Below, one piece after another: positions 1-32,672 of a stretch of DNA of 32,672 nt. The notes under the pieces are model-generated. The model searched no databases. It saw only the letters and a list, made by a program, of their open reading frames with translations, and was not told the origin of the DNA. The translations under genes and the position numbers were made by a program. Within the stretch, counting starts at the first letter, position 1. Each line of letters starts with the position of its first letter. Source of the DNA: a virus; IMG/VR virus record IMGVR_UViG_3300036761_002666, positions 1-32,672 of that record. One strand, 5' to 3'.

Positions 1-1828
1 ACCTGTGTTGGATGCCTCGATCCCACAGGAAATCCGGGTCCAGCAACAGCAGTTCGACGTCGTCAGCGACCCAGGCAGCCTTCTGTGCCTCGGTGAATTG
101 TGCCTCGGCCCCGGTCTCCAGGTCGGTCACGTATAGGTCATCCCCCAAGGACCACACCATCCTGTGGGCATTCCAGGCCTCCACGCCGAAATTATCTGCC
201 TGGTAGTCGCGAATTTGCCGGACAAACGTGCCGTCCAACCTGAGTTGGTAGACCGCCGATTCTGTCTCCGCCGTCGTGACCCTATCCTTGTCGCTGGGGA
301 AGGGCACCCGATGAACCATCAAGATCAAATGGTTAGACAGCACGAGGGCGTCATGCACCCGGTAGTGGTAGTATTGATGGTGCGAGAAGAGACCAAAGCC
401 CCCGTCGCTCCCGCCCGGACTGGTCTGCGTCCAATCGCAGATGCTGAAACTGTCTCGGTAGTGCGAGGTGTCTTCCTTCGTCTCCCAGTACGGGCCGCCC
501 CCGAACATGAAAGGGGTGTGCGTGGGGCTGAAGAGTTGGAGTGTCTCATTACTGCTCCGGTAGCGGTGCATCTGGTATTCGCCGATGTCCCCGAGGGACC
601 GTTGATCTCCGACCTCCTCGCTTTTGTTGCCATAGCTGAGCAAATCCTCAAGCACCGAATCCATCCACTCGGCCGGGTCGGTCTTGTCTCTGTACCAAAT
701 CTCAATCGGATGAGGGCTGTAGTCGTTCAACGTATGCGTCAACTCGACGGTGGGGTCCACTGTGCTCCACACTACCGCCTGGGTCGTGGCGTTCCACAGG
801 ATGCAATGCGATTCCGGCACGATGATTCCACCACCCTCCACGGCGAATTCCCCGAGCCGGTAGGGCCGGGCCGTCGTATCCCCTCCCGCCCAGACGACGA
901 GGTCAAGCCGCTCCGTCTGCCCTGGAAGGGAGTCGGCGTAACGGCGCCCGATGGTCGTTTCGTCCTTGCTCGGCGTAAATACCCAGAAGTTCGTGAAGCT
1001 GACGCGGATCACCAGGACCAACTCCCAGTCGGCGTTCAGATGCCAGTCAATGACGTTCCCGGTGAGTTTCCCTGCCGCTCCGGTCCCGTCTTCCACCGTG
1101 GCGTTCATCACCTCCCCAACCCCAAAATTGATCGTATCGCTCTGCGAGGCATCAGCCGCCGTTTTCTCGTCCGTATAGTCGTAATGGTCCACGTCCGCTT
1201 CCAAAATCATGTCCCAGTTGGCCAGAGCGATTTCGTCCGTGTACCCGACCGAGAGTAGAGTCCCCTCTTCTGCCGTGGCATCATAGCTGTATCTCAGGGC
1301 CACCGTTCCCGGCGCGTTCTCGTCGTACTTGTTGCCGTCAGTCCTATCGGTCAACTCGAAGACGAAGAACGTGTTTTCCGAACAGCCCACCACAAAGCCC
1401 CGACCGTTCGCTCCCCACTTGACCATGGCAGGAGAATCCCCACCGAAGGCTGAGGCAAGGTCGAGCTTCTTCAGGGTAGAAAAATTGCGGTACCAGATGT
1501 CCATCCCGGACCCGTCGAGGTCGCCAATCAATAACTCTTCGACAATCCCAACCGCCACCTCCCTCACGCTGGGGTGGAATTGCGCGCGCCGCCATCGGTG
1601 GCCGACAATGACCACCGGTTCCCCGTTCTTCCAGGCTACGGGCACCCGTGCGCCTGTGGCATATGACTGGAGGCCAGTCACAGGAAGCACTCGACCGAGG
1701 ACCACATACTTCCCATCGCTCCGGACCAATTCAACTGTCTCCCAGGTGATCTGCTCGGAGGGGACCCGCGCGCCTCCAGCCCGAGACCGTCCTATGGCCC
1801 TTTGAACGATCGGCAGGAGGGCCGTCAT
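1..1828 (-). CDS. Large putative tail protein, 3' end cut by window edge
   Basis: An open frame runs from the ATG at 1828 to the left edge, giving about 609 codons with no stop. The start overlaps the stop of the preceding 85-residue gene as ATGA, which supports coupled translation. I recognise no named family. The visible part is soluble and rich in Trp, Tyr, Asp and Thr, with many short beta-strand-like stretches. One segment near residues 90-150 (GDLDGSGMDIWYRNF, then a Trp-Gly and Phe-Val run) resembles a blade of a beta-propeller or FG-GAP type repeat. It lies after the baseplate hub candidate, where siphophages encode tail-tip, fibre or receptor-binding proteins. That role is inferred from position only. 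The C-terminus is outside the window. Confidence 0.8.
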   Translation of the reverse strand, partial: MTALLPIVQRAIGRSRAGGARVPSEQITWETVELVRSDGKYVVLGRVLPVTGLQSYATGARVPVAWKNGEPVVIVGHRWRRAQFHPSVREVAVGIVEELLIGDLDGSGMDIWYRNFSTLKKLDLASAFGGDSPAMVKWGANGRGFVVGCSENTFFVFELTDRTDGNKYDENAPGTVALRYSYDATAEEGTLLSVGYTDEIALANWDMILEADVDHYDYTDEKTAADASQSDTINFGVGEVMNATVEDGTGAAGKLTGNVIDWHLNADWELVLVIRVSFTNFWVFTPSKDETTIGRRYADSLPGQTERLDLVVWAGGDTTARPYRLGEFAVEGGGIIVPESHCILWNATTQAVVWSTVDPTVELTHTLNDYSPHPIEIWYRDKTDPAEWMDSVLEDLLSYGNKSEEVGDQRSLGDIGEYQMHRYRSSNETLQLFSPTHTPFMFGGGPYWETKEDTSHYRDSFSICDWTQTSPGGSDGGFGLFSHHQYYHYRVHDALVLSNHLILMVHRVPFPSDKDRVTTAETESAVYQLRLDGTFVRQIRDYQADNFGVEAWNAHRMVWSLGDDLYVTDLETGAEAQFTEAQKAAWVADDVELLLLDPDFLWDRGIQHR

Positions 1829-2082
1829 CGGACGCCCCCGTGCACGATGTAACCTCCGGCTGCGGAGGACACCCAAACCTTGGACCCCACCTTGAACGGT
1901 TCGTCGGTGACGGGTTTGGCCTCCACCGTTCTCCCGCCCACCACCACCATCAAGTTGCCAGTCCCGCCCACCATGGCCACCTCTCCCTGCTCGAAGAAAT
2001 CCCCCGATGGCCTGCCCCCCGTGGTTCCCCCTTTGGCTGACCTGGCAATCTGGCAGATGGCCTCAAAGAGCGTTGGGCTCAC
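1825..2082 (-). CDS. Small tail-module protein, possible beta-barrel
   Basis: An 85-residue protein whose start overlaps the end of the 592-residue hub candidate by 4 bases and whose stop overlaps the next start by 4 bases. Residues 28-85 alternate Val/Gly strands (VAMVGGTGNLMVVVGGRTVEA, then VGSKVWVSSAAGGYIVHGG), a pattern typical of a small OB- or SH3-like barrel. Such proteins sit near hub proteins in many tail modules, but I cannot assign a precise family. The tight coupling on both sides argues that it is a real gene and part of the tail-tip operon. Confidence 0.75.
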   Translation of the reverse strand: MSPTLFEAICQIARSAKGGTTGGRPSGDFFEQGEVAMVGGTGNLMVVVGGRTVEAKPVTDEPFKVGSKVWVSSAAGGYIVHGGVR

Positions 2083-3857
2083 GGATCACCTCCGAAGACC
2101 GCCTGGAAGCGCCCTACCGATTGCGGGGACTCCCCGCCTTCCATGGGGGATGATTGACTGACAATCAGCGCCGGCTGAAGTGGAATCTCCGTGACCCCAT
2201 CGTCCAGCAATAGTCCGGTAAGGTGGATCACCTTCCCTTTCCGCAGCCATGGCATCTCGACGTAGGTGACGGTGATCCTATATTCCCACTTGCCATTGGC
2301 CGCCTCGAACTGGCCCAGGATGAAGCCCAGGTCGGCCAGTGTCATGTGGGGGTTGGCATACCGGACCTCTTTCGCCCTGGGATCATCGGACACGACCTTC
2401 TGCACCTCCAACGGCATCTTCTCTGTCCCGTCGCTCCCCCCAGAGACGATGGTTCGCCCTGGCCTCGGCCCCCCTGGACGGACGCCGGCGCTCACATTGG
2501 TCCGCACTGTCGCCACGTACCAACTGGAGGATGGAAACGGGTTGAATTGCGTCGGCGTGGTCTTCTTCGGTTTCAGCGTGGTCACCACTTCCTCGGTTTT
2601 CAGGTGTTCGACCTCCTTGAGCGTCCTGGTCTCACGCTCCGACTCTTCCAGGTCCCACGTGCTTGGGTTGGTTTCCCACCGACTGACCCGAGACATGGCC
2701 AGGTAACCGACGTCGTCATATGTGAATCGGGTTTCTTGCTTCTGGAGTAGGCGGAATTTCTTGCTGGTGTCGTTCTTGTGAATGCCAGATGTCAGCACCA
2801 CCTGGTTCACCTGCTTCGGTTGATTCGTGGCCCCGCTGCCGTCATAGACTGAACTTTCCCATTCGTTGACAGTATCTTTGTCGGAGGACAACTGGAAGAC
2901 CCCGGCCTGCTTGTCGTAGATTTGTTCCCTGGCCCGGAGGACCAGGCGATCGGGCATCCGGTAGGTTGTCGTGGTCACCACCCGTGATGTGACCTGGCCG
3001 GCGCCGTCTTTCGTTTCCGTCGTGGAGGTCTCCTCGACTTCCGACGACGACAAGGGCGCTCCGCCCCCCCCGGTCCCGGTCAGGCCAGGGGGCACCATTT
3101 TCCCTTGCAGGTTAATCTTCCCGTAGAGCCACCCAGCGCACGCGGGGGTCGTCTTGGAGATTTCCAACGACTTAACTCTCGCATCCGGGACCGAGCAAGT
3201 GTAATCAGCGGTGAAGGTTCCAGCCCTCGGCCGGCATATTACCACCGTATCTTCTATGAGAAGATCCACCCTAAAGAGGTCCACCTGGCTCCATGGCTCC
3301 ACCAGTTTTCGCACGATATCGAGGGGCCTGCCGACCGCCTCAAAGTCCTCCAGGATCTTATAGTCCCGGCACTGCCAGGAGAGGGAAAGGCCGACGGATT
3401 CCACGGCTTCTCGCGCAATCGTGCTGGCCATGAAATCCCCAACCACGTATGGAATTTCATCCGGACCGATGGTCCCGGCCGGTTGCTGTTTGAACGTCAT
3501 GCCCCCGTGTTCATCCACCACGCGGATCTGCGGCGGATTCTCCGGCGGCGGTTTCCGCAGGTACATTTTCTTGTAAGACCCCTCGATGGTTTCGACCATC
3601 TTGTCCCGTCCGCTGATAGAGACCGTGATGCTACTCGGGGTGACGGAGAGGGTATACTGCTCGATGGGGCCACTGAACCGCCCAGCCGTGTAGTTGATTT
3701 TCGAGACTGGATCCACGAATCCGGCCGCGAACGTCATCTCGTCATCGTCAGAGGCTTCCAGGAAGGCGTCCGCCGAGAGGACATCAGCGGTGAATTGATC
3801 TGCTGCGAGGTCCAGGCTCCCCTCTACGGCGAAGGACCGCACCGTGATCTCGGCCAT
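2079..3857 (-). CDS. Putative baseplate hub / tail protein (gp27- or gpD-like)
   Basis: A 592-residue protein starting at ATG 3857 with AAGG and GGAG just upstream, 3 bases after the preceding gene. The N-terminal third has strand-rich segments (TAGRFSGPIEQYTLSVTPS, VSISGRDKMVETIEGSYKK) followed by a helix and RPLDIVRKLVEPWSQ. This layout is like hub proteins of the late-control D / gp27 type, where a domain bearing the phrase SGRD precedes a LysM-like or beta domain. The middle (residues about 260-310) is low complexity (Gly, Ser, Thr, Glu). The C-terminus has strand-rich GKVIHLTGLLLDDG. Position after the tape measure and before putative tip proteins fits a hub role. The family assignment comes from pattern and position, not from a search. 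Confidence 0.65.
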   Translation of the reverse strand: MAEITVRSFAVEGSLDLAADQFTADVLSADAFLEASDDDEMTFAAGFVDPVSKINYTAGRFSGPIEQYTLSVTPSSITVSISGRDKMVETIEGSYKKMYLRKPPPENPPQIRVVDEHGGMTFKQQPAGTIGPDEIPYVVGDFMASTIAREAVESVGLSLSWQCRDYKILEDFEAVGRPLDIVRKLVEPWSQVDLFRVDLLIEDTVVICRPRAGTFTADYTCSVPDARVKSLEISKTTPACAGWLYGKINLQGKMVPPGLTGTGGGGAPLSSSEVEETSTTETKDGAGQVTSRVVTTTTYRMPDRLVLRAREQIYDKQAGVFQLSSDKDTVNEWESSVYDGSGATNQPKQVNQVVLTSGIHKNDTSKKFRLLQKQETRFTYDDVGYLAMSRVSRWETNPSTWDLEESERETRTLKEVEHLKTEEVVTTLKPKKTTPTQFNPFPSSSWYVATVRTNVSAGVRPGGPRPGRTIVSGGSDGTEKMPLEVQKVVSDDPRAKEVRYANPHMTLADLGFILGQFEAANGKWEYRITVTYVEMPWLRKGKVIHLTGLLLDDGVTEIPLQPALIVSQSSPMEGGESPQSVGRFQAVFGGDP

Positions 3858-3860
3858 GCC

Positions 3861-4700
3861 TTATTTCTCCACCTTCACCACCGGCCAATGGATGGGCTCG
3901 GCGTACAGGTCAAAGAGCTTCCCCGGGAAGATTCTCCGGCTATGGGTCACCTTCCCCGCGAGCAGGGTTCTCACGGTACGGGAGTGCTGAATGGAATAGA
4001 CCGTCCTGGGCACCACGATCCTGGTGTGCGGGAATTTCTCGGAGAGTTTCACGGTCACGGTACGCCGGTGGAAGATCGACATAGTCAAGCCGCCCGACTC
4101 GACCGGCATTTGGTAGGAAACTGCTATCTCGATGGGAATCGGCGCGTCTGCTCCTGTTGCGGAGAAATCCTCGAACCACGCCTCTTCTGCTGACGACCCC
4201 ATAAAAAACATTCCGCAGTAGCCCCTAGCGGTGATGTCTGAATTCTCAACCTGACCTACCTGTACGTCATTTACATATCCTGTCAGGACGTTTCCGATGA
4301 CGGTGAATCGAAGTTTCTTTGTCTCCTCGTCGTCCCAAGTTAACTCGCCGTAATCGAGCTGGGTCCAGGACCCATTTATTCCCTTGTAGATGGACCAACC
4401 CCAGGGGTCCACGTAGAAGAAATAATAGACCTCGTCCGACGTAGCTCGGGCGAAAATGCCGGCAGCCGGATCGCCCTCTTTCCTGGTCACATAGACGGTG
4501 ACATCCCAGTCTGCATTCGCATCGGTGGGAGCTTTCGCGCCACCAGAGTCACCACCATTGCCAGTCGCGCGAGCTTTACCACCGAGGATGCTGAAATAGT
4601 CAGGATGGGCATAAGACGGGTCCAGTAGATAGTCATCATCCCACCCGTTCCCGAGAGCGTCTGAATCCCCGCGAGTGAAGTCATCTGTGAAGGTAGCCAC
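3861..4700 (-). CDS. Tail protein with LamG/jellyroll-like lectin domain
   Basis: A 279-residue protein. The start is GTG at 4700, chosen because AGGAG lies 7 bases upstream; the frame opens right after the previous stop. Residues 1-185 look like a laminin-G or concanavalin-A-like jellyroll: DDFTRGDSDALGNGW at the start, then DWDVTVYVTRK, YYFFYVDPWGWSIYK, LRFTVIGNVLTGYVND and WFEDFSATG at the end. Domains that open with a DDF-R pattern are common in phage and bacterial carbohydrate-binding proteins. Residues 190-279 form a separate strand-rich, Arg/His-rich C-terminal part. Stretches near 4200-4650 look visibly richer in A+T than neighbours, which may mean exchange of this receptor-binding type module. 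Ligand unknown. Confidence 0.7.
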   Translation of the reverse strand: MATFTDDFTRGDSDALGNGWDDDYLLDPSYAHPDYFSILGGKARATGNGGDSGGAKAPTDANADWDVTVYVTRKEGDPAAGIFARATSDEVYYFFYVDPWGWSIYKGINGSWTQLDYGELTWDDEETKKLRFTVIGNVLTGYVNDVQVGQVENSDITARGYCGMFFMGSSAEEAWFEDFSATGADAPIPIEIAVSYQMPVESGGLTMSIFHRRTVTVKLSEKFPHTRIVVPRTVYSIQHSRTVRTLLAGKVTHSRRIFPGKLFDLYAEPIHWPVVKVEK

Positions 4701-4709
4701 TGGTGGCTC

Positions 4710-5690
4710 CTATTCCGGCGTCACGCCTGAAAGCTCCAGGCCACAGTTCGCGTCGAAGGCGCCTTCGCCTCCGAGTAGCGTCAGCTCAATCCACACCGCC
4801 TGCGAATCTCCGGCTGTCAAGATGCCCCCGTTGGCCACGTTCTTCTCAGCGCTGCTGAAGACGATCCCCGGAGGAGCCGTTAGCCGTGTATTCCCTGTTC
4901 CATTCGTCGCGGTGTCATTCAGGGTCGGCGCCAAGCCGAAGGCGAACACCCCAAATTCGTCCACCGTCTCGGCAATCACGGCCTCCGATACGTCATCCGC
5001 GCCGTGCAGGTTTTTCCAGAAGACCTTCTCGTATCGCTTCACCGCCGCGACTCCAGGGACGCCAGCCTCGACATCGTAAAGGATCCGCCGGACCTCCAGG
5101 GTCTCCCCCGCCGGGCCCGAGCCGGACTCAAACAGCATGCCGCGACTGAGGATGAACACCGAAGAGCTATCGGGCGGAGTAACCCAATCGTAATTGACCG
5201 CGGCCTCCTTGGTTGCCCCGTCGTAATCCACGATCTCCCGGATCTGCCCGTCATCCAACCGGACTATGAGGCCATTGTAAATATCGTCCTGTTCTGAAGC
5301 GTCTGCGTCCAGCGTGATCGTGCCAGTATCTCCGTCCTGGGCTGTGCCGAGGCGGACCGGCGTAATGGATTCCACCGCCACGTCCCCTGCGCAGGTCGCC
5401 GACTTCAGCGCCCGCAGGAGTCGGATCGGGGTGGCCGTGTATGCTTCTGGGGTCTGGCCGTTCAAGCCCTGGACCTCATTCTGGAGCACCCGGTCCCCGT
5501 CCCGATAATAGATCGTCACCGACTGGGTCGTGTCTCCGGCATCGCTCGACACCACCTGGACACCGCCGCCAAAGTCGGCGAACACCACCCGCTTCGACGT
5601 GGCTTCCGCCCCCCCGATGGCCGTGGTCGTATCATCGTCCGGCATCGTTGCACTGCCGAACAATCTCAGGTCGCGCGTTTGGACGCCCAT
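4710..5690 (-). CDS. Putative tail protein, unknown family
   Basis: A 326-residue protein from ATG 5690 with AGAGGA 6 bases upstream; the upstream gene's TAG lies within the same ribosome-site region. Residues 120-180 include TITLDADASEQDDIYNGL, VRLDDGQIREIVDYDG and AAVNYDWVTPPDSS. This arrangement recurs in phage tail-fibre and tail-tip proteins, where a strand-rich module reads ITL-D-AS--DD-YNG ... I-DYDG. The rest is strand-rich and weakly distinctive. The gene lies in a row of tail proteins with spacing of 9-10 bases on both sides. No enzyme motif is seen. A tail-tip or appendage role is inferred from position. Confidence 0.65.
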   Translation of the reverse strand: MGVQTRDLRLFGSATMPDDDTTTAIGGAEATSKRVVFADFGGGVQVVSSDAGDTTQSVTIYYRDGDRVLQNEVQGLNGQTPEAYTATPIRLLRALKSATCAGDVAVESITPVRLGTAQDGDTGTITLDADASEQDDIYNGLIVRLDDGQIREIVDYDGATKEAAVNYDWVTPPDSSSVFILSRGMLFESGSGPAGETLEVRRILYDVEAGVPGVAAVKRYEKVFWKNLHGADDVSEAVIAETVDEFGVFAFGLAPTLNDTATNGTGNTRLTAPPGIVFSSAEKNVANGGILTAGDSQAVWIELTLLGGEGAFDANCGLELSGVTPE

Positions 5691-5699
5691 CTGGATCCT

Positions 5700-6434
5700 C
5701 TACGTTTCGCTGAAGTCAATCGTGAACAGCCGGGGATTCCCGTCCTCCGGTGTGCCGTTCGGCACCACCCAATTCACCCAGTAGGCGAAGTATTGCCCAA
5801 TTTCCAGGTCGCCAATATCTATGGGACTAGTGTTAAGGGTCGGCGGTGTCCCGTAGCCGGGCGCCGGGCCCGCCGTTGTATTCGCAGTCGGCGGCGTGCC
5901 AGATGAGAGGGCGCCACCATCGTCCTCGTAAGAATCAGATGAGCCACCCGACACCGTTGCCCGCAGCGACGAGGCCCCATAGTCCCCCGGCGTGGTCGTC
6001 CGGTAGACCTTGTAGCCCGAGGCCCCAGCCACCGTCTCCCAGGTCAGTGTGACCTTCTTGGTCGTATCGTCAACGTTGATGCTCGCTTCGTCGCATGGTT
6101 GGGTCTCCCCGGTTCCGTTGTAGGCAGTCAGCATGTAATACTTCAGACCGGTGGATCCCCAGGTGCCGCCGCCGCTCGGCGCTCCGAGGGCAAGCTCCGC
6201 CCCATAAGGAGGCATCACCGTCACCGACTCCAGGGCGAATCTGGCCATGCCGCTCCCGTCAGTCGTCCCCACGGCCGCGATTTCGCCAATCAGATCCTCC
6301 AGCGTTCGGTCCCCGGCGTTCTGGGCGAAATACTTCAGGGCCGTGGAAAGATCTCCGGCATGGATCAACTCCCACTCCTCGCTGGTGATCTGTTCGACTC
6401 CATCGTTCGCGAAGTGCTTCATCATCCCGCTCAT
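5700..6434 (-). CDS. Tail protein with fibronectin-III-like domain
   Basis: A 244-residue protein. ATG 6434 follows GGAGGGTAGT, and the previous gene's TAG is 18 bases upstream. Residues 85-160 have the hallmarks of a fibronectin type III or related Ig-like fold: YYMLTAYNGTGETQP, VTLTWETVAGASGYKVYR and a later SSDSYEDDGG. FnIII domains are frequent add-ons in phage tail proteins. Residues 1-75 contain an acidic helical region (EEWELIHAGDLSTALKYF), and 170-244 hold Pro/Thr-rich linkers and a final strand-rich segment. Placement three genes after the tape measure fits a tail-tip structural protein. No catalytic motif is seen. Confidence 0.7.
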   Translation of the reverse strand: MSGMMKHFANDGVEQITSEEWELIHAGDLSTALKYFAQNAGDRTLEDLIGEIAAVGTTDGSGMARFALESVTVMPPYGAELALGAPSGGGTWGSTGLKYYMLTAYNGTGETQPCDEASINVDDTTKKVTLTWETVAGASGYKVYRTTTPGDYGASSLRATVSGGSSDSYEDDGGALSSGTPPTANTTAGPAPGYGTPPTLNTSPIDIGDLEIGQYFAYWVNWVVPNGTPEDGNPRLFTIDFSET

Positions 6435-6452
6435 ACTACCCTCCGCCGCCGG

Positions 6453-6857
6453 CTACTCGCCGTAGCTCGTCCCCAATAGCGTGATTATCTCGACGATCTG
6501 AAGTTCCATCGTGTACCGCCACAAGGAGCCTATGAATGTGGGCTCCGGATCGAAGGAGAGAATGAACACCTCGAATTCATTCCCCAGCCAATCCTCCAGC
6601 GTGTAGGTCGCCCCCCTGGCATTCTTCATGCCGACCAGGTCGTCTACCACCCCTTGCTCCAGGAATCCTCCAGAGCCTGAGCCGATCGTGATTTTCCCGT
6701 CTGCGGGGTAGGTCCCGAAATCCTGGATCGTCACCGATCCCCCAATCCCCTGATGCACCGATACCCGTTTTGGCCAGCGCAGAGGTTGGTAGACCTGCGG
6801 GTCCGTCGTAAGCTGGACGTCGTCGAGGTATACCGTGCCACGCGCCGTGATTGTCAT
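6453..6857 (-). CDS. Putative minor tail protein after tape measure
   Basis: A 134-residue protein. I place the start at ATG 6857 (MTITARG), 2 bases after the tape measure stop, because GAGGA lies 9 bases upstream within the tape measure end. A longer frame opens at 6902 but would overlap the tape measure. The sequence is strand-rich with RWPKRVSVHQGIGGSVTIQ and ADGKITIGSGSGG, and a segment like the strand-rich proteins encoded right after tape measure genes (distal tail or tip-joining proteins). It ends 18 bases before the FnIII-like gene. The role is inferred from position. Confidence 0.65.
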   Translation of the reverse strand: MTITARGTVYLDDVQLTTDPQVYQPLRWPKRVSVHQGIGGSVTIQDFGTYPADGKITIGSGSGGFLEQGVVDDLVGMKNARGATYTLEDWLGNEFEVFILSFDPEPTFIGSLWRYTMELQIVEIITLLGTSYGE

Positions 6858-6859
6858 AT

Positions 6860-9133
6860 TCAGTTCCTCAAACTCTCTGCCATCATTTTCCGGACCAACC
6901 ACTCTTCCACGTTGGCCGTGATATTCTTGGCAATCCGCGAGGACGACTCATTCACGCGCGCCTCGATCTTCCCAAGCCCTTCATCCACCGCAACGAACGC
7001 TGCGCCAAAAGCTGACTGATACGCCCCGGTTATCGTACCAGTGATGGACTCCGTGAGCTTCGATTGATCCTCCGGGGCAAAGCCAGCCAGGAAGGACTTC
7101 TGAGCGAAGCCTCCGGTGAGACCCAGTTGCCCGAGGATATCTGGCGAGAGCCCCTGGACGGCGGCGCCACCGCCGATGAGTTCGCCCAACCCTCCGCCTT
7201 CCTTGATGATCTTTCCGCGCGATTCAAGGCGGCCAGCGGCCTCCAACCCCCCCTTGAGGCTTTCGATGGTCATCCGCTTGCCTCCAGCGAAGGCGCCGGC
7301 CTCTGCTGCCTTCCTGGCCTCCTCGCGGCCCATCTCCTGGATCTCGCGCTGCAAGTCGGTGATGCCGATCTCTCCCGTGATCCCCTTCTCCTCTAGCCTC
7401 TTGGCGGCCTCGCCGACAATGCCGAGCGCGCCGGACCTGCGCTTGTTCTTGAGTTCCTCTTCCTTCTTGTAGACATCTTCCTCGGCCTTCATGCGCGCCT
7501 CGGAACCCGCAACCGCCGCATCGGCCTTTTGTCGCTGCCGCTCGATCTCGTCCCGGAGAGACTTCAGGCCGAGGGCCTGCTCGTGCCCGAACAGCCGGTC
7601 GGCGAGGTCCTTCGCCATCTTGTAGGCATCGGCCTCTGCCTGGATGCGATCGGCGGACCCGACACGCATGGCCTGAGTGCGCTTGCGCAGGAAGTCCAGT
7701 TCATCCTGGTACGTAGCCTCTCCCCGCGTGCGTGCGGCCTTGAGGAGGTCTTCCTCACTCTTGAGGCGCTCTTGGATAGATGGGCCTTCGGTAATCTTCT
7801 TGTTGACTGCCTCGATGCCCTTCGCCGCAGCGGAACCAGCGGCTTTGGCTTTCTCCCCCCAGACCTCGACCTTGAGGGCTACGCGGGACAGAGTGCCCGC
7901 GAGCTTCTCGGCCGTGGCGTTGCTGGAACCGACGGCGTCCCACCACTCCGCAGCGGCATCCACGGCCTGCGTTGCGGCGGTTCTCGCGGTCTCCCCCCAG
8001 TCGCGGGTAGCCTGCTCGGCCGCCCGTAAGGATTTGGCCACATCCAAGTGGAGCGTCTCTGCGACCCAGGCCCATCCACCGACGGCGCGGCTGATGGCCG
8101 CCAACATTCCGGCAACCATGCTCTCGATGGTCGTTTCGACAAGGCGGATGCCAGTCATGAGGACGCGGAATCCGTCCAGAATCCCGGCCACGGCGAAGGC
8201 GACCTGGTCCAACCCCCGAGCCGCCGCGATGAAAGCGTCGATCAGGTAGTCACTGGTGGCCTTCGCCCAGACCTTGAGATCCCCGCTCGCTGCCCATTCC
8301 TTCATGGTTGTGATGATGCCACCCACGATTTCGTTCAAGAACGGCAAGAGGGCCATGGCGACCGTATTGCGAAAGCCGATGAACGCCTCCCCGATGCGCT
8401 TGATGGTATCGTTGAATTCCTCCGATGCCTTAGCCTGGACGCTGGTGAAGGTCGCCCCGAACAACTCGGCCTCTTTCCGCTGGTCCTCCAACGCCTTGCG
8501 CCCTTGATTCAGCATCGGAATCATAAAGGCACCGCTGCGGCCAAAGATGTCCATGGCGAAAGCGGTCTTCTTGGCACCGTCTTCCATCTGTGAGAACTTA
8601 TCGGCCACCTCCAGCATGACCTGCTCGGCACTCTTCACTTTCCCGTTGCTGTCGGTGACCGAGATGCCCAAGTCATCAAAGGCCTTGCCCGCCTCGCCCG
8701 TCCCCTTGGAGGCGTCCATGATGTTCCGGGAAGCGATCTGGAGCGACCTTCCAAAATCGTCCATGCTCAGGTCGGCGAGCCCTGCGGCCAGGCGGTAACC
8801 AGAAAGCGTCTCTGCGCCGATGGCCACGCGCTGGGACATCTTGTTGATCTCGTCCCCCGTGTTCACCGCGCTCTGGAAAAGTGCAATGAATCCCCCCGCA
8901 CCCAGGACTCCAGCGATGGCCGTCTTGAGGTTGAAGATCGCGTCCCTGAGCCCCCCGAGCACGGAGCCGGCGATGCTGCCCATGCCCTTGAAGGCGGAGG
9001 CAACGCCCGTTCCGATGGAAGCGGAGACCTTCATCGTCATGCCGACGACGCCGTCCAGATCGGCCTTCAACCCCTTCGTATCCCCGAAGAGCTTGATGCC
9101 CCAGAGCCCGAAGGTCTGCTCGTTGACTGCCAT
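6860..9133 (-). CDS. Phage tail tape measure protein
   Basis: A 757-residue protein, the longest tail gene in the window. It sets tail length and is packed in the tail lumen. ATG 9133 follows AAGGAGTAACC. Residues 60-260 carry the TP901-type tape measure pattern: GDEINKMSQRVAIGAETLSG, then FDDLGISVTDSNGKVKSAEQ, VADKFSQMEDGAKKTAFAM and DIFGRSGAFMIPMLNQG. Hydrophobic helical stretches occur near residues 70-95, 255-280 and 315-350, as expected for segments that may enter the host membrane. Residues 430-600 are long charged helices with repeated Lys/Glu/Ala, likely coiled coil. By the usual proportion of about 0.15 nm per residue the tail would be near 110 nm. It sits right after a chaperone-like gene with a 2-base gap. 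Confidence 0.93.
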   Translation of the reverse strand: MAVNEQTFGLWGIKLFGDTKGLKADLDGVVGMTMKVSASIGTGVASAFKGMGSIAGSVLGGLRDAIFNLKTAIAGVLGAGGFIALFQSAVNTGDEINKMSQRVAIGAETLSGYRLAAGLADLSMDDFGRSLQIASRNIMDASKGTGEAGKAFDDLGISVTDSNGKVKSAEQVMLEVADKFSQMEDGAKKTAFAMDIFGRSGAFMIPMLNQGRKALEDQRKEAELFGATFTSVQAKASEEFNDTIKRIGEAFIGFRNTVAMALLPFLNEIVGGIITTMKEWAASGDLKVWAKATSDYLIDAFIAAARGLDQVAFAVAGILDGFRVLMTGIRLVETTIESMVAGMLAAISRAVGGWAWVAETLHLDVAKSLRAAEQATRDWGETARTAATQAVDAAAEWWDAVGSSNATAEKLAGTLSRVALKVEVWGEKAKAAGSAAAKGIEAVNKKITEGPSIQERLKSEEDLLKAARTRGEATYQDELDFLRKRTQAMRVGSADRIQAEADAYKMAKDLADRLFGHEQALGLKSLRDEIERQRQKADAAVAGSEARMKAEEDVYKKEEELKNKRRSGALGIVGEAAKRLEEKGITGEIGITDLQREIQEMGREEARKAAEAGAFAGGKRMTIESLKGGLEAAGRLESRGKIIKEGGGLGELIGGGAAVQGLSPDILGQLGLTGGFAQKSFLAGFAPEDQSKLTESITGTITGAYQSAFGAAFVAVDEGLGKIEARVNESSSRIAKNITANVEEWLVRKMMAESLRN

Positions 9134-9135
9134 GG

Positions 9136-9513
9136 TTACTCCTTCGGCTGGAGGATGCCGATCACTTCAGTGCTCAGCCGGATGATCTGCCGCGCCGTCA
9201 GCCCGTCCAGGTCGGCTTCGGTGAGCGCCGGGACCACCAGCCGGATCTGCTTGCGCGCAAGAGCGACCTGGTCCATCCACCCGCCGTCTTTGCGGATACG
9301 CTCCTCCTCGGCGAGCAGGCCCTGGAGGGTGCCCATCTGCACGTCCAGCGTCGAATGGACTGCGAACGTGCGGTCGCCGACCTTCACCATGGCAACGATG
9401 ATCGGCTTGGTGGCATTGAGGTCGATTTCAGGCAGGCCTGCGAACAGGGCGCTCTCGGTTGCCTGCCCTTCTGAATCCACCGGGGGGCGCGATGTTTTCT
9501 TCCTATGAGACAT
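9136..9513 (-). CDS. Putative tail assembly chaperone-like protein
   Basis: A 125-residue protein. I choose ATG 9513 because AAGGAGGACACCT is ideally spaced before it; a longer frame from 9549 would overlap the previous gene without a good site. The N-terminus is basic (MSHRKKTSRPP), then a short strand (IIVAMVKVGDRTFAVHS), a Glu-rich helix and a C-terminal helix (LTEADLDGLTARQIIRL). This small, partly helical layout directly before the tape measure is typical of tail assembly chaperones. I see no clear slippery heptamer at its end linking it to another frame. Family is inferred from size, layout and position. Confidence 0.6.
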   Translation of the reverse strand: MSHRKKTSRPPVDSEGQATESALFAGLPEIDLNATKPIIVAMVKVGDRTFAVHSTLDVQMGTLQGLLAEEERIRKDGGWMDQVALARKQIRLVVPALTEADLDGLTARQIIRLSTEVIGILQPKE

Positions 9514-9527
9514 AGGTGTCCTCCTTG

Positions 9528-10112
9528 CTACTTGCTGGCCGTTTTCCAAATGTTCTTGATCGTTTGCATCATTTCTTTCATCGCCCGGCGCCAGAGCGGA
9601 CGCGGAGCGAGTCGCCAGCCGCCACCGAACGTCAGTTGCTTGACCTTGGCGATCACGCCCTGACCCGTCTTCTGATTGGTTTTCGTGACACGATAGGTTG
9701 CCTTCTTCGGCGTGGTTCCGGCGCCGGCCTTGATGCCGAACTCCAGTGCATGCGGATAGCCTTGGACATTGGTGCCCACGGCCCCGACCCAGAGACCGCC
9801 TGCCTGCCGCTCAACCTTGTGGGTGACGCTCTTGAACAGCCGCGAGGACTTGATGGCCGGTGGCTCCCCGGGGGCCGAGGCCTGGTACCAGCGGCCCGTC
9901 TTGATGCCCATCGCCCTATTGCCCTTCGTCGGTGTCTTGCCAATGCGGTACCAGCGGCCATGGCGCGGGCCGGTCATGAGCTGTTTAACCTTGTTTTCGA
10001 GCGCTAGGACGCTCATCTGCATGGCTCGCCCGATCTTGGCATCGAGGGCCTTCTCGCATTCGCCACGGAAGAACGTGATCCGGCCAGCGGGCGTGCTAAC
10101 ATCGTGTGGCAT
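9528..10112 (-). CDS. HK97 gp10-like / tail-completion-type protein
   Basis: A 194-residue protein. The start is ATG 10112, sharing one base with the upstream stop (TGATG); GAGGGA precedes it. A longer frame reaches back to 10385 but lies wholly over the previous gene. The sequence is basic and has the gp10-like layout: a helical N-terminus (ECEKALDAKIGRAMQMSV), then RHGRWYRIGKTPTKGN, SAPGEPPAIKSSRLFKSV, VGTNVQGYPHALEFG and a final PRPLWRRAMKEM. The GEPP...LFKS...Y...LEFG...RPLWRRA order is characteristic of HK97 gp10 / head-tail completion proteins. Its position after the tail tube is unusual, because this family normally sits before it. This suggests local rearrangement. Confidence 0.75.
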   Translation of the reverse strand: MPHDVSTPAGRITFFRGECEKALDAKIGRAMQMSVLALENKVKQLMTGPRHGRWYRIGKTPTKGNRAMGIKTGRWYQASAPGEPPAIKSSRLFKSVTHKVERQAGGLWVGAVGTNVQGYPHALEFGIKAGAGTTPKKATYRVTKTNQKTGQGVIAKVKQLTFGGGWRLAPRPLWRRAMKEMMQTIKNIWKTASK

Positions 10113-10744
10113 CAGCGTCGCTTCCCTCTTCGCACACGTTGCCCGAGTTTCGCCCACGCCTGTTCGTACTGTTCCCTCTTCATGCGCTCCAGATCCTCCT
10201 GCGAGACGAGTTTGGCCGTGAGAAGCCAATGCTGGCGCAACGTCTGCCGAGGGCCTTTCTCCAAGTAGGGGAACGCCGCCACGAGGCTTTCCTCCAGTCG
10301 TTCCCGCGCCTGAAGCTCTGGGATGAGATCCAAGAACCGGTGCAGTTGTCTCAGCGTCCTCTTCTCGATGGTCTCCCACGTCCACCCGTAGAACCGCGCC
10401 GCCTGTGCGAACCAGAAGCCGAGGCGAACCGCCGCTTGCTCCCCACCCTCCGACCGGCTCGCCTCCCGGGCAGCCCCGGCCACCTGGAGCGCCTGCCTCG
10501 TCGTAAGCCGCCGGCGGGTTGCGGCGTCCATGGTCGGAACGAGAACTTCGACTTGATGCCGGGCCCGGGCGAGCTGCAAGAGGAGCGGCTTGCCAGCGAG
10601 GCCCTCCTCCCCTTGGAGCAGATCCAGGACCTCCGGGATGGGCAGGTCCAGAAACGCCCGGACAGGGTAGACCCGCCCCTGGAACCGCAGACTACGCTTC
10701 GGCTGCGGCATAAAGGCGGCCAGATCGTCGGTCAACTCGGTCAT
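10112..10744 (-). CDS. Putative tail assembly chaperone
   Basis: A 210-residue protein, starting at ATG 10744, 12 bases after the tail tube stop with only a weak ribosome site (GGTGACGGC). The N-terminus has FQGRVYPVRAFLDLPIPEVLDLLQG, trimmed here to its key points (strand, Pro, helix), a pattern seen in chaperones encoded after tail tube genes. Residues 110-165 include FYGWTWETIEKRTLRQLHRF and a helical, Arg-rich remainder; FYGW-W-E is common in the second segment of G/GT-type chaperones. The C-terminus is very basic (RVRRGKRR). Here both halves sit in one frame, so no programmed frameshift is needed. Assignment is by layout and position. Confidence 0.6.
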   Translation of the reverse strand: MTELTDDLAAFMPQPKRSLRFQGRVYPVRAFLDLPIPEVLDLLQGEEGLAGKPLLLQLARARHQVEVLVPTMDAATRRRLTTRQALQVAGAAREASRSEGGEQAAVRLGFWFAQAARFYGWTWETIEKRTLRQLHRFLDLIPELQARERLEESLVAAFPYLEKGPRQTLRQHWLLTAKLVSQEDLERMKREQYEQAWAKLGQRVRRGKRR

Positions 10745-10756
10745 GCCGTCACCAGG

Positions 10757-11293
10757 CTAGGAGGCCAGCTCGTCGCCCAGGAAACTCCAGCGGCTCGTAG
10801 TATCGTCAGGCCACGCCTCAAACGTCGCGGCCAGGACGCGCTGCTCGGTCGGCGTGTATCCGAGGGTGATTTCCCCCTCAACTGGTGAGGCCTCCGGAAC
10901 GATGAGGATTTTCGAGGTATCCGTCGTCTCGACGCCGCCGACGATCTGCTTGATCGTCATTTTCTTGGCGATCGACCGGAGGCTCAGGCCAACGCGCGGC
11001 TTGAAATCCACCCGGTCTCCGTCTCCGGTCAAGACGCAGTTCGGGAATGCACGCGCGAAGTTCTCGAGCGTGATCTCCTTGAACTGCACCGTGAATCGGA
11101 AGTGCCCACCGGTGATCACCTTGTCCAGGGGTACGTCCCCCATGTGGGCCCCAGTCAACGGCGAAGCCCCCGCACCCATGGTGACGGTCACGTCGCCGAT
11201 GATGCCCACGCTGGCATCCAGCCCGCTCTCCTCGATGTAGACCGTGCATGGTCCCAGTTCCAGGTTGTCAGATTCGTACACTGGCGTTGTCAT
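10757..11293 (-). CDS. Major tail tube protein (putative)
   Basis: A 178-residue protein starting at ATG 11293 with GAGGAGAGGGACA upstream. It would form the stacked rings of the tail tube. The fold signature is strand-rich: LGPCTVYIEESGLDASVG, IGDVTVTMGAG, then FRFTVQFKEITLENF and VEGEITLGYTPTEQRVLAAT. The order (N-terminal strand and loop, GAG-rich turn, central helix with NFARAFP, C-terminal strand with W/F) matches tail tube proteins of the HK97/lambda type. It follows the tail terminator and precedes the chaperone candidate, as expected. I see no C-terminal Ig-like decoration. Confidence 0.82.
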   Translation of the reverse strand: MTTPVYESDNLELGPCTVYIEESGLDASVGIIGDVTVTMGAGASPLTGAHMGDVPLDKVITGGHFRFTVQFKEITLENFARAFPNCVLTGDGDRVDFKPRVGLSLRSIAKKMTIKQIVGGVETTDTSKILIVPEASPVEGEITLGYTPTEQRVLAATFEAWPDDTTSRWSFLGDELAS

Positions 11294-11313
11294 TGTCCCT
11301 CTCCTCGTGAGTG

Positions 11314-11736
11314 TTACGTTGCCTCATACGCCAGCAGACGAAATTCCGCCGCCCGCTGGATCACATCCCCTTCCTCGACCCCCTGCTCCCCGTCCCCCGT
11401 GTACCGGAACATCATCACCCGCCAGCCTGTCGCGGTGAGCGGCTGGTCATCCCAGAGCGCCTTGATCCGCTTGCAGATCGCCTCAGCCCGCTCGAAGTCC
11501 TCATGGAACACGTCCGCCCGCACGGTCCTATCATGGAGCGGGACCGAGAGATCCGGCAGGGTTCCCGCGTCGCTCAGCATGACGCTCGGGATCAGCATCT
11601 CCCGGCGGATCTGCCGGTAGAAGATCGGGTATTGCGCCGGGGTCATCCCGGGGATCGCGCCCAGGAGCGTCTTGATCGTCGCGTCAGCCGTCAACTTCGC
11701 GCGGTAGGCTTCACGCAGATCGGTCAGATCGGCCAT
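11314..11736 (-). CDS. Tail terminator-like protein
   Basis: A 140-residue protein. ATG 11736 shares a base with the upstream stop (TGATG), so translation is coupled. It begins with a helix and ends with strands: LREAYRAKLTADATIKTLLG, IPSVMLSDAGTLPDLSV, then RVMMFRYTGDGEQGVE and AAEFRLLAYEAT. A start helix, a middle strand set and a closing Y-x-x-x-FR-LAYE pattern fit the lambda gpU/SPP1 gp17-like (DUF3168-type) terminators. It sits between the head closure and tail tube genes, the standard place. Its role would be to stop tail polymerisation and contact the head connector. Confidence 0.75.
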   Translation of the reverse strand: MADLTDLREAYRAKLTADATIKTLLGAIPGMTPAQYPIFYRQIRREMLIPSVMLSDAGTLPDLSVPLHDRTVRADVFHEDFERAEAICKRIKALWDDQPLTATGWRVMMFRYTGDGEQGVEEGDVIQRAAEFRLLAYEAT

Positions 11737-12062
11737 CAGAAAATCCCCCGATGCAGGCTCACTTCCAGATGGTGCCCCCGGATGTTATCCGCGAAGAGCA
11801 CGGTGTATTCCACGCCGTTGCCGTCCACGACCTTGTCAAGTTCCCCGATGACCGTCCCGGCTGAGAAGAAGGCGACGTACTCGCCAGCGACCTCCTCACC
11901 TAACACCAGGCGCCGCAACGCAACGCGCGCCGGCTGGATGTCGCAGCGGGCCGGCACGCCCACGGCTGCGTAGGTCTTAGTGACCTCGCCGCTGGCGCTC
12001 ACCGTGCTGCCGGTCAACGGATAGATCGTGACCGCTTGACTGAAAAGACCCTCGATGCCCAT
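11736..12062 (-). CDS. Head closure / head-tail joining protein
   Basis: A 108-residue protein. ATG 12062 follows CAGGAGTGCGGT, a good ribosome site. The sequence reads MGIEGLFSQAVTIYPLTG, then strand pairs (ARCDIQPARVALRRLVLG, AGEYVAFFSAGTVIGELDK) and VEYTVLFADNIRGHHLEV. This small strand-rich layout, with a Tyr/Phe-rich middle and a VEY-V-x-x-D-x-R ending, is the SPP1 gp16 / HK97-type head-tail adaptor pattern. It follows the connector and precedes the terminator in the usual order. The zinc-finger-like frame 11977-12216 overlaps its first third. Confidence 0.78.
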   Translation of the reverse strand: MGIEGLFSQAVTIYPLTGSTVSASGEVTKTYAAVGVPARCDIQPARVALRRLVLGEEVAGEYVAFFSAGTVIGELDKVVDGNGVEYTVLFADNIRGHHLEVSLHRGIF

Positions 12063-12216
12063 ACCGCACTCCTGTCAACCCAACCGGACGCTTCCCGCGT
12101 TCATATGCATCTTCGCAGCCCGCCCCGCAGAAAGGCTTCTCTGGGTCCATCAGCGGTGCCCCGCATGCCGCACAGAACCCCCAGGGATAGGACCGTCCCG
12201 TCTTGTCCTGGACCAT
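11977..12216 (-). CDS. Small Cys-rich (zinc-knuckle-like) protein
   Basis: A 79-residue frame from ATG 12216. It has Cys at 15, 18, 30 and 34 (CAACGAPL then FCGAGCEDAYERG), a plausible zinc-binding cluster. It lies in the small gap after the connector, and its last 86 bases overlap the head closure gene in another frame, so its final third may be a by-product of that gene's sequence. The ribosome site is weak (GGTGGCTCTCTGACGCCG). It could be a short regulator or assembly factor; I cannot name a function. It is included because its Cys pattern lies in the non-overlapping part. Confidence 0.5.
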   Translation of the reverse strand: MVQDKTGRSYPWGFCAACGAPLMDPEKPFCGAGCEDAYERGKRPVGLTGVRYGHRGSFQSSGHDLSVDRQHGERQRRGH

Positions 12217-12221
12217 CGGCG

Positions 12222-12806
12222 TCAGAGAGCCACCGGGAAGCCGAGGTACGGTGCCAGCAGGAGCAGGAGGCCGGGAATCTGCTCCACGTCCTGCATCGTG
12301 TAGCTGTACTTCCCGAGGGTCTCGCTCTTCAGGCCCTTCCCCCCGCCCTCGCCCCCGAAGTAGGCCGCCATGGTCAGCACGCCGAGCTTGAGGTTCGCCG
12401 GGACCGCGGCGTAGCCAACGTCAGATGTCACCTTCACGTTCTGCAGCCCCTCCGTCCACTCCACATCGCTCAGGCGCTTGACGATCCCCGTGTCAGCGTA
12501 GACGCGGTATCCGCTTGCCGCGACCACCGTTGAGGCATCCCAGGTCGGTGTGGCGTTCCCGTCCACCTTGATGCTGGTCACCAGGATCACCGGACGCCGT
12601 GGCAGGAAGAGCCGAAAACTGCCGGTCCCGTCGAGCAGATCCACTCGACCCGTCTCCCTGACGATGGCCCGACCGTTCGCTGCGGCTGTCTCGGTGATCC
12701 ATGCCTCGACGCCGGCCAGGATAGCGGTGAGCTTTGCGTCCTGCGACGTGTCGGACAGTGTAATCCCCATATGGGCTTTCAGTTCAGCGAGCGTCGCGAG
12801 ACTCAT
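12222..12806 (-). CDS. Head-tail connector (gp6-like)
   Basis: A 194-residue protein. ATG 12806 follows GGAGGCCAGC and overlaps the FkbM stop as ATGA; a longer frame from 12839 lies over the previous gene. Typical HK97 gp6-like features are LATLAELKAHMGITLSD at the start, AILAGVEAWITETAAANG, then strand-rich FLPRRPVILVTSIKVDG, SGYRVYADTGIVKRLS and a C-terminal helix with LKLGVLTMAAYFGGEGG. These small helical rings sit under the portal and join it to the tail. The gene continues the head-completion set that was interrupted by the sugar-transfer cassette. Confidence 0.85.
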   Translation of the reverse strand: MSLATLAELKAHMGITLSDTSQDAKLTAILAGVEAWITETAAANGRAIVRETGRVDLLDGTGSFRLFLPRRPVILVTSIKVDGNATPTWDASTVVAASGYRVYADTGIVKRLSDVEWTEGLQNVKVTSDVGYAAVPANLKLGVLTMAAYFGGEGGGKGLKSETLGKYSYTMQDVEQIPGLLLLLAPYLGFPVAL

Positions 12807-13564
12807 GCTGGCCTCCGTGCAAAGAACAGCCCGAACCACCAGTCGTAGGGAACAATCTGGACATCGGAAAATCCCTGAGCCACAAGGAACGCCTCCAATT
12901 CGCTAGCGGTGAACCGCTCGTAGCCTTCCACCATTGCCTGATCTGGGATGCTGCTCGGCCACGCCTGGTCCGGGCGTAGCGCCGCCATGTTGGGTCCGCC
13001 GATCTCGTGATATTCGCCGATGACCTGATCCACCAAGTCCAGGCGCGTCGCGGTGAAGAGAATCGGCCACTCGGAGCCCTCGCAATCCAGCTTGAGAAGA
13101 TGGATTCGGCGTAAGCCCTGCGCCGTCACGGTGGTGAGAATGGTATCCAGGGGGATCGTAACGACCGCCTGCCCTTCCCCGGGCCGCAGGACGTTGCCGC
13201 CACCCGAACAGGATGGATCCTCGGATGGCGTAAAGTGCAGGATCACAGGCCCGCGCCCGTCGGATCGCCAGACCGCTCGATGAGCAATCTCTGCGCGACC
13301 CGCTTCGCATGCAGCCGAGAGATTTTGAAGGACCTGCTCAAAGTTGCTCCTCTCGGCTTCAAAGGCATAGACCTTACCCGCTCCCCGCAAGAGGACCGCG
13401 TGAGAAAAACAGCCGCACTGCGCGCCGACATCAACAATGATCGCCCCCGGGGGAAAGGCATCCGGCAGGCGGTACTCGTTCTCCGTGACGACGTGAGTGT
13501 AGTTCCTCTCGTCGTCAAGCCCGTCTCGCACGAGAAAACCGTCTGCTAGCCGACGAGCCGCCAT
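12803..13564 (-). CDS. FkbM-family methyltransferase
   Basis: A 253-residue SAM-dependent methyltransferase. ATG 13564 follows GGAGGTCAC. Motif I is VDVGAQCGCFS at 44-54 (SAM-binding Gly loop) and motif II is VYAFEAERSNFEQV near 65-79. VTIPLDTIL (135-143) and HLLKLDCEGSEWPIL (155-169) are the FkbM signature (P-LD, then K-D-EG-E). EYHE follows at 184-187. FkbM enzymes methylate hydroxyl groups of sugars, and some act on glycans of cell or virion surfaces. It is the last gene of a cassette of two glycosyltransferases and a double methyltransferase, so methylation of a transferred sugar is a fair inference. Its stop overlaps the connector start by 4 bases. Confidence 0.9.
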   Translation of the reverse strand: MAARRLADGFLVRDGLDDERNYTHVVTENEYRLPDAFPPGAIIVDVGAQCGCFSHAVLLRGAGKVYAFEAERSNFEQVLQNLSAACEAGRAEIAHRAVWRSDGRGPVILHFTPSEDPSCSGGGNVLRPGEGQAVVTIPLDTILTTVTAQGLRRIHLLKLDCEGSEWPILFTATRLDLVDQVIGEYHEIGGPNMAALRPDQAWPSSIPDQAMVEGYERFTASELEAFLVAQGFSDVQIVPYDWWFGLFFARRPA

Positions 13565-13574
13565 GTGACCTCCA

Positions 13575-14783
13575 TCAATCCGGCCGAGAAAGCAGGATGT
13601 GCCCGCGAAAGGTCGGGATGAACTGCCCGATCAATCCATGGGCAGCCGCAAAGTCCATGCAGGCTCCGCGCAACTCCGGAACATTGGTCACATCGTCCAC
13701 CACAATCAGGCCCTTGGGCGCCAGACAGGGGAGCACAAGAGCCAGGTCGTGCAAGAGCCCCCTCGCGCTATGGTCCCCGTCAACATGGATGAGGTCGATC
13801 TGCTCGGGAAGACTGAGCATTGGAAAATCTTGCGTATTCTGCGCCGACGGGACGATTGTTCCCTTGAATAGCCGCTGGATGTTGGCGACCGCCTCCGTGA
13901 CCGGCACGCCGTAGGCTCCGCAGTCAAAGAGATACAGTCGCTCGATCTGCGGATGTCCCATCACCATGGCGATAGAGGAGTAGCCGTAGAGGCAGCCGAT
14001 CTCCAGCACCGTCTTGGGTGTGAGTGCCTGGGCGTAGCTGTAGTACCACTCGTAGTAGTTGCTGGATCTGCCCGGATGGTCCGCCTGTGTGGCGTAGGCG
14101 TCCTTCGGGGAGAAGTACGGCTCGATCTCAGCCCGGAGATTCTCAATGCGCTTCGCTCCGTCGAACCGCCGACCGCGGGGGGTCTTGCGCGCCGTGATCA
14201 CGAGGTTGCTCGTGCCCTCATACCCCGACTCCAGGATCTCCATGCCGCGCGCCTCAAGCATCCCGCGCAGCATGGCAATCGTGTAGCCGGCCCGGTGGAA
14301 GTTCTCGGGATACTCTTGCCCGCCGTAGACCTGGAGAGCGACCTGTCTCGGCCCCCAGCGGTCGCCGACCTTCCATCCGTGCTCGGTTTCAAACGGCCCG
14401 ACTACCTTGACGATTGGATTGAGGATGAACCGCGCGAGCGCCTCCAAGTCTGGGCACTTGAGATGCAGCGTCCCTCCGACCGCCAGGAGTCGAATCCATT
14501 CATCCAGTACGGCATCCGCTTGCGCTTGCGGGAAATGCTCCAGGACGTCATTCACCCAGATCTCCAACGCGGCGCCGTCCTTGAACATGTCGGAGAGGTC
14601 GCTGACGTCCGCGCGCAGATAGGTCACGTCATCGGGCGGGACGAGATTTCTGGAGTCGATGTTGATGATGCCGTTCCCCATCCAGTCGCCGCCAGAACCC
14701 AGGTTCAACCGAATCGGGGGAGGGGTGGTGGAGTTCATCGCCGCATGCGCTCCCTTCAGAGAGTGAGAAACATTTCGGTGCAT
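13575..14783 (-). CDS. Tandem two-domain SAM methyltransferase
   Basis: A 402-residue protein with two class I methyltransferase domains. Domain 1 (about 24-180): IRLNLGSGGDWMGNG at 24-38, then VNDVLEHFPQAQ near 78-88 and GGTLHLKCPD, a type 11-like core. Domain 2 (about 225-400): TVLEIGCLYGYSS at 258-270, IDLIHVDGDHSARG at 329-342 and GLIVVDDV at 358-365, a Methyltransf_24-like core with DGDH. The start is taken at ATG 14783, coupled to the GT9 stop; ATG 14738 is an alternative. Tandem methyltransferase fusions usually act on sugars or lipids in surface glycan clusters. It lies between the second glycosyltransferase and FkbM, with small gaps, so all four look co-transcribed. Confidence 0.9.
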   Translation of the reverse strand: MHRNVSHSLKGAHAAMNSTTPPPIRLNLGSGGDWMGNGIINIDSRNLVPPDDVTYLRADVSDLSDMFKDGAALEIWVNDVLEHFPQAQADAVLDEWIRLLAVGGTLHLKCPDLEALARFILNPIVKVVGPFETEHGWKVGDRWGPRQVALQVYGGQEYPENFHRAGYTIAMLRGMLEARGMEILESGYEGTSNLVITARKTPRGRRFDGAKRIENLRAEIEPYFSPKDAYATQADHPGRSSNYYEWYYSYAQALTPKTVLEIGCLYGYSSIAMVMGHPQIERLYLFDCGAYGVPVTEAVANIQRLFKGTIVPSAQNTQDFPMLSLPEQIDLIHVDGDHSARGLLHDLALVLPCLAPKGLIVVDDVTNVPELRGACMDFAAAHGLIGQFIPTFRGHILLSRPD

Positions 14784-14785
14784 CG

Positions 14786-15991
14786 TCAGTTCCCCCGGCC
14801 GGGGTGGCTGGCGAAGGCACGAACCTCAGCCATGATCTGCTCCACCGTGGCCCGTCCGAAACAGCGGGACATTGCAAGACCGAGCCCCGGAACCTCCGGA
14901 ATCGCTTCGCGCGTGAGGTGTGGGCAACTGGTGTTGTCCGTGCCCCAACGGGCATTGTGGATGCAAGGCGTCGCGCAGGTCTGTACGGGATGGGCCGTGG
15001 GGTAGTCCCGGCAGTGATTCACCCCAAGTTGCGAATTGAACACCGCGACCGTTGGCCGACCGAGAATCCCGCCCCAGTGAAAGGCTGCGGTATCCATCGA
15101 GACAATCAGGTCGGCCACGGAACAGACCGCACCCATCATGCGCAGCGAGAGCCCCGCGAGCGTCTCCACCGGGCCAGGGAGACGGGCGGAATGCAAGAAG
15201 CGGACACCCCACCCATCGGAGATGAGTCGCTCGGCAAGTTCCGCGAACCAAGGGTAACTCCTCGCCTGGGAGAACGAGATCGGGGCGACTACACAGGTCG
15301 GGACCCCGTTGGTCCCTGGCTGCGCAAGCAGGCGTCGCGCCTCCACCTGCTCTTCCTCACGAATGGCAATCTCGGAATGCGGGTTCTTGACCTTGAGCCC
15401 GAACCATTCCGACATGATGTCCAGCCGGTTCCTCCATCGCAGGCCGTTGCCTTCTCCGGCCGTTCCCCCGTACCGCACGAAGAAATTCTCCCAGACGTGG
15501 CACGGCTTATTGATATCCTCGACCAGGTCGTACTCGTGGGACCACGACGGTTCGACCGGGCCGTCGTGTGAAACGAGATGGACGCCGGTCCCCTCAAACA
15601 GGGGGTGGAAGCGTTGTGGGATGGCGTAGGCGACGCGAATTGCGGGATACTGCTCCCGGAGTGCCGGGAAGAGCATGCTGGCATTCAGATGATCCCCGAT
15701 CCCGGCGTATCGCAGAAGGATCAAGAATTTCTCCCCGGGCCTGAGTTCATCGAGCCGTGATCGCCGTGTCCGGAAGGTCGGGATGTGCGGGTGCTTCGCC
15801 CCGATGAGCGTCCGTAGTTTGCTCCAGGCATCCCCGTTGTCCTCCCCCGTCGTGGGCAGAGCGGACGCCGAGAGTGCTACCAACCCCAACGCAGCGAGCC
15901 GATGGGCGCGTTCCTCCGGGATGCAGACAACTTCCCCGGGCCGGTAGTCTCGGTACTCCTCGTGAATGGGAGTCAATACCGTTACGTCCAT
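14786..15991 (-). CDS. GT9 glycosyltransferase with N-terminal phage-type domain (copy 2)
   Basis: A 401-residue protein. The start is ATG 15991, sharing one base with the preceding stop (TGATG); a longer frame to 16126 lies inside the previous gene. Residues 1-40 (VTVLTPIHEEYRDYRPGE to RLAALGLV) match the N-terminus of the neighbouring copy. Residues 80-400 form a GT-B glycosyltransferase family 9 (ADP-heptose:LPS heptosyltransferase-like) enzyme: LLRYAGIGDHLNASMLFPAL near 92-111 is the GD loop, and VSMDTAAFHWGGILGRPT near 297-314 is the donor-binding D-x-x-HWGG-x-G-PT motif. The donor sugar and acceptor are unknown. Its sequence resembles the upstream copy along the whole length, so the two arose by duplication and then diverged. 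Confidence 0.88.
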   Translation of the reverse strand: MDVTVLTPIHEEYRDYRPGEVVCIPEERAHRLAALGLVALSASALPTTGEDNGDAWSKLRTLIGAKHPHIPTFRTRRSRLDELRPGEKFLILLRYAGIGDHLNASMLFPALREQYPAIRVAYAIPQRFHPLFEGTGVHLVSHDGPVEPSWSHEYDLVEDINKPCHVWENFFVRYGGTAGEGNGLRWRNRLDIMSEWFGLKVKNPHSEIAIREEEQVEARRLLAQPGTNGVPTCVVAPISFSQARSYPWFAELAERLISDGWGVRFLHSARLPGPVETLAGLSLRMMGAVCSVADLIVSMDTAAFHWGGILGRPTVAVFNSQLGVNHCRDYPTAHPVQTCATPCIHNARWGTDNTSCPHLTREAIPEVPGLGLAMSRCFGRATVEQIMAEVRAFASHPGRGN

Positions 15992-17235
15992 CAGGTCTTC
16001 CCCGTTGGCCAGAAGGCCTTGACCGCCTCCGCAATGCGGGTGGTCGAGGCGGACGGATAGCAGCGCGACATCTCCATGCCTAATCCGGGAAAGATGGGCA
16101 GCGACTCCGTCGTGTGTTTGGCACACCGTATGCCGCCGGGGCTATACCGGGAAAACAGGCAGGGCGTCTCGCAAACCTGGATAGCCCGCGCCGTGGGGTA
16201 GTATTTCGCGTACGTCGCGCCATCATTGACGTTAAAGATGCCAAGCGTCGGCGTGCCAAGTACCCCGCCCCAGTGAAAGGCGGACGTATCGACCGAGATG
16301 ATGAGGTCAGCCACGGCGCAGAGGGCCCCCATCTGCCGGAGGGTGAGTCCGGTAATGGTCGGGATGTCGGTCGGAATGGCAACGGAGTAGAGGAGCGCGA
16401 CGCTCCAGCCGTCCGCCTGGATGCGATGTGCCAGCTCCGTGAACCAGGGATAGCACTTGATCGAGTTGCCAGAAAACGGGGCGATGAGGCAGACGGGCTT
16501 CCCCGTGCCCAGCGTCCCAGCGAGCCGCGCCTTCGCCGCAGTGCGCTCGTCCTTTTGGATCACGATATTCGTGCGCGGATTCTTGACCGCAAGGCCAAAC
16601 CATCGGGACCACATATCAAGCCGGTTGCGCCACTTCAGGCCGTTGCCGTCTCGCCCGTTCGATCCGCCGTATTGATTGAACACAGTCTCCCAGATGTGGC
16701 AGGGGATCGAGATGTCCTCAACCAGGTCAAAGGTGGAGAGGAATTCTGATCGCACCGTTCCCCTGTGCTCCTCGTAACTTGCGGCGGCGAAGACCGATTC
16801 GTAGGGCGTCAGTGCGAGCCCCGTCTGGTCGAAGAGCGTGCGGTACCGTTGCGGACACGCATAGGTGACGTGGACGCCCGGGTACTGATCGGCGAGCATG
16901 GGGAAGATCATGGAGGAAATCAGGATATCCCCCAGCCCGCCGTACTTGCGCAGGATGAGCAATTTCTCGCCGTCCTTGAGCATGTCGAGCCGCGACCGGC
17001 GCGTCGGAAAGGCCAGTGGACCATCGGAGGGGCGGGCACTGACGAGTTTGCGGAGTTCCTTCCAGGCGACCTCGGTCTTCTGTCCCTCGATGGGATTCCG
17101 CCCCATGATCGCCTGCCATTCGACGAGGCCCAGTTCGGCAAGCCGGCGCGCGCGTGCATCGGGGACGCAGAGCACGTCTCCGCGCCTATAGGTCCGGTAG
17201 TTCTCGTGGATGTTCCGCAAGACCGTCACGTCCAT
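15991..17235 (-). CDS. GT9 glycosyltransferase with N-terminal phage-type domain (copy 1)
   Basis: A 414-residue protein from ATG 17235, one base after a small Cys-rich gene. Residues 1-40 (VTVLRNIHENYRTYRRGD, then RARRLAELGLVEW) form the shared short domain. Residues 88-400 are GT9-like: ILRKYGGLGDILISSMIFPM near 94-113 and ISVDTSAFHWGGVLGTPT near 313-330. A later CETPC and CAKH may form a Cys pair. GT9 enzymes add heptose or related sugars to glycolipids, but here the genes are embedded in the virion gene set and probably use a virion or host-surface acceptor. It is probably active, as both the N-domain GD loop and the C-domain HWGG motif are intact. Confidence 0.88.
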   Translation of the reverse strand: MDVTVLRNIHENYRTYRRGDVLCVPDARARRLAELGLVEWQAIMGRNPIEGQKTEVAWKELRKLVSARPSDGPLAFPTRRSRLDMLKDGEKLLILRKYGGLGDILISSMIFPMLADQYPGVHVTYACPQRYRTLFDQTGLALTPYESVFAAASYEEHRGTVRSEFLSTFDLVEDISIPCHIWETVFNQYGGSNGRDGNGLKWRNRLDMWSRWFGLAVKNPRTNIVIQKDERTAAKARLAGTLGTGKPVCLIAPFSGNSIKCYPWFTELAHRIQADGWSVALLYSVAIPTDIPTITGLTLRQMGALCAVADLIISVDTSAFHWGGVLGTPTLGIFNVNDGATYAKYYPTARAIQVCETPCLFSRYSPGGIRCAKHTTESLPIFPGLGMEMSRCYPSASTTRIAEAVKAFWPTGKT

Positions 17236-17236
17236 G

Positions 17237-17419
17237 TCAGTCGCTCTCTCGCTCCCTCGGGTTCATCGGGGACTGCATCGCCCGATCGTGCCCGATCCGT
17301 CGCTCAACGGGACACCGCCCGGCAGCGCAGGCGCGGCAGAGATCCTCCCCGCGCTTCACAGAGACTTCGCACCCGCAGTCGCAGCTACAGCGCTCGTCTC
17401 GATCACGTTTCCGAGCCAT
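17237..17419 (-). CDS. Small Cys-rich protein upstream of glycosyltransferases
   Basis: A 60-residue frame with Cys-rich middle (CSCDCGC at about 11-17, then LCRACAAGRC near 27-36), highly charged at both ends, possibly zinc- or iron-binding. ATG 17419 has GAGGCGGG about 8 bases upstream. The stop lies 1 base before the GT9 start, which suggests coupled translation. I do not recognise the family. It may be a small regulator or a partner of the glycosyltransferase, but that is a guess based on adjacency alone. Confidence 0.55.
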   Translation of the reverse strand: MARKRDRDERCSCDCGCEVSVKRGEDLCRACAAGRCPVERRIGHDRAMQSPMNPRERESD

Positions 17420-17421
17420 GG

Positions 17422-17523
17422 CTATGCCCGCCTCGGCTTGCCGGCCGCCTGCCCCGAGGCCGGAGACGGCATAGCGCGGTCCATTGGCGCTCCGCGCTTT
17501 GGCTTTCTTACCTTATTACCCAT
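17422..17523 (-). CDS. Tiny basic ORF (33 residues), uncertain
   Basis: ATG 17523 to TAG 17422 encodes 33 residues, MGNKVRKPKRGAPMDRAMPS followed by a short Ala/Gly/Lys/Arg tail. It is preceded by AGAGGAAGGGGAAG within the end of the previous gene, a plausible ribosome site, and it fills the gap between two genes. Short basic frames can occur by chance in GC-rich DNA, so this is only a possible gene. Confidence 0.35.
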   Translation of the reverse strand: MGNKVRKPKRGAPMDRAMPSPASGQAAGKPRRA

Positions 17524-17798
17524 GGCTGCTTCTTCCCCTTCCTCTGCGCTGCCTGCTCAAGACCCAACTGCCCGGCACCGTTGTCATTGACAGGGGCCCG
17601 GTCGGATTCTCCACTTTTGGGCTCGTGGGTTCCCTCGTCGCCGCTCTCGATGCGGGACTCTTCGCCCTCTGGCGCTTTCACCACAAGCCCCAGGCCCTCC
17701 AGCCGGCTCGCTCGCTCGGGTGATGTCTCAAAAGACGCCCCCGGTTGGTACGTCTGCCCATCCTCGTTCAGGGGTTGCTGCACGATCACACGACCCAC
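17508..17798 (-). CDS. Small protein with the domain shared by the GT9 enzymes
   Basis: A 96-residue protein. I place the start at GTG 17798 because AAGGAGG is 7 bases upstream; a TTG at 17804 would sit too close to that site. Residues 1-38 (VIVQQPLNEDGQTYQPG then SPERASRLEGLGLVV) match the first 40 residues of both GT9 proteins: a strand, Y--G, then P-x-RA-x-RL-x-x-LGLV. This short domain occurs in small phage proteins encoded near capsid genes. The rest is an acidic, Glu/Ser/Gly-rich linker and a basic C-terminus (GKKQPWVIR). It is the first gene after the capsid gene and may be a head-associated or decoration-type protein. The function is inferred. Confidence 0.7.
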   Translation of the reverse strand: MGRVIVQQPLNEDGQTYQPGASFETSPERASRLEGLGLVVKAPEGEESRIESGDEGTHEPKSGESDRAPVNDNGAGQLGLEQAAQRKGKKQPWVIR

Positions 17799-17820
17799 GA
17801 TCAAGCCTCCTTGTTGATGT

Positions 17821-17848
17821 GGAGGGGGCCGATGCTCAGGCCCCCTCC
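17821..17848 (-). other. Strong hairpin after the capsid gene
   Basis: A perfect 10-bp stem (GGAGGGGGCC / GGCCCCCTCC) with an 8-base loop lies in the only gap between the capsid gene stop (17870) and the next gene. On the transcribed strand no U-tract follows, so it is not a classic terminator. It could stabilise the abundant capsid mRNA or mark an RNA processing or pause site. The 3' arm ends in CCTCC, which could also pair with the downstream AAGGAGG ribosome site at about 17805-17811. Confidence 0.75.
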
Positions 17849-17869
17849 GGGTTCTCAGAATCCGGGGTC

Positions 17870-18994
17870 CTACTTCACCCCGGAGAGATACCGCACCGCG
17901 TTCGGGACGGCCAACTTCCCGTCGATCTCCTCGAACGCCTTAACGCGCACTTGATGCTTGCTGAAGGCATCGCCACCCTCGGTCGTGGTCTCGACGCCCA
18001 TGGTCTCGTTCTCGCCGAGGTAGTAGAACGTCCAGTCCCCGAACCAGATCTCGCTCTCGTTCGCGGGCGATCCGCTCCCGAGGTTGGTCGGGATGTCGTT
18101 CTGCTCCATCACCGGGCGACCCAGGATCGTGGCCGGCGCACCAGCCAACCCGGCTATCCACAGGTAGTTGCCCGTGGTGCTCTCCTTGAGCTTCCGGATC
18201 TTGTTCGTGATGCTGTCGGGGATGAGCCAGGTTCCATTGCGCCGGTACTGCGACGGCAGCACATGGTACAGGTCGATCAGGTCATCCCCAGCCAGGTTCG
18301 CCCCGGCCTGCGTCACAGTCGTCACCAAGGCCTTGTCGGCTCGGAACCCTCTGGGCTGCCCCGAGCCGGTGCCGTTCACGATCACGACATCCTCGCCCGC
18401 GCCGAACGCCTCGGCGAAGAGCAGGGTGAGGAGTTGGATGATGTCCACGCCCGCGTTGGCGAAGAGGCTGCGGGACATGGGGACTTCCGCCAGGCCGAGC
18501 TTCGCCGTGAGCGGAATGCTGCCGAACACCGGCTGCGTGCCGGTGGCCGCCGTGTTCTCGCCAGGCCAGGACATGCCGGGTTTGGTGGTCACCGCGGGCA
18601 CGTCCTGCTTCGCCCCGATGGGGAAGATCCGGACGATGTTGCGCATGATCGGCATCTTGGCCAGTTCCACGCATACCTCGGAGCGAAACTCCGTCGGCAC
18701 GAGGTAGCCGCCGCCGGTCGCACTCGCCACCGACAGGTCGCGCCAGAGCGGCCCGCCCAGCCCAGGCACCTCCGCCCACCGGGCCTCGGGATGGACCAAC
18801 CCCTTGAAGAACTGCACGATCTTGGCGGCGCTCTCGGGCGTGAGGCCCTGCCGCCCCGTCATCTGGTCCTGCGTCGGGTAGACCGCAAACCGCCGGTCCA
18901 CCTTCGTCAAGCCCAGCGCCTCGATCTTCTCGGTGATGAGCGAGGCGACGAACTCCTTCAACTGCTCCATGTTCATCGTAGTCTTCTCGGCCAT
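17870..18994 (-). CDS. HK97-family major capsid protein
   Basis: A 374-residue protein forming the capsid shell. The start is ATG 18994 (MAEKTTMN), chosen for GGAGGAAGTGAA just before it; a longer frame to 19030 overlaps the protease end. Hallmarks: SVASATGGGYLVPTEFRSEV near residue 95, LAKMPIMRNIVRIFPI, the E-loop/helix region, ILGRPVMEQNDIPT near 295 and a C-terminal YYLGENETMGVE, HQVRVKAFEEIDGKLAVPNA. About 90 residues lie before the conserved core and may serve as a short delta-type scaffold segment that the protease removes. The exact cleavage site cannot be read here. It follows the protease by 1 base. Confidence 0.95.
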   Translation of the reverse strand: MAEKTTMNMEQLKEFVASLITEKIEALGLTKVDRRFAVYPTQDQMTGRQGLTPESAAKIVQFFKGLVHPEARWAEVPGLGGPLWRDLSVASATGGGYLVPTEFRSEVCVELAKMPIMRNIVRIFPIGAKQDVPAVTTKPGMSWPGENTAATGTQPVFGSIPLTAKLGLAEVPMSRSLFANAGVDIIQLLTLLFAEAFGAGEDVVIVNGTGSGQPRGFRADKALVTTVTQAGANLAGDDLIDLYHVLPSQYRRNGTWLIPDSITNKIRKLKESTTGNYLWIAGLAGAPATILGRPVMEQNDIPTNLGSGSPANESEIWFGDWTFYYLGENETMGVETTTEGGDAFSKHQVRVKAFEEIDGKLAVPNAVRYLSGVK

Positions 18995-18995
18995 T

Positions 18996-21206
18996 TCACT
19001 TCCTCCGCTTGCCCCTGGCCGACCGGGCATCCCCGGTCAGGCCGCCAAGGGCCTGCTGGATTCCTTGGGCCACGGCCGCCGCCAACTGCTCGGCGTCCAC
19101 TTCGATCACGAGGTCCTCTTGGCCCGAAGGCGACGGAGGAGCTGGGGTTGCGGGGAGTGGGGGCGCGGCCTCAGTCGGGGCCACCGCCTCCAGTTCGATG
19201 ATGACTTCAGGCGACTCCGGGGCCGGGACTGGCGCCGGGGCCTCCAAGGTGAATTCGATTTCGATGGGTTCCGGCACGACGGGAGCGGGAGGCTCCGGCG
19301 TCGGGACGGCATCCAGTTCAAGGATCGGTTCCTCGGTGGGGGCGATCGGTGGTACTTCCTGCCGCTGCTCAGGAGGCGGGGAAATCACCGCAGGGGTAGG
19401 AGTTGGGGCTTGCTCTTCCTCTGGCAGTGGCTCGGCCTCGGCCAGGATCTCCTGCGCGTGCTGCATGATCGCCTTCACGCGACCGAGGTTGCGCTTGTTA
19501 AGGACGGCGCCGGCCCTGACTTCCACGGCGGTGGTGCCATGCAGCAGGTCGAGGTATGCCTTGGCGAAGTCTCCGAACAGGAGCGGGTCGGTTCGCTCTC
19601 CCTCCGGGGTCATGGAACGGATCGCCTCCTGTCGGTCAGCGGGCAACGTCTCGAAGGCCCGCTGCTGTGCGAGGATCCGCGCCAGAACAATGAGCCGCTC
19701 CCCGAAGGGATCTGCCCCGAACTGCTCTTTCCATTCGATCTTCGTGCCGGATAGCGCTGCCATCTGCTCGAACAACTCCGCCGAGATTGCGATGAGGCGA
19801 ATCCGCCCGTCGAAACGGAGCGAGACGAATTCCACCAAGCAGGTGTTCGGGAGTATCGAGGCTTCGGGTGCTGGAAGCGCGGCCTTCCCTTTCGCCAGCT
19901 CCGGCCACTTCGCTGTCAGGGTTTCGGGAAGGGGCACACCCTCTTGGAAGACGGTATCGTTGATCGCGGCCCACAGCGCGACCGCCGTCTCCGCGTCCTT
20001 CGCGCCAGCGAGGACATCCTCGATGGTCTCGTAGTCCTTGAACTCCGGCGGTTCCTTCTCGTAGACGGCGTACTCCTTGACGAGATGGTTGTAGACGCCC
20101 TTCCGGTCGCCCTCCGGAATCGCTACCCCTCCTCGACCGCCCAGGAGCGCAGTCATGGCCGCGACGGTTCCTCGCCAGTGGTGAGCGAGCCCACCGTTCT
20201 GGATGTCATGATGGGGCAACTTGTAGGCACCGAGAGTATCGGCTGCCGCGCTGTCAACCCAGCCGTGCCCCTGCCGGTACTTCGTCCAGGTGGATGCCGG
20301 CGCCTCCTCCGCGTCCACGCCAGCCCACTTGCGCATCCGGGTGCGCGCCGCCGCCGCGTCCCACGCCGTACCCTCTGCGACCTTCTGGTCCAGCGCTCCA
20401 TGCGCGGAGAACGGGACAACCCCCCTGTCCACGACGGGCGGTGCTGTCTGGGTCTCGGGCGGCTTTTCCGCGCTGAACGCCTCCACCTCAACCGGCCGCT
20501 CAGGTTCCCGCAGGCTGGCCCAACTCCCCAGGTCGATGACTTCTCGCTCAGCGGGCATGCGGTATTTCTGCGTGAGCAGGTTGAACTCGGCCTCACGCAG
20601 AATGCCGCGCTGCATCGCATTGACGAGGGCATTGGGGTTAGCCGGGACGGCACAGCAGGACAGCTCCAGAAGCTCCTGCTTCTTGTAGATCCGCCTGGGG
20701 GCTGTGGGTTTGCTGCCCTTCGCGCTCTCGCCCTGTGGCTCCTCCGGGTCCTCCCAGTCCCACGGCAGGAAGCCGACGGAGACGGTCCGCATATCGCCGT
20801 CGAGGTAGAGCCGGTAGATCGTGTCGGCGAAGGCGAACGTCTCAGCCTTGGCAAACCTCTGGTGGAAGAGCAACTGCTTGGCCTCGGCCTCCAGGTTCTT
20901 CCACACCTTGACGGCGTGGCCGATGGACGGCTCGTGATAGTCATGCCCAAACAGCAGCACCGGGTTGAGGCGATAGTTCTTCAGGTCCCAGCCGGGGACG
21001 CTGATGATCTCCTCGTATCGATCCAGCGTTTCATCCGAGCCGACGAACTCCAGCGTCCGGTCTTCGGGATTCCCAACGGCCCGCACGTGCAGGTTGATGT
21101 TCGGCATGGCCAGCCGTGGCGGCCCCTCGCGGGTAGAGAGGTCCACGGGATTCAGCGCCTTGCCCGCCAGAAATTCCTCGACGAAATATGCCCGCAATTT
21201 GCTCAT
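18996..21206 (-). CDS. Prohead protease with large scaffold-like C-terminal part
   Basis: A 736-residue fusion. ATG 21206 is preceded by GGGAGAAGGACG. Residues 35-205 are a caudoviral S78-type prohead protease: LLFGHDYHEPSIGHA (His88) and ELSCCAVPANPNAL (Ser183) form the likely catalytic His and Ser, with RTVSVGFLPWDW between. Residues 278-380 hold a domain reading WAGVDAEE, GAYKLPHHDIQNGG and VYNHLVKEYAVYE, which is found attached to other phage head proteases. Residues 564-592 are helical (LNKRNLGRVKAIMQHAQEI), and 600-700 are Pro/Glu/Ala-rich. The last 40 residues are a helix and a basic tail (ARGKRRK). This suggests protease, linker domain and scaffold in one chain, unusually long for the family. 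Confidence 0.92.
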   Translation of the reverse strand: MSKLRAYFVEEFLAGKALNPVDLSTREGPPRLAMPNINLHVRAVGNPEDRTLEFVGSDETLDRYEEIISVPGWDLKNYRLNPVLLFGHDYHEPSIGHAVKVWKNLEAEAKQLLFHQRFAKAETFAFADTIYRLYLDGDMRTVSVGFLPWDWEDPEEPQGESAKGSKPTAPRRIYKKQELLELSCCAVPANPNALVNAMQRGILREAEFNLLTQKYRMPAEREVIDLGSWASLREPERPVEVEAFSAEKPPETQTAPPVVDRGVVPFSAHGALDQKVAEGTAWDAAAARTRMRKWAGVDAEEAPASTWTKYRQGHGWVDSAAADTLGAYKLPHHDIQNGGLAHHWRGTVAAMTALLGGRGGVAIPEGDRKGVYNHLVKEYAVYEKEPPEFKDYETIEDVLAGAKDAETAVALWAAINDTVFQEGVPLPETLTAKWPELAKGKAALPAPEASILPNTCLVEFVSLRFDGRIRLIAISAELFEQMAALSGTKIEWKEQFGADPFGERLIVLARILAQQRAFETLPADRQEAIRSMTPEGERTDPLLFGDFAKAYLDLLHGTTAVEVRAGAVLNKRNLGRVKAIMQHAQEILAEAEPLPEEEQAPTPTPAVISPPPEQRQEVPPIAPTEEPILELDAVPTPEPPAPVVPEPIEIEFTLEAPAPVPAPESPEVIIELEAVAPTEAAPPLPATPAPPSPSGQEDLVIEVDAEQLAAAVAQGIQQALGGLTGDARSARGKRRK

Positions 21207-21256
21207 CGTCCTTCTCCCTGTGCGAGGGTTCACAGCTTTCGGTCCTCGTGGTGCGC

Positions 21257-21298
21257 CCAAAAAGAAACCGGCATCCGCCGAGCGCTCGGATGCCGGTT
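21257..21298 (-). terminator. Strong intrinsic terminator before the protease gene
   Basis: On the transcribed strand a perfect 12-bp stem (AACCGGCATCCG / CGGATGCCGGTT) with a 9-base loop is followed by TCTTTTT. It lies 51 bases before the protease start and after the HNH gene. I see no promoter-like -35/-10 pair between it and the protease, so capsid transcription would need antitermination, partial readthrough or a nonstandard promoter. Confidence 0.88.
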
Positions 21299-21315
21299 CC
21301 TTCGGGATCACCCCA

Positions 21316-21334
21316 CCCCGTTGATCAGACGGGG
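21316..21334 (-). repeat. GC-rich hairpin H3, left of the HNH gene
   Basis: Inverted repeat CCCCGT / ACGGGG around a 7-base loop containing TGATCA, followed on the minus strand by TGGGGTG. It is 17 bases after the HNH stop. Hairpin H1 at 28865 has the same six-base stem and loop length. It may be a processing or pausing structure, or a footprint of a mobile element. Confidence 0.65.
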
Positions 21335-21351
21335 CTTGGGCTTAGTTATTA

Positions 21352-21918
21352 TTACTTTGCCGCTTTATGTGGGCACTCATCACCTTTCCTTGTTGCCCAA
21401 TTGCAGTTCATGCAAAGAATCCTGAACTTGTCTTTCGGCACTCCCTGACGAACGATATCCGCGTACACTGTCCAACCTCTTCTTCCACCGAGCGCTTTCC
21501 GGTGTGCCGCGCCTCCGCCGTTAATATGGTCAACCGTCAGGAATTCAACGATGGTCTCCCCACAACACACGCACCTCTCCCCGAGCGTACTGAAAATCTT
21601 GTTCTTCAGGCGGTGACCATAATTCTTCCTGGCCCTCCTGACAGAATCGGGATTTTGCTTGTAGTCGGCTCCGCGTTTGTGACCATATTTGAGCTCCAAC
21701 TCAGCAAGTTTAGCCTTCTGCCGCTCCTTGTAGCGGGGATCGTTTCTATGCTTCTTCTGGTGCTCCCTTGTTCTCGCCGCCAAAAGAGCCCGGTATCCAG
21801 GATCAGATTCGCATCTTTCTTCGTAACGTTTCTTCGACTTCTTAGCAATGCGCTCCCTATTTTTGTAATAGTAATCAAGGGCAGCCTTTCTCTCCCTCTC
21901 TGGATACTTATGTGCCAT
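21352..21918 (-). CDS. HNH homing-type endonuclease
   Basis: A 188-residue protein. I take ATG 21918 as start; an upstream TTG at 21972 is less likely. Residues 1-110 are highly basic and helical, with many Lys/Arg/Tyr (DNA-binding). Residues 114-180 are a zinc-ribbon HNH: ERCVCCG (Cys116, Cys119), VDHINGGG (Asp130, His131), then CMNCNWA (Cys169, Cys172). Such free-standing HNH genes are common parasites of phage genomes. Visible A+T-rich codons differ from the GC-rich neighbours, a sign of transfer. Hairpins H2 and H3 sit 18 bases upstream and 17 bases downstream of the gene, so gene plus hairpins may be one insertion unit. Confidence 0.88.
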   Translation of the reverse strand: MAHKYPERERKAALDYYYKNRERIAKKSKKRYEERCESDPGYRALLAARTREHQKKHRNDPRYKERQKAKLAELELKYGHKRGADYKQNPDSVRRARKNYGHRLKNKIFSTLGERCVCCGETIVEFLTVDHINGGGAAHRKALGGRRGWTVYADIVRQGVPKDKFRILCMNCNWATRKGDECPHKAAK

Positions 21919-21936
21919 TTCGCTCGGTCTTTTCCC

Positions 21937-21959
21937 CCCGCCCTTGATCAGGGGGCGGG
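21937..21959 (-). repeat. GC-rich hairpin H2, right of the HNH gene
   Basis: Inverted repeat CCCGCCC / GGGCGGG with a 9-base loop that includes TGATCA. It lies 18 bases before the HNH start on the transcribed strand and could act as part of its leader. Its stem differs from H1 and H3 but the loop is shared with H3. Confidence 0.65.
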
Positions 21960-22025
21960 TGGGCACGGTCAATTGTCGGTTGTCGAGTCCTCTACCTCAT
22001 ATGCTCACCGGGCTACGCCGCACAC

Positions 22026-22331
22026 CTATGGGCCCCAGTCGCTCACGTCCACGCGGATTTCGGTTTCATATCGTTCAGCCCCGATGGTGCACCGCAGTTG
22101 CAGGTAGTAGATGCCGGGTGCTGTTAGACCGGCCGCCGTCGAGTCGAACAGGGCTGACAGCTCGGCCGCGGCCGGATCCCACGTCGCCGCCGCCCAGTCG
22201 AACCCTGGCACCACCGCCCGCGCCGCCGTCAGAATCCGCCTCTCGGCGGAACTCAAGATATAGGCGCCCGCAATTCTGCGCACCACCTTGACGATGATGT
22301 CTCGCTTCTCGCCTTCGTATAGGATAATCAT
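22026..22331 (-). CDS. Small virion-like protein, unknown
   Basis: A 101-residue protein. ATG 22331 follows GGAAGGGC and overlaps the repeat protein's stop by 4 bases. It has a strand-helix-strand feel: IILYEGEKRDIIVKVVR at the start, a helix around 25-45 (SSAERRILTAARAVVPGFDW) and strands IYYLQLRCTIGAERYETEI then VDVSDWGP. No enzyme motif is visible. The fold resembles small Ig-like or beta-sandwich proteins that phages encode near fibres. It ends before the HNH-hairpin unit. Confidence 0.7.
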   Translation of the reverse strand: MIILYEGEKRDIIVKVVRRIAGAYILSSAERRILTAARAVVPGFDWAAATWDPAAAELSALFDSTAAGLTAPGIYYLQLRCTIGAERYETEIRVDVSDWGP

Positions 22332-23647
22332 GGCTGCCCTTCCAGGTGGAGCCTGGCCTGCTGCTCTTCCAGATAGTACCTACCGGCTTTCTCGTCCCCG
22401 TAGATTCGCGCCGGCTGCTCTTCAAGATAATACCTACCGGCTTTCTCGTCCAACCGGAATCTGCCAAAAAGCTCTTGCAGGTCAGTGTCCTGCAGGGGCA
22501 CCCCCACTACGGTCCCCATCAGGTCGGCCAGAACTTTCAGGTCCAGGATGTCTGCCCGCGCCAGTCTGGCCTTCAACTGTTGGACGGTCTCTGTGAGCGA
22601 CGCACTGGACGTATCCGCCCTCGACAGTCGGACGGCATTTTTGACCATATCCGACGCGCGCCAGTTCCCGACCACCGGGAGGCAGGTACTGTCCCCGAAG
22701 GTGGTGATGCACGAATCGTTCGGCGGGCCGCTGTAAACCCCGTCCCCGTTCGTGTCCAGGTAGAAGGTGTGGGTCGAAGGTCGCCAGACGCCGACTTTCG
22801 ACCTGCCGTCCCCGTTCCAGTCCCCTATGATGGGGGTGTCCCCGGCTTGGCCTAGTCCCGTTATAAATCTGTCATTAGGTGGTCCGGAGTACGTCCCGTC
22901 CCCGTTGTAGTCCAGGTAGAAATTCCCGGTCGCTGGGTCGAAAGCGCCGATCTTCGACTTCCCGTCCCCGTTCCAGTCCCCTATGATCGGAACGACCCCC
23001 GCGACACCAAAACCGGCGTAGTTTTTGTCGTACAGGCCATTCCACGCAAAGTCCCCGTCCCAGTCCAAGAAAAAATGCCCGGTGGAAGGGCGAAAGGTTC
23101 CGATCTTCGTGTAGCCGGTGCCGGTCCAGTCCCCGACGATCGGAAGGTCCTCCGTGACCCCCCAGACGACGGTCTTATCTATGGCAGCGTTCCACAACCA
23201 GTCCCCGTTATAATCCAAGTAGAAAGAGCGGGCACTCTGGCGGAAACTCCCGATCTTCGACTTCCCGTCCCCATTCCAGTCCCCTATGATCGGAATGTCC
23301 CCTGCCGACCCGAAAGCACTGACCTTGTCAATTAGAGAGCCCTCCCAAATCCAGTTCCCGTTGTAATCTGCGTACCAGGTAAGGCCAGTCGCAGTACGAA
23401 TGATACCGATCTTTGCTGTTCCAGAACCGTTCCAGTCCCCGATGATCGGGATGTCTCCGGCATTCCCCCCAAAGGCAGAGATCTTATCCTTCGCTGGTTC
23501 CCAGATCCCGTTGCCGTCGTAGTCCCCGTAAAAGTATCCCGCCCAAACCCCGGGCAAACCGGGCTTGTAGACCCCGACCTTGTCGGACCCTGCTGTCACC
23601 CTCACCGCCAGGCTATCTGTAAGCGTCATCTGGATAAGGTCAGGCAC
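22328..23647 (-). CDS. FG-GAP/VCBS-like repeat protein, possible Ca-binding adhesin
   Basis: A 439-residue protein. The start is GTG 23647 with AGGAGATAA upstream. Residues about 20-330 hold six repeats of 50-52 residues, each with a consensus of IPIIGDWNGDGKSKIG followed about 20 residues later by FYLDYNGDG. Glycine- and Asp-rich loops of the form DxNGDG are likely Ca-binding, and the repeat resembles blades of a beta-propeller. Residues 395-439 hold two copies of DEKAGRYYLEEQ. Similar proteins are known from bacterial surface and secreted proteins, so host origin is possible. Here it is in a phage head-module insertion and may bind the host surface. No signal peptide is seen. Confidence 0.82.
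   Translation of the reverse strand: MPDLIQMTLTDSLAVRVTAGSDKVGVYKPGLPGVWAGYFYGDYDGNGIWEPAKDKISAFGGNAGDIPIIGDWNGSGTAKIGIIRTATGLTWYADYNGNWIWEGSLIDKVSAFGSAGDIPIIGDWNGDGKSKIGSFRQSARSFYLDYNGDWLWNAAIDKTVVWGVTEDLPIVGDWTGTGYTKIGTFRPSTGHFFLDWDGDFAWNGLYDKNYAGFGVAGVVPIIGDWNGDGKSKIGAFDPATGNFYLDYNGDGTYSGPPNDRFITGLGQAGDTPIIGDWNGDGRSKVGVWRPSTHTFYLDTNGDGVYSGPPNDSCITTFGDSTCLPVVGNWRASDMVKNAVRLSRADTSSASLTETVQQLKARLARADILDLKVLADLMGTVVGVPLQDTDLQELFGRFRLDEKAGRYYLEEQPARIYGDEKAGRYYLEEQQARLHLEGQP
22361..22451 (-). repeat. 54-base direct repeat encoding DEKAGRYYLEEQ
   Basis: Two near-identical 37-base blocks, 22361-22397 and 22415-22451, with only two differences, are spaced 54 bases apart (18 codons). They encode DEKAGRYYLEEQ twice near the C-terminus of the repeat protein. 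A third, degenerate part (LEGQP) follows, so the tail may expand or contract by slippage. Confidence 0.85.
22657..23590 (-). repeat. Protein-coded repeat region of six ~51-residue units
   Basis: Within the previous gene, blocks coding for IIGDWNGDG occur at roughly 153-base steps. DNA copies of the phrase cccctatgatcgg / gttccagtcccc are visible at 22815, 22970, 23120, 23270 and 23430. They mark the repeat units and are a likely site of unequal recombination. Confidence 0.75.
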
Positions 23648-23649
23648 AC

Positions 23650-24021
23650 TTATCTCCTCGCGAAAACGCCCCCGTAGTGCTGTAGTTCCGAAAGCTCTGC
23701 AGAAAGCCTGTCTTCCGCTTTCTTCCAGACTTCCTGTAGGAGCTGCAGCCGGGCTGGTGCGGTTGACGACGCCTTTAGGTCTACCTCCGTCACGATCTCG
23801 GCTAAGACACCGGCTTTCAGGGCGTCCGCCTCCTCCTGCGTGATTTGCCCTACCCCTTTCCCTACGGCTAAGATAGAGGGGAAGTTAGGTCCTGCTCGAC
23901 CGCTGTTTGTCCAGGCCAACTGGTAGGAAATACCGCTTGCGTTGAGACTACTGAGGACCGGAATATGGCACACTACCATCACCATCCCCCTATTTCCGGT
24001 CAACACGTGGATGTCGCTCAT
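23650..24021 (-). CDS. Unknown small protein in accessory cluster
   Basis: A 123-residue protein. ATG 24021 follows CGGAGAAGTAACAC. The first half is strand-rich (MVMVVCHIPVLSSL, ISYQLAWTNSG), and residues 55-110 are helical and charged (ITQEEADALKAGVLAEIVTE, LLQEVWKKAEDRLS). I recognise no family and no catalytic motif. It lies 2 bases before the repeat protein and 16 bases after the previous gene, so the set is likely co-transcribed. Confidence 0.7.
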   Translation of the reverse strand: MSDIHVLTGNRGMVMVVCHIPVLSSLNASGISYQLAWTNSGRAGPNFPSILAVGKGVGQITQEEADALKAGVLAEIVTEVDLKASSTAPARLQLLQEVWKKAEDRLSAELSELQHYGGVFARR

Positions 24022-24037
24022 GTGTTACTTCTCCGGA

Positions 24038-24418
24038 TTAGGGGTTGTTGACGGTGACCTCGACCGTGATCTCCCAGGACTGGGTGTTCACCTTGATCCC
24101 GAGTGCCTCCACCTTCCGGCACAGCATGGTCCCGCTGCTTACCGCGTTGAACACTCCCCACTCCTTCCAGGCCCAGTTGGCTTCGCTGGTCCCAAACGTG
24201 GCTCGCAGGGTGAGCACGTTGACCGTGCGCTGCGGATAAGTCGAATCCATCCCCTTGCGCAACTTGTTCGTCGGTGCCTGCAAATCAGTGTCCGTCGCGT
24301 CGAATGCATCGCCAGAATCCCCCGCGCCGATATAGGCGTTGGCAGCATTGAACGGTGTGGGGACCTCGCCCTTGAGGGCCGCTGCAATGTGATCTCGACC
24401 AGCATTTTCAAGTGGCAT
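24038..24418 (-). CDS. Virion-like protein, unknown
   Basis: A 126-residue protein. I place the start at ATG 24418 (MPLENAGRDHIA), since GAGAGGAGAACAGCC precedes it; longer frames lie over the previous gene. The sequence reads helix (GRDHIAAALKGEVPTPF), then AYIGAGDSGDAFDATDTDL, PQRTVNVLTLRATFGTSEAN and a last strand VNTQSWEITVEVTVNNP. Small structural proteins with AYIG-GDS and W-WKEWG-FNA occur in phage tail/virion gene sets. Function is unknown. It overlaps the upstream gene by 11 bases. Confidence 0.72.
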   Translation of the reverse strand: MPLENAGRDHIAAALKGEVPTPFNAANAYIGAGDSGDAFDATDTDLQAPTNKLRKGMDSTYPQRTVNVLTLRATFGTSEANWAWKEWGVFNAVSSGTMLCRKVEALGIKVNTQSWEITVEVTVNNP

Positions 24419-24608
24419 GGCTGTTCTCCTCTCCCTGTGGCAGGATCGTGTGCTCGATGATCTGCCCGTCCTCAATCACGATCGTTTCCACCGGGGGCTT
24501 GTCCTTCCCTTCCACAGGGGGATCCCCATCAAATTTTCTAACGGTGACGCGCTCCTTCACCATGACGACGGCCCGGTCGCCGGGTCTAGCCTTCTCTGTC
24601 TGATCCAT
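24408..24608 (-). CDS. Small duplicated protein, copy B
   Basis: A 66-residue protein from ATG 24608 with GGAGACC just upstream. Residues 19-50 (RVTVRKFDGDPPVEGKDK, then VETIVIEDGQIIEHT) match copy A upstream: RITVRKFEGAPPREGERG and LEVIVIEDGRVVETV. The two arose by tandem duplication. It overlaps copy A by 52 bases in another frame and the next gene by 11 bases. Acidic ends and no motif; role unknown. Confidence 0.65.
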   Translation of the reverse strand: MDQTEKARPGDRAVVMVKERVTVRKFDGDPPVEGKDKPPVETIVIEDGQIIEHTILPQGEENSHAT

Positions 24609-24754
24609 ACGGTCTCCACCACCCGCCCATCCTCGATGACGATCACTTCCAGCGGCTCCCCACGCTCACCCTCGCGGGGAGGGGCTCCCTCGAATTTCCG
24701 AACCGTGATCCGTTCCCGAACCCACAGAGAGGTCCGGTCCCCGCGCTCCACCAT
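24557..24754 (-). CDS. Small duplicated protein, copy A
   Basis: A 65-residue protein from ATG 24754 with TAGGAGGCATCG before it. It contains ERITVRKFEGAPPREGERG and EVIVIEDGRVVETVW, matching copy B. The C-terminus overlaps the start of copy B, so either copy may be under special constraint. A clear ribosome site and the recurring pattern support a real gene. Function unknown. Confidence 0.65.
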   Translation of the reverse strand: MVERGDRTSLWVRERITVRKFEGAPPREGERGEPLEVIVIEDGRVVETVWIRQRRLDPATGPSSW

Positions 24755-24763
24755 CGATGCCTC

Positions 24764-24934
24764 CTACCCGCCGAGCGCGGTGATCCCGCCTTTGCCGATG
24801 CCGACAAACAGATATGCCCCGAACTTATTCGCAAGATCCAAAGTCTGGCGCAGCACTTCTCCACGCGCCAGGCATTGCGGCGCGATCACCTGTTGCCCCG
24901 TGTCGGTCCATTGGGGCGTAAACGCAATAGTCAT
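24764..24934 (-). CDS. 56-residue phage protein, possibly truncated
   Basis: ATG 24934 follows CAAGGAGGTGGGCAG, a near-perfect ribosome site. It encodes MTIAFTPQWTDTGQQVIAPQ, then a middle CLARGEVLRQTLDLANKFGA and a last part YLFVGIGKGGITALGG. The pattern LDL--KFGAYLFV-IG-GG-TAL is common at the N-terminal end of longer phage proteins that continue after it, so this copy may be shortened. The TAG stop overlaps the ribosome site of the next small gene. Role unknown. Confidence 0.72.
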   Translation of the reverse strand: MTIAFTPQWTDTGQQVIAPQCLARGEVLRQTLDLANKFGAYLFVGIGKGGITALGG

Positions 24935-24985
24935 CTGCCCACCTCCTTGATCTACCTGCTACACCGCTATCGGGCGCCGCTCAGA

Positions 24986-26419
24986 TCACAGCACGCCGAT
25001 CAGTTCCAGCAGTAGCTCCTCATCCTCCCTGGCAATCGCTGCGCCCATCCAGTCCTGCGCCTCATAGGCCTCCGCATGGCCGCCGATGAGCAGACCGCCC
25101 GATGTCCCCGCGACTCCTCGCCTGTGCGGGTTCCCCGACCCGCCGACCGCCAGCGCTGGCCCGCCATTTGCCAGTTCGTAAAGCCGCCGGACGATCGCCA
25201 GTGCGTGACCCGAGAATCCCAGATCGACCGCCTGCGGCGAGACGGCGTGGACGGTCCGAGCCTCCGCGTGACCCTCGACCACGAGCCGTACAGGGTGTGG
25301 CCCGAACGTCGTGATGATCGGGCGCACCTTCGGGGTCGGGAATGAATATGGCCGATAGGCACCGCCAGCGGCCGCGGGGGTAACCGCGGGAGCAGAGAGG
25401 GCAACCCCCACACCTGAAACGACCGCAACCCCAACCGATTCACCCGTTGACCCAGGCTCTCCAGCGTCCTCACCAATACCAGAAACACTCGCGGTCCCTA
25501 CTGAAGCAGCATCAGCGCGTGCGAGAGCAAACCCCACACCTGAAATAGTCGCAGCGCCAGCCGATTCCCCCGTTGAGCCAAGTTCTGCGGCATTCTCGCC
25601 AACACTAGTGACACTTACGGTTCCGGCCGAGGCCGCTGTTCCTTGGGAGGGCGCGGCTCCCACCGCACTGACAGTTGCCGATCCGCTCGAAGTCGCAACA
25701 CCATTCGCGGTTGCCGCGCCGATACCGCCTACGCTTCCAATACCCGACGAGGCAGCGGTCGTGCGGGCGATCGCATTCGCCGCACCAATGACGGTGCCTG
25801 TGCCGCTGGCACTTGAAACCGCTGTCGCTGTCCCTGCACCAACACCGGAAGCCGATGCGGCCCCGGTAGAACTACCGACACCAACAAATGGCGATGCGCC
25901 AATGCCGGATGCTGTGCCGCTGCCACTACTAGTAACCCCAGCCGATGTCAGCGCCGCACCAACTACTGAAGTAGATGCGGCCCCTGTGGATGCCCCATCG
26001 CCACTCAGCGTCACCTGAGAAATAGCGGCGGCGGTACTACCTCCCGCAGATGAACCGGGCGAACCAGCGGTCGCACCACTAACGATTGATGGGGTAGCCA
26101 CCCCCACCGAGGAGGCGACACCGACGAATGGAGCCGCCCCGACCACAGCGGAAGTAGCGACGCCCACACTTGCAGCCGCAGTCGGCGCAACAAGCGCCCC
26201 GATGACGCTGGTACTAGCGGCTCCTGCGGAGGAACCTGCCCCCAACGTGAGTGCGACAGCGAGGACTGTCGATGCCGCGATCCCTGCGATGCTTCCGACG
26301 ATCCCGGCGATTGCTCCACTAACGCTGTCCGCTGTGGCAGTACCGGCTGCGGAACCATCTGCCTCGGTGATGCCACCGACCGCCGCTTGGTTAGTGTTCC
26401 AAAGTTGGGATGCTCGCAT
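24986..26419 (-). CDS. Gly/Ala/Ser/Val repeat fibre-like protein
   Basis: A 477-residue protein starting at ATG 26419, overlapping the upstream stop as TAATG. Residues about 21-345 are about 16 units of near 20 residues with a consensus S-S-x-G-x-A-x-x-S-G-V-G-A-A, such as GSSTGAASASGVGAG and ASVGTASVSGIGEDA. The composition is very low complexity, like a beta-solenoid or fibre shaft. Residues 354-477 are different and complex (YRPYSFPTPKVRPII, DLGFSGHALAIVRRLYEL), a likely C-terminal tip or assembly domain. The protein resembles trimeric fibres, but no family name can be given. It probably sits on the virion surface; this is inferred from its repeats and its neighbours. Confidence 0.78.
   Translation of the reverse strand: MRASQLWNTNQAAVGGITEADGSAAGTATADSVSGAIAGIVGSIAGIAASTVLAVALTLGAGSSAGAASTSVIGALVAPTAAASVGVATSAVVGAAPFVGVASSVGVATPSIVSGATAGSPGSSAGGSTAAAISQVTLSGDGASTGAASTSVVGAALTSAGVTSSGSGTASGIGASPFVGVGSSTGAASASGVGAGTATAVSSASGTGTVIGAANAIARTTAASSGIGSVGGIGAATANGVATSSGSATVSAVGAAPSQGTAASAGTVSVTSVGENAAELGSTGESAGAATISGVGFALARADAASVGTASVSGIGEDAGEPGSTGESVGVAVVSGVGVALSAPAVTPAAAGGAYRPYSFPTPKVRPIITTFGPHPVRLVVEGHAEARTVHAVSPQAVDLGFSGHALAIVRRLYELANGGPALAVGGSGNPHRRGVAGTSGGLLIGGHAEAYEAQDWMGAAIAREDEELLLELIGVL
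25384..26359 (-). repeat. Region coding ~16 degenerate 20-residue repeats
   Basis: Within the fibre-like gene, the reading frame repeats about every 60 bases, with recurring words such as gctgccgag/gcgccgac in GC-rich context. The units are degenerate at the DNA level but clear as protein. They suggest expansion by duplication. Confidence 0.7.
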
Positions 26420-26850
26420 TAGACCATCCGACTCACGTTGTCAGCCTGCGCGTCGAGCGCAGGGTTGAGAATGCCCGTGCTCGGTGCCCAGGCTTCGGTA
26501 CACCTCCGTATTCTCGTAGAGGTGTATGCTACAAGCTGAGAACGGCGAGCACGCCAGCGGTCGCCGCCCGCACCGCCGCCAAGGTCGGCGTACACTGGAA
26601 GAGTTGGGGTGGCGACGATAGGTACACCCCCGGTCAGCGCCGAGGCGGGCACTGTGACTGTGATTACTTCGTCCGCCGTGGTGTTGTAATCAATCCCGGC
26701 GCTCAGTGTGACCGTGACCTGCGTGCTGGAATCGCGGACAACATCCGCAACGACGAGTTTCGCCTTGACCTGAGCATCCCACCCTCCAGCCTCAGACTGC
26801 GCGGAGTCTATCCCGTTGATGATGTCTTGCCGGATGTCAGCGAAGGCCAT
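26419..26850 (-). CDS. Putative downstream half of a split virion protein
   Basis: A 143-residue frame from ATG 26850, directly after the TAA of the previous frame and in the same phase. Residues 1-25 (FADIRQDIINGIDSAQSEAG) and then VTVTLSAGIDYNTTADEVI and VTVPASALTGGVP match a pattern that, in many phage proteins, continues directly from a GK-I--T-SGDTW segment. That segment is the very end of the previous frame. I see no good ribosome site (only GTGGATCGCTTAA). The last 50 residues are basic and loop-rich. It may be translated by readthrough or restart. Confidence 0.68.
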   Translation of the reverse strand: MAFADIRQDIINGIDSAQSEAGGWDAQVKAKLVVADVVRDSSTQVTVTLSAGIDYNTTADEVITVTVPASALTGGVPIVATPTLPVYADLGGGAGGDRWRARRSQLVAYTSTRIRRCTEAWAPSTGILNPALDAQADNVSRMV

Positions 26851-27633
26851 TTAAGCGATCCACGTATCACCACTTATGGTGACGATGATGGTTTTGCCTG
26901 TGGTGCGAACAGCGCCCGCACGCATACTCGGGAGCGCGGTGCCGGTGAGCGCAGCCTCGCCCGCCGCCGCTACTTTGTAAACCGCTAACGCCGCAAGCCA
27001 GGCTTTCGACGACCCCAATGTCCATGTCGCAGCGTCCGTGGTTGCGCCAGCCACGCACCGATCCTCAAAGGCTCCGGGCTGATGCATAACACCATATTCC
27101 TCCTCCCAAATCTTTGCAAATGCTGCGTCCTCGGCAATCGTTACTGCGGCATCAGCGCCAAACGCCAGGCTCCCCACAAAAACAGCACCACCGGCGGATG
27201 TAACGTTGCCGCTGTTGGGGGCCGTGCTAGTGCCTGTGGCACTATTCGTACCCTCGACTCGTGATGCTGTCACATCAGCGCCGCTATATTCAGCGATCCC
27301 GATGGCTCCATAGGACCCATCTGGCACTCCCACGAACACCATCGTCAACGTCCCTGTGCCCGTCACCGGAGCCGACCATATTGCCACATGCCAGTACTGG
27401 CTCCCATTGGTGTAGGTTGCCACCTTGTCCAGCGTCACGGTCCCAATGGTAGCGGTGCTGCCTGCTTCCGCCGTAACATCGCCAGCGACGGGTGGGTGGT
27501 TTGTGGCATTTGTCCAACACTCGACCTGGACGGAGACGAGGTTGCCACTCGTGACGTTTCCGGCGAAGTCTTTTTCCCCGCCCGTGGTATTATTCCACGT
27601 TGCGCCAGTATGCTGGACGAGTGCCGTTGCCAC
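26851..27633 (-). CDS. Putative upstream half of a split virion protein
   Basis: A 260-residue protein. The start is GTG 27633 after GGAGGTCGCATA, overlapping the previous stop by one base. The body is strand-rich and reads like a jellyroll or Ig-like phage surface protein: LVSVQVECWTNATNHPP, VATYTNGSQYWHVAIW, GTGTLTMVFVGVPDGS, IGIAEYSGADV and VGSLAFGADAAVTI. It ends in TGKTIIVTISGDTWIA and TAA. The next in-phase codon is an ATG opening a frame that carries the expected continuation. It may be a receptor-binding or decoration protein; family not named. Confidence 0.74.
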   Translation of the reverse strand: MATALVQHTGATWNNTTGGEKDFAGNVTSGNLVSVQVECWTNATNHPPVAGDVTAEAGSTATIGTVTLDKVATYTNGSQYWHVAIWSAPVTGTGTLTMVFVGVPDGSYGAIGIAEYSGADVTASRVEGTNSATGTSTAPNSGNVTSAGGAVFVGSLAFGADAAVTIAEDAAFAKIWEEEYGVMHQPGAFEDRCVAGATTDAATWTLGSSKAWLAALAVYKVAAAGEAALTGTALPSMRAGAVRTTGKTIIVTISGDTWIA

Positions 27634-27980
27634 TATGCGACCTCCAGAATCCCGCCGAACGTGATTGCTTTGTTCGGGGTCACCACCAAGCGCACCTCCT
27701 TACCGGCGATGTCGGCTGCCGCAAACGTGATCCGTGGATTGCCCACAGGCCGACCAAATTTGTCAAGGTTCGGTCCACCAACCCAGGTAAACCCCGCCAG
27801 CGTCTGTCCGGTCTCGTCGATGAGAGCCACGGACGCGCTCTTCGTGGGGTCGATGAGATCGGCAAGCAGCAGGTCGAGAGCAAAGGCAAAGTCCCCCTGG
27901 ATGTTCGCAGGCACCTGCCACACCACCGAAGTCGTCTTGTTGCTACGTCGCGCCGAGGATAGCGCTGTGATCGTTGTCAT
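27633..27980 (-). CDS. Virion-like protein, unknown
   Basis: A 115-residue protein. ATG 27980 lies 3 bases after the previous stop, with weak GAGAG upstream. It is strand-rich: TSVVWQVPANIQGDFAFAL, LADLIDPTKSASVALIDE, LAGFTWVGGPNLDKF and VRLVVTPNKAITFGGILEV. This two-sheet pattern is common among phage structural proteins, and it shares a 1-base overlap with the downstream gene, so they are coupled. No catalytic motif. Role unknown. Confidence 0.7.
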   Translation of the reverse strand: MTTITALSSARRSNKTTSVVWQVPANIQGDFAFALDLLLADLIDPTKSASVALIDETGQTLAGFTWVGGPNLDKFGRPVGNPRITFAAADIAGKEVRLVVTPNKAITFGGILEVA

Positions 27981-27983
27981 GTG

Positions 27984-28376
27984 TTATGCTCTCGGTTGCG
28001 TATACGTCAGGCTGGTCACGCTCACCTGCGCCCCCACCTGGATCGCCACGCTGTTCAGATTCAGATCACACCCCAATAGACCCACCGACCCATCAAAAAC
28101 TTTGGTGTTGTCACTCTTCAGCGCGCGGAACCAGGTCGCGGTATCTGTATCATTCGCGGATGCATCCGCGGTGATCGCATTCGCCGTCGCGGCACCTGCG
28201 AGCGCCGCACCGAAGGCCGGATTCCCGAACGTCAGCTCGGCCAGCAACGGCTGTGCACCCACCGCGTCATCAGCGCTCGCCGGCTGCGCGCCCCCATAGA
28301 TCCGGAGCTTCCCGCCATCCAGGAGTGCGCAGACGGCATCCGCCGCCGCATTCGCCAATTGAAAATTATTGGCCAT
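27984..28376 (-). CDS. Small phage virion-type protein
   Basis: A 130-residue protein from ATG 28376 with AGAGGGTTGATCC upstream. It opens with a helix (ANNFQLANAAADAVCALLDG), then GKLRIYGGAQPASADDAVG, LLAELTFGNPAFGAAL and a strand-rich end (LNLNSVAIQVGAQVSVTSL). The GGKLRIY-G-QP pattern, with LA-L-FGNPAF, belongs to a widespread phage protein of unknown role usually found among tail or appendage genes. It is a clear gene but its function is not known. Confidence 0.75.
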   Translation of the reverse strand: MANNFQLANAAADAVCALLDGGKLRIYGGAQPASADDAVGAQPLLAELTFGNPAFGAALAGAATANAITADASANDTDTATWFRALKSDNTKVFDGSVGLLGCDLNLNSVAIQVGAQVSVTSLTYTQPRA

Positions 28377-28379
28377 GGA

Positions 28380-28562
28380 TCAACCCTCTTTCGGGTTCCT
28401 GGTGGCTCGAATGATGTGTCCCCGCGCGTCGCGTTCGATCTCGTAGATCTGCTTCCCCGGCAATGGCATCACCGCCGACACATTCACCACCGCCGGAGCC
28501 TGGCCGGGCCGCGCGGTCGCCGCCCGCACCGCCTCCGCCAGCTCCCCGATCCGGTCTATCAT
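28380..28562 (-). CDS. Small protein with R-D-x-x-G tail motif
   Basis: A 60-residue protein from ATG 28562 after AAGGAAGCAGCG, overlapping the upstream stop by 4 bases. Residues 5-18 are helical (IGELAEAVRAATAR). The C-terminus, IERDARGHIIRATRNP, matches the two repeated tails of the portal/MuF protein (VDRDPRGFISKVTQIP, IERDANGFIRKVTKTP). Such a shared tail could be a common docking peptide. Function unknown. Confidence 0.7.
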   Translation of the reverse strand: MIDRIGELAEAVRAATARPGQAPAVVNVSAVMPLPGKQIYEIERDARGHIIRATRNPKEG

Positions 28563-28840
28563 CGCTGCTTCCTTGCCCTGTGGACCCGGTTCGGCTTCTG
28601 GTCCACGGGGCGAGCCCGCTGCCCACTGCCCGCTGCCAGCTGCTCTTGCATCACCCGCCGAATCTCCGCCACCACATCCGGCGTATAATCCTGCCCGCCT
28701 TGGACGCCGCCCTCGGGCTCCGCCGCGGGCATGACCTCGCGCCCAAACATCGACGCCACCATCGCAAAAATCCCGGCCGCATCATCGTGCCCCAACCAGC
28801 CATTGGTCTGCGCCAGGACCAACCCCTGCGCCAGTGGCAT
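28559..28840 (-). CDS. Unknown small helical protein
   Basis: A 93-residue protein. ATG 28840 follows an in-phase TAG, so no longer start exists. GGGGAG is 17 bases upstream, but a small hairpin (GTGT-TTCGG-ACAC) between them could bring it closer. The N-terminal half is helical and hydrophobic (LVLAQTNGWLGHDDAAGIFA); the second half contains DVVAEIRRVMQEQLAAGSG and a basic end (VHRARKQR). I recognise no family. It overlaps the next gene by 4 bases. Confidence 0.62.
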   Translation of the reverse strand: MPLAQGLVLAQTNGWLGHDDAAGIFAMVASMFGREVMPAAEPEGGVQGGQDYTPDVVAEIRRVMQEQLAAGSGQRARPVDQKPNRVHRARKQR

Positions 28841-28864
28841 CTATTGTGTCCGAAACACTCCCCG

Positions 28865-28883
28865 CCCCGTTTGGTCTACGGGG
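28865..28883 (-). repeat. GC-rich hairpin H1 upstream of the 93-residue gene
   Basis: Inverted repeat CCCCGT / ACGGGG with a 7-base loop (AGACCAA on the minus strand), followed by CGGGGAG. It sits in a short non-coding gap (28841-28916) between two small genes and shares its stem with H3. It may influence transcription or translation of the next gene. Confidence 0.65.
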
Positions 28884-28916
28884 CTACTGCCGATCCCGGT
28901 GCCGAAAGTCACGAGG

Positions 28917-29351
28917 TTATTCATCGACCACAGCGTATTGGTCATTCCCGGTTGTCACTGCCACGATGTTATAAGTTACGAGGTTGCCGCTGATAGGAAT
29001 AATGAGACCTCGCGGGAAGGTCCAGATCACGCCCACGCCGATCGTCGCCGGGAAACCGATCCGGCGCATATAGACTGTCGGAGGGGTAGGGTCGGTAGTT
29101 GTCCATTCGAGGACGGAGAGAAGGGTTCCCGCGGGACTGCCGGGGTCTTCAGCCTGAAGCGCAATGGTTGCCGTCGCGCCAACACCCACTGCCGCAGGGC
29201 GCCCTAGCCCCTGAGTCGTGGCTCCTGCTCCAGCCAGGAACAAGCCATACTCCAGAAGCGCCGCTCGATCCGTGGCGGCCGTGACAAGAGTATGCCCAGG
29301 GTGCGCGATGGTAACGTCAGTCGTTCGCACACCAATCGAATAAATTGCCAT
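28917..29351 (-). CDS. Small virion-like protein
   Basis: A 144-residue protein from ATG 29351 with GAGGAGAATTTA. It is strand-rich with AIYSIGVRTTDVTIAHPGH, a Gly/Ala-rich middle (LFLAGAGATTQGLGRPAAVG), YMRRIGFPATIGVGVIW and SGNLVTYNIVAVTTGNDQY. This pattern is common in phage structural proteins whose role is unknown. It shares one base (TAATG) with the preceding small zinc-finger-like gene, which suggests coupled translation. Confidence 0.73.
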   Translation of the reverse strand: MAIYSIGVRTTDVTIAHPGHTLVTAATDRAALLEYGLFLAGAGATTQGLGRPAAVGVGATATIALQAEDPGSPAGTLLSVLEWTTTDPTPPTVYMRRIGFPATIGVGVIWTFPRGLIIPISGNLVTYNIVAVTTGNDQYAVVDE

Positions 29352-29575
29352 TAAATTCTCCTCAATCCCTGAACTGCGAAATGCCGTTTAGGGTTCACGA
29401 GTGTCTCTATGAAAGTGACGACGCCCGTTCCCATGCAGTCCGGGCATTGCACATAGTCGCTTCCGCCGAGCCAAAGATGTCCCTTCTTCGTAGAGCCATG
29501 ACAGAGCGTGCAGGGACCTTGGAGCTTGCGGTCGTGGCCGCGTGTTCCGTCGTCTTGGGCTTGGCAGTACCCCAT
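29351..29575 (-). CDS. Small zinc-finger-like protein
   Basis: A 74-residue protein. The start is ATG 29575, sharing one base with the HNH stop (TGATG). Cys pairs at 22/25 and 44/47 (PCTLCHGSTK and QCPDCMGTG) resemble DnaJ-type zinc knuckles. Similar short proteins occur in many phages. Function unknown; it may bind RNA, protein or metal. Confidence 0.65.
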   Translation of the reverse strand: MGYCQAQDDGTRGHDRKLQGPCTLCHGSTKKGHLWLGGSDYVQCPDCMGTGVVTFIETLVNPKRHFAVQGLRRI

Positions 29576-30261
29576 CACTGGTCCTCGGTGATCGTGCTGG
29601 TCGTCACCGGCCCGATCCGATGCGAGCCGCAATCGAGACAAGCGAGAACGATCCCTTTGCCGTGTTTCCCATTCCGAAGTTCCAGATTGTCTGGATGGTT
29701 TTCAGACCGATGGCCATTGATATGATGAACCGTTTCGGAATCTAGGAGCGGTCGCTCAAGTTTACGAGCGAGGACAAGACGGTGCTCAGCGACGCGGCCA
29801 GCCTGATCTCGCATGCAGGCCATCGGATCGTCTGGCGGCAACCAGACATAGATATAGCCATGCGAGAGAACCCGGCCACCCTTCCACCCGACCGCTCCCG
29901 GTCCAGACTTCACCGGTCGAGCACGAATGGATTCAACGGTCCTAAGATAACGGGCGACGGTTCCACCTGTCCTCTTCAGACGATCACCGATTTCCTTGAA
30001 CGTGAGACTGGTGGCATATAATGCGGAGGCTTCCGCTTTCTCTTTGTCCGAAAGACGTGGCCTCTCGGTCCCACGGCGATACTTCGAATGTTGAAGAGCA
30101 AGAATGCGCTCACGGTGACGCTGGTAATGGCGCCGTGTGCTCGCACGGTCAAGTTCTGCCGCCCGCTGTGGGTCTTTCGCGCGCCATGTCGTGTCACTCA
30201 GTTTGCATGTTTCCGGGTGCGCGTCGCGATAGCGTTTCTGCACAGCGCGTCTATTACTCAT
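29575..30261 (-). CDS. HNH endonuclease with HTH segment
   Basis: A 228-residue protein. The start is ATG 30261 because GGAGGCACGG precedes it; an in-frame ATG 12 bases earlier is less well placed. Residues 1-65 are basic. Residues 80-108 (TFKEIGDRLKRTGGTVARYL) form a helix-turn-helix. Residues 134-200 are an HNH_3-type nuclease: GYIYVWLPPDDP, EHRLVLARKLERPL (His160), TVHHINGHRSENHPDNL (His179/180, Asn182). A short Cys pair (CLDCG) ends it. It is a typical mobile homing endonuclease inserted between two virion-like genes. Confidence 0.88.
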   Translation of the reverse strand: MSNRRAVQKRYRDAHPETCKLSDTTWRAKDPQRAAELDRASTRRHYQRHRERILALQHSKYRRGTERPRLSDKEKAEASALYATSLTFKEIGDRLKRTGGTVARYLRTVESIRARPVKSGPGAVGWKGGRVLSHGYIYVWLPPDDPMACMRDQAGRVAEHRLVLARKLERPLLDSETVHHINGHRSENHPDNLELRNGKHGKGIVLACLDCGSHRIGPVTTSTITEDQ

Positions 30262-30279
30262 CCGTGCCTCCAACGATCC

Positions 30280-30726
30280 TCAATCCTCTGAAATTGAACT
30301 CGTAGTTTTTAATCGAGGGATCACGCCAACCGCCATCGTCACGTTGGGAGTCACGGTGCCGCTGTAGAGCAGCTTCCCCGCACCCGAGGCGGTATTCACG
30401 ATACCGAAGTGCGTGATCGGTCCCCCAGGCGAGGCAGAGCACTCACCGAAATCCACATTTTCTGGGGGGGATACCGAGTTGCCGGTGACTGTGAACCCGC
30501 CCGCACCAGAAGCACGGGCTTTCGATACCCGCGCATACCCCGAATAAGCTGTCTCATTCGTGATGGCGGTTCCCGTATCACCTGGATCAGTGGTATGCAA
30601 CGAGTACCAGAGAGTACCCGGTGCCGTGGACGCACGAAGCCCAGCGGCGTCACCAATGTTGGCGATGGCTATGTTGTTGAACAGTAGTAGCATCAGATCG
30701 TTTTCAAAGGTGTCACTCTTGCTCAT
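30280..30726 (-). CDS. Phage tail/virion-type protein (widespread unknown)
   Basis: A 148-residue protein from ATG 30726 after AGGAGGCACC. It has the highly recurrent pattern MSKSDTFENDLMLLLFNN, then LWYSLHTTDPGDTG, AYSGYARVSKARASG and a C-terminal ITHFGIVNTASGAGKLLYSG with GVIPRL. This family is very common in phage genomes and is usually annotated only as a tail or structural protein. Its function is unknown. The gene ends 18 bases before the HNH gene, whose insertion may have broken its link to the following genes. Confidence 0.82.
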   Translation of the reverse strand: MSKSDTFENDLMLLLFNNIAIANIGDAAGLRASTAPGTLWYSLHTTDPGDTGTAITNETAYSGYARVSKARASGAGGFTVTGNSVSPPENVDFGECSASPGGPITHFGIVNTASGAGKLLYSGTVTPNVTMAVGVIPRLKTTSSISED

Positions 30727-30786
30727 GGTGCCTCCTAGACTTGCCTTCCTCAGAGTCAGCCAAATTCGATTGGGGACTTTTAAAGG

Positions 30787-31215
30787 CTACGCACTCCCCA
30801 GCGTGCACTGGATCGGGTACACATCCGTTCCGATGACAATCTGATCTCCCTCGTTCTGTTCCACGAAGTAGTCGATGGGCAGGCTCCCCGCCGGCAAGAA
30901 CCGCTCGGCCCAGAGGAGTTTCCCATCGGACGCCTGCACGACGTAGTAGCCGTACACCTTGATCGGCCCGCCGGCCTGGAACGTCCAGACCTGTTGCAGA
31001 TAGACCGCCTTCGTCGGCGGGCCCGGCAGGTAACTCCAATTGCCAGCCGCCAGCGTCTTCGCCATGTAGCCGATGCCGGCCATCTCTGTGTAGTCAGCCG
31101 CCACATCGCCCAGTGCCGGGGTCCTGCCGTTCGTATAGAGCTTGAGCAGCAACTTCTGCCCAAGCACGCGCTGCAGCATCGTCTGCTGGCTGGCGGACGG
31201 AACAAGCAGACTCAT
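30787..31215 (-). CDS. Structural protein following the minor head gene
   Basis: A 142-residue protein. ATG 31215 follows GGAGGTGAACC and overlaps the previous stop by 4 bases. It reads helix (SASQQTMLQRVLGQKLLLKL), then YTNGRTPALGDVAADYTEM, YMAKTLAAGNWSYLPG, VYLQQVWTFQAGGPIKVY and YVVQASDGKLLWAERF. LLKLYTN-TP---D-AADYTE is common in phage virion proteins. It may be an attachment-, appendage- or head-associated protein; the exact role is not known. Confidence 0.74.
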   Translation of the reverse strand: MSLLVPSASQQTMLQRVLGQKLLLKLYTNGRTPALGDVAADYTEMAGIGYMAKTLAAGNWSYLPGPPTKAVYLQQVWTFQAGGPIKVYGYYVVQASDGKLLWAERFLPAGSLPIDYFVEQNEGDQIVIGTDVYPIQCTLGSA

Positions 31216-32672
31216 GGTTCACCTCCGGGTTCAGCCGGCGTCTTCGTCACCTTGCGGATGAAGCCGTTCGCGTCACGCTCAATCAAAGCCGCGGTGGATG
31301 TCTCAGCTCCAGACTTGACTGGTATCTGCGTTACTTTGCTGATGAAACCCCTCGGGTCACGGTCCACCAGCGCCACCGTCCCGGTTGCTGTCGGAGGAGC
31401 CGCAGCAGGGCGCGCCGTGAGCGCCGACAGTGCCCGCTCCAACAGTCTCGCCATCATGCCGAGCATGCCGCCGGGAGAGGCGAGGTCGCCGTTCGTGGGG
31501 TGGGGGGCCGCCTTGCCGCTAGAGGTGACAGCGAGCAGGCCGCACCGACATCCGCAATCTTCCTCCGGCAGTCCGATGTGTCCCGGCCCGGGGCCCCACC
31601 CATCGCCAACGTGGAAGTCCTCCCCGAGTTCGACCTCTTTACCATCAGCCTCCGCATGCGTTTTTCTCACGCGCTCATCTCTTGCGCTCAACCAGGCGCT
31701 CTTCTCGACCACGCCGCTTTGTTTGTACCCCTCAAGCGTTCCCCAAGTACTCGCCGTGTTCACCTCGGTCCGCGCGATGAGCGCAGCCCGGCTCGTGGTC
31801 GCCACGCCATAGACATCTTTGATGCGCTTGATGAGGTCGGCCGTGGTCTCGCCGGCCGAGACCCCCTCGATCAACGTCGCCTTGAGTGCGTCTCGCGTCG
31901 TGCCGGTGATGAGTTTCGAGGCCTCGAGCCCGTGGGACGCAAGCCACTCCAGCACGGCCGGATCCTGGAGGTCCCACACCCCGACGCCGATGTCCGCGAT
32001 CGCGTGCAGGCCCGCCGCGTCCACCGCGCTCTCGATGTGCGGCTTGACGACCGGCACGAGCTTCGCCGTCTCTGCCTCGATGTCGAAGAGGATCGCGTCC
32101 ACCAGGGACTGGTCCCGCTGAAGGTGGGCCCGGATCTTCTTCGCGCTCCAGCCGGAGAAGTAGGCGTCTAGGATTTTGCCGTGCGCCTCCAGCCGCGCCA
32201 GGACTTCCGCCTCCTGGCGCCGGAAGTCTCGCACCAGATCCGGGATGAACGCCTCTTCCTGCGGAAGGGTTCGTTCGATGTGGGCTTCCCATAGCCGCGT
32301 CCGGTACGCCTCGATCTCCTCGGCGGAGGGCCTGGGCGGAGGCTCGGGGGCCGGTGTAGGTGCTGGCGCTGGAGTGGGCGCTGGAGTGGGCGAGATGACC
32401 GGTGCGCTGCCCAGCGGTCCCATTGTGTACGGCAGGATCGGCTTGTCGCCCCAGGGGACGGGCATCTCACCGTCCTCCTCGCGCAACTCATTGATGACCC
32501 GCTTACCATATTTCAGGTCAAGCTCGCGGTCGAGGCGTTTGGCCTCGCGGTCCTCCGGGACGGGGTTCTCAAAGTCGGTATCGAGCCAGAGTCCGGGCCC
32601 CTGACCGGGATACAGTGGCAGGAGGTCATTCTCGATGCGCTCCTCGATCAGCATGATGCGGGGGAGAATGGC
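31212..32672 (-). CDS. Portal C-terminus fused to Mu gpF-like minor head protein (5' partial)
   Basis: The frame is open from the right edge, with the visible part about 486 residues. Counting from Met 32654, residues 1-78 match the end of HK97-type portal proteins (MLIEERIENDLLPLYPG, FENPVPEDREAKRLDREL, MPVPWGDKP). Residues 80-110 are Pro/Ala-rich linker. Residues 110-375 are a MuF-like minor head domain: ARTEVNTASTWGTLEGYKQ near 294, SARDERVRKTHAEADGKEV, and Cys-rich EEDCGCRCGLL near 365-373. Residues 420-480 hold two copies of a (V/I)-(D/E)-RD-x-x-GFI-x-KVT-x-x-P tail. The true start lies outside. It forms the DNA entry ring and an internal protein in one chain. Confidence 0.88.
   Translation of the reverse strand, partial: AILPRIMLIEERIENDLLPLYPGQGPGLWLDTDFENPVPEDREAKRLDRELDLKYGKRVINELREEDGEMPVPWGDKPILPYTMGPLGSAPVISPTPAPTPAPAPTPAPEPPPRPSAEEIEAYRTRLWEAHIERTLPQEEAFIPDLVRDFRRQEAEVLARLEAHGKILDAYFSGWSAKKIRAHLQRDQSLVDAILFDIEAETAKLVPVVKPHIESAVDAAGLHAIADIGVGVWDLQDPAVLEWLASHGLEASKLITGTTRDALKATLIEGVSAGETTADLIKRIKDVYGVATTSRAALIARTEVNTASTWGTLEGYKQSGVVEKSAWLSARDERVRKTHAEADGKEVELGEDFHVGDGWGPGPGHIGLPEEDCGCRCGLLAVTSSGKAAPHPTNGDLASPGGMLGMMARLLERALSALTARPAAAPPTATGTVALVDRDPRGFISKVTQIPVKSGAETSTAALIERDANGFIRKVTKTPAEPGGEP
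31236..31370 (-). repeat. Duplicated C-terminal tail motif in portal/MuF gene
   Basis: Two 17-residue segments, 28 residues apart (84 bases), share RD-x-x-GFI-x-KVT-x-x-P. The same motif ends the 60-residue gene at 28380. The copies are about 60% identical by eye. Confidence 0.7.

Follow-up and report, generated by a model that had tools for sequence, protein, structure and literature searches.

In phage lambda, the gene order D-E-FI-FII means that gpFI is encoded directly after the capsid gene. gpFI stimulates DNA packaging, and its C-terminal domain is reportedly its head-binding part. The protein is described as acting through the major head protein in two published accounts (PMC7889075; PMC4493119). 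Glycans have been described on the major capsid proteins of mycobacteriophages Che8 and Rita, whose glycosyltransferases are phage-encoded, as a later article summarizes it (Freeman 2023, cited in PMC11256854). Here, we have analyzed a 32.7-kb virus record (hereafter the window, that is, the whole stretch of 32,672 nucleotides), for which a preliminary description had proposed that one short N-terminal domain is common to a small protein next to the capsid gene and to two glycosyltransferases of family 9 (GT9-1 and GT9-2). Our analysis confirmed that the shared domain in these three proteins is real, and gave partial support to the accompanying idea that it could dock the enzymes on the head or on a common partner.

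The structural block of the window lies on the minus strand and runs from a prohead protease through an HK97-type capsid protein, a 96-residue protein, two short frames, GT9-2, GT9-1, a double methyltransferase, an FkbM methyltransferase and a head-tail adaptor to the tail genes (Table 1). The adaptor ends the interval from capsid to adaptor that contains the GT9 cluster. The small protein and both enzymes were located on the minus strand as first reported. The small protein gene is the first one after the capsid gene and is preceded by AGGAGG seven bases upstream of its GTG codon at 17798; its product begins with a beta4-alpha-beta domain (residues 1 to ~40), continues with acidic sequence of low complexity and ends in a C-terminus that is basic. 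GT9-2 carries the motifs KYGGLGD and DTSAFHWGG, and its stop codon has one base in common with the ATG of GT9-1. Relatives of the double methyltransferase come after the GT9 in four related phages (L004, L005, L007 and L009).

Table 1. Genes and domains from the capsid gene to the head-tail adaptor gene of the window, with profile and model support
Feature	Position	Strand	Support
Major capsid protein, HK97 type	17870..19030	-	PF05065 E 1e-55; phrog_10 E 3e-48
Free small protein, 96 aa, GTG start	17511..17798	-	phrog_2616 E 5e-5
GT9-2, 414 aa, N-terminal domain + glycosyltransferase family 9	15994..17235	-	PF01075 43.9 bits, cut-off 22
GT9-2 N-terminal domain	17119..17235	-	phrog_2616
GT9-1, 401 aa, N-terminal domain + glycosyltransferase family 9	14789..15991	-	PF01075 34.1 bits, cut-off 22
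GT9-1 N-terminal domain	15863..15991	-	phrog_2616 E 7e-6; AlphaFold2 mean pLDDT 93.4
Double methyltransferase, next in cluster	13575..14783	-	Methyltransf_24 56.5 bits
FkbM-family methyltransferase	12803..13564	-	PF05050 48.7 bits; TIGR01444 56.5 bits
Head-tail adaptor	12222..12839	-	phrog_442 E 7e-31

Several other features on the minus strand of the window were observed. A cysteine-rich frame of 60 residues (CSCDCGCEVSVKRGEDLCRAC; 17237-17419), possibly a small zinc-binding protein, lies between the small protein and GT9-2. A 439-residue protein (22328-23647) contains FG-GAP- or VCBS-like repeats such as IPIIGDWNGDGKSKIG and ends in short copies of KAGRYYLEEQ, and a 477-residue protein (24986-26419) consists of repeats rich in Ala, Ser, Gly and Val; a low-complexity protein like the latter stands before a ClpP-type protease in L004. 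Two frames (21352-21972 and 29575-30273) resemble HNH endonucleases inserted among the structural genes.

When each N-terminus was searched alone, phrog_2616 was the best PHROG for all three (profile match; E 7e-5, 1e-4 and 7e-6), and a phrog_2616 scan of the whole record matched these three N-termini only. Pairwise scores among them were 10 to 28 s.d. over shuffles, none of 500 shuffles scoring as high. The motif pattern that had been given for the three proteins held with one deviation, the small protein reading P-x-RA in place of P-x-x-RA. The DUF7210 model (PF23843) reached 18 to 19.8 bits with the small protein only and missed the Pfam cut-off of 27 bits. The view that a phage-type domain has been fused to GT9 enzymes was confirmed.

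With regard to the enzymatic part, both window proteins passed the PF01075 cut-off of 22 bits, the match sitting in the C-terminal part, and canonical GT9 or heptosyltransferase models begin near residue 90. In an alignment of nine relatives the GD and DTxxxH motifs were kept, with the exception of T to S in L015. The phage L004 possesses orthologues of both window enzymes (69% and 63% identical overall), which agree with them in location and in the one-base overlap of their genes, and neither has the domain; L007, L009 and L014 have single GT9 copies, also lacking it. It had to be considered whether the domain is a normal part of GT9 enzymes, but direct orthologues in L004, L007 and L009 do not carry it, and by sequence comparison the N-terminal domain is separate from GT9 proper. 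It should be noted that the domain-less enzymes of L004 start with MxVQLLH (L004:4787-4830 and 5938-5970), a start that resembles strand one of the domain (MDVTVL) and may be the remnant of a lost domain.

Comparison of the two window enzymes showed that the regions of the protein have diverged differently, with dN 0.27 and dS 1.54 in the N-domain, dN 0.76 and dS 1.04 in the linker, and dN 0.46 and dS 1.47 in the enzyme body. The N-domain, with dN/dS of about 0.2 vs 0.7 for the linker, is under purifying selection, whereas the linker is nearly free. Recent copying of the domain between the two GT9 genes was also considered and rejected, as the domain dS is close to that of the body, though both are near saturation.

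The occurrence of the domain was compared in a small sample of seven related phage records, several of which are fragments (the window, L004, L005, L007, L009, L014 and L015), and presence or absence was also checked by six-frame search with a structure-guided profile. L005 has one GT9 with the domain and a free protein of 90 residues of the same family. Three records encode a free domain protein (the window, L005 and L015), and all their GT9s of this family carry the domain; in the four records lacking the free protein (L004, L007, L009 and L014), the domain is present on none of five GT9s (one-sided exact P = 1/35). The domain-less records include lambda-type heads in L004 (cap_E capsid with gpD-like and FII-like genes) and L009 (cap_E), and an HK97-type capsid in L014. 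In the enzyme tree, the orthologous pairs WGT1/L004b (100% support) and WGT2/L004a (93%) are each split by domain presence; because both pairs split, the domain trait tracks the phage and not the enzyme lineage, the two contrasts coming from one and the same phage pair.

The adjacency of the small protein to the capsid gene holds in the window and is not constant in relatives, where the gene stands somewhere within the interval from the capsid gene to the head-tail adaptor gene. Neither L005 nor L015 encodes the free protein directly beside the capsid gene, and that of L015 stands directly before the adaptor, far from the capsid gene. L015, a distant phage, differs in further respects. The N-terminus of its GT9 is identical to the small protein of its own phage at 17 of 45 positions (z 19), its similarity to the window sequences is none or marginal, and a profile of the L015 pair matched those two places only among eight records. 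Y-x-x-G followed by a strand and a helix is what the L015 and window N-domains have in common. The joint between domain and enzyme in L015 lacks the W-x-x-LR linker found in the other records, and the GT9 and small protein genes are not neighbours. The match within the phage, the different joint and the separated genes suggest either that the fusion arose separately or that the two copies have strongly co-evolved; L015 is apparently a case of independent or co-evolving fusion. As further observations, the small proteins of the window, L005 and L015 have an acidic or proline-rich tail past the domain and short basic C-termini (KKQPWVIR, RGRPRRIP and KKPLPFRKGR, respectively), and in L005 a 430-residue protein of repeated 'PTKxALYRI' units (L005:3981-5273) stands directly before the free domain protein.

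Searches of other genomes gave few matches. By tblastn, neither the N-domain nor GT9-2 matched isolated phages and GT9-2 did not match plasmids; GT9-1 and the L015 enzyme gave one weak megaphage match in which the domain region was not covered. Viral contigs scanned with the domain alignments yielded no records beyond those already known. Across 95 genomes from the phylum of the L009 host, phrog_2616 had two matches, neither on a GT9. For the phrog_2616 protein of an unrelated genome (L012), no adjoining capsid gene was seen within the examined stretch.

The N-domain of GT9-1 was predicted by AlphaFold2 to be a compact beta-beta-beta-beta-alpha-beta fold (pLDDT 93), and the L015 N-domain model (pLDDT 86) has the same order of elements (E-E-E-E-H-E). 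Thus, structure prediction gave one fold for the shared family and not a set of unrelated ones. When small proteins were aligned together with whole enzymes in MAFFT, the small proteins came out misplaced, and these mixed alignments were excluded from the prediction. Among the structural matches of the two models was YqbF (PDB 2hjq), at Z 4.9 and 4.1. Another was the gpFI C-terminal domain (PDB 2lsm), which aligned over 41 residues at 1.9 A (Z 4.8) and over 51 residues at 2.7 A (Z 4.0); values of Z 4 to 5 are modest for a domain of 40-60 residues. GINS B-domains matched both models and ribosomal L9-N matched the window model (Z 5 to 6.6). Since L9-N and GINS B-domains score equal or higher, the fold alone is no pointer to the capsid, and since all Z values are middling, we do not claim homology to gpFI or YqbF; on the predicted models, the resemblance is limited to the fold level. 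At the sequence level, the Packaging FI model (PF14000) had no match at E 10 in six records and the YqbF model (PF14553) none at E 10, and a profile alignment to gpFI was in register but weak and alone non-significant. When solved structures were searched by sequence, using one N-terminus and the domain profile, the matches were at chance level only.

The finding that the enzymes have the domain only where the free small protein is present suggests that the domain brings them to the assembling particle. Our best hypothesis, which rests on the gpFI-like predicted fold and on co-occurrence with the free protein, is that a head-assembly docking domain directs the glycosyltransferases to the forming virion, which they would glycosylate; we infer the docking, the acceptor and the sugar, and we are about as ready to believe this scheme as to doubt it. 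The shared unit would be a small domain that docks in head assembly (phrog_2616; gpFI/YqbF-like in fold) and is put to two uses: on its own it would serve as a small morphogenesis protein, and at the front of the two GT9 enzymes as an address tag. The free protein would dock on the head during assembly, and the tag would take GT9-1 and GT9-2 to the same partner, most likely the major capsid protein or the procapsid, where the docked enzymes would glycosylate a virion protein as the particle is assembled. The neighbouring methyltransferases may modify the sugars. More generally, and with somewhat greater reserve, it could be proposed that a chaperone domain of head assembly has more than once become, in phages, an address tag specific to the phage, by which glycosyltransferases are led to decorate the assembling head, the tag and the free protein co-evolving and the tag being lost or never gained where the free protein is lacking. 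To our knowledge, how phage-encoded transferases pick their virion protein substrates is apparently an open question. If the docking hypothesis is true, a removable tag of 40 residues, common with a head-assembly protein, would answer it directly; the tag could also be used to attach enzymes to phage heads, and the numbered family phrog_2616 would gain a concrete functional hypothesis.

Several other explanations should be weighed against head docking. The partner might not be the capsid but the adaptor, the terminase or some other assembly factor, or the free protein and the enzymes might simply assemble with each other. The position of the free protein in L015 would fit such a partner, as would the close fold match to the GINS B-domain, which is a protein-contact module; however, gpFI, the best functional precedent of the fold in phage heads, acts through the major head protein, and we consider a different partner rather unlikely, though with an appreciable chance. 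Transferases can have short N-terminal modules that bind acceptors, and the domain might accordingly recognize a carbohydrate or acceptor while working inside the enzyme, the free protein being a lectin-like part of the virion. No carbohydrate-binding fold was among the best structural matches, however, and orthologous enzymes manage without the domain, which makes this very improbable.

The same orthologues, together with the closeness of the genes in the window, would agree with a by-product of recombination, in which a copy of the 5' end of that small gene came to lie before the transferase genes and supplies no more than a start, without any function. Against this stand the purifying selection on the domain, far stronger than on the linker, the recurrence of the architecture in L005 and also in L015, where the joint differs and the genes are not neighbours, and the intact predicted fold, so that we give it little credence. 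Finally, an L9-N-like domain might hold DNA or RNA and the enzymes might modify phage DNA. In favour of this are the place of L9-N among the best fold matches, the basic C-termini of the small proteins and the existence of DNA-modifying phage glycosyltransferases, as reported by a paper citing the work (Pyle 2024). On the other hand, the cluster lies within the structural block from head to adaptor, beside the FkbM and other methyltransferases, the GT9 profiles are those of heptosyltransferases, which act on glycans, and no base-modification gene was seen among the open frames read; nucleic-acid binding therefore appears improbable.

Compared with known systems, the window enzymes have PF01075 and the GD and DTxxxH motifs in common with the GT9 heptosyltransferases WaaC, WaaF and WaaQ but possess an extra N-terminal domain and are far under the heptosyltransferase equivalog cut-offs (at most 27.9 bits with TIGR02193, TIGR02195 and TIGR02201, for LPS heptosyltransferases I, II and III, vs 134 to 185). 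Like the window phage, Che8 and Rita code for transferases, and the summary of that work reports no head-docking domain for them. The literature searched contained no paper on DUF7210 or on a fusion of FI and glycosyltransferase; the earlier statement that no named system has this design is therefore upheld for the fusion and not for its parts, as the family is numbered (phrog_2616, near DUF7210) and the fold is named (YqbF, gpFI). Bacillus subtilis YqbF (2hjq) resembles the N-terminal domain in predicted fold, at middling Z and without a PF14553 match here. The lambda protein gpFI (2lsm; Popovic 2012) likewise shows a predicted resemblance in fold at middling Z, with the domain C-terminal there and N-terminal here, and its gene occupies the slot between the capsid and head-tail joining genes, as do the small protein genes of the window, L005 and L015. 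The fold, the gene slot and the reported action via the major head protein in combination make gpFI relevant. At the sequence level, the three N-termini belong with phrog_2616, which comprises small phage proteins, and near DUF7210, whose cut-off they do not reach; the family has been known as a free small protein, and its fusion to GT9, seen here, is not described in the literature searched. Thus, the architecture is new, and its kinds, a phage GT9 and a head-assembly small protein, are known.
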